Assembly: GCA_002634385.1 (NCBI GenBank)
Contig: NSJL01000014.1
Location: 1 to 64,000 of the forward strand
DNA: 64,000 nucleotides
Origin: Nitrospira sp.
GTDB taxonomy: Bacteria > Nitrospirota > Thermodesulfovibrionia > Thermodesulfovibrionales > Dissulfurispiraceae
Direction: 5' to 3'
Position 1 is the first letter of the stretch; each line of letters opens with the position of its first letter. This document shows, piece after piece, positions 1 through 64,000 of the stretch. The position numbers and the translations under genes are program-made. The notes below the pieces were generated by a model, which saw nothing but the letters and a program-made list of their open reading frames with translations, was not told the DNA's origin and did no database searches.

Positions 1-1112
1 GTTCCCCCCTGAAGTACCCTGCCCCCGACCCGTTGAGGATCCAGGAGGCGGTGAACATGATCCGGGAGGCGAAAATGCCCCTCATTCTTGCGGGACACGG
101 CGTTTTACGGAGCAACGCCTCCGCGGAGCTTTTCCATCTCGCCGCAAAAACAGGCATTGCCGTCATCGTTACCTTTATGGGGTCAGGGGCCTTTCCCGCA
201 GACCACGAGCTTTTCGTCTCCACCATAGGACTGCAGTCGATGGATTATGTCCAGTGCGGGCTCGACCGCACCGACCTCATCATCGCGGTGGGATACGACC
301 CGGTGGAGTTCAGCCCGAAATTCTGGGACTCCAGCAAGAAAATCATTCATATCGATACCAATCCTGCTGAAGTGGACACTTCGTACAATGCCTACGAACT
401 GATGGGAGATATCAGGAAAACCCTGCGCACCATGGCGGAGATGGCGGAATTTCAAAAAGATCCCTCCTATTTCCTGCGCCTGAAAAAAGAGGTGGAAGAA
501 AACAGGGAAGATCCCGACCTGTACCGGACGGAGGACGGATTCAGCCCCCTCGAGGTGATCCGCAGTATCCGGAAGACGCTTGGGAGAGAGGACATCCTCA
601 TCAGCGACGTCGGGGCGCACAAGATATGGATAGGGCGGTTCTACCCCGCGTATGCACCCAATACGGTGATCATTTCCAACGGCTTCGCCTCCATGGGCTT
701 TGCCGTCCCCGGGGCCATCGCCGCCAAACTGGCGCACCCGGAGAAGAAGGTCATTGCGGCAGTGGGGGACGGAGGGTTCCTCATGTCGGTGGCCGAGTTG
801 GAAACCGCGGTGCGGTGGAAGCTGCCCTTTGTCACCGTTATCTTCAACGATAACTGCTTCGGCCTTATCCAGTGGAAACAGATGATGCGGTACAAGAGGG
901 ATTTCTGCGTAAAAGTCCAGAATCCCGATTTCGTGAAGCTCGCAGAGTCCTTCGGCTGCAAGGCGTACCGGGTGGAAAAGGGAGAGAACCTCGCCGCCAC
1001 CATCGAAGACGCCCTGAAGCAGGATATCCCCTCCCTCATCGACTGCCGGATCGATTACAGCGTCAACCTGAAGTTATCGGAGAAGCTGGGAAGCATCGTA
1101 TGCAAAGCCTGA
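1..1112 (+). CDS. Acetolactate-synthase-like ThDP enzyme (5' partial)
   Basis: Thiamine-diphosphate enzyme, most like acetolactate synthase large subunit of the AlsS/IlvB type, which condenses two pyruvates to acetolactate. The frame is open from base 3, so the N-terminal pyrimidine-binding domain lies outside the window. Visible are the middle domain (SAELFHLAAKTGIAV, IIAVGYDPVE, IIHIDTNPAEVD) and the C-terminal ThDP domain with the GDGGFLMS...NDNCFGL signature that binds Mg-ThDP. The gene overlaps nadB by 13 bases, suggesting translational coupling. No small regulatory subunit follows, so a catabolic AlsS role or another ThDP decarboxylase remains possible. Confidence 0.8.
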   Translation, partial: SPLKYPAPDPLRIQEAVNMIREAKMPLILAGHGVLRSNASAELFHLAAKTGIAVIVTFMGSGAFPADHELFVSTIGLQSMDYVQCGLDRTDLIIAVGYDPVEFSPKFWDSSKKIIHIDTNPAEVDTSYNAYELMGDIRKTLRTMAEMAEFQKDPSYFLRLKKEVEENREDPDLYRTEDGFSPLEVIRSIRKTLGREDILISDVGAHKIWIGRFYPAYAPNTVIISNGFASMGFAVPGAIAAKLAHPEKKVIAAVGDGGFLMSVAELETAVRWKLPFVTVIFNDNCFGLIQWKQMMRYKRDFCVKVQNPDFVKLAESFGCKAYRVEKGENLAATIEDALKQDIPSLIDCRIDYSVNLKLSEKLGSIVCKA

Positions 1113-2689
1113 AAACCGACTTCCTTGTCATCGGCAGCGGCGTTGCCGGTCTCAGGGCCGCAGTGGAGTTGACCCGTTACGGCAATGTCCTCGTAGTCAC
1201 CAAGGATTCTCCCACCGAAAGCAGCACCGAGTATGCCCAGGGGGGGGTCGCCGTCGCCCTCAGCGACGAAGATGAAGTCGGCATCCACTTAGAAGACACC
1301 ATCAAAGCGGGGGACGGGCTCTGCCGGGAAGAGGCGGTGAAGGTGCTGGTGGAAGAGGGCCCGGAGCGGATCCGCGAGCTGATCGAATGGGGGGCATCCT
1401 TCGACAGGGAGGGGACAAAACTGGCCTTCACCATGGAGGCCGCCCACTCCCGGAAAAGGATCCTGCATGCCCAGGGGGATTCCACGGGGAAGGAGCTGGA
1501 GAGGGTCCTCATCCAGAAGTGCAGGACCCTTCCCACCCTGCAGCGGCTTCCTTTCTGCACCGCCATCGACCTGATCATCGAAGAGGGAAAATGCCGGGGG
1601 GCATATGTCCTGCGCGACAGCGATACCCTCGTTGTCCGGGCAAAGGCGACTCTCCTCGCCACCGGGGGTGCCGGACAGGTCTTTTCGAGGACCACGAACC
1701 CCGCCGTCGCCACGGGGGACGGAATGGCCATGGCGTACCGGGCAGGGGCGGTGCTCGAGGATATGGAGTTCGTCCAGTTCCATCCCACCGCGCTCTTTGT
1801 CCCCTCCGCCCCTCAGTTCCTCCTCAGCGAGGCCATGAGGGGGGAGGGAGCGATCCTGCGGGACATCAACGGGCAGCCCTTCATGAGAGAGCACCACCCT
1901 TCCGGCGAGCTCGCCCCGCGGGATGTAGTATCGAGGGCCATCGTCTCCCGTATGGTGGAGACCCGGAGCATGCATGTCTACCTCGACCTTACCCACATCG
2001 ACGCTGATTTCATCAGGAGACGATTCCCCAGGATTCATGCCACCTGCCTCCTCTATAACGTCGATATCACAAAAGACCGCGTTCCCGTCTCTCCGGCAGC
2101 GCACTACATCATGGGAGGAGTGAAGACGGACCTCGACGGCGCAACCACCATCCCCGGTCTGTACGCCGCGGGCGAAGTCGCCTGCACCGGCGTCCACGGA
2201 GCCAACAGGCTCGCGAGCAACAGCCTCCTCGAAGGTCTCGTATACGGCTTCCGGGCGGGGAGCGCGGCGGCGCGCTATGCAGCGGGCATGCCTCCGGCTG
2301 CGTCTGCGCCGGATAAGGGGAATGAACCCGGGACCGTGCCTTTTTCCGCCTCTCCCCTGCCCCTGGAGGAGATCCGTGATTCATTAAAGAGGCTCATGTG
2401 GGAGAGGGTGGGGATCATCCGGTGCGGGAAGTCCCTCGATGAGGCGAGGGAGACGCTGACCCGGTGGAGCGGTATTCTGGATGCGGAGTTCGCTACGCGT
2501 GCAGGGCTCGAGCTGAAGAATATGCTCACCGTTTCCCTGCTCATCACCGAGGCGGCGCTGCTGAGAAAGGGCAGCGTAGGCGCCCACTACCGGTCCGACT
2601 ACCCGGCTCCGGGGGAGAACTGGCAGAGACATATTTCGTTGGTGAAACCGCTGCCCGTCCCCGTCCGTGCAGAGGAAAACGTCGCATAG
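1100..2689 (+). CDS. nadB: L-aspartate oxidase
   Basis: Oxidises L-aspartate to iminoaspartate, the first step of de novo NAD synthesis; cytosolic flavoprotein of 529 residues, the usual length. The FAD-binding GSGVAGL lies at residues 12-18, followed by the succinate dehydrogenase/fumarate reductase flavoprotein fold (STEYAQGGVAVAL, HPTAL, GEVACTGVHGANRLASNSL). The ATG at 1100 is chosen because it directly precedes the FAD motif; an open frame extends upstream but only inside the preceding gene. Start and upstream stop overlap by 13 bases. nadA and nadC are not in the window. Confidence 0.93.
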   Translation: MQSLKTDFLVIGSGVAGLRAAVELTRYGNVLVVTKDSPTESSTEYAQGGVAVALSDEDEVGIHLEDTIKAGDGLCREEAVKVLVEEGPERIRELIEWGASFDREGTKLAFTMEAAHSRKRILHAQGDSTGKELERVLIQKCRTLPTLQRLPFCTAIDLIIEEGKCRGAYVLRDSDTLVVRAKATLLATGGAGQVFSRTTNPAVATGDGMAMAYRAGAVLEDMEFVQFHPTALFVPSAPQFLLSEAMRGEGAILRDINGQPFMREHHPSGELAPRDVVSRAIVSRMVETRSMHVYLDLTHIDADFIRRRFPRIHATCLLYNVDITKDRVPVSPAAHYIMGGVKTDLDGATTIPGLYAAGEVACTGVHGANRLASNSLLEGLVYGFRAGSAAARYAAGMPPAASAPDKGNEPGTVPFSASPLPLEEIRDSLKRLMWERVGIIRCGKSLDEARETLTRWSGILDAEFATRAGLELKNMLTVSLLITEAALLRKGSVGAHYRSDYPAPGENWQRHISLVKPLPVPVRAEENVA

Positions 2690-2720
2690 CGGTCTGTATC
2701 CCCCAACGGAAGAGAGAGCA

Positions 2721-4130
2721 ATGAGAAGAGCAAAGATCGTCTGTACCATAGGCCCTGCCTCCTCCTCAAGAAAAATCATCGGCGAATTGATCAGAAGCGG
2801 GATGGATGTGGCCCGCCTGAACTTCTCCCACGCGGACCACGAGACGCACCGCGCCGTGGCCGCCCTGGTCCGAGAGGAGGCCCGGAAGCAGAAGAAAATC
2901 GTCTCCCTCCTCCAGGATCTGCAGGGAATCAAGATACGCCTGGGCGAGGTGGAAGGCAACGGCATCCAGCTCAGGACCGGCAGCGGGGTACTCCTCTCCC
3001 CGGGAAAGGACACCAGCACCGGCAATCGCCTTTTCATCTCGTATCCCGCCCTGCTGGAGGATGTTAAACCGGGGGAGACAGTGCTCATCAACGACGGCCT
3101 GATCAAGCTCGAGGTCACCGGCACCATCCGCGGCGCACTGGAAGCCCGGACCATCGAGGGGGGATTCCTTACCTCGAAGAAAGGAGTCAACTTTCCCGCA
3201 TCAAAGACCACCCTCAACGCCTTCACCGCCAAGGACAGGAAGGACCTCGAGCTCGGGCTGGACCTGGGGGTCGATTATGTGGCTGTCTCCTTTGTGCGGA
3301 GGGCATCCGATATCGAACTGGTGCGCAACTGGGCACGGCGGAAAGGGGTTCAGCTGCCCCATCTCATCGCCAAGATCGAAAAGCCCGAGGCCCTGGACAA
3401 TATCAACGAGATCATGGAGATCGTGGATGGCGTCATGGTGGCCCGGGGCGACCTGGGAGTAGAGCTGCCCACCGAGAGGGTGCCCATCATCCAGAAGCAG
3501 CTTATCGAGCTGGCCAACAGGCGGGGCAAGCTGGTGATCACCGCCACGCAGATGCTGGAATCCATGACACAGCATACACGGCCTACCCGGGCGGAAGCTT
3601 CCGATGTGGCCAACGCGGTCCTGGACGGAACCGACGCCCTGATGCTCTCCGCGGAAACGGCGGCAGGGAAATACCCGGTGGAGTCCGTGCGCATGATGGA
3701 CGTGCTCATACGCTCCACCGAGGAGAACCTCCCCGGAAAGATCTGTTCGACCTACGAGGTGGGAACCGCTTTTCCCGAGGCCGTGGCGGACGGGGCGTGC
3801 AACGCTGCGCGTGATATCGGTGCAAAAGCCATCGTGGTCTTCACCAACCGGGGGTTCACCGCCCGGCTCCTTTCCAAGCTCAGGCCGGTAGTGCCGGTCA
3901 TCGCCTTTACCCCCGACGAAAAGGTGCTGCGGCAGATGCCCCTTTTCTGGGGAGTATCCGGAAGATTGATCAGGAAGAAAGATATGCCTGTCCTCAGCGA
4001 TGAGCTCCTGTCCGAAGTGGAGAGATCCCTGATACGGGAAGGGGTCATCACCAGGGGTGATTCCATCGTATTCGTGGCGAGCTCCCCGTTCCTCGGCAAA
4101 CGGAATATCATCCGTCTGCACAAAATATAG
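2721..4130 (+). CDS. pyk: Pyruvate kinase
   Basis: Converts phosphoenolpyruvate and ADP to pyruvate and ATP in glycolysis. The 469-residue protein has the family length and motifs: VARLNFSHAD near residue 35, KKGVNFP, KIEKPEALDNINEI with the catalytic lysine, VMVARGDLGVELP, TATQMLESM, and a C-terminal effector domain. The ATG at 2721 follows a purine-rich GGAAGAGAGAG and gives the standard MRRAKIVCTIGPASS start; an upstream ATG in frame would overlap nadB. The TAG stop is the first three bases of a MITE-A repeat copy. Confidence 0.95.
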   Translation: MRRAKIVCTIGPASSSRKIIGELIRSGMDVARLNFSHADHETHRAVAALVREEARKQKKIVSLLQDLQGIKIRLGEVEGNGIQLRTGSGVLLSPGKDTSTGNRLFISYPALLEDVKPGETVLINDGLIKLEVTGTIRGALEARTIEGGFLTSKKGVNFPASKTTLNAFTAKDRKDLELGLDLGVDYVAVSFVRRASDIELVRNWARRKGVQLPHLIAKIEKPEALDNINEIMEIVDGVMVARGDLGVELPTERVPIIQKQLIELANRRGKLVITATQMLESMTQHTRPTRAEASDVANAVLDGTDALMLSAETAAGKYPVESVRMMDVLIRSTEENLPGKICSTYEVGTAFPEAVADGACNAARDIGAKAIVVFTNRGFTARLLSKLRPVVPVIAFTPDEKVLRQMPLFWGVSGRLIRKKDMPVLSDELLSEVERSLIREGVITRGDSIVFVASSPFLGKRNIIRLHKI

Positions 4131-4185
4131 GGTGTATCTGTAAACTATCTTCTCCTGCGGCAGCGGCTTCTGCTGCGACCGGCTG
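4128..4185 (+). mobile_element. MITE-A copy at the pyk stop codon
   Basis: Starts TAGGGTGTATCTGTAAACT and continues with CTTCTGCTGCGACCGGCTGC, both shared with the copies at 61986 and 63950. The element's first TAG is the stop codon of pyk. A clear right terminal repeat is not seen here, so this looks like a left-end fragment or diverged copy. Confidence 0.6.
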
Positions 4186-4263
4186 CCCAATATCTGATAA
4201 TCCCCGTACTGCGTTCTCCCGGGGTGAATGCATCACCGTGGCCAGCACGTGAGCACCCCTTTG

Positions 4264-4350
4264 GGATTGCTTCGCTGCGCTCCTAATGACGCGCAGGGTC
4301 ATTTTAGAAAGAATCCCTGCTGCCCCGGGGATCAGGGGCTCGCAATGACA
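4264..4350. repeat. GGGATTGCTTC / GCAATGACA interspersed repeat
   Basis: The intergenic stretch 4131-4464 holds no credible gene. It carries GGGATTGCTTCGCTGCGCTC at 4264-4283 and CGCAATGACA at 4341-4350, the same words found at 58874-59003. Repeats of this wording are known between genes in many bacteria. The rest of the gap is C/T-rich low-complexity sequence leading to a probable pheA promoter. Confidence 0.6.
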
Positions 4351-4464
4351 GGGAAGTGATCCCCTCTTCTGTTTCTCTCTGCCTCACCCTGTCTCTCTCT
4401 GTCTTTCTCCCTTTCCCTGCCCTCCATTGAAAAAGTAAGAATTAGTCCTGTAATATTAGAGACT

Positions 4465-5565
4465 ATGGACAAAAAGGACAACAGAGCGGCAAGCCTTGAG
4501 CGGTTGAGAAACAAAATCGATGCGGTGGATGCGGAGCTCGTGGCGCTCCTGAACAGGAGGGCCAATTACGCCATCGAGATCGCCGCGATCAAGAGGGTCG
4601 CCAACCTTCCCTTCCACTCCCCCGAACGGGAGAAGGCGGTCCTGGAACGGGTCAGCGCACTGAATCAGGGGCCTTTCCCCTCGGCGGCATTGAAAATAAT
4701 CTTCAAAGAGATCATCTCCGCCTCCCTCTCCCTCGAAGAGCCCCTGAAGGTGGCCTATCTCGGTCCCGAAGGCACTTTCACCAATCTCGCCGCCCTGCGG
4801 CATTTCGGGTTCTCCGCCAGGTATATCCCCTTCGAGAGCATCAAATCCGTCTTCTATGCGGTGGAAAGGAACGAAGCCAATTACGGGCTGGTTCCCATCG
4901 AGAACTCCAACGAGGGCGTGGTCAGCTCCACCCTCGATATGTTCATGGATTACGACCTCAAGATATCCGCCGAAGTGCTCCTGGAAGTCTCCCATAACCT
5001 CCTTTCCCTGAGCGGCGACAGCAGGAAAGTGAAGAAGATCTATTCGCATCCCCAGGCGATTTCGCAATGCAAAGGGTGGCTCGAAGCCCATATGTCGAAC
5101 ATCACGATCTACGAGTCCACCAGTACGTCGAAAGCCGCGGAGGTCGCCTCGAAAGACGAGAACGCGGCGGCCATCGCCAGCGAGATGGCGGCACGCCTCT
5201 ACGACCTGAAGTTCATTGCGAGAAATATCGAGGACAACAAGAACAATTTCACCCGCTTCCTGGTGATCTCCAAAGGGTATTTTTCGAAGACGGGCAATGA
5301 CAAGACCTCCATTCTCCTTTCGGTGAAGGACAGGCCCGGAGCCCTCTACGAGATCCTGCTCCCCTTCAAGAGGGCAAAAATCAACCTCTCGAATATCGAG
5401 TCCCGTCCGTCGAAAAGAAAGGCATGGGAGTACATTTTCTTCATCGATATGGAGGGGCACATCGACGACAGGAAGATACAAAAAGCGGTCAAGGAGGTCA
5501 AGGAGAGCTGCCTCTATCTGAAGCACCTGGGCTCCTACCCCGTGGGCGAAAAAGTGGAGAGATGA
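4465..5565 (+). CDS. pheA: Chorismate mutase / prephenate dehydratase (P-protein)
   Basis: Bifunctional enzyme converting chorismate via prephenate to phenylpyruvate for phenylalanine synthesis. 366 residues: an AroQ-type chorismate mutase helix bundle (about 1-88; LRNKIDAVDAELVALLNRR), prephenate dehydratase (about 93-270; AYLGPEGTFT, then the TRF catalytic motif in NNFTRFLVI), and a C-terminal ACT domain (about 280-358) with ESRP, the usual phenylalanine feedback site. It overlaps hisC by four bases (ATGA) and leads the pheA-hisC-aroF operon. Confidence 0.95.
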   Translation: MDKKDNRAASLERLRNKIDAVDAELVALLNRRANYAIEIAAIKRVANLPFHSPEREKAVLERVSALNQGPFPSAALKIIFKEIISASLSLEEPLKVAYLGPEGTFTNLAALRHFGFSARYIPFESIKSVFYAVERNEANYGLVPIENSNEGVVSSTLDMFMDYDLKISAEVLLEVSHNLLSLSGDSRKVKKIYSHPQAISQCKGWLEAHMSNITIYESTSTSKAAEVASKDENAAAIASEMAARLYDLKFIARNIEDNKNNFTRFLVISKGYFSKTGNDKTSILLSVKDRPGALYEILLPFKRAKINLSNIESRPSKRKAWEYIFFIDMEGHIDDRKIQKAVKEVKESCLYLKHLGSYPVGEKVER

Positions 5566-6677
5566 CAATGATACAGCCGTGCGAGTATGTAGCAGCGATC
5601 AAACCGTATGTGCCGGGGAAGCCCCTGTCCGAGCTCGAACGCGAGCTGGGGATCAGGGATTCCGTCAAGCTCGCCTCCAACGAGAACCCCCTCGGGCCCT
5701 CCCCGAAGGCTCTCGAAGCGATAAAAAAGTACCTGCTGGGAGAGGGCGATCTGCACCGCTACCCCGACGGGGGGGGATACTACCTCAAACAGGCCCTCTG
5801 CGGGAAGTTCGCCTCCCGCGGGGTGAAAATCTCCCCCGGCGAGCTCATCCTCGGAAACGGGTCCAATGAATTGCTGGACATTGCGGTACGGACCTATATG
5901 GGTCCCGGCGACGAGGCGGTCATGGCACGCCCCTCCTTCGTCGTCTACGCCATGTCCGTGCAGTCCGTGGGGGCCAAGGCCGTCGAGATCCCCCTGACCG
6001 CGGACTATCGGCACGACCTTGCGAAAATGGCGGATGCCGTCACCCCGAAAACGAAAATGGTCTTCGTGGCGAACCCCAACAATCCCACCGGAACCACCAA
6101 CGGGAAAGACGAGTTCGAAAGTTTCATGGAGAAGATTCCCGGCGGCGTCCTCGTAGTCCTCGACGAGGCGTACTACGAATACGTAAAAGACGCGGGCTAC
6201 CCGGATACCTTGCGGTATTTCACCGCGGGACGGGAGGTGCTCGTCCTCAGGACCTTCTCGAAGGCGTACGGCCTTGCGGGACTCCGCCTGGGATACGGCA
6301 TCGCAAAGAGCGGAATCATCACCGAACTGAACAAGATCAGGGCCCCCTTCAACACCGGCACGCTGGCACAGATCGCCTCGCAGGCCGCCCTGGAGGACGA
6401 GGAGCATCTGAGCCGGTCCCTGGCGGTAAACGAAGAGGGCAAACAGTATCTTTACCGGGAACTGGACGCCATGGGAGTGCGTTATGTCCCCACGGAAACG
6501 AATTTCATCTACCTGCCCATGGAGATCGAATCGAAGGAAGTAAACGATGCCCTGCTGCGGAAGGGGGTCATCATCAGGCCCGCCGGTCCGAAAGAGATAC
6601 GGGTCACCATCGGGCTGCCGGAGGAGAACAGGCGTTTTATCGACGCCTTCAGGCAGTTCCTGGCGGAGCACGCATAG
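5562..6677 (+). CDS. hisC: Histidinol-phosphate / aromatic aminotransferase
   Basis: PLP-dependent fold type I aminotransferase of the HisC family, 371 residues. Visible are SNENPLGPSPKA at the N-terminus, the PNNPTGT loop, DEAYYEY, and RTFSKAYGLAGLRLGYG with the PLP-binding lysine. Between pheA and aroF its likely job is transamination of phenylpyruvate or hydroxyphenylpyruvate, with histidinol-phosphate also possible, since HisC-type enzymes are known to serve both pathways. Translation starts at the ATGA overlap with pheA; a second ATG six bases later is an alternative. Confidence 0.88.
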   Translation: MTMIQPCEYVAAIKPYVPGKPLSELERELGIRDSVKLASNENPLGPSPKALEAIKKYLLGEGDLHRYPDGGGYYLKQALCGKFASRGVKISPGELILGNGSNELLDIAVRTYMGPGDEAVMARPSFVVYAMSVQSVGAKAVEIPLTADYRHDLAKMADAVTPKTKMVFVANPNNPTGTTNGKDEFESFMEKIPGGVLVVLDEAYYEYVKDAGYPDTLRYFTAGREVLVLRTFSKAYGLAGLRLGYGIAKSGIITELNKIRAPFNTGTLAQIASQAALEDEEHLSRSLAVNEEGKQYLYRELDAMGVRYVPTETNFIYLPMEIESKEVNDALLRKGVIIRPAGPKEIRVTIGLPEENRRFIDAFRQFLAEHA

Positions 6678-6684
6678 CACGACA

Positions 6685-6703
6685 TTAGGGTGCATACACC
6701 CCC
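6685..6703. repeat. Miniature MITE-A-like palindrome
   Basis: TTAGGGTGCATACACCCCC between hisC and aroF: GGGTG and CACCC arms match the outer ends of the full MITE-A at 61986-62141 with the interior missing. It starts eight bases after the hisC TAG stop. Could be a decayed or internally deleted copy. Confidence 0.4.
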
Positions 6704-6727
6704 TGGTCAACGGAGGAAAAAAAGAGC

Positions 6728-7753
6728 ATGGATATTATCGTTTTGAAACCCGGCTCCTCGGAGGAGGCCCTTCGGCACCTTCTCAAGAAGCTCGAAAGCA
6801 TGGGACTGAAGGCCAACGTTTCCCAGGGGACCGAAAGGACCATCATCGGCGTCATCGGCGATACCTCGAAAGTCACCGAGAACGAGGAGGACGCCATCCG
6901 CGCCATGGAAGGCGTGGAGAATGTGGTGCGGATCGTCAAGCCGTACAAGCTCGCCAGCCGGGACTTCAGGAAGGAAAACACCGAAATTTCCGTACGGGGG
7001 ACGGTGATCGGCGGCACCAAGATCCAGGTGATCGCAGGCCCGTGCGCAGTGGAGAACAGAACCATCATAATGAGCATCGCGGAAAAGGTCAGGGAAGGGG
7101 GAGCGACCTTCCTCCGGGGCGGCGCCTTCAAACCGCGGACATCCCCCTATGCCTTCCAGGGTCTCGGAGAGGAAGGACTCCACTACCTAGCGGACGCCCG
7201 TGAGAAGACCGGGCTGCCCATTGTAACGGAAATCATGGACCCCCGGGATCTCGATGTCCTCATGCAGTATGCCGACATCATCCAGATCGGGGCGCGGAAC
7301 ATGCAGAATTTCCGGCTCCTGCTGGAAGTGGGCTCCGTGAACAAGCCCATCCTGCTCAAGCGGGGCCTTTCCGCCACCATCAAAGAATGGCTCATGTCCG
7401 CCGAATATATCATGTCCCGGGGGAATCATAACGTCCTGCTCTGCGAAAGAGGGATCAGGACTTTCGAGACCGCAACACGGAACACCCTCGATCTCAGCGC
7501 CGTACCCCTGCTGAAACAGCTGACGCACCTTCCGGTGGTGGTGGACCCCAGCCACGGCGTGGGGAAGTGGGACCTGGTGGCACCCATGGCGAAAGCGGCC
7601 GTTGCCGCCGGGGCGGACGCCCTGATCATCGAAGTGCATACGAACCCGGAAGAGGCCTTCTCCGACGGGGAGCAGTCCCTGAAGCCCGAATTCTTTGCAG
7701 CGCTCATGAAAGACATGAGGCCCATCGCACAGGCGGTGGGCAGGGAGATATAA
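6728..7753 (+). CDS. aroF: 3-deoxy-7-phosphoheptulonate synthase (type I-beta)
   Basis: Condenses PEP and erythrose-4-phosphate to DAHP, the entry step of the shikimate pathway. 341 residues with an N-terminal ferredoxin-like regulatory domain (about 1-70) as in the Thermotoga-type enzyme, then a barrel with [42 protein letters not shown] and VDPSHGVG. The N-terminal domain normally mediates feedback inhibition by aromatic amino acids. Preceded by a GGAGGAAA ribosome-binding site. A second, divergent copy lies at 12291-13307. Confidence 0.95.
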
Positions 7754-7797
7754 ATGAGGAGATTTTACAAAAACCGGAGGAATGAACCCTCTATTCC

Positions 7798-9126
7798 TCA
7801 GCAGAAAGAATGTATCAGCCCGCCCGCCCATGCCCCGGACTCCGCGGCCCCTTCCGTAAACGGCATGCTCATGTAATCCCCGGCCAGAATAACGCGTCGG
7901 CGGGCCGCCTCACCCCACGCACGATAGCGGGCAATATCCGTCGCGCGCCCGACAGCCGACAGGGGCTCGGCTTCCGGCCAGCGATACACGCGGTACGAGG
8001 AAACCAGGTCCGAAACTCCCGGGAAATACCTCTCGAGCTCCGGCAGTGAATTCCCGACAATTCCGGCGTCCGGCAAGGAGAGCATTCGTCTCGACGCCTC
8101 CCCGCACAGCATGACATGAAGGAGCTGCCCCCCTTTCGCACGGTCACGGCACTTGTTTGCTTCGATCCCCACCGCAGCAATCACCTCCCGTTCCCTGCGG
8201 GGAATAAGGAGCCCGTACACATCTCCGAGGGGATCGGGCAGGGGCGTTCCGCAGGGGAGCATGAGAGCGATGGTGATATTCGAACTGTAGGGCGTTGCGA
8301 GGAGCGCCCGCTCATGCATGGTTGCCTTGGGATACAGCGTGCCCGCTACGGAGGCAGTCGTAGCGAGCACGACATACTCAGCCCGGTAGCGACGGTCTCC
8401 CGCCTCCACAACGACCCCGGTATCGCCGATCTCCAGTGAGGTGACCCGCGCATCCAGCGTTACGTCGAGCCGTGCGGCCAGGGCCTCCGGCAAACAGCCG
8501 ATCCCTCCGGCCAGCGTAAGCGTCTTTCCTCCTCCCATGCCAAAAGCAGCCACGGCAAAGGCAAGGGACTTGGAGACCTCCTCCGGACTCTGGAAATAAA
8601 GCCCCTGCAGCATCGGTTCGAGGAAATAGTCGGTCGCAGTGGCACTCACGGCACGGGTGCACCAGCGTGCCGCCGTTTCGGTATCGAACGGTTCCCATTG
8701 GCTATAGTCATTCAACGGAAGAGAGAGCAGTTGATTTCTCCGGCTGCCGAATTGCCAGCCCAGCTTCATCCAGTCATTCAGACTCAGCAAACCGCTCGCC
8801 AGCGCATCCAGGGCATTTCCCGTCCTCGCCTTCCGCACCTTGCCGTCGCGCACTACCCCGTTGACCTGCGAGGTCTCACGGAGAGAGACGTCGAGACCGA
8901 GCTCCCGCACATAGGAAAGCAACAAGGGGTATTCACTGGAGAGGAATTGAGCTCCCCGGTCAATCACATAGCAGTCGAGGATATCCGTGGACATGCGGCC
9001 GCCGACACGGCGGGACGCCTCCAGCACCTTTACCGGGATTCCCCGTTTGGAAAGCGTATAGGCGGCGGACAATCCGGCAATTCCGGCACCGATGACGATT
9101 ACCGTACTTTTCATAGCAGTTCGCAT
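7798..9126 (-). CDS. FAD-dependent amine oxidase / protoporphyrinogen-oxidase-like protein
   Basis: Flavoprotein of 442 residues with an N-terminal dinucleotide-binding motif (VIVIGAGIAGLSAAYTLSKRG region), the following VGGRMST motif and a C-terminal FAD-binding segment (RVILAGDYMSMPFTEGAAESG). This belongs to the amine oxidase/HemG-like superfamily; substrates range from amines and carotenoids to protoporphyrinogen, and nothing nearby decides between them. Transcribed against aroF with only 44 bases between stops. The start could be the first ATG or the one four codons in, which directly precedes the FAD motif. It begins the inserted block that separates aroF from tyrA. Confidence 0.75.
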   Translation of the reverse strand: MRTAMKSTVIVIGAGIAGLSAAYTLSKRGIPVKVLEASRRVGGRMSTDILDCYVIDRGAQFLSSEYPLLLSYVRELGLDVSLRETSQVNGVVRDGKVRKARTGNALDALASGLLSLNDWMKLGWQFGSRRNQLLSLPLNDYSQWEPFDTETAARWCTRAVSATATDYFLEPMLQGLYFQSPEEVSKSLAFAVAAFGMGGGKTLTLAGGIGCLPEALAARLDVTLDARVTSLEIGDTGVVVEAGDRRYRAEYVVLATTASVAGTLYPKATMHERALLATPYSSNITIALMLPCGTPLPDPLGDVYGLLIPRREREVIAAVGIEANKCRDRAKGGQLLHVMLCGEASRRMLSLPDAGIVGNSLPELERYFPGVSDLVSSYRVYRWPEAEPLSAVGRATDIARYRAWGEAARRRVILAGDYMSMPFTEGAAESGAWAGGLIHSFC

Positions 9127-9699
9127 TGCGTGAACACCCGGCCCGGCGGCGCGTCGGCAGAATGATGGTCCCGCCGGAGAAAAGCGTCCTTCCCTATCTG
9201 TTCGAGAAATATGCCTGCTTTCAGTGCATCATTCAGTATGGCGTTCATTTCGAAACAGGAGGCAACCCTGAAATCCGGACAACAGGCAATTTTCCGGCAT
9301 GCATGTCAAATAATCCATGAGATACAGATACCTTATTCGTTCTATTATCCACAAAAAGCCATACAAGCGCAATAAATATTTATTAAATTGGAGCAATCTT
9401 TTTGTCTATTTTTGGATCTCTTTACGATAAGCCGGCGGTAATGAAAACCTTTTCGATCAGAGATAATAAGGAAATCAGGAAGTACTCTTCCCCCTGCTAC
9501 ACAGTCAGGGGGACAACTATGGCTAACTCCCCCTCACCCCCTCTTACTCTAAGAGGGGGAATGCAGACCTCTCCCTTTAGGGACGAGGGAACTCCGGGGG
9601 AACTACTCCTCCTCCTCGGAAGAAGGGAACTTTGGGGACACTACTCCTCCCCTTAGGATAACGACATGGGAACTCAATTACGGGAAATAGGCGGGAGCG
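9127..9699. other. Intergenic region with C/T-rich palindromic repeats
   Basis: No credible gene. The left half contains an AT-rich patch (9360-9400, AATAAATATTTATTAAATT) that could carry promoters. From about 9528 to 9656 it holds the palindromic repeat family: ACTCCCCCTCACCCCCTC, TTACTCTAA and GAGGGGGAA, followed by degenerate CTCCTCCTC/GGGAACT units. Short open frames here are translations of the repeats. Confidence 0.6.
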
Positions 9700-10164
9700 G
9701 TGAGAGCAAACCCAGGAAGGTCGAGCTTCCGGAAGGAAGGGTTCTTCCAGATCGACAGGAATACGCTTGTCCCCGGCACAGCGGTACACTTCTCCGTCAT
9801 GAGGCAGAAGCTGACCCGGTTCGAAACAGTGGTGAAAGCAGGGGATGACTCACCCGTCGTTCTCAGCAGGGATCTCCTGGCGAAGCTCACCACTGATCGT
9901 GCGAACGAGATCGTCATCGAGAAATCCGCTCTGCCGCTCTACTCTGCGTATCTGAACTCCCTCCAGGACACCTCCGGTCTGCCCGAGAACGAGGCGATGA
10001 AGCGCAAAGCTCTTGTGCTGAAAGAGAATTCCAAGATCCTCATGAAAGACCTGCTCGAAAACCCCCGGAGCGGAGAGAAGATCAAGGAAGTAAGGAATAC
10101 TGGACAAGGAGACGGTGCATTACGATGCAGCCCTGCTGGCCCTTCTTATCCGCATGCTCGGTAA
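9700..10164 (+). pseudogene. Truncated HD-GYP-type phosphodiesterase remnant
   Basis: The frame reads FFQIDRNTLVPGTAVHFSV, SPVVLSRDLLAKL and LKENSKILMKDLLENPRSG, which resembles the N-terminal accessory region that precedes HD-GYP (cyclic-di-GMP phosphodiesterase) domains in related bacteria. After KIKEVRNT the frame loses sense, and another frame reads DKETVHYDAALLALLIRMLG, suggesting a frameshift just before the catalytic domain. No HD or GYP motif follows before the convergent gene. Start codon (GTG 9700) uncertain. The family assignment is from memory of the N-terminal wording only. Confidence 0.45.
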
Positions 10165-10185
10165 GGTGAGCGGGCGGCTTTATCT

Positions 10186-10686
10186 TCATCTTGCCGCACC
10201 GTGTCCGCTATGCGTACGGTGCCTGTGAGTCATGCCCCCTCTCTCGCCCGCTTCACTTTCAGCAGCTTTCTTGACCTCATCGAAGCCGGTTATCTTCCCG
10301 CCGTTCTCCTTTATGAATTCCCGGGCATCCTTTTCCCTTGCAAAGGCCCATTTTGCCTCGGAAGTCATGACCCCTGCACTCCTGCCGCCGATCACCCATA
10401 CTGCAGTCCTGGCATCGATCAGCTCATGGGTGAAATAATCGGCCACTTTAAGGGAGACGACATGTTTCTCCCTGTTTTGTCTCATCTCCGCAACCGCACA
10501 GTGCAGGCTGCAGACACCCGCAGCGGTCCCATCGCCATAAAGAACGACCATCCGGCTCCGGGCATAAGCGTCCCGGTCCATCCCGCACTGCTTGCAGGCT
10601 TTGGGATCTTCCACCGGATCCGCTGCAGCAGAGGCGGCACAGGCGAACAGCAGGCTCATTACCAGTACGATCACGAATCTTCTCAT
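10186..10686 (-). CDS. NosL-like periplasmic copper-binding protein
   Basis: 166-residue secreted protein: signal peptide at 1-22 (MRRFVIVLVMSLLFACAASA), then CKQCGMDR (Cys31, Cys34, Met36), the Cu(I)-binding motif type of NosL, and the family body (RMVVLYGDGTAAGVCSLHCAVAEM, AVWVIGGRSAGVM, FAREKDAREFIKENGG). NosL is a copper chaperone for nitrous-oxide reductase, but NosL-like proteins also occur without NosZ. The His-rich tail (HRHRTHSGHG) could bind metal. GGAAGGAG upstream of the ATG at 10686 decides the start over an upstream ATG in frame. Next upstream gene is the split-Soret-type cytochrome. Confidence 0.8.
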   Translation of the reverse strand: MRRFVIVLVMSLLFACAASAAADPVEDPKACKQCGMDRDAYARSRMVVLYGDGTAAGVCSLHCAVAEMRQNREKHVVSLKVADYFTHELIDARTAVWVIGGRSAGVMTSEAKWAFAREKDAREFIKENGGKITGFDEVKKAAESEAGERGGMTHRHRTHSGHGAAR

Positions 10687-10828
10687 CGGCGGCTCCTTCC
10701 AGAAAGTGAATTGCCTTTGAAATGTTTTCATAAAGTCCGTTTCTCCTCCCTATCCCCGGTGAAAGGAAAAAGAAAGGAAGAGGAGGGAGGGGCTCCCTCC
10801 TTTCCCGCTGCTGCACAACTCCTTATTA

Positions 10829-11629
10829 TTATTTTGCCGGCATGGGGGCAGTCGGAATGCCCGAGCCGTGGCAGCCGGTACAGTTCTGCTGGGCCGTTAT
10901 CCCGAAATTGGCTACCGGTCCCCACTCCGCCTTCGCCTCGTATTTCCCATCCTTCCAGGCATTGAGGTCTTCAACAAGCTTATAGGCGACGCTTGCCGTA
11001 ACCCGCGCACAGCGGTCCTTTCTCTCCGCGCTCCCGATGGGGAATCCCGATGCCTTCATCCACTTGCCAACGGATACATGGCAGAGGGGCGAATCGCTTG
11101 TAGTCTTGGCGATTGCGGTTTTGATCCTCGGCTCCTTCGGCGTGTAGTAAGGCAGGGGAGTTTCAGAATACCACTTCATTATGTTCGCCCCGATCACGGC
11201 ACCCTTCTCACTCCCGGGGCCGGCGATACGGGGGCCGATGATCACATTGCTCACAATATTGGCGCCTGCGTTGGAGCCGCAGACGGTCCCCCAGCCCACA
11301 ATGCCCCCCTCAAGAAAAACAAAGGCATCAATGGGAAAGGATTTGTAGGGCTCACCGATTTTTTCCCCGAGCTGGCTGAAGATGCTGCTGATAACGGCGC
11401 CGCCGCAGAATACACGGTACCATTCATTGTACGCTATTTCAGCGGTCTTCCCGGGGTCCAGCTTCTCGTAAGGCCACGGCCATTTCTCGTTGACTCCGCC
11501 CTTTGCGAAAGCGGCGGATAGGGAGCCAAATCCCGCTGCTATTGTCGCGGCGCCAAAAGCCAGTGTGCCGGCACCTTTGAGAAGACCTCTTCTTGATACG
11601 TGGCTGTGCGAAAGTCCGTTTTGTTTCAC
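10829..11629 (-). CDS. Split-Soret-type cytochrome c, C_GCAxxG_C_C family (Tat-exported)
   Basis: 266-residue predicted periplasmic redox protein. SRRGLLKG with a following hydrophobic stretch is a twin-arginine signal. The body (WPYEKLDPGKTAEIAYNEWY, then FCGGAVISSIF, GGIVGWGTVCGSNAGA, PLCHVSVGKWMKASGF, ERKDRCARVTA) follows the layout of split-Soret cytochrome c from Desulfovibrio, and CTGCH near the C-terminus is a haem c site. GTG at 11629 is chosen because AGGAGG lies nine bases upstream; an ATG further upstream would place the Tat motif about 70 residues in. Electron partner unknown; NosL-like gene downstream. Confidence 0.8.
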   Translation of the reverse strand: MKQNGLSHSHVSRRGLLKGAGTLAFGAATIAAGFGSLSAAFAKGGVNEKWPWPYEKLDPGKTAEIAYNEWYRVFCGGAVISSIFSQLGEKIGEPYKSFPIDAFVFLEGGIVGWGTVCGSNAGANIVSNVIIGPRIAGPGSEKGAVIGANIMKWYSETPLPYYTPKEPRIKTAIAKTTSDSPLCHVSVGKWMKASGFPIGSAERKDRCARVTASVAYKLVEDLNAWKDGKYEAKAEWGPVANFGITAQQNCTGCHGSGIPTAPMPAK

Positions 11630-11714
11630 GGTAAAATGTCCTCCTTGGAATGTCTTGGCACCATGTGCCTTGAAAAGATCGCGCTCTGTCCCGCTTGTTG
11701 CGCGAAAGCGCGAG

Positions 11715-11772
11715 AAAAAAAGGCGACTCCACTCCGTAACTATTTTTGGGATAGTTTCCAAAGTGGAGTCGC
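11715..11772 (-). terminator. Strong intrinsic terminator in the cytochrome leader
   Basis: Arms GCGACTCCACT (11723-11733) and AGTGGAGTCGC (11762-11772), plus an inner pair AACTAT/ATAGTT. Read leftward, the stem is followed by C and seven Ts (11715-11721). It sits about 90 bases upstream of the cytochrome GTG start, so it either ends the upstream transcript or acts as an attenuator. Confidence 0.7.
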
Positions 11773-11782
11773 GAGAAACGGG

Positions 11783-11833
11783 GGGAATGTTATGAAGAAA
11801 TAACATTCCCTGCGCAGGGGGGAAGCCTGCGCA
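11783..11833. promoter_or_regulatory. Two further tandem hairpins in the cytochrome leader
   Basis: GGGAATGTTAT (11783-11793) pairs perfectly with ATAACATTCCC (11800-11810), loop GAAGAA. Immediately adjacent, TGCGCAGG (11811-11818) pairs with CCTGCGCA (11826-11833). With the terminator next door this gives three consecutive hairpins in about 110 bases, a layout typical of structured leaders or stacked terminators. Function unknown. Confidence 0.5.
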
Positions 11834-11872
11834 TTCCTTTAGAAAACGACTCGCAGCTCTGGAACGGGGAGA

Positions 11873-12160
11873 TCAGACTTTCGGAGGGTGTTCTTGCCGG
11901 AAGGCGATAAGGAACGGATGGAAAACAGGGTCGACCGCCATATAAACGAAAGTGCCTTCAAAGAGGGGCAGAGTGCAGGAAGGTTCCGTTATGCAGGGGA
12001 TATCCGCCTGTACGGAAAGAGCGGCGCCCGATGCGTGACAGACATTGAGGGTAAACAGGGACGGCGCCGGATCGTCCGGGACGGGATGAACAGTGATCTG
12101 GAAGGGCGCAAAGAGGGACGCGATGAATGCGATGAGCGCTATGAGAGTCCGCACCTTCAT
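11873..12160 (-). CDS. Small secreted hypothetical protein
   Basis: 95 residues with an N-terminal hydrophobic signal segment (MKVRTLIALIAFIASLFAPF), then a mature part with two separated cysteines (NVCHASG, DIPCITEPSCTLPLF adds a third) and a C-terminal hydrophobic patch. I do not recognise the family. No good ribosome-binding site is visible, so the call is tentative. It lies just upstream of the hairpin-rich leader of the cytochrome gene and in the same orientation. Confidence 0.45.
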   Translation of the reverse strand: MKVRTLIALIAFIASLFAPFQITVHPVPDDPAPSLFTLNVCHASGAALSVQADIPCITEPSCTLPLFEGTFVYMAVDPVFHPFLIAFRQEHPPKV

Positions 12161-12230
12161 GATACTGATAAAATAATTCAGAAAGCCGCCGGTGTCAACT
12201 TCAAATTGCAGTTATCAGGCGAGCCGGGGA

Positions 12231-12275
12231 ACGCCCCCTCACCCCTTGAGGGGGGAGAGGGTAATCCTCAGACGC
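12231..12275. repeat. C/T-rich palindromic repeat, short copy
   Basis: CGCCCCCTCACCCCTTGAGG followed by GGGGAGAGGGTAAT, a degenerate member of the CCCCCTC palindromic family found after aroA, around the DUF559 gene, and after the sensor kinase, apt and oppF genes. Confidence 0.5.
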
Positions 12276-12290
12276 ACCCATGACGAATTA

Positions 12291-13307
12291 CTAGATATGC
12301 CTTCCCACCGCCTGGGCGACGGCCTTCAGTTCCCCCATAAGCGCCCCGAACTGCGCGGGGTTCAGCGACTGCGCCCCGTCGCACAGGGCGTTTTCCGGAT
12401 CGGGATGCACTTCGATGAGAAGACCGTCCGCGCCCGCCGCCACGGCCGCCTTCGACAGCGCGGGGACATACTGGACATGCCCCGCCGCATGGCTCGGGTC
12501 GATGATGATGGGCAAATGCGATTTCGCTTTTACCACCGGGATACAGCTCACATCGAGGGTGTTCCGCGTGGAGGTCTCGAAGGTCCTGATGCCCCTCTCG
12601 CAGAGGACCAGGTCCCTGTTGTTCTCCGAAAGGATGTACTCAGCAGCCATCAGAAATTCATCGATGGTGGTGGCAAGCCCTCTCTTGAGGAGGACAGGCC
12701 TCTGCGCCTGCCCCAGGAGGGTCAGGAGAGCAAAATTCTGGATATTCCGCGCCCCTACCTGGAACATGTCCGCATACTTGTAAACGACATCGATGTCCTT
12801 GGGGTCCACCACTTCGGTGACGATGGGAAGCCCCGTCGCTTCCTTTGCCAGGGAAAGCAGCTTCAGCCCCTCCTCCCCGAGGCCCTTGAAAGCATATGGG
12901 CTTGTTCTCGGCTTATAAGCACCTCCCCGCAGCATCCTGGCACCCGCCGCCTTGACTTTCCGGGCCACATCGATGATCTGGTCCTCGCTTTCCACCGAGC
13001 AGGGACCCGCAATAATGACCACCTCATCCCCGCCGAACCTGACCCCGGACACATTCACCACGGAGGTCTCCTGCTTGACCTCCCTGCTGGCCAGCTTATA
13101 GGGCTTCGATATGGGGACAATCCTGTCGACCCCGGGCAGTTCCTCGAGGATGCTCACCCCCTCCCTGTTGCCACAGATGCCGATAAGACCCACCACATTC
13201 CTCTCTTTGCCGTAAATGACGTGGGTGGTGAAGTCCAACTCCCCGGCTTTCCTGCAGACATGCTTCAGTTCCTCTTCGGTTGCCCCGATCTTCATGACAA
13301 CAATCAT
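12291..13307 (-). CDS. aroF: 3-deoxy-7-phosphoheptulonate synthase, second copy
   Basis: Second type I-beta DAHP synthase, 338 residues, same domain order as the copy at 6728: ferredoxin-like N-domain (about 1-70), then [42 protein letters not shown] and DPSHAAGH. It is clearly diverged from the first copy throughout, so it is an old paralogue or a transferred gene rather than a recent duplicate. It stands alone, leftward, between the two halves of the aromatic cluster. AAGGAG lies eight bases before the ATG. Two isozymes could carry different feedback specificity. Confidence 0.92.
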   Translation of the reverse strand: MIVVMKIGATEEELKHVCRKAGELDFTTHVIYGKERNVVGLIGICGNREGVSILEELPGVDRIVPISKPYKLASREVKQETSVVNVSGVRFGGDEVVIIAGPCSVESEDQIIDVARKVKAAGARMLRGGAYKPRTSPYAFKGLGEEGLKLLSLAKEATGLPIVTEVVDPKDIDVVYKYADMFQVGARNIQNFALLTLLGQAQRPVLLKRGLATTIDEFLMAAEYILSENNRDLVLCERGIRTFETSTRNTLDVSCIPVVKAKSHLPIIIDPSHAAGHVQYVPALSKAAVAAGADGLLIEVHPDPENALCDGAQSLNPAQFGALMGELKAVAQAVGRHI

Positions 13308-13308
13308 C

Positions 13309-13449
13309 TCAGTTCTCCTTCTGCTTTTCTATGAATTTCTCCGCGGCCTCCGTCCGCACCACGGCATACCCTTCGGAAGCCTCCACCAACTCCATGCCGA
13401 AGAGAGGGAAGAGCTGATCACCCTGTATGATGCTCTCGATCCGTTCCAT
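13309..13449 (-). pseudogene. Truncated PaaI-type thioesterase-like fragment
   Basis: A 46-residue frame ending one base before the aroF copy. It reads MERIESIIQGDQLFPLFGM, then ELVEASEGYAVVRTEAAEKF, which resembles the N-terminus of PaaI/hotdog-fold acyl-CoA thioesterases up to just before their NGHG-xxHGG catalytic motif. It then ends in a lysine-rich tail and TGA. The catalytic part is absent, so this is probably a gene remnant whose end now carries the ribosome-binding site of aroF. It could be a short leader peptide instead. Confidence 0.4.
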
Positions 13450-13668
13450 CCGAGAGGGTATTATTCATTGATTGTGCAGAATTATCAAGTAATAATGCAA
13501 ACAAATGCACAAGATAACGGCTTTGAGTGTATAACGCAGCTCTTCATTTTTATTCCGTTTCTCCTTGACAGGGAAGCGGAAAGGAGAGCCCCGCGGCGGC
13601 AAAGAGTGTGACTCCGCCTTTTATTTCTGTAATGTACACCGTGTCCGGGCAAAGTCCGGCCAGGCTGG

Positions 13669-13842
13669 TGGTCTGGCACGGTTGAAAATGAGGTATTCCT
13701 TTTTAACCCCCCCCTTATCTTAAGAGGGGGGGTTCAACGTCTTCAAAAAAACTGAAAAGCCGCTTTGGCTCTTCCGTTTTTTACAGGTCGTATTCGTATT
13801 CCTCCCCTTTGTGAAAGGGGAGGCACGGAGGGGTTATGTTTG
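13669..13842. repeat. MITE-B half element and palindromic repeats upstream of tyrA
   Basis: The gap 13450-13896 holds no credible gene. At 13669 it reads TGGTCTGGCACGGTTGAAAA, then TGAGGTATTCCTTTTTAA, matching the right end of the complete MITE-B at 52617-52739. It runs straight into a C/T-rich palindrome (CCCCCCCCTTATCTTAAG, then AGGGGGGG, 13707-13733), and a second unit (CCTCCCCTTT, GTG, AAAGGGGAGG) lies at 13802-13824. Confidence 0.55.
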
Positions 13843-13882
13843 AAATGGAGAGGGGTTCTTTTTTATGAAGGGGCACTCGGGG

Positions 13883-13888
13883 TATAAT
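13883..13888 (+). promoter_or_regulatory. Possible -10 element of tyrA-aroA
   Basis: A perfect TATAAT nine bases before the tyrA ATG. If used, the transcript would be nearly leaderless. The -35 region is only T-rich. The same GGGGTATAATA wording recurs upstream of oppD (TATAAT at 29349-29354). Confidence 0.4.
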
Positions 13889-13896
13889 AACAGGCT

Positions 13897-14760
13897 ATGA
13901 GCAGAATCTCTTTCGGGAAAACAGCCGTTATCGGTGTCGGACTCCTCGGCGCGTCCGTGGCCCTCGCTCTCAGGGAAAGCGGGCTGTGCGGCATGATTCA
14001 CGGATACGGCAGGAGCGAGGACAATCTGAGGAGGGCGAAGGAGCGGGGCATCATCGACGAATACCGCCTCTCCGCCCGGGAAGCCTGCGCGGATGCCGAC
14101 CTCGTTCTTCTGTCGACCCCGGTGGGCGTGTTCAAAAGCATGGCGGAAGAGATAAAGGAGTACCTGAAAGAGGGAGCCCTTGTCACGGATGTAGGCAGCA
14201 TCAAAGGGAAGATGGTCTCCGCGCTGGAAGAGCTCTTCTCGGGAAGGGCGCGGTATATAGGCTCCCACCCTATCGCGGGAAGCGATACGTCGGGGATCGA
14301 CGAGGCGCGGGCGGACCTCTTCCGCGCTGCACGCTGCATCGTCACCCCCACGGAACGGTCAGACTCCTCCGCGCTGGAAAGCATCGTTTCCCTCTGGGAG
14401 ACCCTCGGCGCCCGGGTCGAAATAATGGACGCCTGCCGCCATGACGCAATCTACGGGGCGGTCAGCCATCTCCCCCACCTCGTCGCCTATGCCCTCGTCA
14501 ACACCATCGGCACCGCCGGTGAGGACTATATAGAGTACGCCGGACAGGGTTTCAGGGATACCACCCGCATCGCCATGAGCTCTCCCGAGCTCTGGAGGGA
14601 TGTTTCCCTGCACAACAGGGAGAACCTCCTCAGGCTGATGGATCTCTTCGGGGATGCCCTCGATACGTTACGGCGCCGTCTCGAAGAAAACGACGCCGCA
14701 GGGCTCGAAAGCGAGTTCTCGAAAGCCCGGGCCCTGAGAAAGAAAATAGAGGAGCGGTAA
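13897..14760 (+). CDS. tyrA: Prephenate dehydrogenase
   Basis: Oxidatively decarboxylates prephenate to 4-hydroxyphenylpyruvate for tyrosine synthesis. 287 residues with an N-terminal NAD(P)-binding fold (AVIGVGLLGASVALALRESG near residues 10-30), LSTPVGVF, VTDVGSIKG, the catalytic histidine segment YIGSHPIAGSDTSG and the helical dimerisation half (AVSHLPHLVAYAL). No ACT domain, unlike the Bacillus type. Followed five bases later by aroA. Confidence 0.94.
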   Translation: MSRISFGKTAVIGVGLLGASVALALRESGLCGMIHGYGRSEDNLRRAKERGIIDEYRLSAREACADADLVLLSTPVGVFKSMAEEIKEYLKEGALVTDVGSIKGKMVSALEELFSGRARYIGSHPIAGSDTSGIDEARADLFRAARCIVTPTERSDSSALESIVSLWETLGARVEIMDACRHDAIYGAVSHLPHLVAYALVNTIGTAGEDYIEYAGQGFRDTTRIAMSSPELWRDVSLHNRENLLRLMDLFGDALDTLRRRLEENDAAGLESEFSKARALRKKIEER

Positions 14761-14765
14761 GGCCG

Positions 14766-16094
14766 ATGACGAACACCATGGAACTGCACAAAACCGGAAG
14801 CCTGAAGGGAGAGATCACCCCGCCCCCCGACAAGTCCCTCTCGCACCGGGCGGTGATGTTCGCCTCCCTTGCCGAGGGGACGAGCCGGGTGCGGAATTTC
14901 CTGCGGGCGGAGGACCCCCTGAGCACCATGCGCGCCTTCAGGAGTCTCGGAATCGGGATCTCGGAAGAACCCGGGGGAGAGGTGCCAGGAGGAGAGGTGA
15001 TAATCCATGGGAAGGGACTGCACGGCCTGCAGGAATCCTTCGACGTGATCGACTGCGGCAATTCGGGCACCACGGTGCGGCTCCTCTCCGGCATCCTTGC
15101 GGGAAACCCCTTCTTTTCGGTGCTGACAGGGGACAACTCCCTGAAGCAGAGGCCCATGGCCCGGGTGGTCGCGCCCCTGAAATCCATGGGGGCGGATATC
15201 TCCGGCAGGGCGGGGGACAAATACCTCCCCCTGGCCATCAGGGGGGGAGAGCTCAAGGCAGTGGAGTATGTCATGCCGGTGGCCTCGGCACAGGTGAAGT
15301 CCTGCCTCATCCTCGCCGGCTTGTATGCGGAGGGGACCACCGTTATCACCGAGCCCTTCCGGTCCCGCGACCATACGGAGAGGATCCTCGCCGCCATGGG
15401 CGCGGAGATCAGTGTCGAGGGGCTTACGGTGCGGGTCAACGGGCAGCCGCCCGGGGGCGGACGCCGCGCGCTACAGGCCCTCGATATTACCGTGCCTGCC
15501 GACTTTTCCTCGGCCGCCTTCTTCATGGCGGCGTCCCTCATCGTACCCGGTTCCGAAGTGCTGGTGAAAGGGGTGGGGATCAATCCTACGAGGACCGGCC
15601 TCCTGGACGTCCTGCGGCAGATGGGCGGCTGCGTGGCCCTCCGGAACGAGCGGGAGGTATCGGGAGAGCCGGTGGCGGATATCCACTGCACTGCAGCGGA
15701 CGGCCTCAGGGCGGTAACGGTGGGCGAGGAGAGCATCCCCTCCCTCATCGACGAGTTTCCCATCCTCTGCATCCTGGCGACACAGGCGGAAGGGACTACC
15801 GAAATACGGGGCGCGGAAGAGCTGCGGGTCAAGGAGTCGGACAGGATCAGGGCCATGGCGTCGGAGCTGAAAAAGATGGGGGTGGGGCTCGAGGAATTTC
15901 CGGACGGCATCGCCATCAAAGGCAAAACAAAACTGAAGGGCTGCCCGGTAGAGAGCTACGACGACCACCGCATCGCCATGTCCCTCGCTGTCGCCGCCCT
16001 TATCGCCGAGGGAACGACGACCATCGGCAACGCCTCGTGCGTGGATATCTCCTTCCCCGGCTTCTTCGAGCAGCTGCGGTCTCTTTCTACGTAA
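14766..16094 (+). CDS. aroA: 3-phosphoshikimate 1-carboxyvinyltransferase (EPSP synthase)
   Basis: Transfers the enolpyruvyl group of PEP to shikimate-3-phosphate. 442 residues with the two-domain inverse barrel signature: PPDKSLSHRA, DCGNSGTTVRL (PEP loop), KQRPMARVV, SAQVKSCLILAGLYAEG, RDHTERIL, ADFSSAAFFMAAS, RVKESDRI and DDHRIAMSLAVAAL. The LAEGTS, GNSGTT and SAQVKSC wording resembles the glyphosate-tolerant class II enzymes, by eye only. A second ATG four codons in is an alternative start. Its TAA stop merges with the first palindromic repeat unit downstream. Confidence 0.95.
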   Translation: MTNTMELHKTGSLKGEITPPPDKSLSHRAVMFASLAEGTSRVRNFLRAEDPLSTMRAFRSLGIGISEEPGGEVPGGEVIIHGKGLHGLQESFDVIDCGNSGTTVRLLSGILAGNPFFSVLTGDNSLKQRPMARVVAPLKSMGADISGRAGDKYLPLAIRGGELKAVEYVMPVASAQVKSCLILAGLYAEGTTVITEPFRSRDHTERILAAMGAEISVEGLTVRVNGQPPGGGRRALQALDITVPADFSSAAFFMAASLIVPGSEVLVKGVGINPTRTGLLDVLRQMGGCVALRNEREVSGEPVADIHCTAADGLRAVTVGEESIPSLIDEFPILCILATQAEGTTEIRGAEELRVKESDRIRAMASELKKMGVGLEEFPDGIAIKGKTKLKGCPVESYDDHRIAMSLAVAALIAEGTTTIGNASCVDISFPGFFEQLRSLST

Positions 16095-16361
16095 CCCCTC
16101 CTCACCTCCCCTTAGCCTAAGGGGAGGCAAAAGAGAGAGGCAATGCAGGTTTCCCCCTCTCTTCAGGACAAGAGGGAGGAAAAGGGTCCTTGCTGTTCCC
16201 TCTCTCATGATAAGAGAAGGGGGTCCCTCGTTGTTTTCCCTCTCTTAAGAACATGAGAGGGAAAGAGTCCCTCGTTGTTTCCCCCTCTCTTCAGGACAAG
16301 AGGGAGGAAAAGGGTCCTTGCTGTTCCCCCCTCTTAAGATAAGAGGGGGTGAGGGGGAGTT
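16092..16361. repeat. Array of C/T-rich palindromic repeat units
   Basis: Begins with the aroA stop (TAACCCCTCCTCACC) and contains at least five palindromes: CCTCCCCTTAG/CTAAGGGGAGG and several CCCTCTCTTNNNNNAAGAGAGGG variants. A 50-base unit is repeated exactly at 16151-16200 and 16279-16328 (starts TTCCCCCTCTCTTCAGG). The last unit (CCCCCTCTTAAG, ATAAGAGGGGG) ends only a few bases before the DUF559 start codon. No spacer structure of the CRISPR kind. Confidence 0.75.
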
Positions 16362-16724
16362 ATGAAACGCCTTCGAAATGATCCAACCCTGAAGCAACGA
16401 CGCCGGGAGTTGCGGCGCAATCAGACCGATGCGGAAAAAGCTTTCTGGGCGAAGGTGCGCAACAGAGAGTTTTATGGAATGAGATTCCTCCGTCAGTACA
16501 GCGTAGGTCCTTACATTTTGGACTTCTATTGTCCGGATATAAAGCTCGCTGTGGAATTGGACGGCGGACAGCACAATCACTGCACGAACAGGGAACAGGA
16601 TGCAGCCCGCGCAGAATTCCTGAAGAAACAGGGAATCGAAGTGGTGCGGTTTTGGAACCATGAGGTGTTGCTCGATATGCAGGGCGTCCTGACCAGACTG
16701 GCACAGAAGATACCCTCCTCTTAA
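16362..16724 (+). CDS. DUF559 / Vsr-like endonuclease-domain protein
   Basis: 120-residue protein of the DUF559 family (PD-(D/E)xK-type fold related to Vsr mismatch nicking endonuclease). Visible: RRRELRRNQTDAEKAFWAKV, the core F-Y-G-M-RF-RQ-VGPYILDFYCPDIKLAVELDG with catalytic Asp/Glu, GGQH, then GIEVVRFWNHEVL. Cellular role of the family is not established. Both gene ends lie in palindromic repeats: the ATG follows GAGGGGGTGAGGGGGAGTT, and the last codons (IPSS, stop TAA) are encoded by CCCTCCTCTTAAGATAA. It therefore looks like cargo or driver of the repeat element. Confidence 0.8.
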   Translation: MKRLRNDPTLKQRRRELRRNQTDAEKAFWAKVRNREFYGMRFLRQYSVGPYILDFYCPDIKLAVELDGGQHNHCTNREQDAARAEFLKKQGIEVVRFWNHEVLLDMQGVLTRLAQKIPSS

Positions 16725-16765
16725 GATAACCCCTCCTCACCTCCCCTTACCCTAAGGGGAGGTAA
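16713..16765. repeat. Palindromic repeat unit overlapping the end of the DUF559 gene
   Basis: CCCTCCTCTTAAGATAACCC followed by CTCCTCACC and CCTCCCCTTACCCTAAGGGGAGG-type palindrome (16737-16762). It supplies the last codons and stop of the DUF559 gene and mirrors the unit just after aroA. Confidence 0.65.
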
Positions 16766-16977
16766 AGAAAGAAGCAAAAAAAGAAAAATATATACGACCC
16801 ACCGGAATAGTTGTACTTCCCCCTTTTTTCGATATCGCCGTTTTCGTGCATATGTTATTGATATGATTGCATTTTTCATTTCCCTTCTTTAATAATACCG
16901 TACCGGGTATCCGGGGAGCTTTTTTTATGGCGTAATTTTATGTACAATAGACACTCTTATCGAGGGAGGCCAGTGCG

Positions 16978-18867
16978 ATGTTTTTGAGGCGAGGAGTCTT
17001 GTTCCTGGTTGCGTGTGCGTTGGTGGCGGCGGTTCCCGTTCATGCCTTTGCAGAAGCGGAGCATGGTGCCGCGAAAGAGCCGGATGAGAAGGAATTCCTC
17101 CGGATGTTCTTCAGCGAGGAGCTCCTCGTCTACTCGGCGACGCGGAGTCCGAAGCCCATCGTCCAGGTCCCCGAGAATATCTCCATCGTCACTGCCCAGG
17201 AGATAGAGCTCATGCATGCCCACTCCCTCGCCGACGTGCTCAATACGGTGGTAGGAGTGCAGATCCAGGCGTATGGGGGCCCTGGCGCTATTGCAACTTC
17301 CTACATTCAGGGGGGAGACGCAGCCCATGTTGCGGTCTACCTCGACGGGGTCAGGATGAACAGCGCCTCGGACAACCTCATGGATGTAGGCTTTATCCCG
17401 GTGACCATGATCGATCGGATCGAGATCATCAAGGGACCCGCCTCCTCGGTCTGGGGCTCTGCCCTGGGGGGTGTGATCAATGTCATTACAAAGTGGGGGA
17501 ATACCACGAAGCCCCTGCGGGGGGTCTTCTCCGCCTCTTTCGGGGAGCAGAATACGAACCACCTCACGGGCGAGCTCTACGGAAAACTGAACAAGTTCTC
17601 CTACTACCTGAACGGGGAGAGGTTCCGGAGCGGGGGGCTGACCACAAATAGCGCATTATCCCAGGGAAACCTGTACACGAAGCTCCGGTACCATCCCTCG
17701 GACGCCTTAGGTATCACCTTCAGCATGGGCTATAACGAAGGGGATAGGGGGACGGGACAGTACGAGCCCTTCGACCTCTCCTTCCGGAACAGCCTCAAAT
17801 ATTTCTTCACCACCCTCTCCCTGGACTACCGCTTTTCTAATACCTTGAACCTCAATGTCTCCCTCAGCAGCCTTGAGCAGATTGTCAGAAACTACAACGA
17901 GCAGTTGAGCAGTGGCATACAGCTCTCCGAGGCGGTCTACGACAACAGGTCACAGGGAGCAAACATAAAGATGATATACAAAAAAGACATCCATAATCTC
18001 GTCTTCGGTCTTGACGGAGAGGAGAGGACCCTGAAGTCCAACGCCATTGGCAGCAAGCAGGACCAGCTCAGGTGGGCCGTTTTCATGAACGACACCCTGA
18101 CCCTGGGCCGTTTCTCTCTCGTCCCGGGGCTGCGGTACGACTACAGCGACACCAACGGGGACTTCATCAGCCCGAGCCTCGGGCTTACCTACCGTATCAC
18201 CCAGGACATTCTCCTGCGGGGGTATGTGGCCCGGGGGTTCAACCTGCCGACCCTCTTTGCCACTTACGGGGACAACCTCCTTTACCGCTCCAACCCGAAT
18301 CTCGAGGTGGAGAAGGTCTGGTCGTACCAGGCGGGCCTCGAGACCACTGCCCTGAGGTATGCCCTCCTCAAGATCTCCCTCTTCCGGCACGATGTCTCGG
18401 ATGCCATCGGTACGGAGCGGGTTTCCGGCTCCTCCTTCACCTATGTGAACAAGGGGCGCCAGAAAAGGCAGGGGATGGAGGTGGAAGCCAGGACAGTGCC
18501 CTTTTACAACACCTCCCTCTTTGCCGGGGGGACTTTCGTGGATGCGGAGGACCGGGACACCGGGGAGACAATAATAAACGTCCCCCGTTACACTTACGAT
18601 TTCGGCATTCGCTACGATGACGAGAGGAGCCTGAAGGGCCTGCTCAAGGGCCGCTACCTGTGGTGGAATATGGATTCGGTATATGGCGCGCAGTATAACT
18701 CCTTCATCGTGGACCTGAATCTGCAGAAGACGGTCTACCTGGGCAAGGGCCATGCCGTCGCCCTCTTTGTGACGGGACACAACCTCTTCAATGGCTCCCA
18801 GTATTGGTTCACCGCTTACAAAAACCCCTCCCGCTGGTGGGAGGCAGGCCTCAAATACAGCTTTTGA
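16978..18867 (+). CDS. TonB-dependent outer-membrane receptor
   Basis: 629-residue receptor: signal peptide (about 1-27), plug domain (about 50-165; EELLVYSATRSPKPIVQVPE, LADVLNTVVGVQIQ, VYLDGVRMN, MIDRIEIIKGPASSVWGSAL, GGVINVITK), then a beta-barrel ending in a C-terminal Phe (GLKYSF) as usual for outer-membrane proteins. It would import a ligand such as a siderophore, metal complex, cobalamin or peptide with TonB energy. The ligand cannot be read from sequence. It heads the operon with the 32-residue peptide and radical SAM enzyme: the precursor ATG is only 18 bases after its stop. A TACAAT at about 16943 may be the -10. Confidence 0.92.
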   Translation: MFLRRGVLFLVACALVAAVPVHAFAEAEHGAAKEPDEKEFLRMFFSEELLVYSATRSPKPIVQVPENISIVTAQEIELMHAHSLADVLNTVVGVQIQAYGGPGAIATSYIQGGDAAHVAVYLDGVRMNSASDNLMDVGFIPVTMIDRIEIIKGPASSVWGSALGGVINVITKWGNTTKPLRGVFSASFGEQNTNHLTGELYGKLNKFSYYLNGERFRSGGLTTNSALSQGNLYTKLRYHPSDALGITFSMGYNEGDRGTGQYEPFDLSFRNSLKYFFTTLSLDYRFSNTLNLNVSLSSLEQIVRNYNEQLSSGIQLSEAVYDNRSQGANIKMIYKKDIHNLVFGLDGEERTLKSNAIGSKQDQLRWAVFMNDTLTLGRFSLVPGLRYDYSDTNGDFISPSLGLTYRITQDILLRGYVARGFNLPTLFATYGDNLLYRSNPNLEVEKVWSYQAGLETTALRYALLKISLFRHDVSDAIGTERVSGSSFTYVNKGRQKRQGMEVEARTVPFYNTSLFAGGTFVDAEDRDTGETIINVPRYTYDFGIRYDDERSLKGLLKGRYLWWNMDSVYGAQYNSFIVDLNLQKTVYLGKGHAVALFVTGHNLFNGSQYWFTAYKNPSRWWEAGLKYSF

Positions 18868-18885
18868 AGGAAGGAGGTGATACCC

Positions 18886-18984
18886 ATGAAGAGAATCGAG
18901 GTGCTCTCGAAGGGAAAGAAGCCGGCTGAAAACACTGCCGTTTGCTGCGCCGGCGGGATGGGTCCTTTTTTGGACGGCATGTAA
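18886..18984 (+). CDS. Candidate RiPP precursor peptide (32 residues)
   Basis: A tiny gene between the TonB receptor and the radical SAM/SPASM enzyme, with an excellent ribosome-binding site (AAGGAGGTGAT, six to seven bases before the ATG). The peptide starts MKRIEVLSKGKKP (basic leader-like part), then has a Cys20-Cys21 pair in AVCCAGGMGPF and ends LDGM. Leader-plus-small-residue/Cys core, position and strong translation signal fit a ribosomally made peptide modified by the next gene's product. I recall a Geobacter 'geopeptide' pairing of similar layout but could not check it. Confidence 0.72.
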   Translation: MKRIEVLSKGKKPAENTAVCCAGGMGPFLDGM

Positions 18985-18993
18985 TCTCTTACG

Positions 18994-19023
18994 TCAGGAC
19001 AGGAGCCCCAACTCCTGTCCTGA
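18994..19023 (+). promoter_or_regulatory. Perfect hairpin between precursor and maturase genes
   Basis: TCAGGACAGGAG (18994-19005) and CTCCTGTCCTGA (19012-19023) form a perfect 12-base-pair stem with loop CCCCAA. No T-tract follows, so it is not a standard terminator; it may stabilise the short precursor mRNA or lower expression of the maturase, as is common between RiPP precursors and their enzymes. Confidence 0.65.
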
Positions 19024-19048
19024 ATCTCTATCAAAATGAGGTGCTGTA

Positions 19049-20332
19049 ATGTTATCACGTTTTTGCACGGTTTGGGAAGAGAAAAATAAGGGGCAGTATC
19101 TTCTCTTCTCGACCCTCCATACCTCGTCAGTCCGGGTGGATGCGTCCCTCCTCCGCGACCTCCGGGAAGGTACCCTTTCGGTGGAGGAGAGAGATGCCCT
19201 CCGCGATGAGGGCATCCTCCAAGGCGAGTACGACGAGCCGGGAAGGATGGAGGGCTTCTTTGACGAGTACAACCGTGCCAGCAAAAGGCTCCATCTCACG
19301 GTGGTCCTGAACCTCGACTGCAACCTCGCCTGCCGGTACTGCTTCGAGGGCACGAGAAAGGGCGACTTCGTCATGACGGAGGAGACCGCCCGGGGCCTTG
19401 CCGACTTCGTACTGGGCCGGGACTGGGCAGGGAAAGAGACCGTGCATCTCACCTTCTACGGCGGGGAGCCCCTGCTCACCGCGGAGCTTATTCCCTATAT
19501 CTCCGGCCTGCTGAAGGAGCCCCTGGAGAGGCGCGGCAAGAAGTACCGCTTCTCCCTGGTGACCAACGGAACGCTCCTTACCGGGAAGGTGGTGCAGCGG
19601 CTCCTGCCCCATGGCCTGCAGGGAGCCCGGATCACCCTGGACGGCCCCCGCCAGACCCATGACTCCCTCAGGCCGTACAAGTCGGGAACAGGCTCCTTTG
19701 ACAAGATCATCGCGAATATAAAAAACGTCTGCCATCTGACCCCCATCCGGATCAGCGGCAATTTCACCCGGAGCACCTACCGCCGTTTTCCGGAGCTCCT
19801 CGACTACTTCCGGGAGGAGGGGCTGACGCCGGACAGGGTGCGCTCCGTCGCATTCTCCCCTGTCACCGGGGAGTCCGCTGAATTCGCCCTGCCGGATTTC
19901 AGGGAGTGCTGCGACTCGATCGCCGAGCCCTGGGTCATCGAGGCGTTGGCGTACCTGCGGGGCGAGGTCATAAAAAGGGGATACAAAGCGCCTCCCCTGG
20001 GCGTAGCGGTCTGCGCCCTGGAGGACGAGGGCTGCTTCACGGTCAACTACGACGGGAGGCTCTACAAATGCCCGGCCCTTATCGGACGGGACCCCTACTG
20101 TGTCGGGGATGTGAAAGAGGGGGCAAAGGACCACCGGGAGAGCCACTGTCTCGACAACTGGAAGAACGCGGAATGCCTCCGGTGCGTCTACCTGCCCCTC
20201 TGTTTCGGGGGATGCAGGTACAGCCTCCTCGTGCGGAACGGAAGCATGAAGGGGGTCGAGTGCAAAAAAGCATACTACGATGCGGCTTTGAGGGATTTCG
20301 TGCTGCAGGATCTCGCACAACAGGAGGGATGA
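19049..20332 (+). CDS. Radical SAM/SPASM peptide maturase
   Basis: 427-residue enzyme. The N-terminal ~80 residues (QYLLFSTLHTSSVRVD...) look like the peptide-binding region typical of RiPP maturases. The radical SAM motif CNLACRYC is at residues 91-98, followed by FYGGEPLL and TNGTLL. The C-terminal SPASM domain is Cys-rich (VCALEDEGCFTVNYDGRLYKCPAL, CLRCVYLPLCFGGCRY), expected to hold auxiliary Fe-S clusters. Such enzymes install thioether, C-C or other crosslinks in a precursor peptide; the 32-residue peptide upstream is the obvious substrate. GAGGTG precedes the ATG. Confidence 0.9.
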   Translation: MLSRFCTVWEEKNKGQYLLFSTLHTSSVRVDASLLRDLREGTLSVEERDALRDEGILQGEYDEPGRMEGFFDEYNRASKRLHLTVVLNLDCNLACRYCFEGTRKGDFVMTEETARGLADFVLGRDWAGKETVHLTFYGGEPLLTAELIPYISGLLKEPLERRGKKYRFSLVTNGTLLTGKVVQRLLPHGLQGARITLDGPRQTHDSLRPYKSGTGSFDKIIANIKNVCHLTPIRISGNFTRSTYRRFPELLDYFREEGLTPDRVRSVAFSPVTGESAEFALPDFRECCDSIAEPWVIEALAYLRGEVIKRGYKAPPLGVAVCALEDEGCFTVNYDGRLYKCPALIGRDPYCVGDVKEGAKDHRESHCLDNWKNAECLRCVYLPLCFGGCRYSLLVRNGSMKGVECKKAYYDAALRDFVLQDLAQQEG

Positions 20333-20340
20333 GCCTCTGT

Positions 20341-21282
20341 ATGGGTAAGAACCTCCCGTCTCCGCCGCGCGCGGGACTATTTTGCTCTCCGGCATGCTGG
20401 CTGCTGATTTGGCTCCTGTTCTGGGCCTTCGGCCTGCCCGGCCTTTCGCGCGCCTGTGAGATCATCGCGGTCAAGAGCGACGCCCTGCCGCTCTACGACA
20501 AGACCCTCAGCGGCATAGAGAGCGTCCTGCCCTGCCGGATCACCTCCGTCCCTCTTTCTCCCTCGAAGGGGAAAGAGGTCCTTGAGCTGATAGAGGACAG
20601 GAACCCCGACGCTGTCGTGGCGGTGGGGACCTATGCCTTCCGGAAGCTCAGAAACGCAAAGATCCCGAACCTCGTCTACACGATGGCCATCCCCTACGAG
20701 GTGGAGAACGACAGCCCGGGAAGCATCACCGGAGTGGGCATCATCATCTCGCCGGAGGTGTACATCGAGAACATCGTGGAGGTATTCGGCAGTATCAGGA
20801 GGCTCGGGGTCCTCTACAGCCCGGGAAAAGCCTCCGGGTATGCACGGGAGATCTTTTCCGCAGCCCGGGCCAGGGGGGTCGAGGTGCTGCCGATCGAGGT
20901 GCACTCGGTGGAGGACGTACCCCCGGCCTTCAGGGAGCTCAGGAGCAGGCCGGATGTGCTGCTCATGCTGCCCGACCCCGCGGTCGCCAGCCCCGAGGCG
21001 CTCAACGCCATCCTCCTCTATTCGTTCCAGAACAGCATTCCCCTGGTATCGTTCGCACGGAAGTACGTTACGATGGGGGCCGTCCTCTCCCTGGAGGTCG
21101 ATCCCTTCGATATCGGGGTGCAGACGGGGGAGCTGATAGGGAAGATCCTGAAAGAAGGCAGATCCTCCGCCCGGAAGCTGTATGCCCGGAAAGTCAGGCT
21201 CACCATCAACCAGAAAGTCGCCCAGAAGATGTCCCTGCCCCTCAGAGAGAGCAGTCTCAAGCGGGCGGAGATCATACGGTAA
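20341..21282 (+). CDS. Periplasmic ABC-type substrate-binding protein (PF04392-like)
   Basis: 313 residues with a signal peptide (hydrophobic LLIWLLFWAFGLPGLSRA near residues 21-37) and a two-lobe binding-protein body (DAVVAVGTYAFRKLRNAKIP, VYTMAIP, GVGIIISPEVYIENI, IRRLGVLYSPGKASGYAREI, RPDVLLMLPDP, SIPLVSFARKYVTMGAVLSLEVDPFDIG). This matches the ABC_sub_bind family, but no permease or ATPase is next to it. The following gene is a sensor kinase, so it may present a ligand to the kinase. An ATG 12 bases earlier overlaps the maturase stop; spacing from AGGAGG favours 20341 slightly. Confidence 0.8.
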   Translation: MGKNLPSPPRAGLFCSPACWLLIWLLFWAFGLPGLSRACEIIAVKSDALPLYDKTLSGIESVLPCRITSVPLSPSKGKEVLELIEDRNPDAVVAVGTYAFRKLRNAKIPNLVYTMAIPYEVENDSPGSITGVGIIISPEVYIENIVEVFGSIRRLGVLYSPGKASGYAREIFSAARARGVEVLPIEVHSVEDVPPAFRELRSRPDVLLMLPDPAVASPEALNAILLYSFQNSIPLVSFARKYVTMGAVLSLEVDPFDIGVQTGELIGKILKEGRSSARKLYARKVRLTINQKVAQKMSLPLRESSLKRAEIIR

Positions 21283-21295
21283 GGAGGGGGATCCG

Positions 21296-22828
21296 ATGCT
21301 CTCTTTCCGACAGAAGAGCTTCAGGAACCGGATCGTCCTCGCCGTTGCCCTGCTGACGCTCGTGCTGCAGTCCCTTCTGTCGATTATCCTGTACCGTGTG
21401 CATGTCCACGGCATCAGGGAGAAACTCATCCGGGAGGGGGAATCCCTTACCGCCATCCTCTCCCAAAGCGCCGTAAGCGGGACCTACTCGGAGAGCCCCG
21501 AGCAGCTTGCAGGAGTGGTACGGGGCATCCTCCATCACCGGACCATCACCTCGATCCATATCTACAACGGACAGTGGTTCCCTATCTACGAGGAGCGGAA
21601 AGTGCCCCATTTCAATTCGTCCCTTCATCAGCTCTCTCCCCGGGAGAGGGAGAGGATGATGCAGACGGAGCGTTTCCTCGAGACAAAAAACGCTTTCGAG
21701 TTCATCCGCCCGGTCATCCTCGAGATCCTCGACTATAACGAAGCCGCACTGTATGGGAGCAGCCCGGCGGGGAAGAGCAAGCTCATCGGTTATGTCAGTC
21801 TCGCCATGGACAAGAGCGACTACCAGAGGGAGATCCATTCCCTGTTGCTCACTGTTTTCGGGGTTACCCTGCTTCTCCTCATATCGGGCGCCTCGATCAT
21901 CTATGTCCTCGTCGACCGCGCTTCCGTCCCCCTTCGCCACCTCACCAAAGCGGCGGAAAAGATCGGGAGAGGCGAGGAGGCCGGCGAGATCCCCTCCGGT
22001 CCGTACGATGAGTTCTCCCGGCTTGCGGAGGCTTTCAACAACATGTCCTCCGGACTGCAGGAACAGAAAAAAGAAAACATCCAGCTCATGGAAAAATTGA
22101 TCGCGTTGGGACGTATCGAAGCGACGGGCACTCTCGCGCGGGGAATTGTCCATGATTTCAACAATATCCTTACGACGTTGCGGGGTTATGTCCATATAAT
22201 GCGGAAAGGACTCACCCCTGACAGCATCTCCCTCTCCTGCCTCAACAACATGGATGTGGCCATCGACCGGATGAGCAAGCTGATCCGGGATCTTATTGCC
22301 TTCAGCAGCAACCGGAATGTTTCTTTTGAGAATGTGGAGGTCAATTCCCTCGTCGACTGCCTCGAGAAACCGATCCGGTCCTCCCTCGGGGGGGGGATCG
22401 TGTACCAAAGGGACCTCTGTGCCCGTTTCCTGTTCGTCCATGGCAATCCCTCGCTGCTCGAACAGGTGATAATGAATATCGTCCACAATGCGGCGGACGC
22501 CATGGCAGGGGAGGGGACCCTCAGCATCATGACAAAGGAGCATTTCGGGGCGGACGAGAAAGAGGAGGAAAAAGGCTCCTTCCCCCTCGACGAGACCAGG
22601 CGCTTCGCTGTCATCAGGATCACCGATACCGGTCCGGGCATCCCGGACGATGTCAGGAAAAGGATGTATGAGCCGTATTATACGACGAAGGAGAACGGCA
22701 GGAACTCGGGACTGGGGCTTTCCATCGTGTACGGGATAGTGCGGGACCACAAGGGGAGCATTTTCTGCCACTCCGAAACAGGAAAGGGGACTGCTTTCAG
22801 CATCTACCTGCCCCTTGTCGAACAGTAA
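21296..22828 (+). CDS. Membrane sensor histidine kinase
   Basis: 510 residues: TM1 at about 12-33, a periplasmic sensor of about 145 residues, TM2 at about 182-203, a HAMP domain (VPLRHLTKAAEKIGRGEEAG), the phospho-acceptor box ARGIVHDFNNILTTLRGY, and a HATPase domain (N box IVHNAADAM, G1 DTGPGIP, G2 GLGLSIVYGIV). No response regulator lies nearby. The gene follows the binding protein by 13 bases with AAGGAGG upstream of the ATG at 21296. It probably senses the ligand handled by the TonB receptor or binding protein. The TAA stop is the start of a palindromic repeat. Confidence 0.9.
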   Translation: MLSFRQKSFRNRIVLAVALLTLVLQSLLSIILYRVHVHGIREKLIREGESLTAILSQSAVSGTYSESPEQLAGVVRGILHHRTITSIHIYNGQWFPIYEERKVPHFNSSLHQLSPRERERMMQTERFLETKNAFEFIRPVILEILDYNEAALYGSSPAGKSKLIGYVSLAMDKSDYQREIHSLLLTVFGVTLLLLISGASIIYVLVDRASVPLRHLTKAAEKIGRGEEAGEIPSGPYDEFSRLAEAFNNMSSGLQEQKKENIQLMEKLIALGRIEATGTLARGIVHDFNNILTTLRGYVHIMRKGLTPDSISLSCLNNMDVAIDRMSKLIRDLIAFSSNRNVSFENVEVNSLVDCLEKPIRSSLGGGIVYQRDLCARFLFVHGNPSLLEQVIMNIVHNAADAMAGEGTLSIMTKEHFGADEKEEEKGSFPLDETRRFAVIRITDTGPGIPDDVRKRMYEPYYTTKENGRNSGLGLSIVYGIVRDHKGSIFCHSETGKGTAFSIYLPLVEQ

Positions 22829-22908
22829 CTCCCCCTCACCCCCTCTTACCCTGAGAGGGGGTATACAGCCCCTCCCCTTCGCTAAAGAGGGAAACTCTAC
22901 CCCTCCCT
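22827..22908. repeat. Palindromic C/T-rich repeat after the kinase gene
   Basis: Starts at the kinase stop codon: TAACTCCCCCTCACCCCC, then TCTTACCCTGAGAGGGGG, followed by degenerate CCCCTCCCC units. Same wording as after oppF (31333). Confidence 0.6.
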
Positions 22909-22910
22909 GC

Positions 22911-22940
22911 TTGACAATCATTTCCCCCCTATTTTATCTT
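22911..22940 (+). promoter_or_regulatory. Sigma-70-type promoter of mtnP-apt
   Basis: TTGACA (22911-22916), 18-base spacer, TATCTT (22935-22940). The leader then carries a hairpin, GGGTGTGTC (22956-22964) with GACTCACCC (22969-22977), whose TAGGGTGAGTCTGC complement also resembles a MITE-A end. Confidence 0.5.
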
Positions 22941-22995
22941 TTCCTCTACATCCCGGGGTGTGTCAGCAGACTCACCCTACTACAAAGGAGCGACA

Positions 22996-23763
22996 ATGCC
23001 CGGAATAAAAGTCGGTATCATCGGCGGATCAGGAATGGACGACCCGCAGCTCTTGAAAGAGAAAAGAGAGAAGAAGGTAAAGACGCCCTACGGTTCCCCC
23101 TCTTCTCCCCTCACCATCGGGAAGATCGACGGTGTCGATACGGTGATCCTCGCCCGCCATGGCAAGGGGCATACCATCTACCCCACCGGGGTGAATTTCA
23201 GGGCGAATATCCATGCCCTGAAAAAGGAGGGCTGCACCCATATCCTCGCCACTACCGCAGTCGGCTCCCTTCGGGAGAAGATCAGGCCCGGGGACCTCGT
23301 CTTCGTGGACCAGTTCATCGACTTCACCCGCCACAGGACCCTCACCTTCCATGACGAGAAGGTTATCCATACCCCCATGGCCGAGCCCTTCTGCAAGGAC
23401 CTGCGCGCCCTGCTCATCCGGTCCGCGAAGGAGCTGAAGCTCAGGCATCACCCGTCGGGTACCGTGGTGACCATCGAGGGCCCGCGTTTCTCCACCAGGG
23501 CGGAGTCCCACATGTTCCGGATGCTGGGGGCCGATGTGATCAACATGTCCACCGTGCCGGAGGTCGTCCTGGCGCGGGAAGCGGGCATCTGCTACCAGAC
23601 CATCGCCATGTCCACCGACTACGACTGCTGGAAAGAGGGGGAAGAGCCCGTCACCTGGGAGATGATCCTTTCCATTATGTCGAAAAACGCGGAGAACGTG
23701 AGAAGGCTGCTCCTGCAGGCCCTCACCAAAATCAAGGATACCGGCTGCGCCGTGTGCAAATAG
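22996..23763 (+). CDS. mtnP: S-methyl-5'-thioadenosine phosphorylase
   Basis: Splits 5'-methylthioadenosine with phosphate into adenine and 5-methylthioribose-1-phosphate. 255 residues with [67 protein letters not shown] and the STDYDCW substrate segment typical of MTAP rather than PNP. AAAGGAG precedes the ATG at 22996. Next gene is apt, which salvages the adenine released. A purine nucleoside phosphorylase with another 6-aminopurine specificity is the main alternative. Confidence 0.9.
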
Positions 23764-23775
23764 AGGAGGAACGCA

Positions 23776-24309
23776 ATGCCCATCAAATCGAAGATACGGA
23801 CCATCCCTGACTACCCGAAGAAGGGGATCATGTTCCGCGACATCACCACCCTGATCAAGGACCCCGTCGGGTTCCGGCTCGTCATCGACCAGCTCACCCA
23901 GCGGTATATCAAGGGGGACGTCCAGTTCGATGTCATCGTCGGCATCGAATCGAGGGGGTTCATCATCGGGGGTGCCCTTTCCTACACCCTCGGCAAGGGA
24001 TTTGTCCCGGTCAGGAAATCGGGGAAGCTCCCGGCCGAGAAGATCAGCCACGAGTACGAGCTCGAATACGGGACGGATACCATCGAGATGCACCGGGACT
24101 CCATCGAGAAGGGGACACGGGTGCTCCTGGTGGACGATCTCCTCGCCACAGGGGGCACGGCCCTCGCCTCGGCAACCCTCGTGGAGAAGCTGGGGGGGGT
24201 GGTTGCCGAAATGGCTTTTATCGTAAACCTGCCCGATGTGGGGGGAGAGAAGAGGCTGAAGGAGAAAGGATATGGAATCTTCTCCCTGACGGAATTCGAA
24301 GGAGAATGA
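23776..24309 (+). CDS. apt: Adenine phosphoribosyltransferase
   Basis: Converts adenine and PRPP to AMP. 177 residues, the family length: IPDYPKKGIMFRDITTLI at the N-terminus, VGIESRGFIIGGALSY, the flexible-loop region RKSGKLPAEKISHEYELEYG and the PRPP-binding loop VLLVDDLLATGGTALAS. Only 12 bases after mtnP with GAGGAGG in the gap, so both are one transcription unit completing methylthioadenosine-to-AMP salvage. Confidence 0.95.
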   Translation: MPIKSKIRTIPDYPKKGIMFRDITTLIKDPVGFRLVIDQLTQRYIKGDVQFDVIVGIESRGFIIGGALSYTLGKGFVPVRKSGKLPAEKISHEYELEYGTDTIEMHRDSIEKGTRVLLVDDLLATGGTALASATLVEKLGGVVAEMAFIVNLPDVGGEKRLKEKGYGIFSLTEFEGE

Positions 24310-24337
24310 TAAAAAAGTGTGAAGGAAGAAGGGTGAG

Positions 24338-24423
24338 TAACCCCTCCTGACCTCCCCTTACCCTAAGGGGAGGAGGTAGAGTTTTCCCCTTGATCGAAGG
24401 GGGAGGAGGCAGAGTTTCCCCTC
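24338..24423. repeat. Palindromic C/T-rich repeats in the apt-cmk gap
   Basis: TAACCCCTCCTGACC, then CCTCCCCTTACCCTAAGGGG-type palindrome and two degenerate units. The gap 24310-24853 has no convincing gene other than the remnant at 24358-24504. Confidence 0.6.
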
Positions 24424-24504
24424 CCGGCCGGTGGTAATCAGCTCCCGTGAGATGCGCAGCAGTTTCTCGAGGCTCTGAGCATATTCCCATCCGCTTTCTT
24501 CCAT
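24358..24504 (-). pseudogene. Possible N-terminal gene remnant running into repeats
   Basis: A leftward ATG at 24504 opens 48 codons: EESGWEYAQSLEKLLRISRE followed by LITTGREG, then only repeat-encoded Leu/Pro/Arg residues to a TAA. The first ~28 residues read like a genuine helical N-terminus (SLEKLLRISRELITT resembles the segment before GAF domains in sensor proteins). Probably a gene cut off by repeat insertion; very tentative. Confidence 0.22.
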
Positions 24505-24767
24505 ACCGGTTATCCCCTTCCCAGTACCCTGCGACAGCCATTAGAGCATAAAACACCTCACTTCAAGGGAGTAAATTTTTCTCTTTTTTGGGTTCAATAA
24601 AAACTTATTTTACTTCTGCTGCAGCTCCAGGCCGGACAGCGCAGAGCCATCTCCCTCACGGGAGATTTCTGCGTCTTCTGTGCCAGGGGAGTCGGAGAGT
24701 CCTTCACTTCCTCCCTCATACTGACAGGAATAGGGAGAGGGAGAAGGAAAGGATCTTTCATAACTCC

Positions 24768-24796
24768 TTGTTTTTTGCTGCAAGGGGCGTTATACT
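24768..24796 (+). promoter_or_regulatory. Candidate promoter of the cmk-ispH-rpsA unit
   Basis: TTGTTT (24768-24773), 17-base spacer, TATACT (24791-24796), about 57 bases before the cmk ATG. The -10 is good, the -35 weak. Confidence 0.4.
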
Positions 24797-24853
24797 TGAA
24801 AGAATAAGGTCTCGAACGGGTGCATTTTCACGAAAGGAGCTGTGCTACTAAAG

Positions 24854-25504
24854 ATGGGTAGAGTGATTGCCATAGACGGACCCTCCGGTGCGGGGAAAAG
24901 CACGGTCTCCCGGCGCGTTGCAGAGTGTCTGGGTTTCAGCTTTCTCGATACGGGGGCGCTCTACCGCGCCGCAGCACTGTACCTCCACCGGAAAAGGCTG
25001 ACCGCCGACAGCTCCGAGGAAGCGCTCCGCAGCACCCTTGAGGGGACCGAGGTGGTCTTCAGGAAAGGGAGCGTCTTCCTGAACGGAGAGGATGTATCCG
25101 GGGCAATCAGGACCCCTGAGGCGGGTCATTATGCCTCTGTCTTTTCAGCCAGAAAGGCGGTGAGGGAGTACCTCTTCCAGGTACAAAGGGATGCCGCCCT
25201 CCACGGGGACATTGTTGCAGAAGGAAGGGATATGACCACCGTGGTCTTCCCCGACGCCTGGAAAAAATTCTACCTCGACGCTTCGGAAGACGGGAGGGCC
25301 TGGAGACGCTACCAGCAACTGAAAGAAAAAGGCATAGAGATCAGTATGGAAGAAGCTCTCAGGGATGTCAGGGAGCGGGATCTCCGGGACAGCCAGCGCG
25401 ACATCGCACCGTTGCGGAGGGCGGAGGACGCCCTGTATATCGACACGACGAATATGAGTCTCGACGAGGTGATCGCCTGCATCCTCTCTTCACTGAAACA
25501 GTGA
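24854..25504 (+). CDS. cmk: Cytidylate kinase
   Basis: Phosphorylates CMP/dCMP with ATP. 216 residues with the P-loop DGPSGAGKST near the N-terminus, LDTGALYRAAALYL, RDMTTVVFPDAWKKFYLDAS and the C-terminal RDLRDSQRDIAPLRRAEDALYIDTT. AAAGGAG lies 13 bases before the ATG at 24854 and one base before an in-frame GTG at 24842; the ATG gives the standard family start. In many related bacteria cmk follows aroA directly and leads into ispH and rpsA; here about 8.7 kb separates it from aroA. Confidence 0.93.
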   Translation: MGRVIAIDGPSGAGKSTVSRRVAECLGFSFLDTGALYRAAALYLHRKRLTADSSEEALRSTLEGTEVVFRKGSVFLNGEDVSGAIRTPEAGHYASVFSARKAVREYLFQVQRDAALHGDIVAEGRDMTTVVFPDAWKKFYLDASEDGRAWRRYQQLKEKGIEISMEEALRDVRERDLRDSQRDIAPLRRAEDALYIDTTNMSLDEVIACILSSLKQ

Positions 25505-25646
25505 GGAACGGACCCTCTTCCCCTGTGCCGCGGGGAAGAACACAGGGGGAATCCGGGGAGGATATGGAGCCCCGGACAGACCTGAGGTACATAACACCTT
25601 GAAAATTCTGTATAAAATTCTGTATCCTACTTGTAGAGGCACTATG

Positions 25647-26537
25647 ATGGAAATAATCACTGCAAAACGGGCGGGTTTCTGCTTTGGGGTCAAAAGAGCG
25701 GTGGACATGGCCTTCCATGTCGCCAAAACGGGCGACAGGGTCTACACCCTCGGTCCCATCATCCATAACCCGCAGGTAATAGAGAAACTGAGGGAGCAGG
25801 GGGTGCAGCCCACCACCGACGTTGACAATCCGGAGATCAAGAGTCTCATCATTCGGACCCACGGAGTTCCGAAAAACATATCGGAGAGGCTGGCGGGAAT
25901 GTGCTACGAAGTGCTTGATGCCACCTGTCCTTTCGTGAAAAAGGCCCAACAATATGCTAAACTTTTAAAGGAAGACGGGTATCAGGTCATCATTATCGGC
26001 GACAGAGAGCATCCCGAAGTAAAAGGTCTCATGAGTTACGCGGGGGACGACGTGGTGGTTATCAGCAAGGATGATGCACTCCCCCGGTTGAAGAGCAGAG
26101 TGGGGGTGGTGGTGCAGACCACCCAGCCGGTCACCCTGCTTCAGAAGGTCATCCTTGACGTGCTGGGCCAGGTAAAAGAGATCAAGGTGTTTAACACCAT
26201 ATGCAATTCTACCGCGTTGAGGCTCAAAGAGACAAAGGAAATGGCGAAAAAGGTGGATGTGATGGTAGTCGTCGGCGGGAAGAACAGTGCAAACACATCG
26301 CAGCTTGCCCACCTGTGCACCTCCATGTCTGTTCCCACCTATCATATCGAGACCGCGGAAGAACTGCGGGATGAATGGTTTGCAGGCATGCAGAAGATCG
26401 GTATTACGGCAGGGGCTTCGACACCGGACTGGATCATCAAAGAGGTGGAAGAAAGAATTAGAGATAGAGGAGGAAGGGCACGTGATGGACATTCAGACCA
26501 AAGAAGAGACAAAAGACCTCGAAACACTGTATGCTGA
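25647..26537 (+). CDS. ispH: 4-hydroxy-3-methylbut-2-enyl diphosphate reductase
   Basis: Last step of the MEP isoprenoid pathway, making IPP and DMAPP with a [4Fe-4S] enzyme. The three cluster cysteines are visible in AGFCFGVKRA, DATCPFVKKA and FNTICNSTALR, with RTHGVP, GDREHPEVKG, GGKNSANTSQLA and GITAGASTPDW. About 296 residues. The last ~20 residues (Arg-rich, ending KRPRNTVC) overlap rpsA by 53 bases in another frame. ATG 25647 or the adjacent ATG at 25644 may start it; AGAGG spacing favours 25647. Confidence 0.93.
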   Translation: MEIITAKRAGFCFGVKRAVDMAFHVAKTGDRVYTLGPIIHNPQVIEKLREQGVQPTTDVDNPEIKSLIIRTHGVPKNISERLAGMCYEVLDATCPFVKKAQQYAKLLKEDGYQVIIIGDREHPEVKGLMSYAGDDVVVISKDDALPRLKSRVGVVVQTTQPVTLLQKVILDVLGQVKEIKVFNTICNSTALRLKETKEMAKKVDVMVVVGGKNSANTSQLAHLCTSMSVPTYHIETAEELRDEWFAGMQKIGITAGASTPDWIIKEVEERIRDRGGRARDGHSDQRRDKRPRNTVC

Positions 26538-28089
26538 GACACTGCAGAGAGTAGAGCGGGGAGTTATCACCAAAGGCAGGGTTATCGCTGTCAAGCATGA
26601 CGGAGTGGTGGTGGATGTCGGCTACAAGTCGGAAGGTCTGATTCCCGTCTCCGAGTTCAGCCAGGAGGAGCTGTCCGGCCTGAAGGAAGGCGATGAGATA
26701 GAAGTCCTTGTGGAGAGGATCAATGACGAGGAAGGGGTGGTCATTCTCTCCAAGGAAAAGGCCCTGAAGATACGCTCCTGGGAGACACTGAACGCGGCAT
26801 ACAGCAGCAACCTTTCCCTCGAGGGAAAGGTCGTCGAGAAGACAAAGGGCGGCCTTTTCGTCAATGTAATGGGCATCAAGTCGTTTCTTCCCGCCTCCCA
26901 GATCGACATCAAGGGCGTAAAGGACCTGGATGCCTTCATCGGGCAGACCATTCCCCTGAAGATCCTCAAGATCGTCCCCCAGAAGGGTGCCCCCAACCAT
27001 GCGGCGGGCATGTCCATCATTGTGTCCCGGCGTGCCATTGTGGAAGAGGAGAGGAACAAGAAGAAGCAGGAGACCCTTACGCATCTGAAAGAGGGCGCCG
27101 TGCTGAAGGGAACCGTCAAGAATATCACCGATTACGGGGTTTTTGTCGACCTCGGCGGCATCGACGGACTGCTCCATATATCGGATATATCCTGGCGGAG
27201 GGTGAACCATCCGTCGGAGTTCTTTTCGGTGGGGGACGAAGCCGAATTCATTATTCTTAAATATGACGAGGCCACGGAAAAGGTCACCCTGGGCTACAAG
27301 CAGAAAATAGCGGATCCCTGGCTGACCGTGGAAGAGAAGTACTCCACCGGAATACGGCTGAAAGGGAAAGTGGTCACCATAGCCGACTACGGGGTTTTTG
27401 TGGAGATCGAAGAAGGACTCGAAGGGCTCGTTCATGTATCGGAGCTCGATTGGGCACCCCGTCCCAAGCACCCCTCCAAGTATCTCACCGTGGGCGACGA
27501 AGTGGAGGCGGTGGTCCTGAATATCAACAAGGAAGAGCGGAGACTCTCGCTCAGCATAAAACAGCTCCAGCCGAAGCCGTGGGAGCTGGTGGGCAAGCGC
27601 TATTCCGTCGGCGACAGGGTAAGCGGAAAGATAAAGACCATTACCGATTTCGGGGCGTTCATGCGGCTGCCCGAGGGAGTGGACGGGCTTATCCATATCT
27701 CGGACCTCTCCTGGACCCGGCACATCAAACATCCCTCCGAGGTGCTGAAGAAGGGGCAAAAGGTCGATGCGGTGGTCCTCAGCCTCGACCCTGAAAAGGA
27801 GAGGATGGCGCTGGGCATCAAGCAACTCACTTCCGACCCCTGGCAGTCCGAGATCCCGGTAAAGTTCAAGCTCGGCGAGGAGTTTACGGGAAAGGTGCTG
27901 CGGATCACCGATTTCGGCATCTTCGTGGAGCTGGAAGGCGGGGTGGAAGGGCTGGTCTACTCCTCCGAGGTGGATACCTCGAAGGAGATCAAAGAGGGCG
28001 ACGAGATCCGCGTCCGGATTATCAAGCTGAATGTTGAAGACAGGAAGATAGGTCTTAGCATGAAGAACCTGAAGACACATGAAAGCTAA
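26485..28089 (+). CDS. rpsA: 30S ribosomal protein S1
   Basis: 534 residues with six S1 (OB-fold) RNA-binding repeats, recognisable by V-x-DYGVFV-EL/I...GL-GLVH-SE/DLSW...GD...V....D.E..R..LS-KQL in repeats 3-6 and more diverged repeats 1-2, which anchor S1 to the ribosome. It mediates mRNA binding during initiation. The ATG at 26485 follows GAGGAAGG and lies inside the end of ispH; the N-terminus MDIQTKEETKDLETLY is family-like. Confidence 0.94.
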   Translation: MDIQTKEETKDLETLYAETLQRVERGVITKGRVIAVKHDGVVVDVGYKSEGLIPVSEFSQEELSGLKEGDEIEVLVERINDEEGVVILSKEKALKIRSWETLNAAYSSNLSLEGKVVEKTKGGLFVNVMGIKSFLPASQIDIKGVKDLDAFIGQTIPLKILKIVPQKGAPNHAAGMSIIVSRRAIVEEERNKKKQETLTHLKEGAVLKGTVKNITDYGVFVDLGGIDGLLHISDISWRRVNHPSEFFSVGDEAEFIILKYDEATEKVTLGYKQKIADPWLTVEEKYSTGIRLKGKVVTIADYGVFVEIEEGLEGLVHVSELDWAPRPKHPSKYLTVGDEVEAVVLNINKEERRLSLSIKQLQPKPWELVGKRYSVGDRVSGKIKTITDFGAFMRLPEGVDGLIHISDLSWTRHIKHPSEVLKKGQKVDAVVLSLDPEKERMALGIKQLTSDPWQSEIPVKFKLGEEFTGKVLRITDFGIFVELEGGVEGLVYSSEVDTSKEIKEGDEIRVRIIKLNVEDRKIGLSMKNLKTHES

Positions 28090-28936
28090 GAAAATATGTG
28101 TTTTCATAGGTATTTTCCTGTCCGTCCTGATTGTGCTGAGCGCCCTTGTCACCTTCTCCCAGAAAGGAGGGCTCTCTCTGGGAGAGAGGGTTGCGGTGGT
28201 CAGGGTGGAGGGCCCCCTGCTGGAAGCAAAATCCGTTGTCGATGAAATAAAGGGGTATGTCAAGGATTCTTCCATACGGGCCATCGTACTGAGGGTGAAC
28301 AGTCCGGGAGGAGGGGTCGTTCCCTCCCAGGAGATTTACGATGAGGTGAGGCGGGCCGTCGCCGTGAAGAAAGTAGTGGTTTCCATGGGTGCGGTAGCGG
28401 CATCAGGAGGGTATTATATTTCCGCTCCCGCGAGCAGGATCATCGCCAATCCCGGAACCATCACCGGCTCCATCGGCGTCATCATGGAGGTGCCCAATAT
28501 CAGGGAGCTCATGAACAAGCTGGGGATACAGACGGAGGTGATCAAGAGCGGCAAGCACAAGGATATCGCCTCGGTCTTCCGCGGTATCGGAAAGGAAGAG
28601 CGGGAAATTCTCCAGAGGGTCATGGATGATGTCCACGAACAGTTCATCAGCGCGGTGGCGGAGGGAAGAAAGATGCCGGTGGAGAAGGTGAGGCCGATAG
28701 CGGACGGCAGGATCTTCTCCGGAAGGCAGGCGGTGCAGGCGGGACTGGTGGACGAACTGGGAGACCTCGATCATGCGGTGAAGACGGCATCACGGATGGC
28801 CGGTATCCGGGGAGAACCCGAAGTGGTAACCAAGAAGGAGAAGTCTCCGATCCTGGATCTGCTCAGCGGACGGTTTCCGGAAGGATTGTCAAAGATCATT
28901 CCCAAACTGGAACTGAAATATATTTATATGCAATAA
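28079..28936 (+). CDS. sppA: Signal peptide peptidase SppA, short form
   Basis: Membrane-anchored Ser-Lys protease that degrades cleaved signal peptides. 285 residues: N-terminal TM helix (about 5-27), RAIVLRVNSPGGGVVPSQEI, catalytic serine in GAVAASGGYYIS, general-base lysine in IKSGKHKDI. This is the 36-kDa single-domain form. It starts 11 bases before the rpsA stop, so it is translationally coupled. The C-terminal ~40 residues (LSGRFPEGLSKIIPKLELKY) are less typical. Confidence 0.92.
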   Translation: MKAKKICVFIGIFLSVLIVLSALVTFSQKGGLSLGERVAVVRVEGPLLEAKSVVDEIKGYVKDSSIRAIVLRVNSPGGGVVPSQEIYDEVRRAVAVKKVVVSMGAVAASGGYYISAPASRIIANPGTITGSIGVIMEVPNIRELMNKLGIQTEVIKSGKHKDIASVFRGIGKEEREILQRVMDDVHEQFISAVAEGRKMPVEKVRPIADGRIFSGRQAVQAGLVDELGDLDHAVKTASRMAGIRGEPEVVTKKEKSPILDLLSGRFPEGLSKIIPKLELKYIYMQ

Positions 28937-28958
28937 ATCACACTAGGGAGGCTCCATT

Positions 28959-29252
28959 ATGACTAAGTCGGTTTTGGTGGAAAAAGTAACCGAAAAAGTG
29001 GAAGGGTTGACGAAAAAACAGGTCGAAACCATCATTAATACCGTTTTCGACGGAATGAAAGACGCCCTTGCGCGGGGCGAAAAGATAGAGATTCGGGGGT
29101 TCGGGAACTTCAGGGTGAAACAGAGGAACGCCAAGGTGGCGCGAAATCCCCGGACAGGGGAGAAGGTGGAAGTGCCCGCAAAAAGGGTACTGCACTTCAA
29201 GCTCGGAAAACCCTTCCACGATGCCCTCAACGAGGAGATGGTGGAGAAATAG
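28959..29252 (+). CDS. HU/IHF-family DNA-binding protein
   Basis: 97-residue nucleoid protein with LVEKVTEKVEGLTKKQVETI, GEKIEIRGFGNFRVKQR, ARNPRTGEKVEVPAKRV (the DNA-binding beta arm with its conserved proline) and HFKLGKPF. IHF subunits often sit downstream of rpsA/sppA, so an IHF-like role is likely, but HU and IHF cannot be separated by eye. AGGGAGG upstream of the ATG. An intrinsic terminator follows and ends the cmk operon. Confidence 0.93.
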   Translation: MTKSVLVEKVTEKVEGLTKKQVETIINTVFDGMKDALARGEKIEIRGFGNFRVKQRNAKVARNPRTGEKVEVPAKRVLHFKLGKPFHDALNEEMVEK

Positions 29253-29299
29253 GTCTTTCCGCCCACTCCCCTCGTTTGTGCACCTGTCCACTTTACCCG

Positions 29300-29329
29300 G
29301 CAGCAGGGTCTCTCTCCCTGCTGCTTTTT
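29300..29329 (+). terminator. Intrinsic terminator after the HU/IHF gene
   Basis: GCAGCAGGG (29300-29308), loop TCTCTCT, CCCTGCTGC (29316-29324), then TTTTT. Perfect nine-base-pair stem. Confidence 0.9.
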
Positions 29330-29398
29330 CGTGCCGCCGCAAATGGGGTATAATAGGAGAATTGTGAGAGACCTATACAGGAAGTACCGTCACATCCC

Positions 29399-30373
29399 AT
29401 GCCGGTGACACTCCTGGGCATAAGAAACCTGTCCGTCCTGTTCAAAACCGACAGGGGAGTGTTGAGGGTCGTCTCCGGCCTCTCCCTGGAGATCGGAAAA
29501 GCCGAAGTATTCGGCCTTGTGGGCGAAAGCGGATGCGGCAAGAGTCTTACCGCCCTTTCCCTTCTGGGAATTCTTCCCCACAACGCCTATGCGGAGGGGG
29601 AGATCCTCTTCAACGGGAAGAACCTCCTGGCCCTCAGCGAAGAGGAGATGCGCCGGATACGGGGGAAGGATCTCTCCATGGTATTCCAGGAGCCCATGAC
29701 CTCGCTGAATCCCGTCCTCACCATCGGGTACCAGGTGGCGGAAGCGCTGCAGGCGCACTTCGACCTGACAAAGAGGGACGCCCTGGACAAGGCGGTGGAA
29801 CTGCTCCGTGCCGTGAGGATCCCCTCGCCCGAACTGCGCATAAAGGACTACCCCCACCAGATGTCGGGAGGAATGCGGCAGAGGGTGATGATTGCCATCG
29901 CCATCGCCTGTAATCCCTCCCTGCTCATCGCGGATGAGCCCACCACCGCCCTCGATGTCACTATCCAGGCACAGATCCTGGAACTGCTGAAAGGGCTCCG
30001 GAAGCAGCGGGACATGGCGGTTCTGCTCATCACCCACGATCTGAGCATCATCTCCGAGCAGGCGGACAGAGTCGCCATCATGTATGCGGGGCAGATCGTG
30101 GAGCTTGCAGGGGTGGAAGCCCTTTTCCGGAACCCCCTCCACCCGTATACCATCGGCCTTCTGAATTCACTGCCGGTGGCAAAGGGCACCGCGCTGCGGC
30201 CCATCTCGGGGTTTGTCCCCACCCCCGACCGGATTCCCGAAGGATGCAGGTTCTCGGACAGATGCCCAGAGGTGCGGGATGCATGCAGGCGGACGGAACA
30301 GGTATTGGAGGAAATCGAGCAGAACCACTTCGTGCGGTGTATGCGGTGCAGGGAGTTATGGAAGAAATCCTGA
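29399..30373 (+). CDS. oppD: Oligo/dipeptide ABC transporter ATPase (OppD/DppD type)
   Basis: 324 residues with Walker [16 protein letters not shown]-loop [17 protein letters not shown], signature MSGGMRQRV, Walker [15 protein letters not shown] and the C-terminal Cys-rich extension ([11 protein letters not shown]) characteristic of the Opp/Dpp ATPases, which binds an Fe-S cluster in related proteins. It powers peptide or nickel import together with the next gene. Permeases and binding protein are absent from this locus and must be encoded elsewhere. TATAAT at 29349-29354 may be its -10. Confidence 0.9.
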
Positions 30374-31335
30374 AGGCAGAATCGATACAGAAGTATTTTC
30401 CCATCAAAGGGGGATTCCGCAAGCCCGGCTCATGGCTGAAAGCGGTGGACGGGGTCAGCTTCGAGGTGAAGAGGGATGCGGTCTTCGCCCTTGTAGGCGA
30501 GAGCGGATGCGGCAAATCCACCGTGGCCCGGATGATCATGAAGCTGCTGCCCCTCTCCGGCGGGAAGATCTTCTTCAAGGGAAAAGACATTACCACCATT
30601 CGCGGAGAAGAGTTGAAGAGGTTCCGGAGATCCGTACAGATCATTTTCCAGGATCCCTTCGCCTCGCTGAATCCGAGAATGCGCATCGCCGACACCCTCT
30701 CCGAGCCCTTCATTATCCATAAAACCGTTCCCTCCCGGGAGATCCGGGACAGGGTGGTGCAGCTCCTGGAGAAGGTCGGCCTTACCGCGGATGCGCTGGG
30801 CAGGTATCCCCACGAATTCAGCGGCGGACAGAGGCAGAGGATCTGCATTGCCCGCGCCCTCGCCCTTTCCCCGGAGCTGATCGTGGCGGACGAACCCCTG
30901 TCGGCCCTCGATGTCTCCATCCAGGCCCAGATCGTAAACCTGCTGCAGGACATCAGGAGGGAAACGGGAATATCCCTCGTCTTCATCAGCCATGACCTGA
31001 AGGTGGTGCACTACCTGAGCGACGAGGTGGCGGTCATGTATCTCGGGAAAATCGTGGAGAGGGCGAAGACGGAGGATCTGTTCCGCGAGCCGAAGCACCC
31101 CTACACCGAGCTGCTTTTATCCTCCGCCCCGAAACTCAGGTACCGGATACCCGGGCAGGTGCTGCAGGCCAGGAGGCCGGAAACGGGGGATGTACCGAGC
31201 CCCATCGCCGTGCCGCCGGGATGTCCCTTCCATCCACGCTGTCCGAAACGGCTCGGCATCTGCGACAAACAGGCTCCCGAACTGAAAGAGAGCGGCGGCG
31301 GCAGATACATCTCCTGCCACTTGTACCACGAATAA
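30358..31335 (+). CDS. oppF: Oligo/dipeptide ABC transporter ATPase (OppF/DppF type)
   Basis: 325 residues: [13 protein letters not shown] at the N-terminus as in OppF, Walker [30 protein letters not shown], signature [15 protein letters not shown], Walker [16 protein letters not shown] and the C-terminal [14 protein letters not shown] motif. The ATG at 30358 overlaps the oppD stop by 16 bases. Its TAA stop starts a palindromic repeat cluster. Confidence 0.9.
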
Positions 31336-31479
31336 CTCCCCCTCACCCCCTCTTATCTTAAGAGGGGGAACTCAGACTCTTCTTTTGCGGTAAAAGGGGG
31401 ACTCGTCTTTCTGCCTCTGGATACAAGGGAGAATCTACTCCTCCCCTTAGCGTAAGGGGAGGTCGGGAGGGGTTACTCA
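31333..31479. repeat. Palindromic C/T-rich repeat cluster after oppF
   Basis: TAACTCCCCCTCACCCCC at the oppF stop, then TCTTATCTTAAGAGGGGG, a degenerate middle, and a closing unit CCTCCCCTTAGCGTAAGGGG followed by AGGTCGGGAGGGGTTA. The outer parts are inverted relative to each other, as if the whole cluster were one element. Confidence 0.6.
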
Positions 31480-31528
31480 GAAGAGATTTGGCCTTTTCCG
31501 TCTCACTTCTTACTTCTCACTTGTCCTT

Positions 31529-32113
31529 TTACAGAAGGGCTTCGATTTCCTTCACGATGGCCGGCTCCGTCCATTCCTGGCCGCCGTAGTAGATCTTTGC
31601 GATATTCCCCCTTTTATCGATGAGGAAAGTGGTGGGGATCATGAAAACCTTGTAGAGGGTCCTCGATACCTGGTTGTTGTAGTCCAGCAGCACGGGAAAA
31701 TTCATGGGGGTCTTCTTCATGAAATCCCGTACGTCCACTGCCGCCCTGTCCGTCGAGACGGCGAGGATGACGAAGGGCTTGCCCTTCATCTTCTTATTCA
31801 ACTCGTTCATATCGGGGATTTCCTCGCGGCAGGGGGGACAGTAGGTCGCCCAGAAGTTCAGCAGCACCACCTTCCCTTTGTACGAGGCAAGGGAAACCAT
31901 ATTCCCGTTCACATCCTTCAACATGAAATCCGCCGCTTTCCGCCCCTTGGCGCCATCGGCGGCAAAGGGGGACGGAAGCTCCGCGGCATCAGGGGTCAGC
32001 GGCAGACACAGCACAGCCACCAGGACAAGAGTCACGAGAAGAGAAAAAGCCGGAAGCGCCTTCCGGGGCTCAGTACGAGCCCCCTGTCCGGCGCCTTTAG
32101 ATGATTCCCGCAT
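31529..32113 (-). CDS. TlpA/ResA-type thiol-disulfide oxidoreductase
   Basis: 194 residues: basic N-terminus, one membrane segment (about 22-43), then a thioredoxin-fold domain with LLNFWATYCPPCREEIPDM (CPPC active site) and the cis-proline region MIPTTFLIDKRG. Such periplasmic reductases serve cytochrome c maturation or disulfide reduction; the CPPC wording fits TlpA/ResA/CcmG. It overlaps the end of dapA by 17 bases, so it is the last gene of the lysA-dapF-dapA unit without an evident link to lysine. Confidence 0.88.
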   Translation of the reverse strand: MRESSKGAGQGARTEPRKALPAFSLLVTLVLVAVLCLPLTPDAAELPSPFAADGAKGRKAADFMLKDVNGNMVSLASYKGKVVLLNFWATYCPPCREEIPDMNELNKKMKGKPFVILAVSTDRAAVDVRDFMKKTPMNFPVLLDYNNQVSRTLYKVFMIPTTFLIDKRGNIAKIYYGGQEWTEPAIVKEIEALL

Positions 32114-32969
32114 TCTTCAGCACTCCCGCCAGCTTCTCCTTGTTCGCCGCGGACATTTCGCACAGGGGAAGCCTGAGCTCGTCCGTGATTCTGCCCATGA
32201 GCGCCACCGCCGTTTTCACCGGAATGGGATTCGTCTCGATGAACATGGCGGCGTTGACGGGTTCCAGCTTGTAATGGAGCTCCCGCGCCTTCGCGATATC
32301 TCCCCTCTCCCAGGCGTTGAACATCCCGGCGGAATCCCCGGGCGCCACATTGGCGGTGACGGAGATGGCCCCCCTGCCGCCGAGACAGAGCATCGGCAAC
32401 GTGGTAAAGTCGTCCCCCGAGACGACCGAGAGCCTGTCCCCGCAGAGGCGGATCAGCTCGCTGGCCTGCTTCATATCTCCCGTGGCTTCCTTGATCCCTA
32501 CTACATTCCTTATTTCCGCCAGGCGTGCGACAGTAGCGGGGAGGAGGTTCACCGCGGTCCTGCCGGGCACATTATAGAGGACGAGGGGGATATCCACCGC
32601 CCCGGCAATGGCCTTGTAGTGGCGGTACAGGCCCTCCTGTGTCGGTTTGTTGTAATAGGGGGTGACGACAAGCGCCCCGTCGGCACCCAGTTGCTTCGCC
32701 CTCTTCGTCAGATCTATGGCCTCGTCCGTTGCATTGGCCCCCGTGCCCGCGATGACGGGGATACGCTTATTCACGGCCTCCACGGCGACCTCGATAACAC
32801 GGTAATGCTCCTCGAAGGAAAGGGTGGACGCCTCACCGGTGGTGCCGCAGGGGACAATACCGTGGGTGCCCTGGGCGATATGCCACTCGATAAGATCTCC
32901 GTATGCCTTTTCATCGAATGCGCCGTTTCTGAAAGGCGTCACCAGTGCAACTATAGAGCCTTTAAACAT
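32097..32969 (-). CDS. dapA: 4-hydroxy-tetrahydrodipicolinate synthase
   Basis: Condenses pyruvate with aspartate semialdehyde in lysine/diaminopimelate synthesis. 290 residues: GTTGEASTLSFEEH, VIAGTGANATDEAIDLTK, the catalytic tyrosine in PLVLYNVPGRTA, the Schiff-base lysine in VVGIKEATGDM, and SGDDFTTLPMLCLGGRG. AGGAGG precedes the ATG. Second to last gene of the leftward lys operon. Confidence 0.95.
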   Translation of the reverse strand: MFKGSIVALVTPFRNGAFDEKAYGDLIEWHIAQGTHGIVPCGTTGEASTLSFEEHYRVIEVAVEAVNKRIPVIAGTGANATDEAIDLTKRAKQLGADGALVVTPYYNKPTQEGLYRHYKAIAGAVDIPLVLYNVPGRTAVNLLPATVARLAEIRNVVGIKEATGDMKQASELIRLCGDRLSVVSGDDFTTLPMLCLGGRGAISVTANVAPGDSAGMFNAWERGDIAKARELHYKLEPVNAAMFIETNPIPVKTAVALMGRITDELRLPLCEMSAANKEKLAGVLKNAGII

Positions 32970-33099
32970 TCTGAACCTCCTATTATTAATAAAGGAATTG
33001 CAGGCCCGCCCTGTAGCGATCGCCCGATTTCATGCTCCACCGGACGAGGGATCTTCCTTGCTTTTCACTATAATAACCTGTCCCGGTTCCAAAGCACAA

Positions 33100-33960
33100 T
33101 CAGTGATGACGCCCCTCCCCGAAGGGCCGGTGCACCCTCCCTGTGAAGACCTCGGTTGCGGGTCCGGTCATGAAGACATGGTTGTTCTCCGCCCACTCGA
33201 TGACGAGATCCCCCAGGGCAAGATGGATGGTGACCTTCCTCTCCGTAAGGCCCTTCAGCATCGCCGCCACCCCGGCAGCCGAAGCACCGGTGCCGCAGGC
33301 CAGCGTCACCCCGGCTCCCCTTTCCCAGACCCGCATGTCCACCTCGCTCCTCCCCCGCACCCTGATGAATTCCACATTGGTCCTCCGGGGAAAGAGGGGA
33401 TGCTTCTCGATCTCCGGCCCGTAGACCTCCAGGGGGAACTCCTCCACCGCCTCATCGATGAAGGCGACGGCATGGGGGTTTCCCATCGAGACGAAGGTAA
33501 GCCTGAATTCCCGGTCCTTTACCGTTACCGGGAAATCGATCACCGGCGGCGCGGCATCCACCTGTACCGGAATCCTGCCGGGGTCGAAGACCGGTTCTCC
33601 CATATCCACCTTCACCAGGTCCCCCACCCTTTCCGGCCTGATGATGCCCGCAAGGGTCTCCACGTCCAGAATATCCTTTGAGGAGAGCCCCCTGTCCCAG
33701 ATGTATTTGGCAAAGCAGCGGATCCCGTTCCCGCACATCTCCACCTCACTGCCGTCCGCATTGAAGATCAGCATCTTGAAATCGGCGACGGACGAGGGAC
33801 AGAGCAGCAGGAGCTGGTCGAACCCTATGCCAAGCCTCCTGTCACCGAGCCTCCGCGCCAGGGACGGCATGTCCGCAGAGCGGAAAAGGTCTCCATCCCT
33901 GCAGTCGATAAGGACGAAATCGTTCCCCAGACCATGCATTTTCGCAAAGGTAATTTCCAT
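33100..33960 (-). CDS. dapF: Diaminopimelate epimerase
   Basis: Interconverts LL- and meso-diaminopimelate. 286 residues with KMHGLGNDFVLIDCRDG at the N-terminus, the first catalytic cysteine in EMCGNGIRCFAKYI, MGNPHAV, and the second in LACGTGASAAGVAA. The ATG at 33960 gives the usual start; a GTG 24 bases upstream in frame is possible. 36 bases separate it from lysA. Confidence 0.94.
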   Translation of the reverse strand: MEITFAKMHGLGNDFVLIDCRDGDLFRSADMPSLARRLGDRRLGIGFDQLLLLCPSSVADFKMLIFNADGSEVEMCGNGIRCFAKYIWDRGLSSKDILDVETLAGIIRPERVGDLVKVDMGEPVFDPGRIPVQVDAAPPVIDFPVTVKDREFRLTFVSMGNPHAVAFIDEAVEEFPLEVYGPEIEKHPLFPRRTNVEFIRVRGRSEVDMRVWERGAGVTLACGTGASAAGVAAMLKGLTERKVTIHLALGDLVIEWAENNHVFMTGPATEVFTGRVHRPFGEGRHH

Positions 33961-33996
33961 CGGCACAAAACCCTTTCCCGGCACTTTTGCGTGAGC

Positions 33997-35250
33997 TTAC
34001 AGGAAGTCCGGGATGCTCTCCCCCCTCACCAGATCGCTGTACGTTTCCCTCTTGCGGACAAGGGAGTACTCCTTTCCCTTGACCATGACCTCCGCAACAC
34101 GGGGGCGGCTGTTATAGTTGGACGCCATGGTGAAGCCGTACGCCCCGGCGCTCATCACGGCGAGGTATTCCCCCGCCCTGACTGCGGGGATCTCCCGGTC
34201 TTTCGCGAGGAAGTCCCCGGACTCGCAGATGGGACCCACGATATCGGCCACAATCGTCCTCCTGCGATTCTTCACCACGGGCCGGATGTGGTGATAGGCG
34301 CCGTAGATGGAGGGCCGGATGAGGTCATTCATCCCCGCATCCACGATCACGAACTCCTTTTCCTCTCCCTTCTTGAGGTAGAGGGCCTTGGTGACGAGGA
34401 TCCCCGCATTGCCGACGATGGACCTGCCCGGTTCCATTATGATGGTGAAATTCCTGCCTTCCAGCAGGGGAAGGATGCTCCCGGCGAGCTGTGCGGGAGG
34501 GGGCGGCGTCTCGTCGTTGTACGTGATGCCGAGCCCTCCCCCGATGTCGAGGTAATTAATGGAAATCCCCTGCTCCGCCAGCTCATCCACCAGGCGCAGA
34601 ATCCTCTTCAGGGCGTCCACGAAGGGAGATACCTTGGTGAGCTGGGAGCCGATATGCTTGTGGATGCCGATCACGGAGATATTTCCGAGCTTCCGGGCAA
34701 GCTGGTAATGCTCGAGGGCATCTTCGATGGGGATCCCGAATTTGTGTTTTTTCAGCCCGGTGGAGATGTAGGGATGGGTCTGGGGATCGATATCGGGGTT
34801 GATCCGCAGGGCGATGGGGGCCTTCACCTTCATCTCTCCCGCGATCCGGTCCATCTCCCTCAGTTCGTCCGCGGACTCCACGTTGAACATGAGAATCCTG
34901 CTCTTCAGCGCATACCGTATCTCCTCCCCGGTCTTGCCCACCCCCGCATAGACGATCCTTTTGGGGGGTACCCCCGCCTTCAGCGCCCGGAAGAGCTCTC
35001 CGCCGGATACTACGTCGGCCCCGCCCCCGTTCTGTGCCAGCAGCCTGACGATGGCGGTGTTGGAGTTCGCTTTGAGGGCAAAGCAGACGATATGGGGGAA
35101 GCCGTCGAAGGCCTCGTGGTAGGCCTTCAGATGGCGCAGCAGCGTCTGGTAGCTATAGATATAGACGGGGCTGCCGAAGCGGGATACGATCTCCCGCACC
35201 GGAACGTCCTCCGCATACAACTCTCCGCCTTTATACTGGAAATAATGCAT
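33997..35250 (-). CDS. lysA: Diaminopimelate decarboxylase
   Basis: PLP enzyme converting meso-diaminopimelate to lysine. 417 residues with the PLP lysine in IVCFALKANSNTAIV, GIHKHIGSQ, LDIGGGLGITYND, MEPGRSIVGNAG, and the substrate-binding CESGDF and GAYGFTMASNYN. First gene of the leftward lysA-dapF-dapA-tlpA unit; it diverges from the aconitase gene with 172 bases between them, which should hold both promoters. Confidence 0.95.
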   Translation of the reverse strand: MHYFQYKGGELYAEDVPVREIVSRFGSPVYIYSYQTLLRHLKAYHEAFDGFPHIVCFALKANSNTAIVRLLAQNGGGADVVSGGELFRALKAGVPPKRIVYAGVGKTGEEIRYALKSRILMFNVESADELREMDRIAGEMKVKAPIALRINPDIDPQTHPYISTGLKKHKFGIPIEDALEHYQLARKLGNISVIGIHKHIGSQLTKVSPFVDALKRILRLVDELAEQGISINYLDIGGGLGITYNDETPPPPAQLAGSILPLLEGRNFTIIMEPGRSIVGNAGILVTKALYLKKGEEKEFVIVDAGMNDLIRPSIYGAYHHIRPVVKNRRRTIVADIVGPICESGDFLAKDREIPAVRAGEYLAVMSAGAYGFTMASNYNSRPRVAEVMVKGKEYSLVRKRETYSDLVRGESIPDFL

Positions 35251-35422
35251 GAAATCCCCTTATTTTGTTTGATTTTTTCTATGTTTTTTACCATAATAAT
35301 CAGGAGAAAGTCAAAAAAACCGCACCGGAACACAGTCCCGGAACCGCAAAAAGAGGATATCATTTCGGGTATCAGGTGACAATAAGGTAAAATAGAGGAT
35401 ACAACAGACAAGAGAGGAAAAT

Positions 35423-37360
35423 ATGGGGAAAAACATTGTACAGAAGATTTTCGCGGCACATCATGTCAACGGAGACCTGGTGGCCGGAAACCATATAGCG
35501 CTGAAGGTCGACCAGGTATATACCCAGGACGCCACCGGCACCATGACCTGGCTTGAATTCGAGGCCATCGGCATCGACCGGGTGAGGGTCCCCCTGGCAG
35601 TGTCGTATGTTGACCACAGCATGCTCCAGGCGAATTTCATGAGCGCGGACGACCACCTGTTTCTCCAGACCGCAGCGCGGAAGTTCGGCGCATACTTTTC
35701 GAAACCGGGGAACGGCATCTGTCATCAGGTCCACCTGGAGAGGTTCGCTGCCCCGGGCAAAATCGCCCTCGGCACCGACAGCCACACCCCCACCGGCGGC
35801 GGCATGGGGATGATCGCCATCGGCGTGGGAGGCCTGGAGGCGGCCACGGTCATGGCGGGGGCGCCCCTGGAGATCACCATGCCCAAGGTGATGAAGGTAC
35901 GGCTTACCGGTAAGCTGCAGAAGCCCTATGTCACCGCCATGGACGTCATCCTCACTCTGCTGAGGAAGCTCACCGTCAAAGGCGGTGTGGGCAGGATCAT
36001 CGAGTACGGCGGCCCCGGCGTAAAGAACCTGACCGTCACCGAGAGGGCCACCATCACCAATATGGGAGCCGAACTGGGGGCCACCACGTCCGTCTTCCCC
36101 AGCGACGGCATCACCCTCGCCTACCTCACGGCCCAGGGCAGGGAGGCGGATTGGGTGGAAATGAAGGCCGATACGGATGCCGCATATGAGGAAGTGATCG
36201 ATCTCGACCTCGGCACCGTCGAGCCCATGGTCGCACAGCCCCACAGCCCGGATAATGTCGTCCCCCTCCGCGAGATCGCGGGCAAAAGGGTCAACCAGGT
36301 CTGTATCGGAAGCTGCACCAACTCCTCCTACCCTGCGATGAAGACGGTTGCCGCCATCCTGAAAGGGCGCACCGTCGCCGCGTGGGTCAGCCTCCTCATC
36401 AACCCCGGCTCCAAGCAGGTGTATGAGATGCTTGCCCGGGAGGGGCTTACCGCAGAGATGATCTCTTCCGGGGCACGGGTACTGGAGTCCTCCTGCGGGC
36501 CGTGCATCGGCATGGGCGGAGCCCCGGGATCGGGGCAGGTTTCCGTCCGCTCGTACAACAGGAACTTCCAGGGAAGATCCGGCACCAAGGACGCCTTCGT
36601 CTACCTGGCAAGCCCCGTCTCCTGCGCCGTCATGGCCCTCAAGGGAGAGATCATCGACCCGAGGGATGCGGGAATCTCCCTGAAGAGGATAACGGAACCG
36701 AAAACGTTCCGCATCAACGACAATCTGCTGATCCCCCCGATAGCGGATTCGAGAGGAGTCGAAGTGGTCAAGGGGCCGAACATCAAGGATGTCCCGGTAA
36801 AGGAGCCCCTCCGGAACGAGATCGAAGCGGAGGTTCTGCTGAAGACCGGAGACAACATTACCACCGACGACATCATGCCCGCCGGCTCGAAGGTGCTCCC
36901 CTTCCGGTCCAATATCCCGGCCATCTCCGAGTTCGTGTTCGAAAACATCGACAAGACCTTCACCAGGAGGGCGCAGGAGGCAAAAGTGCGGGGAGGGGGC
37001 ATTATCATCGGGGGAGAGAACTACGGGCAGGGCTCGTCCCGGGAGCATGCGGCCATCGCCCCCATGTACCTCGGCCTCCAGGCGGTGATCGTAAAATCCT
37101 TTGCACGGATACACCGGGCCAACCTCATCAACTTCGGCATCCTGCCCCTGGTCTTCACCTCAGGGGCCGACTACGGGAGGGTGGAGCAAGGAGACAGGCT
37201 CGCGCTGCGCAATGTAGTCGTGGCGGTGAGAGAGGGCCGGAACCTCACCGTGGAAAACCTGACAAAGGGGTATACCTTCGAGGTCGCGGTTACCCTTAAC
37301 GACAGGGAACGGGAGCTGATTGTAAAGGGCGGGCTTTTGCCCTATACTAAAAATAGCTGA
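35423..37360 (+). CDS. Aconitate hydratase (short ~645-residue type)
   Basis: Interconverts citrate and isocitrate through a [4Fe-4S] cluster. The 645-residue length and order (HVNGDLVAGNHIALKVDQVY; ALGTDSHTPTGGGMGMIAIG; cluster cysteines in CIGSCTNSS and SSCGPCIGMGG; swivel domain with GDNITTDDIMPAG and GQGSSREHAA) fit the compact aconitase found in many anaerobes rather than AcnA (~890) or AcnB (~860). AGAGGAAA precedes the ATG. A hairpin follows the stop. Confidence 0.94.
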   Translation: MGKNIVQKIFAAHHVNGDLVAGNHIALKVDQVYTQDATGTMTWLEFEAIGIDRVRVPLAVSYVDHSMLQANFMSADDHLFLQTAARKFGAYFSKPGNGICHQVHLERFAAPGKIALGTDSHTPTGGGMGMIAIGVGGLEAATVMAGAPLEITMPKVMKVRLTGKLQKPYVTAMDVILTLLRKLTVKGGVGRIIEYGGPGVKNLTVTERATITNMGAELGATTSVFPSDGITLAYLTAQGREADWVEMKADTDAAYEEVIDLDLGTVEPMVAQPHSPDNVVPLREIAGKRVNQVCIGSCTNSSYPAMKTVAAILKGRTVAAWVSLLINPGSKQVYEMLAREGLTAEMISSGARVLESSCGPCIGMGGAPGSGQVSVRSYNRNFQGRSGTKDAFVYLASPVSCAVMALKGEIIDPRDAGISLKRITEPKTFRINDNLLIPPIADSRGVEVVKGPNIKDVPVKEPLRNEIEAEVLLKTGDNITTDDIMPAGSKVLPFRSNIPAISEFVFENIDKTFTRRAQEAKVRGGGIIIGGENYGQGSSREHAAIAPMYLGLQAVIVKSFARIHRANLINFGILPLVFTSGADYGRVEQGDRLALRNVVVAVREGRNLTVENLTKGYTFEVAVTLNDRERELIVKGGLLPYTKNS

Positions 37361-37367
37361 ACGGAGA

Positions 37368-37400
37368 AAGGGGCTTTTCGCTGTTGACAAAAGGCCCCTT
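37368..37400 (+). terminator. Hairpin after the aconitase gene
   Basis: AAGGGGCTTTT (37368-37378) pairs with AAAAGGCCCCTT (37389-37400) with a one-base bulge. The T-stretch is inside the stem; a weak terminator. It overlaps the tRNA promoter. Confidence 0.5.
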
Positions 37401-37413
37401 CTCATTGTAAATT
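37384..37413 (+). promoter_or_regulatory. Sigma-70 promoter of tRNA-Lys
   Basis: Consensus TTGACA (37384-37389), 18-base spacer, TAAATT (37408-37413), 21 bases before the mature tRNA end. Confidence 0.65.
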
Positions 37414-37433
37414 AGTTATTCCTTTACAGCTTT

Positions 37434-37506
37434 GGGCCGCTAGCTCAGTTGGTAGAGCAACGCCCTTTTAAGGCGTGGGTCGTTGGTTCGAATCCAACGC
37501 GGCTCA
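37434..37506 (+). tRNA. tRNA-Lys (UUU)
   Basis: 73-base cloverleaf: acceptor GGGCCGC/GCGGCTC with discriminator A, D arm TAGCTCAGTTGGTAGAGCA, anticodon stem ACGCC/GGCGT with loop CTTTTAA (anticodon TTT), T arm GTTGG-TTCGAAT-CCAAC. CCA is not encoded. Confidence 0.95.
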
Positions 37507-37590
37507 TAGTCGGTACCAACCGGTGCCGGGCAGGATGAGTTTCGACACGGGATAGTGTATACTACTTATCGGCCCAGCGCTGTTCACGAT

Positions 37591-37665
37591 GTCCCCATCG
37601 TCTAGCCCGGCCTAGGACATCGCCCTTTCAAGGCGGTAACATGGGTTCGAATCCCATTGGGGACG
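37591..37665 (+). tRNA. tRNA-Glu (UUC)
   Basis: 75-base cloverleaf: acceptor GTCCCCA/TGGGGAC with discriminator G, D arm CGTCTAGCCCGGCCTAGGAC, anticodon loop CTTTCAA (anticodon TTC) on a TCGCC/GGCGG stem, T arm ATGGG-TTCGAAT-CCCAT. CCA is not encoded. It follows tRNA-Lys by 84 bases. Confidence 0.95.
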
Positions 37666-37680
37666 TATAGATGCAGCACT

Positions 37681-37725
37681 GAAAAGCCTGAGATTCAAAG
37701 GGAAACCCGAGATCTCAGGCTTTTC
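37681..37725. terminator. Terminator after tRNA-Glu
   Basis: GAAAAGCCTGAGAT (37681-37694) and ATCTCAGGCTTTTC (37712-37725), a perfect 14-base-pair stem. It can act in both directions: for the tRNAs and for the leftward toxin-antitoxin genes. Confidence 0.7.
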
Positions 37726-37802
37726 CATTTCTGATGTTTTGTAGTTCTCTTTTACTATTTGTGAGGCAGGGCGAACGTAACAGACCTTCCTTTCCTCCGG
37801 CA

Positions 37803-38078
37803 TCAGGCGATTTTGACTTCAAGCCGCTTTCCAAGGGCATGGGCCACCTTCTCCAAGGTCGAGAGTTTGATATCCTCTGCATGATTCTCGATCCGTGAGA
37901 TAGCTGTCTTCTTTGTCTTGAGCCTTTTGGCGAGTTCTTCCTGGGTCAGGCCTGCCTTCTCACGGGCCTGCTTAAGCACCACGCCGATCTTGAACTGCTC
38001 GTAGCCCTCGTCATACCCTTCGGCGAAGGCCCTGTCCCTCTTCTTTCTTCCTGCAACATATTTTTTCAGGTCGCTCAT
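37803..38078 (-). CDS. higA: HigA-like XRE-family antitoxin
   Basis: 91 residues with a lambda-repressor-type helix-turn-helix: VLKQAREKAGLTQEELAKRL, then KTKKTAISRIENHAEDIKLS, and TLEKVAHALGKRLEV. As in HigBA systems it would neutralise the toxin and repress the operon. Its start overlaps the toxin stop by four bases; toxin-first order is typical of HigBA. Confidence 0.85.
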   Translation of the reverse strand: MSDLKKYVAGRKKRDRAFAEGYDEGYEQFKIGVVLKQAREKAGLTQEELAKRLKTKKTAISRIENHAEDIKLSTLEKVAHALGKRLEVKIA

Positions 38079-38431
38079 TTCTTTAACCCCCTCTGCAAAT
38101 AATCCTTTCTGTAAGCCTCGGCTCTCTCAATCTCCCTCTGTGGTGTCTTCTGGGTCTTTTTGATCAAGCCATGGGTCAAGACGACAATGGAATGACCGTC
38201 AAAGAAACAGAATATACGGTAAGCGTTAGAGCCAAGCTGAATCCTGCATTCCCAGATCTCCTCCGTGCTAACAAGCTTCTTAAAGTACGTCGACGGCACA
38301 ACGTCGAGTTCCTCGAGCAGGTTCAATACCCAGGTCACTTTCTGCGCCACCTTTCCCGGCAGCGAATCAAGAAACTCCAGCACCGGGCATTTGCCGTCAG
38401 CAGTCCTGTAGAAAACTACTGTCTTACCCAC
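38075..38431 (-). CDS. higB: HigB/RelE-like toxin (phage Gp49-like family)
   Basis: 118 residues: VVFYRTADGKCPVLEFLDSL, ELDVVPSTYFKKL, IWECRIQLGSNAYRIFCFF, IVVLTHGLIKKTQKTPQREI, which is the layout of the PF05973 mRNA-interferase family. Expected to cleave mRNA on ribosomes. The only start is GTG at 38431, without a visible ribosome-binding site and only six bases from the operator-like palindrome, so translation may be leaderless or nearly so. Confidence 0.85.
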   Translation of the reverse strand: MGKTVVFYRTADGKCPVLEFLDSLPGKVAQKVTWVLNLLEELDVVPSTYFKKLVSTEEIWECRIQLGSNAYRIFCFFDGHSIVVLTHGLIKKTQKTPQREIERAEAYRKDYLQRGLKK

Positions 38432-38437
38432 AAAACA

Positions 38438-38457
38438 TGTTAACGTTTATGTTAACA
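38438..38457. promoter_or_regulatory. Operator-like palindrome of the toxin-antitoxin operon
   Basis: TGTTAAC-GTTTAT-GTTAACA, a perfect 7-6-7 inverted repeat directly upstream of the toxin gene; the likely HigA binding site. Confidence 0.6.
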
Positions 38458-38604
38458 ATTGTCAAGATAATGAGCGCTCATACAGCAATTCCGCAACTGA
38501 TCCCGTAAAAGAGAACAGAGAATAGGAGAGAGGAGATGATTTTTGTTTCACAGGCTCACAAAGAGCATTTTAGGGGTGGTGTAAGGAAAAACTCCTCTCC
38601 TCCG

Positions 38605-39270
38605 CTACAGCCGGCTCAGCCGCTCCAGGTCCTCATTCCGTCCGACGAGCACAAGGAGGTCTCCCTTCCGTATCACATCGGTAGGAAGGGGATTTACGTT
38701 CCACTTTTCCCTCTCAGCGCCCTCCCCTCTTTTGATGGCAATAAGGTTTGCCCCGTACTTTGTTCTCAGCTGGCTCTCCCTGAGCGATTTTCCTTCGAGT
38801 GAAGGGGGGGCCGGCAGCTCGACGATGCTGTATTCCGGAGAAAGCTCAAGCTGATCGACGATGGACGGTCTGATAAGGCTGTGCGCGACCCGTATCGCCA
38901 TGTCCCTCTCGGGATAGACGATCCGGTCGACCTTCAGGTTCTCAAGGACTTTCCCGTGAAGAGGGGTAACCGCTTTGGCGACGATATGCCTGATCCCCAT
39001 CTCCTTGAGCATCATCACCACAAGGATGCTTGCCTCGATATTCTCGCCGATACTCACCACGGCGACATCGACATTCTGGATACCCGCAGAGCGCAATGCC
39101 TTTTCGTCTATCGCATCGAGGATAACGGCATGGGTGACGAAATCGGACACCTCTTTCACCCTCTCCTCATCGTTATCTATTGCCAGGACCTCACAGTCCA
39201 TCTCGGTAAGCGTCTTCGCGACCGAAAACCCGAATCTTCCGAGTCCGATAACCGCATATTGCTTTTTCAT
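38605..39270 (-). CDS. ktrA: Potassium uptake regulatory subunit (KtrA/TrkA type)
   Basis: 221-residue cytosolic gating subunit: RCK-N Rossmann domain (VIGLGRFGFSVAKTL, LAIDNDEERVKEV, VAVVSIGENIEASI) and RCK-C domain (about 135-221). Single-unit length fits KtrA/KtrC rather than the double-length E. coli TrkA. It overlaps ktrB by four bases. Confidence 0.92.
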   Translation of the reverse strand: MKKQYAVIGLGRFGFSVAKTLTEMDCEVLAIDNDEERVKEVSDFVTHAVILDAIDEKALRSAGIQNVDVAVVSIGENIEASILVVMMLKEMGIRHIVAKAVTPLHGKVLENLKVDRIVYPERDMAIRVAHSLIRPSIVDQLELSPEYSIVELPAPPSLEGKSLRESQLRTKYGANLIAIKRGEGAEREKWNVNPLPTDVIRKGDLLVLVGRNEDLERLSRL

Positions 39271-40625
39271 CCTATCACTATCCTCCCTTCGGGATATCTG
39301 AGCCGTTCCTCTTTCTTCCTGATTATCGCTACCACCAGGGTAAGGGGCCCGAGCCTCCCTGCAAACATGGCAAAACAGACGAACAGTTTTCCCAGCGGGG
39401 TAAAGAGCGCGGAAAGGCTCCTCGTCCCGCCGTCGCCGACCGAGAGCCCGACCGTACCGAAGGCGGAGGCCACCTCGAAAAGTATCGCACGGTAAGGACG
39501 TTCCTCTATGGTGAGTACGATCAACGAGACGGTCGCGATGAGAATCAGGGCAAGCACAACGATGAGCAGCGACTTGGAGACCATATCGATGGGGATCCGC
39601 CTCTTGAACAACACCGTATCCGCCGAGCTCCTCATGAGAGAGCCGAGACTCGCGATGATGATGGCAAAAGTTGTCGTCTTTACACCCCCCCCGGTGCTGC
39701 CGGGGGAGGCGCCGATAAACATGAGCACGATGGTCATCAAAAGCGTCTGAAGCCTCAAGTGAGAGTAATCGAGCGTATTGAATCCGGCAGTCCTCGGCAT
39801 GACTGAACCAAAAAAAGAAGCGAGAATCTTCTCCGTAAGGGTCATTTTCCGGAATGTCTCGGGATTGGAATATTCAAAGAGGAGGATAAGCACAGCGCCC
39901 CCGGTTACCAGCAGCACCGAAGTCACCACAACCACCTTTGTGTGCAGGGAGATCCTGAGCACCGTCTTCCTTGCATAGTGGTAACTATCGCTGAGGACAA
40001 GAAATCCTATGCCGCCGATCAGTACGAGAGCCGATAGCACAAGGTTCACCACGACATCGCCCCTGTATCTGACCATACTGTCGGGGAACAGGCTGAACCC
40101 CGCATTATTGAATGCCGAAACAGAGTGAAAAATACCGTAATAGGCGGCTTGTCCGGGTCCATAGTCTGCCATGAACCGTACCGTAAGCAGCGCGGCGCCT
40201 GCCGACTCCAGGAACAGAGTCGTGAAGAGCACCGCCCTGGTGAACCGCACCACTCCCTCGAGGGTGAGGACATTCAATGCCTCCTTCATGATAAGCCGCT
40301 CGCCGAGCCCTATCCTTTTCCCGAGCAAAAGAGAAAGGATGGTTGCCGAGGTCATATACCCGAGTCCGCCTATTTGAATCAGGAACAGAATGACGATCTG
40401 CCCAAAGGGGGTGAAATCACCCGGGGTATCTCTTACGATCAGCCCCGTAACACATACGGCGGAAGTGGAAGTAAAAAGGGCATCGACAGGTGATATGCCG
40501 TTTACGGTTGCGACAGGGAGCATCAGCAGTACGGTGCCGACCAGGATGAACGACAAAAAGCCCAGGATCAATATCTGGGCAGGGTTTGTCTTGGCAGCCT
40601 TTTTCAAGGGGAATCCCTCTCTCAT
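39267..40625 (-). CDS. ktrB: Potassium transporter channel subunit (KtrB/TrkH type)
   Basis: 452-residue membrane protein of the Trk/Ktr/HKT superfamily with four pore-loop repeats: TSTSAVCVTGLIVRDT, HSVSAFNNAGFSLFPDSM, MPRTAGFNTLDYSHL and VASAFGTVGLSVGD, each with the selectivity-filter glycine. About eight to ten hydrophobic segments. First gene of the leftward ktrBA pair. Confidence 0.93.
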   Translation of the reverse strand: MREGFPLKKAAKTNPAQILILGFLSFILVGTVLLMLPVATVNGISPVDALFTSTSAVCVTGLIVRDTPGDFTPFGQIVILFLIQIGGLGYMTSATILSLLLGKRIGLGERLIMKEALNVLTLEGVVRFTRAVLFTTLFLESAGAALLTVRFMADYGPGQAAYYGIFHSVSAFNNAGFSLFPDSMVRYRGDVVVNLVLSALVLIGGIGFLVLSDSYHYARKTVLRISLHTKVVVVTSVLLVTGGAVLILLFEYSNPETFRKMTLTEKILASFFGSVMPRTAGFNTLDYSHLRLQTLLMTIVLMFIGASPGSTGGGVKTTTFAIIIASLGSLMRSSADTVLFKRRIPIDMVSKSLLIVVLALILIATVSLIVLTIEERPYRAILFEVASAFGTVGLSVGDGGTRSLSALFTPLGKLFVCFAMFAGRLGPLTLVVAIIRKKEERLRYPEGRIVIG

Positions 40626-40847
40626 AGCGGTTTATCTCAGATATATGATTATACCATTCCGGCTCTGCATCCGCCTCGCGGAGAGAAGGCTCCGGCCTAC
40701 ATGCTGAAAGCCTCAAAATGTATGCTTTCTCCTCCATCCCTCATGGTAAATACCTGCATTCAATGATCACCCGGTGTGGTATGGCAGTTGCACTGTACCG
40801 GGATAGCAATCGGGGCAGCAGCATCACTCCCCAAAAGGAGAAGCGTT

Positions 40848-41078
40848 ATGGAGCCGGCACATCGCGAGTTTTGGTTGATGTCGTATCTGCTGTTAGGTGT
40901 CCTGTCCGTACTTGTAGGCATGGTTCTCAGGAAGAGGAGAATCCGTCTGTACAAAAAGAAGAGAGCGCTCTTCACCCGCCGCGGGTGGGCATACGGGAGG
41001 AGCACAGGCTGGAGCGCAACGGGAAAGCGGGAAAGAAAATCACCGGGAGAGAGCATACGCGAGCTGTCCGGGGTATGA
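40848..41078 (+). CDS. Small single-pass membrane protein
   Basis: 76 residues: one hydrophobic helix (FWLMSYLLLGVLSVLVGMVL, about 8-27) followed by a strongly basic tail (RKRRIRLYKKKR). AAGGAG lies seven bases before the ATG, which is the best support for the gene. No family recognised. It lies between divergent ktrB and the two-component operon, in the rightward direction. Confidence 0.5.
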   Translation: MEPAHREFWLMSYLLLGVLSVLVGMVLRKRRIRLYKKKRALFTRRGWAYGRSTGWSATGKRERKSPGESIRELSGV

Positions 41079-41186
41079 CGACAGGTGTATTACCTCCAGG
41101 GGAGGGGCAGCCTCTCCCTCCCAAAAGAGAGGTTGAGCAGGACCCCACCCCCTGCAGAAAAGAAACACGGTAACGGAGAGAGAGGA

Positions 41187-41225
41187 AGAGTCCCCGGAGC
41201 GCCACGTCCAGGGACTCTCTTTTTG
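41187..41225 (+). terminator. Intrinsic terminator before the two-component operon
   Basis: AGAGTCCC (41187-41194) and GGGACTCT (41211-41218), followed by CTTTTTG. Probably ends the small membrane-protein transcript. Confidence 0.7.
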
Positions 41226-41290
41226 TCAAAATCTCCCGCACCGGTCCGAAGCCGACGCCTCTATACCGGAACCCTACCGGAAATCAGCAT

Positions 41291-41321
41291 TTGACAATCG
41301 CCCTTCCTGCGTGCCTATAAT
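41291..41321 (+). promoter_or_regulatory. Promoter of the two-component operon
   Basis: Perfect TTGACA (41291-41296) and perfect TATAAT (41316-41321) with a 19-base spacer, 30 bases before the kinase ATG. Confidence 0.65.
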
Positions 41322-41351
41322 GAAATCAAAAAACAGGGGAGGACCGGGAGC

Positions 41352-43040
41352 ATGCGTAAAGAGGCGGACTCTCTGTTCGCTAATATCGTTTACCGTCTCG
41401 ACTACCCCGACGACCGGATTATACGGGCCAGGAGGAAGCTTTACTGGCTTTCCGCCGTTACGCTCAGCGTCGTCTTCCTGATCTCGCTCCCCATCCAGTC
41501 CCTGAAGAGCCGGAATATCCACTGGATCGATACCTTCAACCATTCACTGCTGGAATCCTACTGCGGGATCATCTCTTTTATCATCGCCTATATTATCTAC
41601 CGTGAATACAAGGCCTCCGGAAAAAGGAGCAGTCTCTATTTTTTCCTCGGTTTCTTTTCCATGGGTGTCTACGACTTCTTCCATTCCTATTCCAATTACT
41701 GCCTCGATCTCTTTGTCTGGTTCCACTCCCTGAGCGCCTTCAGCGGTGCGTCCTTCTTATTGCTGGGCGCCCTCTCCTCCAGGGACGGCAGCGCCGGAGA
41801 CCCGCCCTGGTTGCGGCGGTTTTTCGTCCTTTTCGGTGCGGCCGCTGCCACCCTCTCTGCGGCGATCATCTCAAAGCTTTCCCCGCCGTTCCCCAATGCC
41901 GTCACCCTGGGGGCCTATCGCCATCTCCCCGCCGACCTGCCGGTGGTAGGAGAGTTCTCCGCGTCCACCATTGTGTTCAATGTCATCTCGGCCGTCTGCT
42001 TCCTGGCTTCCGGAATTCTGTTCCTCAGACGTTTCAGGGAGACGAACGATGTCTTGTTTCATGTATTTTCCCTCTCCGCCTTCCTCTTTTTTGAAAGCGA
42101 GTTCCTGTTTGCGTTCTCGAAACTATGGGACATAAGCTGGTGGTACTGGCACGTGATCAAGCTCATTATCTTCACGGGATTGGTGATCGGGCTCGCCCAC
42201 GGGTTCAGCAGGACGTTTCGCGAGCTGCAGGAATCACGGGAGAAACTCACCGGCACCGTCGACAAACTGAAGCGTGCCTATGAGGACCTCACGAATACCC
42301 AGGAGGAGCTCCTCGAATCCGAGAAGCTCGCCTCGATAGGCAGGATGGCCGCCACCGTCGCCCACGAGATACGGAATCCCCTCGGTGCGATAAACAACGC
42401 AATCGGCATTTTCAAACGGCACAAGCAGCTTGCGGATGACGACAAGGAGCTCATGGATATCATAGGGGAAGAGATCAGGAGGCTGAACAGGACTATTACG
42501 GATTTTCTGGATTTTGCAAGGCCCGCTCCCCACGAAAAGACCTATGCGAACCTCAACAGTCTTATCGAAGAAACCTTGGCGCTTCTCACGAACGGCAACG
42601 GCGTCCACCATTCTCCCGTCAGGATCACCAAATACTTCGACCACGACCTTCCCGAGATCTTCATGGACAGGGATGCGATGAAGCAGTGTCTCTGGAATGT
42701 ACTCATCAACGCGATCCAGGCGATGCACGGCGGCGGAACCCTTATTGTCACTACGAGGTACGCGATCGAAATCCGCAACAGCGAGCCCTTCCCAGAGGCG
42801 AGCATCGTCATATCCGACAACGGGGTCGGTATGCCCGAAGAGACAGTGTCCAGGGCATTTCAGCCTTTCTTCTCCACAAAGGCCAAAGGAACAGGCCTCG
42901 GCCTTTCCATTGTGCAGAAAATTGTTCATTCGCACGGGGGGCACATTTCGATATCCAGCAGGCAGGGCGAGGGGACCCGGGTGGAAATATCCCTTCCGGT
43001 GCACTGCCCCGAGGCCGCTTCTGCCAAAGGAGAAAAATGA
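41352..43040 (+). CDS. Multi-span membrane sensor histidine kinase
   Basis: 562 residues. The N-terminal half has about seven hydrophobic segments (from YWLSAVTLSVVFLISLPIQ near residue 31 to LIIFTGLVIGLAHGF near residue 280), similar to membrane-embedded MASE-type sensor domains. A coiled-coil linker leads to the H box VAHEIRNPLGAINNAI and HATPase motifs (NVLINAIQAMHGGG, SDNGVGMP, GTGLGLSIVQKIV). The stop overlaps the regulator's ATG (ATGA), so kinase and NtrC-type regulator form a pair. Ligand unknown; probably a membrane or redox-related signal. Confidence 0.92.
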   Translation: MRKEADSLFANIVYRLDYPDDRIIRARRKLYWLSAVTLSVVFLISLPIQSLKSRNIHWIDTFNHSLLESYCGIISFIIAYIIYREYKASGKRSSLYFFLGFFSMGVYDFFHSYSNYCLDLFVWFHSLSAFSGASFLLLGALSSRDGSAGDPPWLRRFFVLFGAAAATLSAAIISKLSPPFPNAVTLGAYRHLPADLPVVGEFSASTIVFNVISAVCFLASGILFLRRFRETNDVLFHVFSLSAFLFFESEFLFAFSKLWDISWWYWHVIKLIIFTGLVIGLAHGFSRTFRELQESREKLTGTVDKLKRAYEDLTNTQEELLESEKLASIGRMAATVAHEIRNPLGAINNAIGIFKRHKQLADDDKELMDIIGEEIRRLNRTITDFLDFARPAPHEKTYANLNSLIEETLALLTNGNGVHHSPVRITKYFDHDLPEIFMDRDAMKQCLWNVLINAIQAMHGGGTLIVTTRYAIEIRNSEPFPEASIVISDNGVGMPEETVSRAFQPFFSTKAKGTGLGLSIVQKIVHSHGGHISISSRQGEGTRVEISLPVHCPEAASAKGEK

Positions 43041-44425
43041 AAACAGCGTCTCTGTTGATCGTTGACGACGAAGAGGGCATGCGGAGAAGTCTGTCCATTC
43101 TCTTCAAGAAGGAAGGGTATCAAGTATACGAGGCGGAAAGCGGAAAGGCCGCTCTCGACTGTCTCGCCAGGCAGAAGTTCGACCTGGTCATCACGGACCT
43201 CTGCATGGATACCCTCAGCGGAACCGACGTCCTGAAACATATCAAGGAAAACCGTCTTCCGGTTCCGGTGATCATCATGACCGCATTCGGGACCATAGAG
43301 TCGGCGGTTTCCGCGATGAAAGCGGGTGCGTACGATTACATAACCAAGCCCTTTGAATACGAGGAGATCCTCCACAGGGCGGAAAGGGCCATCGGGCAGG
43401 CGGAGACCGAGAGGGAGATGAACCGGATATCCCGGGCGCGGGCGGCCTCGCCGGAAGATTTCTCCATGATCATCGGGGAGAGCCCCCTTATCAAGAGCAT
43501 AAAGGCGCAGCTGCGGAAAATAGCCGCCAACAGCCTTCCCGTCCTGATGACAGGGGAGACGGGGACGGGGAAGAACCTCTTCGCAAAGGTCATTCATCTT
43601 AACAGCCCGAGGGCGGACGGCCCGTTTCTTTCGGTAAACTGCACCTCGATTCCCGAGCATCTCCTCGAAAGCGAGCTCTTCGGCCACACAAAGGGAGCGT
43701 TCACCGGCGCCATCATGGAGAGGAAAGGGCTCTTCGAAGCGGCACACGGAGGGACCATTCTGCTCGATGAGATCGGCGATATCCCGAAGGCGATACAGGC
43801 CAAGCTCCTGGGAGTGCTCCAGGACAAGGTAATCAGGCGAGTCGGCAGTAATGAGGAGATTCCGGTCGACACACGGGTCATAGCGGCCACCAACGCCGAC
43901 CTCATCGCGGCGATAAAGAAGGGGGAATTCCGCGAAGACCTCTATTACCGGATCAATGTCCTGCGCATACACATCCCCCCCCTGCGGGAGCGAAAGGAAG
44001 ATATACCCCTCCTCTCGGAGAGCTTTCTCTCCCTGTGCGCTGCGGATCAGGAAAGAAGGGATGTCGTCGGTTTTACCGCGGAAGCTATCGACAGGCTCTA
44101 TCATTACGAGTATCCCGGAAATGTGCGGGAGCTGTACAATGTCATATGCCACGCGATTGCCGTTTCCGACTCTCCGCTTATCGGCTGCGAGGACATGCCG
44201 TCCTCCCTCCGGCTGGGCCAGGGCTGCTCGTCTGCCGGGATCGACGAGAGCGCGCCGATGGATATCAAAGAATGGGAGAGGAAGATCATTCTCCGGAGCA
44301 TCGAGAGGCATCCCAACAATCTTTCCGAAGTATGCCGGGAGCTCAAGATCGGAAGGACGACACTCTGGAGAAAGATGAAGCAGTATAGAATCGAAGCGAG
44401 CCCCTCACGGCACAAAGCCTCCTGA
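43037..44425 (+). CDS. NtrC-family sigma-54-dependent response regulator
   Basis: 462 residues: receiver domain (LLIVDDEEGMRRSL; phospho-acceptor Asp in DLVITDLCMDTLSG; YITKPFEY), AAA+ domain (TGETGTGKNLFAKVIH, the sigma-54 contact loop GAFTGA, GGTILLDEIGDIPKAIQAKLL, REDLYYRINVLRIHIPPLRER) and a C-terminal Fis-type helix-turn-helix (NNLSEVCRELKIGRTTLWRKM). Intact motifs predict activation of sigma-54 promoters. The divergence-free downstream operon at 44844 is the obvious target, although I see no convincing -24/-12 element there. Confidence 0.93.
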   Translation: MKTASLLIVDDEEGMRRSLSILFKKEGYQVYEAESGKAALDCLARQKFDLVITDLCMDTLSGTDVLKHIKENRLPVPVIIMTAFGTIESAVSAMKAGAYDYITKPFEYEEILHRAERAIGQAETEREMNRISRARAASPEDFSMIIGESPLIKSIKAQLRKIAANSLPVLMTGETGTGKNLFAKVIHLNSPRADGPFLSVNCTSIPEHLLESELFGHTKGAFTGAIMERKGLFEAAHGGTILLDEIGDIPKAIQAKLLGVLQDKVIRRVGSNEEIPVDTRVIAATNADLIAAIKKGEFREDLYYRINVLRIHIPPLRERKEDIPLLSESFLSLCAADQERRDVVGFTAEAIDRLYHYEYPGNVRELYNVICHAIAVSDSPLIGCEDMPSSLRLGQGCSSAGIDESAPMDIKEWERKIILRSIERHPNNLSEVCRELKIGRTTLWRKMKQYRIEASPSRHKAS

Positions 44426-44843
44426 CCCCCCTTCAGCAGCCCCCCTGCCGCGCCGCATCCGGTGGAGCCCTCCGGCACACCGTTCTTTCCATACTGAACA
44501 TCCCGGCTTTCCAAAATGAAAATCCGGAAACATCACTCGGCAAAAGCGGAGGGGCAGCAGGGGAAAATTGATGGCAGCCCCTCCCCGGGCCTTACCTTAT
44601 TGTTTATAAATCATTATTTCGTCCATCCCTTGCCGCAGCCGACCTTTTCCGGATCCTTCTCCTCCAGGGGAAAAGGATTGTTTCGCGGCAGGTATGCAAA
44701 TTGCTCCTTCCCCGGGAGAACGGGAAATGGGAAAGGAGGCATCCGGGATGCCGTACAACCACAGAAGGCAAAGGAGGTGAAGAGGGATACACAGGGACAG
44801 GTTGATGCCGGTTGTCCAAACAAAAAAGAGGGGAGGTAATGAA
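44426..44843. other. Long leader region before the envelope operon
   Basis: 418 bases without a convincing gene. GGAGGGGC (44548-44555) can pair with GCCCCTCC (44577-44584), possibly ending the regulator transcript. GGGAGG at 44831-44836 is the ribosome-binding site of the next gene. No clear sigma-54 (GG-N10-GC) or sigma-70 promoter was found by eye. Confidence 0.4.
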
Positions 44844-46325
44844 ATGAAGTACAGAATGCGAATCAGCTTATTGATGGTTTTCCTGGTTTTGGTCAGCTTT
44901 CCGCTGAAGTCGAATGCGATCAGCTTCGGGGATGCGTCCTTCGACGATGTATACAAAACTCTCGGAAAGTATATTTTTCTCACCCCCGGCAAGTTCGCCG
45001 GCACGGTAGCGGCGCATGATATGTCCACCGGAAAGACCCTGGCATGGATATCCTTTGTGAACTATGGTGATACGAATCCCATTATCCACCATATCGCCGC
45101 ATTCCCCTCGGAAGACCCGTACAAGGGGTTCGAGTATATCGTGAATTCACAGGGGGGGAAGAACCTTTATATCTACGGTCTGCCGACCAAGGTAAAGAAC
45201 CCGGCTGAGGGCTTCCACATCTATAAGGTCAGGTATGACGGGGTGAAAATGAACCTGGTAGAAGATGTTGCCGAGACGACCGGTCTCGCCCTCGGTGTGC
45301 ATGTAACAATCGCGCCCGATGCCCAGAAGTATGCCATCGGTGACGGTCAGAAGGATATCTTCGGCGTCTACCAGCGCGACCCGAGCAAGGTGATCACCGC
45401 TGTCCATTTCGATTGGATCCCCAATGTCAAGACAAACAAGGAGGCATGGACAGGGGGAGGAAAGCTCGTCATTAAAAAACTTCACCCGGGTTCTGACGGC
45501 AAATATGACTACGTAGGCACAAAGGGAGTGAAGATCGACTGGGAGCTTGTCCCCGGCGGCGAGCTGTATATCGAGGATGGCAAAGTAAGCGGCCCGAGAC
45601 AGCAGAATGTCTGCGCACTGGACGCCCTCGTATGGCACCCGAACGGCAAATGGGGGGTCGCTTCCCTCAGGACCATAGGAGGAGGAGTCATTTTCGATAC
45701 GACGACATGGAACCCTGTGGGGATGATATTGTCGCCCTCGAAGGTTGCCGGCGTGTATCCTCTCAAGCAGGTGGACAAAGAGACCTGGGAAATCGAGATA
45801 GACCAGGTACATTCCCCGGCCCATCAGGCCGGTTTTTCCCCTGACGGGAAACACTTTCTCCTGATGAACGGGGTAAGGGAGAATAACATAATGGTATTCG
45901 ATTCTACGAACCCCGACCCCATGAAGTGGAAGAAGAAAGCCATGGTTACCCAGCCCCACTGGAGGGGCGCATATCCCAACACCTTCCATATGGGATTCAC
46001 CCCTGATTCCAAGAAGGTCTATGTGACCCTCTGGTGGCCCTCCCCTACCCCGAACGGCGTTGCGGTAGTGGACGCGGTGAACTGGAAAGTCATCAAGGAG
46101 ATCGAGGTCGGCCCGGATGCCCATACCCTCGGCGCTACCGGTGACGGCAAGCACATCTTCGGCGTTATCAGCGGATACCAGAAGACGACATCAGGCATCT
46201 ATATCATCGATGTGAAGACCGATAAGCTGAAGGGCTTTCTTCCGAGCGGTCAGGGACACCATGACTCCGTGATCATTCCGAGAAACCTGAAAGAACTGTT
46301 GATAAGCAGAAGTCCGACCACGTAA
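44844..46325 (+). CDS. Secreted beta-propeller protein (NosZ/cytochrome-d1-propeller-like)
   Basis: 493 residues with a Sec signal peptide (RMRISLLMVFLVLVSFPLKS, cut near SNA-I) and a mature part built of propeller-type repeats (WHPNGKWGVASL, GFSPDGKHFLLMNG, GFTPDSKKVYVTLWW, GATGDGKHIFGVISG). Histidines cluster at blade starts (VHSPAHQAG, QPHWRGAYPNTFHMG, PDAHTLG, GQGHHDSV), which recalls the His-lined propeller of nitrous-oxide reductase, but there is no CuA domain and no CxxCH haem site. Function unknown; it leads the ABC/YtkA operon. GGGAGG seven bases before the ATG. Confidence 0.7.
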   Translation: MKYRMRISLLMVFLVLVSFPLKSNAISFGDASFDDVYKTLGKYIFLTPGKFAGTVAAHDMSTGKTLAWISFVNYGDTNPIIHHIAAFPSEDPYKGFEYIVNSQGGKNLYIYGLPTKVKNPAEGFHIYKVRYDGVKMNLVEDVAETTGLALGVHVTIAPDAQKYAIGDGQKDIFGVYQRDPSKVITAVHFDWIPNVKTNKEAWTGGGKLVIKKLHPGSDGKYDYVGTKGVKIDWELVPGGELYIEDGKVSGPRQQNVCALDALVWHPNGKWGVASLRTIGGGVIFDTTTWNPVGMILSPSKVAGVYPLKQVDKETWEIEIDQVHSPAHQAGFSPDGKHFLLMNGVRENNIMVFDSTNPDPMKWKKKAMVTQPHWRGAYPNTFHMGFTPDSKKVYVTLWWPSPTPNGVAVVDAVNWKVIKEIEVGPDAHTLGATGDGKHIFGVISGYQKTTSGIYIIDVKTDKLKGFLPSGQGHHDSVIIPRNLKELLISRSPTT

Positions 46326-46344
46326 TAGCACGATGCAGGCACCT

Positions 46345-46378
46345 CCTCTGCCTCCCACTGTTGTACGGGAGGCAGAGG
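46345..46378 (+). promoter_or_regulatory. Perfect intercistronic hairpin after the propeller gene
   Basis: CCTCTGCCTCCC (46345-46356) and GGGAGGCAGAGG (46367-46378), a 12-base-pair stem with loop ACTGTTGTAC. No T-tract follows, so partial termination or mRNA stabilisation, giving more of the propeller protein than of the transporter, is likely. Confidence 0.6.
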
Positions 46379-46407
46379 GACCCTTTACCCTATGGAAAGG
46401 CAATCAT

Positions 46408-47619
46408 ATGAATATATCGCTCTTATTCCTTTCTCTGCAGAACCTGATGCGGAGGACTTTCAGGACCTCCGCGCTGCTCCTTGCCATCGCCATCGTAAGC
46501 GGCGCCATCTTCTCCACCACGACATTGATGTGGGGGGTCAACAGCAGCCTGAAACGGGGACTTTCCAAATTCGGGGCGGACCTCCTGGCCGTACCGAAGG
46601 GCTCCATGGTAAGCATGAAGTCGGCCCTGCTCACCGGCGAGCCGTCCCTCTTTTATATGGAAAGGGATATCATGCAGACAATAGCCGGTATAAAAGGTGT
46701 CAAGAAGGTTTCCCCCCAACTGTTCCTCACCAGCGTCGAGGGCACCTGCTGCATAATGGGCAACGCCTTCCTCATCGGGTTCGATCCGGAGAGCGATTTT
46801 ACCGTCCTGCCATGGATAGAAGAGAAGATGGGACGGCCCCTCCGGGAGGACGACGTCATTGTCGGCGGCGCCAACGCCTACGCCCCCGGGGACAAAATCT
46901 TTTTTTACGGGCAGAACTTTACCGTATACGGAAAACTCGGAAGGACCGGTGTCGGGCTGTATGACAACGCCCTCTTCATCACGATGGAGAGGGCCTATTC
47001 CATGGCGGAGGAATCGCACAAGACCCCCGGCGTCGTGCCCCTGAAACTGGTGCGCGGCCAGATATCCGCCGCACTGGTGCAAACGGACATGGGAGCGAAA
47101 CTTCCGTATATATCTTTTACCATAAGCAAAGACCCGAACATAAAAGTGATCACCGCCGGAAATATCATCACCTCCGTCCGGCAGAACCTCGTGGCGCTGT
47201 TCGGAAGCACCCTTATCCTGAGTGTAGTCCTGATCATCGCGAACGCCCTGATGATAAGCGCCATCTTCTCCACCATCGTCAATGAACGGAAGAGGGAGCT
47301 GGGACTCCTGCGGGCGATCGGGGCGAGAAAGGTCTCCATCTTCAGGCTGATCGTCTACGAGGCCGCATTATTGACCAGCGCCGGCGGAGTCCTGGGTGTT
47401 ATCGTCGGGATCGTCATCATGCGCGTCTACCAGCGCACGATACTCTTCAACCTCAAGGAGCTCAACATGCCGTATCTCTGGCCGCCCGTGTCTTCCATCG
47501 TCGTGCTGGCGTGCATCGCCATAGGCGCCGCCGTCCTGGTAGGAGTGGGCGGCGCCTTTTACCCGGCGGTGAAAGGGAGCAAGTTACCACCGTACGACGC
47601 CATAAGGGCGGGCGAGTAG
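46408..47619 (+). CDS. FtsX/MacB-type ABC transporter permease 1
   Basis: 403 residues: one N-terminal TM helix (about 15-35), a periplasmic domain and three C-terminal TM helices with VNERKRELGLLRAIGARKVSI, the FtsX-domain signature. The extracytoplasmic part contains FGADLLAVPKGSMVS and TCCIMGNAFLIGFDPESDFT; I recall this paired-cysteine wording in permeases linked to iron/heavy-metal or thiol systems, but this is unchecked. The ATG at 46408 starts right before the first TM helix. Partner ATPase follows after nine bases. Confidence 0.85.
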   Translation: MNISLLFLSLQNLMRRTFRTSALLLAIAIVSGAIFSTTTLMWGVNSSLKRGLSKFGADLLAVPKGSMVSMKSALLTGEPSLFYMERDIMQTIAGIKGVKKVSPQLFLTSVEGTCCIMGNAFLIGFDPESDFTVLPWIEEKMGRPLREDDVIVGGANAYAPGDKIFFYGQNFTVYGKLGRTGVGLYDNALFITMERAYSMAEESHKTPGVVPLKLVRGQISAALVQTDMGAKLPYISFTISKDPNIKVITAGNIITSVRQNLVALFGSTLILSVVLIIANALMISAIFSTIVNERKRELGLLRAIGARKVSIFRLIVYEAALLTSAGGVLGVIVGIVIMRVYQRTILFNLKELNMPYLWPPVSSIVVLACIAIGAAVLVGVGGAFYPAVKGSKLPPYDAIRAGE

Positions 47620-47628
47620 AGGAGCGCA

Positions 47629-48306
47629 ATGATACAGATACGGGACATCTGGAAGGTGTATGATGTCGGAGACCAGAAAATAGAGGCGCTGCGGTCCGTC
47701 ACCCTGGAGATAGAGCGGGGAAGCTTCGTCTCCATCGTGGGGCACTCCGGGTCGGGCAAGACCACGCTCCTGAGTGTGCTGGGCGGGCTGACGAAGCCGA
47801 CACGGGGGAGCGTCCTGATCGAGGGGATCGATATATGGGGGCTCGACGATAAAGAGCTTTCCTCCTTCAGAAACGAAAAGATCGGCTTTATCTTCCAGTT
47901 CGCAAGCCTTCTGCCGACCCTGAGGGTCATCGACAACGTATCACTTCCCATCATCTTCAGCAGCAGGATGAACGGGCGGGGAAGGAGGGACGTTTACGCG
48001 TATGCCGGGGAAATACTCTCCACCCTCGGGCTTTCACACAAGCTGAATGCGTTCCCGTCCGAACTCTCAGGGGGCCAGCAGAGACGGGTCGCCATCGCAC
48101 GGGCGTTTATCAACAGGCCCTCCATCATCGTCGCCGATGAGCCGACAGGAGATCTGGATGCGCAGAACGAGGCCGAAGTGATGGAGTTCTTCTCACGCGT
48201 TAACGAACAGGAGAAGACAACCTTCCTGCTGGTCACCCATAACCTGGACCTGGCGAAAATGACGGACAGGGTATTTCATATGAGAGACGGGGTGCTCCTC
48301 GATTGA
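47629..48306 (+). CDS. ABC transporter ATPase 1 (MacB/LolD type)
   Basis: 225 residues: Walker A SIVGHSGSGKTTLLSVLGGL, Q-loop IGFIFQFASLLPTL, signature ELSGGQQRRVAIARAF, Walker B SIIVADEPTGDLDAQ. This small ATPase type works with FtsX-domain permeases in mechanotransmission rather than bulk transport. Pairs with the permease at 46408. Confidence 0.9.
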   Translation: MIQIRDIWKVYDVGDQKIEALRSVTLEIERGSFVSIVGHSGSGKTTLLSVLGGLTKPTRGSVLIEGIDIWGLDDKELSSFRNEKIGFIFQFASLLPTLRVIDNVSLPIIFSSRMNGRGRRDVYAYAGEILSTLGLSHKLNAFPSELSGGQQRRVAIARAFINRPSIIVADEPTGDLDAQNEAEVMEFFSRVNEQEKTTFLLVTHNLDLAKMTDRVFHMRDGVLLD

Positions 48307-48419
48307 ACGATACAGTGCAAAGAGGGTGGACATATGCCGGTTGGGGTTCAGGAAGGCTCTTCCTGCCCTCTGCGTCTTCAGCGCCCTCTGCGGTGAAGCT
48401 TTTTCACAGGAGGTAGTAC

Positions 48420-49634
48420 ATGAGAATTTACCAGGTCGCCCTGAAAGAGATCCGCAAAAGAAAAATCAGGACCCTCTATACCTCTTTCGGGATCGCCGTA
48501 GCGGTCTCCATGCTGATATCCGTGATGATCACCGCCTCGTCGGGCCAGAAAGAGGTCTTCAATGTCATCGCGCGGTACGGACACAGTCTGACGATCGTGC
48601 CGGTGGACACCAGTTCCCAGCAGAGCCTGAAAACTTTCGGAATCGGTACGGGGTCCTACATACCGGAAAAGGACCTGCCCGATATCGAGAAAGTCTACCA
48701 GGACGCGATCATTGCGGGGTGGGAAAAGATGGGAGCGTTGATTTTCCAGGAGGGGACGATAGGGGGAGGCGCGTTCCCGCCCCCCACGTTCGCGCCGCGG
48801 CTTTACGAGGAGACGACCGTGAAGGGCAAAGAGGTCATTGCCGGCGGGGTGAACCTCACCAAGGAACTGGTCGCACGGTTCTGGTGGGACATTGCGGAAG
48901 GGAGATTCATGGAGCACGAGGATGAGGCGGTTATCGGCCGGCTGTTCGCCACGGTTACCGGGACGAAGACGGGGGATATGCTCGATATCGGGAAGAGCAG
49001 GTTCCGGGTGGTCGGCATCCTGAATGAGACGGACTCCCCGGACGATTACATGGTGTTCACGACCCTCAAAGCATGCCAGACGACTTTCGGGAAGCAGGGC
49101 AAGGTTTCGATGATAAACGTCAGGGCCATGTGCCCCAAATGCCCGGTGGGAGAGGCCGCGGTGGAGATCAACAAGAAAATACTCGGGGTGAGGGCCACCT
49201 CCCAGATGGAGATCGCCACCGCCCAGTCCCAGATATTCCAGAAGACCACCGCCCTGATCGTGAGCTTCGTCGTCGCCTCCCTCATCATAAGCTGCATCGG
49301 GGTCTTCAATATCATTATGGGATCGATCCACAGCAGGATGCGGGAGATCGGGCTCCTCAAAGCCCTGGGCGCGTCAAAAGGCCAGCTCGTCAGGTTCTTT
49401 CTCTATGAGGCAATCCTGATAGGCATTACCGGGGGGATCATCGGCTTTGTCCTGGGAAGCGCGCTGTCGCATGTCGTCGGGCCAATCCTCTTCAAGGACA
49501 TCGTCATACAGATCAGCCCCCGCTTCCTGGCGATAGCGGTGCTGCTCGGTACGGTGGCAACCATCCTGGCCAGCATTTATCCGGCGCTCTACGCCTCGAA
49601 GATCAGGGTTACGGAGGCTTTCAAGTCTTTATAA
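48420..49634 (+). CDS. FtsX/MacB-type ABC transporter permease 2
   Basis: 404 residues: KEIRKRKIRTLYTSFGIAV with TM1, a periplasmic domain ending in a Cys pair (MCPKCPVGEAAVEI), and three C-terminal TM helices with IHSRMREIGLLKALGASKGQL. It is a diverged relative of permease 1; the operon thus encodes two complete FtsX-type modules. AGGAGG lies just before the ATG. The 113-base gap upstream has a small AGGAAG/CTTCCT hairpin and no gene. Confidence 0.87.
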   Translation: MRIYQVALKEIRKRKIRTLYTSFGIAVAVSMLISVMITASSGQKEVFNVIARYGHSLTIVPVDTSSQQSLKTFGIGTGSYIPEKDLPDIEKVYQDAIIAGWEKMGALIFQEGTIGGGAFPPPTFAPRLYEETTVKGKEVIAGGVNLTKELVARFWWDIAEGRFMEHEDEAVIGRLFATVTGTKTGDMLDIGKSRFRVVGILNETDSPDDYMVFTTLKACQTTFGKQGKVSMINVRAMCPKCPVGEAAVEINKKILGVRATSQMEIATAQSQIFQKTTALIVSFVVASLIISCIGVFNIIMGSIHSRMREIGLLKALGASKGQLVRFFLYEAILIGITGGIIGFVLGSALSHVVGPILFKDIVIQISPRFLAIAVLLGTVATILASIYPALYASKIRVTEAFKSL

Positions 49635-49644
49635 AGGGGGAATT

Positions 49645-50367
49645 ATGAACAACAGCTCCATTGCGGACCTGCGAACCGTATCCAAGAAATACACCATGGG
49701 CGAATCCGAAGTCTTCGCCCTGAAAGGGCTGCAGCTGAGGATAGAGCGAAAAGAATACATCGCCATTATGGGGCCGAGCGGATCGGGCAAGTCGACGCTC
49801 CTGAATATCCTGGGGGGAATCGATATCCCGTCCGGGGGAGAGGTCTATCTGGACGGGAAGAGAATAGACAACCTCAGTGAGAAAGCCCTCCTCGAAGCAC
49901 GGCGAAAGACGGTGACATATATCTTCCAGGAAGCCAGGCTGCTCTCCTCGCTGAGCGCCCTCGAAAATGTGCTACTGCCCCTGGCTTTCCGCAATTCCGG
50001 CTCGGCAGGGTCGAAGGCAAAAGAACGTGCCCGGCTCATGCTCGAAAAGGTGGGGCTGGGGAAAAGGGCCTACCACCTTCCCCACCAGCTCAGCGGAGGC
50101 GAAGCGCAGAGGGTCAGTATCGCCCGGGCCCTGATGTGCGACCCTCTGCTGATACTCGCCGATGAGCCGACGGGGAACCTCGATACGAAGACCGGGGAAG
50201 AGATCATGAGTCTTTTCGGGCAGCTGAACAGTGAGGGGCTGACCATCGTGATGGTCACCCACGACCCCCAGAAGGCAAGCCACGCAAAACGCATCATCAG
50301 GCTCAGGGATGGCGAGGTGGTCGAGGACTCTTATAACCACAAATACGGCGTTTGCGCAGTGGATTAG
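49645..50367 (+). CDS. ABC transporter ATPase 2 (MacB/LolD type)
   Basis: 240 residues: Walker [39 protein letters not shown], signature [16 protein letters not shown], Walker [16 protein letters not shown]-loop VTHDP. Pairs with permease 2, ten bases upstream. Its TAG stop is the first three bases of a MITE-A end, and the same remnant makes the whole junction to the next gene. Confidence 0.9.
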
Positions 50368-50378
50368 GGTGTATATGG
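50364..50378 (+). mobile_element. MITE-A end fragment forming a gene junction
   Basis: TTAGGGTGTATATGG matches the first 11-12 bases of MITE-A. Its TAG is the ATPase stop and its ATATGG holds the start codon of the next gene. Confidence 0.45.
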
Positions 50379-50920
50379 TCCGGGGAAAGACGATACAATC
50401 GGTTGTCTGCCGGTGCGCCATCGTGAGCGCCCTGGGAATTGCCCTTGTCGCGGCAGAGGCCTTCGCAAAGGACGGTCAACCCGTAAGGGAATACGGCGGC
50501 GACGCGGTAGCGGTGGAAGTCACTGCGATATCCCCTCTCGGAGGAACCACCTACCGGATAGAGATATCGCTGACCAACAAGTCATCGGAAGGGGTATACC
50601 TGAGGAACTTTGAGAAAAAATTCTTCCTCCAGACCGATACAGGGTGGAGGCCTTTGCAGAGTGCAGACCCCCAGGGTGCGTCCGCTACCGCGAAGCGTTA
50701 CCTGCCTGCCGGGGCAGGACAGAGAATCGACAGCCTTGTCGATATCCCGTTGCATATGCCGGACACCTTCAGGACCTATGAGGGTGATATATCGCTCCTT
50801 TTTGCCTGCAGTGTGCAGTCCGCCATGCGCCCCGATGCAGAGGTCCGCCGCAAAGACTGCGAGTTCTACTATTGGGTAACGCCCATGACCGACAAATGGA
50901 TCCACCGGGAGGGAATGTGA
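50375..50920 (+). CDS. Secreted hypothetical protein of the envelope operon
   Basis: 181 residues: signal peptide (about 1-31, hydrophobic IVSALGIALVAAEAFA), then a beta-rich domain (VAVEVTAISPLGGTTYRIEI, SLTNKSSEGVYLRNFEKKFF, RIDSLVDIPLHMPDTF) that looks like an immunoglobulin-type fold. Three cysteines late in the protein (FACSVQ, KDCEFYYW). Not recognised. Its start lies in a MITE-A remnant directly after the ATPase stop, and its stop overlaps the next gene's GTG, so it is cotranslated with both neighbours. Confidence 0.75.
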   Translation: MVRGKTIQSVVCRCAIVSALGIALVAAEAFAKDGQPVREYGGDAVAVEVTAISPLGGTTYRIEISLTNKSSEGVYLRNFEKKFFLQTDTGWRPLQSADPQGASATAKRYLPAGAGQRIDSLVDIPLHMPDTFRTYEGDISLLFACSVQSAMRPDAEVRRKDCEFYYWVTPMTDKWIHREGM

Positions 50921-51498
50921 AGAGCGCTACGCTGAAGAGATACAGGATACCCTTTCTTGTGACGGGAATCGTTCTGGCGCTGGTATTCCTCGACTTTTTT
51001 GTCGGGTACCGTCAGGATAAAATCCTGGAAGAACGGAAGGCTCAGAAGAAGAGGGTGGAGAGGCTGGCGTGGTACCTCGAAAGGACCAACATCGAGGACA
51101 TCTTCTACACGGGGGAAGGCGGGCGTTACACAATGAAGCTCAAATACGAAAACGTGCGGCCCGATGAGGAGATGTGGATCATGGTCTTTTCCATCAAGGC
51201 GTTTGTGCAGGTGGGTACCCTATGGAGAGAGCTCTCGGTGAATGATATGAGGATGAAACGCGGCGATTATTCGGTGGAGCGGCTGAAAGACCCGCTTACC
51301 ATGACCGTTACTTTCGATATGCCGTTTACGGACTATCAGGAATTGATGCCGGGGTATATGCATATGAAGATCAACAACCTCTCGTATATATCGGCGGAAG
51401 CGGTGGCAAAAGAGGATATCATCGAGAAAAACGAGGATGTCTTCATCTACGTAAGCACGGAAAAGAAAAAGGGGAAGGTAAAGACCCTCCTCCGGTAG
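50917..51498 (+). CDS. Membrane-anchored hypothetical protein, paralogue 1
   Basis: 193 residues: N-terminal TM helix (about 10-29; IPFLVTGIVLALVFLDFFVG) followed by YRQDKILEERKAQKKRVERLAWYL and a beta-rich extracytoplasmic domain with FVQVGTLWREL and ELMPGYMHMKINNLSYI. Not a family I recognise. It is a clear paralogue of the following gene. The GTG at 50917 is chosen because GGAGGG lies about three to four bases upstream and it directly precedes the TM helix. Confidence 0.78.
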   Translation: MKSATLKRYRIPFLVTGIVLALVFLDFFVGYRQDKILEERKAQKKRVERLAWYLERTNIEDIFYTGEGGRYTMKLKYENVRPDEEMWIMVFSIKAFVQVGTLWRELSVNDMRMKRGDYSVERLKDPLTMTVTFDMPFTDYQELMPGYMHMKINNLSYISAEAVAKEDIIEKNEDVFIYVSTEKKKGKVKTLLR

Positions 51499-51560
51499 AA
51501 GGGGAACAAGGAATGCGGAGACGGCATGTTTGACGCAGAACCTTGCATAACAGGCATCGC

Positions 51561-52175
51561 ATGAGGAAGAGAAAATACACGATAGCGGCCGGGATTCTCC
51601 TGTTCCTGGTCTCCGCCCTGGCACTGGACTATGCGGTCGGGTACAAGCAGAACAGGCTGCTGCACGAAAAAGCCGCCATGAAGAAGAAGATGGAACAACT
51701 CGCATGGTACACCCTCAGGGCCGAGGTCAAGCGGGTGGAGTACATCAAGGACAAATACAGGATTACCATCAGATACGAAAACGCATTCCCCGAAGAGGCC
51801 CTGTATTTCATGACCCCGCAGCTGCGGTGTTTCATCCAGGTAGGGACGCTGTGGAAAGAGGTTCCCCTCCTTCCCCCGGAGAGGGGGGGAGGAGAGTCCG
51901 CGGTGACCAGGCTTGACGGAGAGAAAAACATCGATATGCTGGTCGAGGTGCCCTTCAGGAACTTTGAGGAGGTCCTTCCGGGATACATGCATGTGCGGAT
52001 AAACAGCATGAGCTATATCGCATCGGATGCCCTCTCCAAAGAGGATATCGTCGAGAAGAATGAGGACTTCTATATCTACCTGAAACCCTACTATGCACGG
52101 GACGACGAGATGCTGAAGAAGTATACGTTTACCAACAACGAAGTTCCCGTTTTCATCCCGATGCCGCCCCACTGA
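51561..52175 (+). CDS. Membrane-anchored hypothetical protein, paralogue 2
   Basis: 204 residues with the same plan as paralogue 1: TM helix (about 7-27), YKQNRLLHEKAAMKKKMEQLAWYT, CFIQVGTLWKEV, VLPGYMHVRINSMSYIASDA, KEDIVEKNEDFYIY, plus a C-terminal extension of about 30 residues. A single cysteine precedes FIQVGTLW. The pair probably forms a heteromer in the envelope together with the FtsX-type transporters. ATG at 51561 preferred over an upstream TTG. Confidence 0.78.
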   Translation: MRKRKYTIAAGILLFLVSALALDYAVGYKQNRLLHEKAAMKKKMEQLAWYTLRAEVKRVEYIKDKYRITIRYENAFPEEALYFMTPQLRCFIQVGTLWKEVPLLPPERGGGESAVTRLDGEKNIDMLVEVPFRNFEEVLPGYMHVRINSMSYIASDALSKEDIVEKNEDFYIYLKPYYARDDEMLKKYTFTNNEVPVFIPMPPH

Positions 52176-52221
52176 GGGGAATGAGTTCATCGAAAAACAT
52201 GTATTCCGGAAGGAGGTGCAG

Positions 52222-52620
52222 ATGAAAGCCGTCATACCGCTTCTCCTCCTGCTGTTCGTTTCCGTCGGCATCTCCCCGGCCGGGGCAGGCGAAAGGCTTT
52301 CCGACGGGGGATGGTATGCAATCAGGATGCAGACTGACCCGTCCCGGCCGGTCGTGGGCGATAACACCATAACGCTGACACTCCTCGATCGCCATACGGG
52401 AACGGGAGTCGAAGGAGCGGTTATCGAAGCGGTGCCCTGGATGACCCTGCACGGCCACGGCTCCACGAAAAAACCGCGGGTACGGGAGATGGGGAACGGG
52501 GTCTATACGATAACGGAAGTGTATTTCACCATGGAAGGCGAATGGGACCTGCTGCTTGATATCCGGAAAGGCGGGAGGAAAGATGCGGCGGTCCTGACCT
52601 TCAAGAAGGTAACACCCTAG
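52222..52620 (+). CDS. YtkA-like secreted protein
   Basis: 132 residues: signal peptide (about 1-23; IPLLLLLFVSVGISPAGA), then an Ig-like domain of the YtkA/CopC-like sort: GDNTITLTLLDRHTGTGVEG, PWMTLHGHGS with histidines, PRVREMGNGVYTITEVYFTM and EGEWDLLLDI. Such domains are often found near copper or haem-copper proteins. Last gene of the envelope operon. AGGAGG lies five bases before the ATG. The TAG stop is part of the CTAG flank of a MITE-B copy. Confidence 0.78.
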   Translation: MKAVIPLLLLLFVSVGISPAGAGERLSDGGWYAIRMQTDPSRPVVGDNTITLTLLDRHTGTGVEGAVIEAVPWMTLHGHGSTKKPRVREMGNGVYTITEVYFTMEGEWDLLLDIRKGGRKDAAVLTFKKVTP

Positions 52621-52739
52621 TGGTCAGGCACGGTTGAAATAGGGGAAAGAGAATTCCTCCCTTTGGAAAAGGGAGGGCAGGAGGGATTTGAGGGGTTTTA
52701 AAAAGGAATACCTCACTTTCAACCGTGCCAGACCACTAG
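52617..52739. mobile_element. Complete MITE-B element
   Basis: CTAG (52617-52620), then TGGTCAGGCACGGTTGAAA; at the far end TTTCAACCGTGCCAGACCA, then CTAG (52736-52739). The 19-base terminal inverted repeats differ at one position. The 115-base body encodes nothing. CTAG flanks with a possible TA or CTAG duplication fit the target habits of IS630- or IS427-type transposases (family knowledge; no transposase in the window). Confidence 0.75.
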
Positions 52740-52745
52740 GTGCCA

Positions 52746-52790
52746 AAAGGAACCCCCTCCCGTTGCCCCGGGAGGGGGTTCCTTTCTTTG
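52746..52790. terminator. Strong bidirectional terminator
   Basis: AAAGGAACCCCCTCCCG (52746-52762), loop TTGCCC, CGGGAGGGGGTTCCTTT (52769-52785), then CTTTG. The perfect 17-base-pair stem lies between convergent genes and can serve both. Confidence 0.85.
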
Positions 52791-52808
52791 TTACTCCTGA
52801 CAGCTATC

Positions 52809-53939
52809 CTACGGTGTTGTCGTGGTCAGGATCTTTCCGGAAGCTCCCACCGCGATGAAGTAGCTGTTCCCGTAGCCGATGCCCCTGAGATTCGTCGTGG
52901 TGGCGGTATCCTTCGAGGACCAGGTGGCCGCATCCGTCGAGGCGAGGACGAGGCCGCCATCCCCGGCAGCAGCGTAGGTGTTGTTCCCGTAGGTAACACC
53001 GTTCAGGTTGTTGGTAGTGCCGGAAGCAACCGCTGTCCAGGCCGCCCCGTCTCCCGACGTAAGGATGGTTCCCGATTCTCCCACGGTCGCAAAGGTACTG
53101 CCGTAGACAACCCCGCTCAGCTTTACGGAAGTGCCGGAGGCCTGCACCGTCCAGGTCGCCGCATCGCCGGAGGTGAGAATCGCTCCCCCCGAGCCCACTG
53201 CTACATAGAGATTATTTCCATATGCAACCCCATACAGGTCACTTGATGTACCAGAGGTCTGCACCGTCCAGGTGGTGGCATCACCGGAGGTGAGGATCGT
53301 TCCGCCCGAGCCCACCGCAACATACAGGCTGTTGCCGTAGGTGATCCCGTTCAGGTCGCTGGTGGTGCCGGAAGTGGCCGCCGTCCAGGTGGCGGCATCA
53401 CCGGAGGTGAGGATCGTTCCGCCCGAGCCTACGGCAACAAAGGTACTCCCGTAGGTCGCTCCGGTAAGGTTGGTGGAAACCCCGGAAGTCTGCGCCGTCC
53501 AGGTCACCGTATCCGTGGAGGAGAGAACCGTCCCGGAAGCGCCCACGATAAGGTACGTGGACCCGGAGAAAGTGGCACCCGCCAGATCGCTGGTAGTACC
53601 GGAGCTCCTCGGCGTCCAGTTCACGGTAAAATTCGCGTCGAACATATTATCGCCGTCTACGCTCACCGTCCTGCTTGCGGGATTGAAAATGTACCCCTCA
53701 CCGGAGGGCACGATGGTATAGGTGCCGTCCTTGACACTGGTGAAACCGTATCTCCCGGTGGAATCGGTGGTAGTAGTTTCTGATCCCATGGTGACGGTCA
53801 CCCCGGAAATTCCCTGCCCGCCGGTATCGGTAATGCTTCCCGCCACAGTAAACCGGGCCCCCCCGCTGCCGCATCCGGTAAGCACCAGTGACATGCATGC
53901 AAGCAAAAGAAACAGTACAACAATCCCTGATTTTTTCAC
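52809..53939 (-). CDS. Seven-repeat beta-propeller lipoprotein
   Basis: 376-residue predicted lipoprotein: signal with lipobox LVLTGC, a carboxypeptidase-regulatory-like (Ig-type) domain (about 25-100; GISGVTVTMGSETTTTDSTG), then seven near-identical repeats of about 38-40 residues of the form SGTTSDLNGITYGN...VAVGSGGTILTSGDAATWT. Seven such units predict a seven-bladed propeller like Ycf48/BNR-type proteins. Low-complexity Gly/Ser/Thr composition suits a surface protein. GTG at 53939 is preferred (GAGGGAG upstream, directly before the signal core). The repeats are also very similar at DNA level. Confidence 0.82.
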   Translation of the reverse strand: MKKSGIVVLFLLLACMSLVLTGCGSGGARFTVAGSITDTGGQGISGVTVTMGSETTTTDSTGRYGFTSVKDGTYTIVPSGEGYIFNPASRTVSVDGDNMFDANFTVNWTPRSSGTTSDLAGATFSGSTYLIVGASGTVLSSTDTVTWTAQTSGVSTNLTGATYGSTFVAVGSGGTILTSGDAATWTAATSGTTSDLNGITYGNSLYVAVGSGGTILTSGDATTWTVQTSGTSSDLYGVAYGNNLYVAVGSGGAILTSGDAATWTVQASGTSVKLSGVVYGSTFATVGESGTILTSGDGAAWTAVASGTTNNLNGVTYGNNTYAAAGDGGLVLASTDAATWSSKDTATTTNLRGIGYGNSYFIAVGASGKILTTTTP

Positions 53940-54188
53940 GATTCTCCCTCGTTTCCTCTGGGTGTTTCTGCACACTGCCCCGATGGGGCAAAAGCCTTGA
54001 AAAGGTTATCAAGTATATTACTTCGCCGGAGCATTTTGCAATATTCTTTTCCTCACCGGGCACAGCAGAAGCGGAGGTGCGGACAGGCGAGCACTTCCTT
54101 CAGCCCCTGATTTCTCGTTACACCCTGATTTGGGGTTTGGAAAAAAGTGTGATACAATTTTTTTAATACAACTCAGGGAAGGTGCGCA

Positions 54189-54515
54189 ATGGACAAGACA
54201 GATGTGGAGATTTTGCGAAAAGTCATGGAGCAAATCAGCCAGTCGGCCTTTGAGTTCGGAAAAGACATTCTTCCCATTCTTCAGAAATTCAAGGACGAGA
54301 TGAACACCTACTACAGGATAATCCACCCCATTCTGCGAAAGGAATACGAGGCTGCGGGAAGTCCCTGCGGAATGGACGACGACGGCATGTGGCAGTGGCT
54401 CAGGGGCAAGGCCCAAAAGACGGAGGAAGAGGAGAAGGATTCCATCGAAATCGAGGACATCCTGGCAAAGGATGTGCTGAAATTAAGGGATTACATGAGG
54501 GGAAGGTATAATTAG
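54189..54515 (+). CDS. Hypothetical small soluble protein
   Basis: 108 residues, charged and mostly helical, no signal peptide or TM segment. Segments DILPILQKFKDEMNTYYRII and EKDSIEIEDILAKDVLKLRD suggest a helical bundle. Not recognised. An AT-rich promoter-like stretch (GATACAATTTTTTTAATACA) precedes it. The TAG stop is the start of a miniature MITE-A. Confidence 0.6.
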   Translation: MDKTDVEILRKVMEQISQSAFEFGKDILPILQKFKDEMNTYYRIIHPILRKEYEAAGSPCGMDDDGMWQWLRGKAQKTEEEEKDSIEIEDILAKDVLKLRDYMRGRYN

Positions 54516-54533
54516 GGTGTGTAGGCGCACCCT
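54512..54533. repeat. Miniature MITE-A-like palindrome at a stop codon
   Basis: TTAGGGTGTGTAGGCGCACC then CT: GGGTGTG and CGCACCC arms around a four-base loop, i.e. the two outer ends of MITE-A with the centre missing. Its TAG is the stop codon of the hypothetical gene. Confidence 0.4.
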
Positions 54534-54587
54534 GGCTCCGGCATTTTTTTCTGGACACCGGTCGCCCTTCTGTGATGTAGTGATAGT

Positions 54588-55796
54588 ATGGTGCCCGTCA
54601 CCCTATCCTCTATCAGGAAGGCCCGCGAGGTGGTGTCCCCCCATATCCACCGCACCCCCCTCGTCTACTCCAACTCCTTCAGGAGTCTCTTCGGCCCGGA
54701 AATCTGGCTGAAGGCGGAGAACCTCCAGAAAACAGGCTCTTTCAAGGTCAGGGGCGCCTTCAACAAGCTCATCGGCCGGAAACCCCAGCGGGTCGTCGCC
54801 GCTTCCATGGGAAACCACGCCCAGGGCGTCGCCTATGCCGCCGGAAGTCTTGGAATCACGGCGAAGATCGTGATGCCCCGCACCGCCTCGCTGGTGAAAC
54901 AAGAGGCCACGAAGGGCTACGGCGCGGAGGTGATCCTCCACGGAGAATCCTTTGCGGACGCATTGGGCTACGCCCTGTCACTGAAAAACCACACTTTCAT
55001 CCACGCCTTCGACGACGAGGATATCATCACGGGCCAGGGTACCGTGGGCCTCGAACTGATCGAGGATCTTCCCGCTGCCGATGCGGTTCTCGTTCCGGTA
55101 GGGGGAGGAGGCCTTGTTGCGGGGATCGCGGTCGCCGTGAAGAGTCTTTCCCCAAAGACCGAAGTGATCGGGGTCCAGACTGCATCGGCCCCTTCCGCCT
55201 GCAAGTCCTTCCGGGCAAAAAGGCTGACAGAGACACCCCTTCACCCCACCATTGCCGACGGGATCGCCGTGGGACGGATCGGGACAAAGACCTTCGAGCT
55301 CATCGGACGCTATGTGGACGATGTGATCACCGTATCGGAGGAGTCCATCGCCCGGGCAGTGCTCCTCTTCCTCGAAAGAAAAAAGCTGGTGGTGGAGGGG
55401 GCCGGGGCGGTGCCCCTGGCGGCCCTGCTCGAACAGGGCTCCCGCTTCCTCGGGAAGAAGGTCGTCCTGGTCGTGAGCGGGGGGAATATCGACTTTACTC
55501 TCATTGACAGGATCATCCATAAGGGTATGGTCCTGAACGGCAGGATCGGTGTCCTGAATGTGGTCGTCAACGATATCCCCGGAAGCCTGCACCGGCTCAC
55601 GGGGATAATCGCTGACCTCGGAGGGAACATCCTCCATGTCGTCCATGACCGCCTCGCGGAGGACGTGCCCATCGGAAAGACCCTTGTCGTCATCACCCTC
55701 GAAACGCGGGGACAGGAGCACCTCCGGCAGATCGCCGGCGCTATCCGGTCCGCCGGGTTCGCCCTGGCGGGGGGAGAGGAGAAGCGGGCGGGATAG
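54588..55796 (+). CDS. ilvA: Threonine ammonia-lyase
   Basis: PLP enzyme deaminating threonine to 2-oxobutanoate, the entry to isoleucine synthesis. 402 residues: HRTPLVYSNSF, PLP lysine in KTGSFKVRGAFNKL, SMGNHAQGVAYAAG, VPVGGGGLVAGIAVAVKSL, ERKKLVVEGAGAVPLAALL and a single C-terminal ACT-like domain (about 325-400). The ~400-residue single-ACT form resembles the catabolic/TdcB-like class, but such enzymes often serve isoleucine synthesis. Serine dehydratase activity is possible. Confidence 0.9.
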   Translation: MVPVTLSSIRKAREVVSPHIHRTPLVYSNSFRSLFGPEIWLKAENLQKTGSFKVRGAFNKLIGRKPQRVVAASMGNHAQGVAYAAGSLGITAKIVMPRTASLVKQEATKGYGAEVILHGESFADALGYALSLKNHTFIHAFDDEDIITGQGTVGLELIEDLPAADAVLVPVGGGGLVAGIAVAVKSLSPKTEVIGVQTASAPSACKSFRAKRLTETPLHPTIADGIAVGRIGTKTFELIGRYVDDVITVSEESIARAVLLFLERKKLVVEGAGAVPLAALLEQGSRFLGKKVVLVVSGGNIDFTLIDRIIHKGMVLNGRIGVLNVVVNDIPGSLHRLTGIIADLGGNILHVVHDRLAEDVPIGKTLVVITLETRGQEHLRQIAGAIRSAGFALAGGEEKRAG

Positions 55797-55865
55797 GCCC
55801 GATAGTCCCCGGCAGAAAGGCCCTGCTTCATTGACTTCACCCTTTTTCTGTGATAAAAAGAAACT

Positions 55866-56699
55866 ATGTGGGAATATACGAAAAAAGTAAAAGAATTTTT
55901 CCTCCATCCGAAAAACGTGGGGGAGATAGAGAACCCCGATGCCGTGGGCGAGGTGGGAAGCATCACCTGCGGTGATGCGCTCAAGCTCACCCTCAAGATC
56001 GATAAAGAGACAGGGAAGATCGTGGACGCCAAATTCCAGACCTTCGGCTGCGCCTCCGCCATCGCAAGCTCCTCCGCCCTCACCGAGCTGGTAAAAGGGA
56101 AGACCCTGGAGGAGGCGCTGACCTTATCCAATAAGGATATCGCCGACTTCCTGGGGGGGCTGCCCGACGAGAAGATGCATTGTTCCGTCATGGGCAAGGA
56201 GGCGCTGGAGGCCGCTATTTCGAGCTACCGCGGGGTGGTGCCGCTCCCGGAATCCGGGGAGAGAGTGGTCTGCAAGTGCTTCGACGTGACCGAAGAGAAA
56301 CTCCGGAAGGTCATCATCGAGAATCACCTCACCACCGTCGCCGACGTCACCAACTATACGAAGGCAGGAGGGGGGTGCGGGTCCTGCATTCCCGACATTG
56401 AAGCCATCCTCCGGGAGATCTGGTCCCTGAAACCGGTTGCGGAAAGGCCCCAGGAGCCGAAAAAACTGACCAACATCCAGAAAATCGCCCTCATCCAGGA
56501 CGTGCTCGAAAAAGAGATCCGGCCCCGCCTCCAGGCGGATGGCGGGGATATCGAGCTGCTGGATGTGGAGGGGAAGAAAGTCATCGTCGCCCTGCGGGCC
56601 ATGTGCGTGGCCTGCCCCATGGGGGGAGTCACCATCAAGGGGATTGAGGAGAAGCTGCGGGAACTGGTGAGCGAAGATCTGGTGGTGGAGGAAAGATGA
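55866..56699 (+). CDS. nifU: Fe-S cluster scaffold NifU (three-domain)
   Basis: 277 residues with all three NifU domains: N-terminal IscU-like scaffold with Cys35 (SITCGDALKL), Cys62 (FQTFGCASAIASSS) and a third Cys in KMHCSVMGKEAL; a central BFD-like [2Fe-2S] domain (VCKCFDVTEE...GGGCGSCIPDIEAI); and a C-terminal Nfu domain with CVACPMGG. Full NifU is typical of anaerobes and epsilonproteobacteria as a general Fe-S assembly factor, not only for nitrogenase. Stop overlaps nifS (ATGA). Confidence 0.93.
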   Translation: MWEYTKKVKEFFLHPKNVGEIENPDAVGEVGSITCGDALKLTLKIDKETGKIVDAKFQTFGCASAIASSSALTELVKGKTLEEALTLSNKDIADFLGGLPDEKMHCSVMGKEALEAAISSYRGVVPLPESGERVVCKCFDVTEEKLRKVIIENHLTTVADVTNYTKAGGGCGSCIPDIEAILREIWSLKPVAERPQEPKKLTNIQKIALIQDVLEKEIRPRLQADGGDIELLDVEGKKVIVALRAMCVACPMGGVTIKGIEEKLRELVSEDLVVEER

Positions 56700-57898
56700 C
56701 CCCTATCTATCTTGACAACAATGCGACCACCGCCATTGCCCCCGAGGTTCTCGAAGAGATGCTCCCCTATCTGAAGGAGCTCTACGGCAATCCCTCGAGC
56801 ATGCACACCTTCGGGGGGCAGCTCGGCGTAAAGGTACGGGAAGCGCGGGCAAAGGTGGCCGCACTCCTCGGCGCCGAGCCGGAGGAGATCGTCTTCACCA
56901 GTTGCGGCACCGAAAGCGACAACACCGCAATCATGAGCGCCCTCGAAACCTATCCCCAGAAGCGGCACGTGATCACCACCCGCGTGGAGCACCCCGCCGT
57001 CTACAACTTCTGCAAGCACCTCGCGCGCAAAGGCTACCGCGTCACGTATCTCCCGGTGGACAGCAAGGGGAAGCTCAATATGGAGGCCTTCTACAAGGCC
57101 CTCGATGACGATACCGTCATTGTTTCCATCATGTACGCCAATAACGAGACGGGGGTGATCTTCCCCATCGAGGAGATCGGGACGCTCCTCCGCGAAAGGG
57201 GGATCCTCTTCCATACGGATGCGGTGCAGGCGGTGGGAAAGATCCCCATCGATCTGAAAAAGCTCCCCGTGGACATGCTCTCCCTCTCCGGCCATAAGCT
57301 GCATGCGCCCAAGGGGGTGGGAGCCCTTTACGTAAGAAAGGGTACGCGCTTCTACCCGTATATCATCGGCGGGCACCAGGAGCACGGAAGGAGGGCAGGC
57401 ACGGAGAACACGGCCTCCCTCATCGCCCTGGGCAAGGCCTGTGAGCTCGCGGCGGAAAATCTGGAGGCCGAAGTGCCGTACCTGACCCGCCTCAGGGACA
57501 AGCTGGAGCAGGCCCTCCTGGATCTCTGCCCCGACCCGCGGGTAAACGGAGATACCGAGCACCGCCTTCCCAATACCACCAATATCAGTTTCGAGTACGT
57601 GGAGGGGGAGGCGATCCTCCTGCGGCTCGATGAATACGGCATCTGCGCCTCCTCAGGCTCCGCCTGCACCTCGGGCTCCCTCGAACCGAGCCATGTGCTC
57701 CGGGCCATGGGGGTGCCTTTCACCGCCATGCACGGTTCGGTGCGCTTCTCCCTGAGCCGGTACAACACCGAGGAGGAAATCGACAAGGTGATCGAGGTGC
57801 TGCCGTCCATCATCAAGGAACTGCGGTCGCTCTCGCCGTACGGCCGCGAAAAGCTGGTGGCGGAGAAGATATCCCAATGCGCCGCCTCCTCCACCTGA
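56696..57898 (+). CDS. nifS: Cysteine desulfurase NifS
   Basis: Delivers sulfur from cysteine to NifU. 400 residues: IYLDNNATTAIAPEV, TSCGTESDNTAIMSAL, ANNETGVIFPIEEIG, FHTDAVQAVGKIPID, PLP lysine in LSLSGHKLHAPKGVGALYV, and the sulfur-accepting cysteine in SSGSACTSGSLEPSHV. NifS-type spacing of the Cys loop. With nifU it forms a minimal NIF-type assembly system. Confidence 0.94.
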   Translation: MTPIYLDNNATTAIAPEVLEEMLPYLKELYGNPSSMHTFGGQLGVKVREARAKVAALLGAEPEEIVFTSCGTESDNTAIMSALETYPQKRHVITTRVEHPAVYNFCKHLARKGYRVTYLPVDSKGKLNMEAFYKALDDDTVIVSIMYANNETGVIFPIEEIGTLLRERGILFHTDAVQAVGKIPIDLKKLPVDMLSLSGHKLHAPKGVGALYVRKGTRFYPYIIGGHQEHGRRAGTENTASLIALGKACELAAENLEAEVPYLTRLRDKLEQALLDLCPDPRVNGDTEHRLPNTTNISFEYVEGEAILLRLDEYGICASSGSACTSGSLEPSHVLRAMGVPFTAMHGSVRFSLSRYNTEEEIDKVIEVLPSIIKELRSLSPYGREKLVAEKISQCAASST

Positions 57899-57934
57899 CC
57901 GGCACCTGATCCGGTCCCCTCTCCGCAAGGGAGA

Positions 57935-58816
57935 ATGCATCCGCCCCCTCTGCAGCTTCCCGATGAGCTCCTCCACAGGGGTACCAGGATCATCATGGTC
58001 ATCGGCGCCTCTGATACCGGCAAGACGACCCTTATCGAGGGCCTCGCAGGTCTCCTCGCAAAGGAGGCCCGTATCGGCATCGTGGATCTGGACATGGGGC
58101 AATCCCATCTGGGTCCGCCCACCACCATTGCATGGGGAAAGATCGAGGGGGCTTTCCCGGGATGGGAGAATATCGCCGTGGAGCGTTTCTACTTCACCGG
58201 CACCACTACCCCCATGGGGAGCCTGCTGCCCACCCTCGTCGGGGCGAAGCTCCTGACGGACGAGGCGGCCTCCCTCTGCAACAAGGTGATCATCGATACC
58301 ACGGGGCTCATCGCCGACCCCCCGGGGCGTGTTCTCAAACAGAGTAAGATCGACCTCCTCGCCCCCGATATCGTCATCGCGCTGGAGAACGCCGGAGAGC
58401 TGGAAGACATTCTCCAGGCCTTCCGGCTGACCGTATCCCCCCGAATTCACCGTAGAAAGGCTCTCGAAGCCGCCCGGACCAAGACACCGGCAAGCAGGGG
58501 CCTTTATCGCTATCAGCAGATGAGGTCCTACCTGCGCCGCGCACAAGTACGGACGGCACACCTCGACAGTACGGCCGTCCGTTTCACCCGGGAGGCGCTT
58601 CCCTTCTATGGGGAATACCTCGTGAACCGCATCGTCTCCTTCCGGAATGCACAGAACCGGGATACGGCCCTGGGGGTGATCGAAAGGGTGCAGGAGAACA
58701 AGGGCGCCCTCCTCATCCGTACTCCCCTGGGAGCCGATGAACCGTTCGCCTGTATTGTCGTCGGGAAGGCGGAGATGGACCGGGAGAGGGAGGTGGTGCG
58801 GGAGCTCTCCCGGTAA
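57935..58816 (+). CDS. Clp1/Grc3-like P-loop polynucleotide kinase
   Basis: 293 residues. The P-loop GASDTGKTT is at residues 24-32, followed by DLDMGQSHLGPPTT, the motif of the CLP1_P family (polynucleotide 5'-kinases Clp1, Grc3/NOL9 and bacterial or archaeal relatives), then FTGTTTPMGSLLPTL and VIIDTTGLIADPPGRVL. The C-terminal third (LYRYQQMRSYLRRAQVRTAH) is basic and could bind nucleic acid. Substrate unknown; RNA 5'-OH phosphorylation is the family-based guess. AAGGGAG precedes the ATG. It follows nifS by 36 bases. Confidence 0.7.
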   Translation: MHPPPLQLPDELLHRGTRIIMVIGASDTGKTTLIEGLAGLLAKEARIGIVDLDMGQSHLGPPTTIAWGKIEGAFPGWENIAVERFYFTGTTTPMGSLLPTLVGAKLLTDEAASLCNKVIIDTTGLIADPPGRVLKQSKIDLLAPDIVIALENAGELEDILQAFRLTVSPRIHRRKALEAARTKTPASRGLYRYQQMRSYLRRAQVRTAHLDSTAVRFTREALPFYGEYLVNRIVSFRNAQNRDTALGVIERVQENKGALLIRTPLGADEPFACIVVGKAEMDREREVVRELSR

Positions 58817-58873
58817 TGCCCTGATGCCTCCTCAGGGCAAACGCATCTAAAAGGCACTTCAAGGGAAAACAAC

Positions 58874-59003
58874 GGGATTGCTTCAGGGTACGACCCTTCG
58901 CAATGACAGCACAGAAGAACCTCTTTTCTCTGTCATTGCGGTCTCTTTTCCCTCTGTCATCGCTCTTTCCCTTCTGTCATTGCGAGCGCAGCGAAGCAAT
59001 CCC
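58874..59003. repeat. GGGATTGCTTC...GAAGCAATCCC interspersed element
   Basis: 130 bases with inverted ends GGGATTGCTTC (58874-58884) and GAAGCAATCCC (58993-59003). Inside are CGCAATGACA and TGTCATTGCG words, also inverted. Similar wording occurs at 4264-4350. No coding content. Confidence 0.6.
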
Positions 59004-59048
59004 AAGGGGATACACATTGGCCGGGCATTTCGCTGAGACAGTCCCCCT

Positions 59049-59798
59049 CTATTCGCTGTATTCCTTGATCAGCCGCGAGCCGTAGAGGAAGAAGCCCGTC
59101 GCATACAGGAGCAGCACCAGAAGAGAGATAAGCCCCTCGGCATCCAGCGCCGCTTTCCTGATGAGAATGTTGGTATGGGTAAGGGGCATAAGGTACACGA
59201 AGGGTTTGAAAAAAGCAGGCATCCTGTCCACGGGGAAAAAGGTGCCGCTGAAAAAAGCCATGGGAAGAATAAAGAAGTTCGAGTAGGTGGCGGTATCTTC
59301 GTGGGACCTGGTCCGCATTCCGGTAATGACCCCCATGTTCGCGAAGAGGAAGCAGTTGATCAGAAGGGTGAGCAGGAAGAGAGGCGTAACGGCAAAGGAG
59401 GGGGAGGCGATGAGTCCCACCCCGATGATCAGGAAGGAAGCGAAAAGCCCCTTCACCATGCCCGCAAACACCTCTCCGATCATGATGGACGACGGCCGGA
59501 TGGGCGACTGGACGAAAACCTGGAACGTCTTGAAATAGAGCCGGTTCAGGTTCAGGGCGCTCGCCACCCAGGTGTAGGAGTTGTTCATGGAGCTCATGGC
59601 CACCAGTCCGGGAATCAGGAACCCGAGATAGTCCATGCCGCCGAGGGAGATATTCCTCCCGAGGCCGAACCCGAAGGTGAGCAGGTAGATAATGGGCACC
59701 ATCATCGCGGAAAAGAGATATCCCATGCGCAGGAGCTTCCTCCGGAACAGGAGGAGCTCCCGGAGGAAAAGGGGGTACCACTCCATCGTGAGCTTCAT
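59049..59798 (-). CDS. ABC-2 type transporter permease
   Basis: 249 residues with about six TM helices; LFSAMMVPIIYLLTFGFGLG near the N-terminus, SFLIIGVGLIASPSF, and LPMAFFSGTFFPVDRMPAFF in the middle, the ABC-2 permease layout. Exports polysaccharides, drugs or lipids with the ATPase upstream. The start overlaps the ATPase stop by four bases. Confidence 0.88.
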   Translation of the reverse strand: MKLTMEWYPLFLRELLLFRRKLLRMGYLFSAMMVPIIYLLTFGFGLGRNISLGGMDYLGFLIPGLVAMSSMNNSYTWVASALNLNRLYFKTFQVFVQSPIRPSSIMIGEVFAGMVKGLFASFLIIGVGLIASPSFAVTPLFLLTLLINCFLFANMGVITGMRTRSHEDTATYSNFFILPMAFFSGTFFPVDRMPAFFKPFVYLMPLTHTNILIRKAALDAEGLISLLVLLLYATGFFLYGSRLIKEYSE

Positions 59799-60628
59799 TC
59801 TATGCGCTCCCCCGTCAATTTGATGAAAACATCCTCGAGGTTCGAGCGCCTGATCGTCACCGGGGAGAGGATCTGCCGTGCTCTGTCGAGCGCCTCATCG
59901 TGGCTCTTGCATACTTTCTGGATAAGCCTCTCTTCCTCGTCCACAAACTCCACAACGTATTCACCCATACCGGCCCTCAGGTTGAAGGGAGTATCAAGGG
60001 CGATCAGCCGCCCCCGGGAGAGGATGCCGATCCGGTCGCACAGGGCCTCCGCCTCTTCTATATAATGGGTGGTAATCACGACGGTCCTGCCCCCTCTGCT
60101 TATTTTCCGGATGGCATCCCACATATGGTGCCGGATCTGGGGGTCGAGACCGATGGAGGGTTCGTCCAGGAAAAGGGCGGCGGGATCCCCCAGAAGTGCC
60201 CGGGCCAGGACGAGCCTCCGTTTCATTCCCCCCGAGAAATGTTCCACCACCGAATCCCTTCTGTCCCACAGCTCGACCGTCTCCAGCGCCTCCCGTATCT
60301 TCTCCTCCCGGCCCTGCACCTTGTGGAGCATGGCGTAGATGAGCAGGTTCTCATACGCGGTGAGCTCGCGGTCGAGGTTGTTCTCCTGGGGCACCACGCC
60401 GATGCGCTTCTTGATCTCCAGGGGATTCCCGGAGATGTCGATGCCGTCGAGCCTGCAGACGCCCGCATCAGGCCTGCTCAACGTCGTAAGGACCTTGATC
60501 AGGGTGGTCTTCCCTGCGCCGTTCGGACCCAGAAGGCCGAAGACCTCCCCCTTCATAATGGAGACAGAGAGAGAATCCAGGGCACGGATCTTTCCGTAGT
60601 TCTTCGTCAGACCGGTAACTTCTATCAT
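59795..60628 (-). CDS. ABC-2 type transporter ATPase (DrrA/NodI type)
   Basis: 277 residues: Walker A GLLGPNGAGKTTLIKVLTTL, VPQENNLDRELTAYENLL, signature HFSGGMKRRLVLARALL, Walker B ALFLDEPSIGLDPQI, then VITTHYIEEAEAL. The C-terminal extension is typical of the DrrA/NodI/CcmA-like exporters. Together with the permease it makes a two-gene leftward exporter operon. Confidence 0.9.
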   Translation of the reverse strand: MIEVTGLTKNYGKIRALDSLSVSIMKGEVFGLLGPNGAGKTTLIKVLTTLSRPDAGVCRLDGIDISGNPLEIKKRIGVVPQENNLDRELTAYENLLIYAMLHKVQGREEKIREALETVELWDRRDSVVEHFSGGMKRRLVLARALLGDPAALFLDEPSIGLDPQIRHHMWDAIRKISRGGRTVVITTHYIEEAEALCDRIGILSRGRLIALDTPFNLRAGMGEYVVEFVDEEERLIQKVCKSHDEALDRARQILSPVTIRRSNLEDVFIKLTGERIE

Positions 60629-60762
60629 AGGTCGGGCAACTCCATCCTGTAGTTTACCTTATGGAGCGGCGGAAGGGATAGAACAAGCGTACGCACAGGC
60701 GTTCCCGGGCTCGCTGCGCCCCGGGGAAAAGGGGAAAGACCCCGAGGGGAGAAGGGTTCCTC

Positions 60763-61305
60763 TTACCGCATCAACTGCCTGAAGATGAACGGGCTCTCTT
60801 CGTCCGTCAGCCTCCTCTCCACTTCGGGCTTGAGCTGTATCCTGACGATCACCCTGTTGTCCTGCAGATGATAGCTTATTTCGAGGACATCGGGGTAGCC
60901 CGTCTCAAAGGGATAATACCGGGGACTGATCTCATAACCGAGAATCTGTCCCCCGGGGCCGGGAATCCTGCTCAGAAAGGAGCGCCAGAAAGCGTGGTGA
61001 TGGGCGGCATGCTTTTCCGCCGCGGCAAGGGCCTCCCGCGCCGGAAGCCCCCTGATCACCCGGTAATCGAATTCGGGGGCATAGATTTCAAAGGCATAGC
61101 CGTCCCCTTCCCGGTCGAGAAGGGCGACATTTTCCAAATCCAGACTGTACCGCCCCCCATAGAGAATGAGGGTATAGGTCGCTGTATCGTCGACCCTGAC
61201 AACCTCCTCGGTCCGGAGATAGTTTCCCCCCGCACACGAAGAGAGAAGCAGCAGGCCGAAGGCGACAATTCCGCCGGTAATGGAGCATCCCTTCACGCAT
61301 CTCAT
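60763..61305 (-). CDS. Predicted lipoprotein
   Basis: 180 residues: signal with lipobox LLLSSC (cleavage before Cys24), then a mature alpha/beta domain with DTATYTLILYGGRYSLDLEN, FWRSFLSRIPGPGGQILGYE, YHLQDNRVIVRIQLKPEVER. No known family recognised. The reading DEESPFIFRQLMR at the end is hydrophilic. Upstream of the ABC-2 exporter in the same direction but 134 bases away. Confidence 0.72.
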   Translation of the reverse strand: MRCVKGCSITGGIVAFGLLLLSSCAGGNYLRTEEVVRVDDTATYTLILYGGRYSLDLENVALLDREGDGYAFEIYAPEFDYRVIRGLPAREALAAAEKHAAHHHAFWRSFLSRIPGPGGQILGYEISPRYYPFETGYPDVLEISYHLQDNRVIVRIQLKPEVERRLTDEESPFIFRQLMR

Positions 61306-61385
61306 TGATACCTCCTCGTTTCCCGCCCCAGCTCCCCCCTATCCCGGGGCGTGAGACCCCACTGTGCCGCCGCGGAAAGTGAAGA

Positions 61386-61943
61386 CTACAGGAGCCTCTT
61401 TATAAATCCGTCGCCGGAATTCTGCAGCGGCCCCAGGGGATTGACTTCTTCCCGTTCCTCATCGACGAGGGGATTGCCGCCCCACAGCTTGTAGACAACC
61501 GTGTTATCGACAAGGATAACCAGGATCTTGAATCTCCAGCCCGATTCCCTGATATTCCTCTTGAAATTGAAAAAATCGAGCCAGAAATTGCCGTGCCGCT
61601 TGTTGCGGATCTGCTTCGGTTCGAATTCATAGGCATGACAGCTGGAGTTCGCCCTGATACAGTCCTGGATGCCCTGGGCCAGCTCCTCTTTTTTCACCGC
61701 CGGGATGTCCATGGCGATGTCGAGATAGTTGATGATGCGTACGTTGGGCGTGGAAAAAGGGTCGAGCCCCATCCTCTTCAGGTCCTCCGTTGTCGTCTGG
61801 TAAGGGATAATCCGGTCGAAGGCCTGCTTTGCATCGTCAAAAGTCCTCCAGGGCGAGGGAGTGGTCTGCCTTACGGTAGGAAGCAGGGCAGTGCAGCCGC
61901 ATACCATAAAAGCCATGAGGAGAAGGAGAAGAGTTCGTTTCAT
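61386..61943 (-). CDS. Predicted lipoprotein
   Basis: 185 residues: signal with lipobox FMVCGC (Cys17 after MAFMVCG), then TTTEDLKRMGLDPFSTPNVR, a stretch also seen in SmpA/BamE-like or uncharacterised lipoproteins, and FWLDFFNFKRNIRESGWRFK. Ends with VDNTVVYKLWGGNPLV. Function unknown. It shares direction with the other lipoprotein 80 bases downstream. Confidence 0.7.
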   Translation of the reverse strand: MKRTLLLLLMAFMVCGCTALLPTVRQTTPSPWRTFDDAKQAFDRIIPYQTTTEDLKRMGLDPFSTPNVRIINYLDIAMDIPAVKKEELAQGIQDCIRANSSCHAYEFEPKQIRNKRHGNFWLDFFNFKRNIRESGWRFKILVILVDNTVVYKLWGGNPLVDEEREEVNPLGPLQNSGDGFIKRLL

Positions 61944-61985
61944 TTCTTATCTGGTGCAGTAGCAGTGTGGGTTAGCGAGCAGTAT

Positions 61986-62141
61986 TAGGGTGTGTCTGCA
62001 AACTGCCTTCTGCTGCGACCAACTGCAGAGTCCCCGGGTCTCCACCCCGAAAAATCTCCGGTTTTCCGGGGTCTTTGGGACGCCTTGCCCAGGAACTCTT
62101 CGCCCGGTCTCGCAACGAACACAGTGTGCAGATACACCCTA
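61986..62141. mobile_element. Complete MITE-A element
   Basis: 156 bases including TA at both ends. Left end TAGGGTGTGTCTGCAAACTG; right end, read inversely, TAGGGTGTATCTGCACACTG: 18 of 20 bases agree. The interior (CTTCTGCTGCGACCAACTGC and onward) has no coding capacity. TA flanks suggest a TA target-site duplication, as with IS630/Tc1-type transposition (family knowledge). Source of the consensus used for the other copies. Confidence 0.8.
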
Positions 62142-62332
62142 GTTTTTCCGCAGCAGAAGCCTCTGTCTGGTTCTGCCTGTCCTCTACGCACCGTTCGGCA
62201 GCAGGAGCATTCTATTTTCAATTATTTCACACTTTCCCCCCAGCGTCTACTAAAAATTCCCGCTACCCTCAGGGAAATTCCGGATCGCCGCCCCCCGCAT
62301 GCTCCGCCCGCAGCCACTTGCCACAAACGGGA

Positions 62333-62869
62333 TCATTCCCGCTCTTTTCCGCCTTCCTCTTCATTTCCGAAGGGACGGTAGCGCACGTCCATGATGGTAA
62401 ACACCGCCCTGCCCCTGGGCCGCTCCACGGTCACCTCGTCTCCTTCGGTCTTCTTCAGCAGGGCCCGTGCCATGGGAGAGTCGATGCTGATGTACCCTTT
62501 CTCCGGATCGAACTCATCCGGTCCCACGATGCGGTATTCGGAGGCATTCCCCTCCTCATCCTCGAGCCGCACCCATGCCCCGAAATAGACCGTTCCCGGG
62601 TCCTCCGGGGTGCGGTCCACCACAAGAAGCTCTCCCAGCCTCTTGGAGAGGAAACGGACACGCGCATCGATTTCGCGCAGCTGTTTCTTCCCGTAAATGT
62701 ATTCCGCATTCTCCGACCTGTCGCCCATGGCCGCCGCCTCGGCAACCGCCTGGGTGACGCGCGGGCGTTTCACCTTCCAGAGATACTGCAGTTCCTGGCT
62801 CAACCGTTCCTTTCCCTCCGGGGTGATATAGCGCGACCTCGGGGGCTGCGGCGCCCTATACCGTCTCAT
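62333..62869 (-). CDS. greB: Transcription elongation factor GreA/GreB
   Basis: 178 residues: N-terminal coiled coil with YITPEGKERLSQELQYLW, AAAMGDRSENAEYIYGKKQL carrying the acidic tip residues (D/E-N-AEY), and the C-terminal FKBP-like domain (GAWVRLEDEEGNASEYRIVG, ISIDSPMARALLKK). YGKKQLREIDARVRFLSKRL is closer to GreB. Rescues backtracked RNA polymerase. The longer C-terminal tail (EEEGGKERE) is unusual. ATGA overlap with the lpxK stop. Confidence 0.9.
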   Translation of the reverse strand: MRRYRAPQPPRSRYITPEGKERLSQELQYLWKVKRPRVTQAVAEAAAMGDRSENAEYIYGKKQLREIDARVRFLSKRLGELLVVDRTPEDPGTVYFGAWVRLEDEEGNASEYRIVGPDEFDPEKGYISIDSPMARALLKKTEGDEVTVERPRGRAVFTIMDVRYRPFGNEEEGGKERE

Positions 62870-63909
62870 GACACTCTCCTGAAAAGATCGTTGTAGAATT
62901 CCTCATCCACCGCCCACTCAATTTCGAGGCAGAGCAGGTTCTCCGGCAGGGGGATACCCCCGAGCTTTACCCTGTCCTTTTCCGTAGTGATCAGGAAATC
63001 GCATTCCGCCTCTCTCCCCTGCCGCCGGAGATGCAGACAGTCGGATTCCGTGTAGCGGTGGTGGTCCCGGTAGGTCCGCACCCCGCAGACCTGCGCACCC
63101 AGGGACTCCACCGTCCTTATAAAGGATTCGGGACGCGCTATGCCGCAAAAGGCATATACCCTTTTTCCTGTAAGCATTTCAATGGAAATCGCCTCTCCCC
63201 TTGCGTTCCGCACTCCCCGCACCCGGTATCGGGAAAAGTAGACGGGAGCGTCCGGATTGATCCTCTCCAGATCCTGCCGGACCTCCTCATTGTGCGTTTT
63301 GGTTATGACGAGCAGGTGGGCGCGGCGCAGCTCATCCAGGGGGCCGCGGAGAGGTCCGGACGGGAGCATTCTCCTGTTGCCGTAGGGGTTCATCCCGTCC
63401 ACAAGGACGACATCCGCCTCCCGTTCCAGCCTCCAGTGCTGAAAGCCGTCGTCGAGGATGAAGAGCAGGGGCAGGCGAACGCCGGGGCCGAGGGAGGCAA
63501 GGGCAAACATTCCGCCCGCATATCTGTCCGCGCATTTTATAATGGGGACACCGGGCAATCTCCCGGCCATCAGCGCCGGCTCGTCCCCCGCCTCCCCTGC
63601 CGTACAGCAGAAGGGCGGAGAGGGGAGCTCCTGTAACAGCTTCCGCACCTCCATGCCCCCTTTCTCCCGTTCCGCAACGAAGCAGGGGCCATGCGCCCGG
63701 CCGCGGTACCCCCGCGTCAGCACAAGGGGGAGAAAGCCCCTCCGCCTCGCCTCTTCCGCCACGGCGATGACGGCAGGCGTCTTTCCCGTCCCCCCCACCG
63801 TTATGTTACCGATACTGATTACCGCATGGGGAAGCCGCCTGCGGTGCTTCAGCGCATGTTTTTTCTTGAGAGAGTACCCGATATAATAAAGAAACTCGGC
63901 AGGGTTCAG
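62866..63909 (-). CDS. lpxK: Tetraacyldisaccharide 4'-kinase
   Basis: Phosphorylates lipid A precursor at the 4' position; inner-membrane enzyme. The P-loop VGGTGKTP is preceded in frame by NPAEFLYYIGYSLKKKHALK and HRRRLPHAVISIGNIT, which is the conserved LpxK N-terminus. No ATG, GTG or TTG precedes it, and a CTG at 63909, nine bases after AAAGGAG, is the best start, giving 347 residues, the family length. Further motifs: LTRGYRG, DEPALMAGRL, FILDDGFQHWRLERE, CGIARPESFIRTVE, RDHHRYTESD, TTEKDRVKL. Starting at the GTG in the P-loop would remove the N-terminal region. Confidence 0.9.
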   Translation of the reverse strand: MNPAEFLYYIGYSLKKKHALKHRRRLPHAVISIGNITVGGTGKTPAVIAVAEEARRRGFLPLVLTRGYRGRAHGPCFVAEREKGGMEVRKLLQELPSPPFCCTAGEAGDEPALMAGRLPGVPIIKCADRYAGGMFALASLGPGVRLPLLFILDDGFQHWRLEREADVVLVDGMNPYGNRRMLPSGPLRGPLDELRRAHLLVITKTHNEEVRQDLERINPDAPVYFSRYRVRGVRNARGEAISIEMLTGKRVYAFCGIARPESFIRTVESLGAQVCGVRTYRDHHRYTESDCLHLRRQGREAECDFLITTEKDRVKLGGIPLPENLLCLEIEWAVDEEFYNDLFRRVS

Positions 63910-63949
63910 AACTTTCGTCTCCTTTTGTCATCTCTGCTGTGACTTACCA

Positions 63950-64000
63950 CTAGGGTGTGTCTGCACACTCTCTTCTGCTGCGACCGGCTGCACAGAGTTC
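63950..64000 (+). mobile_element. MITE-A copy cut by the window end
   Basis: CTAGGGTGTGTCTGCACACT, then CTTCTGCTGCGACCGGCTGC and CAGAG, matching the left part of the complete element at 61986. Flanked by C-TAG, a CTAG-type target. Confidence 0.7.

Follow-up and report, generated by a model that had tools for sequence, protein, structure and literature searches.

A five-gene locus at positions 16978-22828 of the window (the whole stretch of DNA analysed, 64 kb) appears to encode a geopeptide-type RiPP circuit resembling that of methanobactin, in which a short peptide would be modified, exported, recaptured and sensed, probably as carrier of a soft metal or some other small ligand; this reading is given an even chance of being right. 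The evolutionary link on which it builds, joining the peptide to TonB-dependent uptake and a binding-protein/kinase sensor, is supported as real by the comparison of related loci and genomes.

Organisation of the locus

The source assembly comprises 4.31 Mb in 77 contigs, with a contamination estimate of 5.9%. The five genes run in a single direction in the order TonB receptor, 32-residue peptide, radical SAM/SPASM enzyme, binding protein and histidine kinase, with successive intergenic gaps of 18, 64, -4 and 13 nt (Table 1). The stop codon of the maturase gene and the start codon of the binding-protein gene share an ATGA overlap, and the genes are therefore probably co-transcribed. This compact, unidirectional layout had been proposed from a sequence-only reading; all five genes are indeed present, and Pfam agrees on the domain families. 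The gene that follows the kinase belongs to the nucleoside phosphorylase family (PF01048) and is apparently unrelated.

Table 1. Features of the locus and the basis of each assignment
Feature	Position	Strand	Basis
TonB-dependent outer-membrane receptor, 629 aa, signal peptide	16978..18867	+	PF00593, PF07715 (barrel, plug)
Shine-Dalgarno sequence of the precursor gene, AAGGAGGTG	18871..18879	+	direct reading of the sequence
RiPP precursor, 32 aa, MKRIEVLSKGKKPAENTAVCCAGGMGPFLDGM	18886..18984	+	profile built without it, E 5.1e-12; position conserved in relatives
12-bp stem-loop between precursor and maturase	18994..19023	+	dG -26.2 kcal/mol, z -5.2 (dinucleotide shuffles)
Radical SAM/SPASM RiPP maturase, 427 aa	19049..20332	+	TIGR04280, invariant Cys, AlphaFold2 model, CteB best PDB match
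Periplasmic binding protein, ABC_sub_bind family, N-terminal hydrophobic signal	20329..21282	+	PF04392, 88 bits
Membrane sensor histidine kinase, 510 aa, sCache_4-HAMP-HisKA-HATPase	21296..22828	+	Pfam

The maturase belongs to the geopeptide family

The enzyme scored 523.1 bits against TIGR04280, the model for geopeptide radical SAM maturases (cut-off 400), over residues 2-423 of 427, and fell below the curated cut-off of every other NCBIfam maturase model among the matches listed. It is a genuine TIGR04280 member. The radical SAM motif CNLACRYC contributes C91, C95 and C98, and a canonical 7-Cys SPASM domain contains C322, C341, C376, C379, C385, C389 and C405; all of these residues were invariant across 50 maturases. 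The AlphaFold2 model (pLDDT 95.3) displays an N-terminal three-strand, helical domain (beta3-alpha3), and CteB (5WHY/5WGG), a SCIFF maturase that forms thioethers, was the best PDB match by both sequence and fold. The order of structural elements in this domain, together with the near full-length match to CteB, suggests that it resembles a RiPP recognition element (RRE), the leader-binding domain of RiPP enzymes.

The enzyme resembles the CteB/ScfB SCIFF and PapB ranthipeptide maturases in combining radical SAM and SPASM domains with a putative N-terminal leader-binding domain (PapB model, 143 bits). However, it lies below their curated cut-offs, and its substrate carries a single CC rather than six spaced Cys or CX3D. 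The best named relatives of the maturase are found in Nitrospirae/Thermodesulfovibrionia assemblies. Carriage by phages or plasmids was considered and rejected, as no near DNA match was found in phages, and on plasmids only distant radical SAM enzymes.

A precursor family lies upstream of the maturase

The window precursor combines a leader that begins MKRIEVLSKG with a core that contains VCCAGGMGPFLDGM. Small ORFs upstream of the maturase were surveyed in 59 non-redundant loci of Nitrospirota and Desulfobacterota. An ORF of 20-85 residues that was led by a Shine-Dalgarno sequence, contained CC and lay no more than 900 nt upstream of the maturase was present at 52 of the 59 loci, compared with 130 of 1539 control stretches taken from the same loci (8.4%). 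When the motif V..G...CC was required in addition, 45 of 59 loci remained versus 1.8% of controls. At least three of the seven loci without such an ORF can be accounted for: by a contig end (L035), by a Shine-Dalgarno sequence outside the list used (L163) and by an 88-residue precursor that exceeds the length limit (L167). Moreover, a profile built on 44 precursors of other genomes ranked the window peptide first among 547 small ORFs of the window, with an E-value of 5.1e-12 against 0.28 for the runner-up.

The collected precursors follow a common pattern: a spacer of mostly 8-12 residues separates I/V-V-L-x-x-G from CC, which x-G-A/G usually follows; the tail comprises 7-14 residues and is highly variable except for Gly/Ala. 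The precursor appears to be under purifying selection (pooled pN/pS = 0.35 for seven pairs of related precursors). Because CC was a search criterion, its presence in all collected peptides is no evidence by itself; the case for a precursor family is carried by the excess over controls, the leader motif, the position, the Shine-Dalgarno sequence and selection.

These data bear directly on the sequence-only reading, which had picked out a 32-residue CC peptide with a good ribosome-binding site and assigned its maturation to the adjacent radical SAM/SPASM enzyme. The peptide gene is present and stands far beyond chance by both the control comparison and the profile rank, and the maturation role is supported by the conserved neighbourhoods, co-occurrence and correlated divergence described below. 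That related radical SAM genes might lack a small upstream peptide, or that its conservation might be no better than chance, is contradicted by the survey counts and the profile score. The geopeptide models recommended in that reading gave a divided answer: the maturase passes TIGR04280, but the peptide has no match to TIGR04229, the curated geopeptide precursor model (cut-off 30 bits), even at E 10. Only one of nine related precursors tested (L046) passed TIGR04229, and the curated model thus misses most members (eight of the nine).

A hairpin separates precursor and maturase

A strong hairpin, overlooked in the sequence-only reading, lies between the precursor and maturase genes. In the related loci, scored against mononucleotide shuffles, z was below -2 in 44 of 49 loci with a suitable gap. 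The position of the hairpin is conserved, and T runs like those of intrinsic terminators lie behind many of the relatives' hairpins. The stem-loop is likely to be a partial terminator or a processing/stability element. An excess of precursor over enzyme is common in RiPP operons, and a hairpin between the two genes would fit such an excess.

The receptor, binding protein and kinase are conserved neighbours

The receptor is distantly BtuB/CirA-like, with BtuB as its best solved relative, and no N-terminal signalling domain was detected in it. Cobalamin uptake of the BtuB type was rejected (TIGR01779, 155 bits versus a cut-off of 599.7), and a cobalamin riboswitch was absent from the window and from eight related loci. 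Upstream of 48 receptors, metal boxes (Fur, NikR, Zur, MntR, copper-type and ModE) showed no convincing excess over shuffles, Fur-like sites being present at 17% versus 10% in AT-matched background. Since many loci are followed by NtrC-type regulators, sigma-54 promoters were expected as well, but near the receptors they did not exceed background. An apparent upstream motif, GGAAATGA, was found at 17% versus 1.7%, at varying positions and partly at start codons. The solved relatives of the binding protein are 3lkv and 3lft, and there is no permease or ATPase gene near the binding-protein gene.

Neighbourhoods were counted in 61 maturase loci, one contig entering the count twice. Of these, 55 have a receptor related to that of the window, 50 encode a PF04392-type binding protein and 47 have a histidine kinase or regulator. 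Most Nitrospirota loci have the order receptor-peptide-maturase-binding protein-kinase, often followed by a sigma-54 regulator, and in many Desulfobacterota the binding-protein/kinase pair is divergent from the receptor. That the linkage survives this rearrangement suggests a shared function.

Across 60 relatives, the receptor type was present in all 12 genomes with the maturase versus 2 of 48 without it, a comparison in which receptor-only genomes may be undercounted because the receptor searches used a similarity cut-off. Maturase and receptor distances were correlated (0.83), the highest value among 300 permutations being 0.21. In three genomes with two loci each (G206, G242 and G299), the nearest maturases and receptors sit in other genomes rather than being each other. 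The receptors of maturase loci form a group that also takes in a few maturase-free copies and excludes two further TonB receptors of the source genome. Neighbourhood conservation, co-occurrence and correlated divergence thus support part of the earlier proposal, a real evolutionary link of the peptide to TonB uptake and to a binding-protein/kinase sensor, with the receptor as a conserved neighbour. The re-import of the modified peptide as a metallophore or signal, also suggested there, would be a further step.

Exporters recur in related loci

The locus itself, within the 64-kb window, has no exporter, protease or response regulator. The observation that no exporter or protease is visible is thus true of the locus, but it does not extend to the family, in which half-MFS, full MFS or ABC exporters are found in relatives. 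A half-MFS protein of 185-190 residues is encoded in seven related loci, where its gene overlaps or closely follows the maturase gene, in several cases overlapping the stop codon, and an MFS-like gene (assigned by eye) lies nearby on the opposite strand in three others (L042, L050 and L151). A dedicated half-MFS protein in the source genome was sought and rejected, the search giving just weak matches to longer transporters.

Four deep relatives from Omnitrophota/Auribacterota (L057, L062, L063 and L067) encode, in this order, a binding protein, a CC peptide, a maturase and an ABC exporter whose gene overlaps or abuts that of the maturase; all but L057 have a TonB receptor upstream. With 244-310 bits, their maturases fall short of the TIGR04280 cut-off of 400, and their binding protein is of the SBP_bac_5 family (oligopeptide, OppA-type) in place of PF04392. 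That a different binding-protein family serves the same logic here argues most strongly for assigning binding and transport to the peptide.

Relationship to known systems

With the geopeptide families TIGR04229/TIGR04280 the locus shares a maturase 123 bits above the cut-off and, just upstream, a precursor with a V..G leader and a CC core. Since the peptide and maturase families are already named, the locus does not in itself represent a new kind of RiPP. It differs in that TIGR04229 does not match the window precursor, and in that the NCBIfam names cover peptide and maturase but not the set of TonB receptor, binding protein, kinase and exporter. In the literature searched, which consisted mostly of papers outside subscription journals, no description of this context and no mention of 'geopeptide' or TIGR04280 was found.

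In the methanobactin system, a precursor of 22-40 residues is modified, MbnM is the exporter, MbnT the TonB receptor and MbnE an OppA-like protein (PMC7558416). The window matches this in its short Cys precursor, TonB receptor and binding protein, and its relatives add an exporter and, in the deep relatives, an oligopeptide-type binding protein. It departs from the MbnA, MbnBC, MbnT, MbnE and MbnM set in that a radical SAM/SPASM enzyme would carry out the modification and a histidine kinase the sensing, and in that any binding of copper is putative. No conserved MbnB/MbnC-type enzyme was found in the 61 loci, the recurring genes being those for radical SAM enzyme, TonB receptor, binding protein, kinase/response regulator and half-MFS protein only.

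A proposed circuit and its alternatives

In the proposed circuit, the short precursor would be made in excess over the enzyme by means of the intervening hairpin. The RRE-like domain of the maturase would bind the leader at the VLSKG region, and the Cys-Cys core would be modified, most likely by one or two thioether bonds from Cys to nearby residues. In the related thioether maturase PapB, Cys is linked to Asp or Glu (PMC9413430); acidic residues are rare in geopeptide tails, so the acceptor residue would differ. Proteolytic trimming would precede release through a housekeeping or, where present, a locally encoded exporter. The product, probably carrying a soft metal or some other small ligand, would be recaptured by way of the dedicated TonB receptor and then presented by the periplasmic binding protein to the sCache histidine kinase, which may in turn set expression of the system.

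This circuit is favoured by the conserved gene set, the CC precursor, co-occurrence, co-divergence, the relatives' exporters, the CteB-like fold and the methanobactin precedent. Against it stand the receptor modules that lack a maturase, the lack of exporter, protease and response regulator in the locus, and the failure to find a metal box or riboswitch.

An unlikely explanation, though the one that survives best beside the circuit, is that the peptide is a signal only, a Gram-negative pheromone: the binding protein and kinase would read extracellular geopeptide, with the TonB receptor giving it access to the periplasm and no metal involved. The near-constant presence of the sensor kinase and binding protein would fit this, as would the sigma-54 or LuxR-type response regulator that follows in many loci and the oligopeptide-type binding protein of the deep relatives; however, a TonB receptor would in our judgement be costly for a plain signal, and the sensor modules also occur without the peptide.

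Those peptide-free modules speak for a second explanation, judged improbable, in which receptor, binding protein and kinase would handle a nutrient that has nothing to do with the peptide, the maturase cassette just happening to sit in the same operon. TonB receptor-binding protein-kinase modules without a maturase are present in G038, in G032 and on contig C63 of the source genome, solo receptors occur elsewhere, and one maturase-free receptor copy, 84% identical, lies near genes for a P-type cation ATPase and a GDT1 cation antiporter. These modules call for caution, as they imply that the sensor is not exclusive to the peptide, and they may either pirate a shared product or point to a different ligand; the second receptor of the source genome, on another contig, could belong to another organism given the estimated contamination of the assembly. 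Nevertheless, a mere shared operon is hard to reconcile with linkage in most loci of two phyla despite rearrangement of the binding-protein/kinase pair, with the correlated divergence, and with deep relatives in which SBP_bac_5 takes the place of PF04392 while the logic is kept.

In PQQ biosynthesis, a SPASM radical SAM enzyme acts on a short peptide, and the product has a TonB receptor, PqqU. By analogy, the CC core could yield a small redox or metal cofactor that is excised and used in the cell, the TonB receptor salvaging cofactor from the environment. The short peptide, SPASM enzyme and TonB receptor are shared with PQQ (PqqA/PqqE, PqqU), for which the receptor takes up the product; the receptor has weak matches to models and the structure of PqqU, and the variable tail is as expected if only CC matters. 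Yet the window enzyme belongs to TIGR04280, and the receptor scored 54 bits against a PqqU cut-off of 1200. No protease, cofactor-processing enzyme, further biosynthetic gene or cofactor-using enzyme is conserved nearby, whereas exporters and sensors recur in the loci, and a PQQ-like cofactor is considered distinctly improbable.

That the product is an antimicrobial RiPP, for which the receptor would serve as entry port or confer immunity, is very improbable: radical SAM RiPPs are often antimicrobial and TonB receptors are ports for microcins, but no immunity gene was found, and receptor and sensor lie in the producer's own locus in many species.

Implications

Annotation of radical SAM maturases with tiny precursors is very widespread, but for most of them neither product nor purpose is known. 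The present analysis adds to one curated orphan pair a strongly conserved receptor, a sensor and, in relatives, exporters, and with them a testable functional hypothesis: that anaerobes living in sediments and groundwater secrete and recapture a peptide that possibly binds metal. In its most specific form, put forward tentatively as possible rather than probable, the hypothesis is that geopeptides serve anaerobic Nitrospirota, Desulfobacterota and Omnitrophota as metallophores (or as pheromones that report on metals) and form a new RiPP class of this kind. Such a Cys-Cys peptide, altered by radical SAM chemistry, would be exported, recaptured by its own TonB receptor and read by a binding protein and kinase, and the enzymes involved would be unrelated to those of methanobactin. 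If the hypothesis is true, it would represent a second, independent origin of the methanobactin strategy.

Precursor variants and flanks of the locus

In related loci, the regions upstream of the maturase gene include some precursors in which the V..G leader is replaced by a long Lys/Ala-rich leader (L147, L149, L161, L162, L167 and L168). These leaders, which are reminiscent of histone H1 repeats, reach nearly 80 residues at most, and the Cys-Cys (CC) core that follows is the same as in the V..G-leader precursors. In a relative with two maturase loci (G206), one maturase is preceded by two precursors in tandem (L169) with near-identical cores (WGACCAGAFPAF vs. WGRCCAGAFPWFGG). Related maturases are also carried by Acidobacteria (L058-L061). 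An SBP_bac_5 protein and a dCache kinase are encoded downstream of the maturase in L061, and genes of similar size follow it in L058-L060; the CC peptide was not found at these acidobacterial maturase loci.

A GC-rich palindromic repeat, CCYCCYCTTACCCTNANRGG, is dispersed through the window (11 matches, 0.06 expected), and copies directly border both flanks of the locus. The nearby small ORF presumably resembles DUF559-type endonuclease-like proteins.

Coordinates of the second receptor, the repeat and the small ORF
Feature	Location	Strand	Remark
Second TonB receptor	G000:C14, L171:6728-8620	-	84% identity to window receptor
CCYCCYCTTACCCTNANRGG copies	window 9537, 13708, 16105, 16330, 16740, 22839, 24351, 31346, 31440		
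Small ORF	window 16362-16724		between CCYCCYCTTACCCTNANRGG copies

Receptors without a maturase

The second receptor is accompanied by neither maturase nor peptide; one gene beside it encodes a P-type cation ATPase, another a divalent cation/proton antiporter of the GDT1 family. These cation-transport neighbours possibly hint at the cargo. Two relatives (G038, L198; G032, L199) have no maturase in their genomes; they carry the binding protein and the kinase grouped with the receptor, and both may be uptake cheaters.
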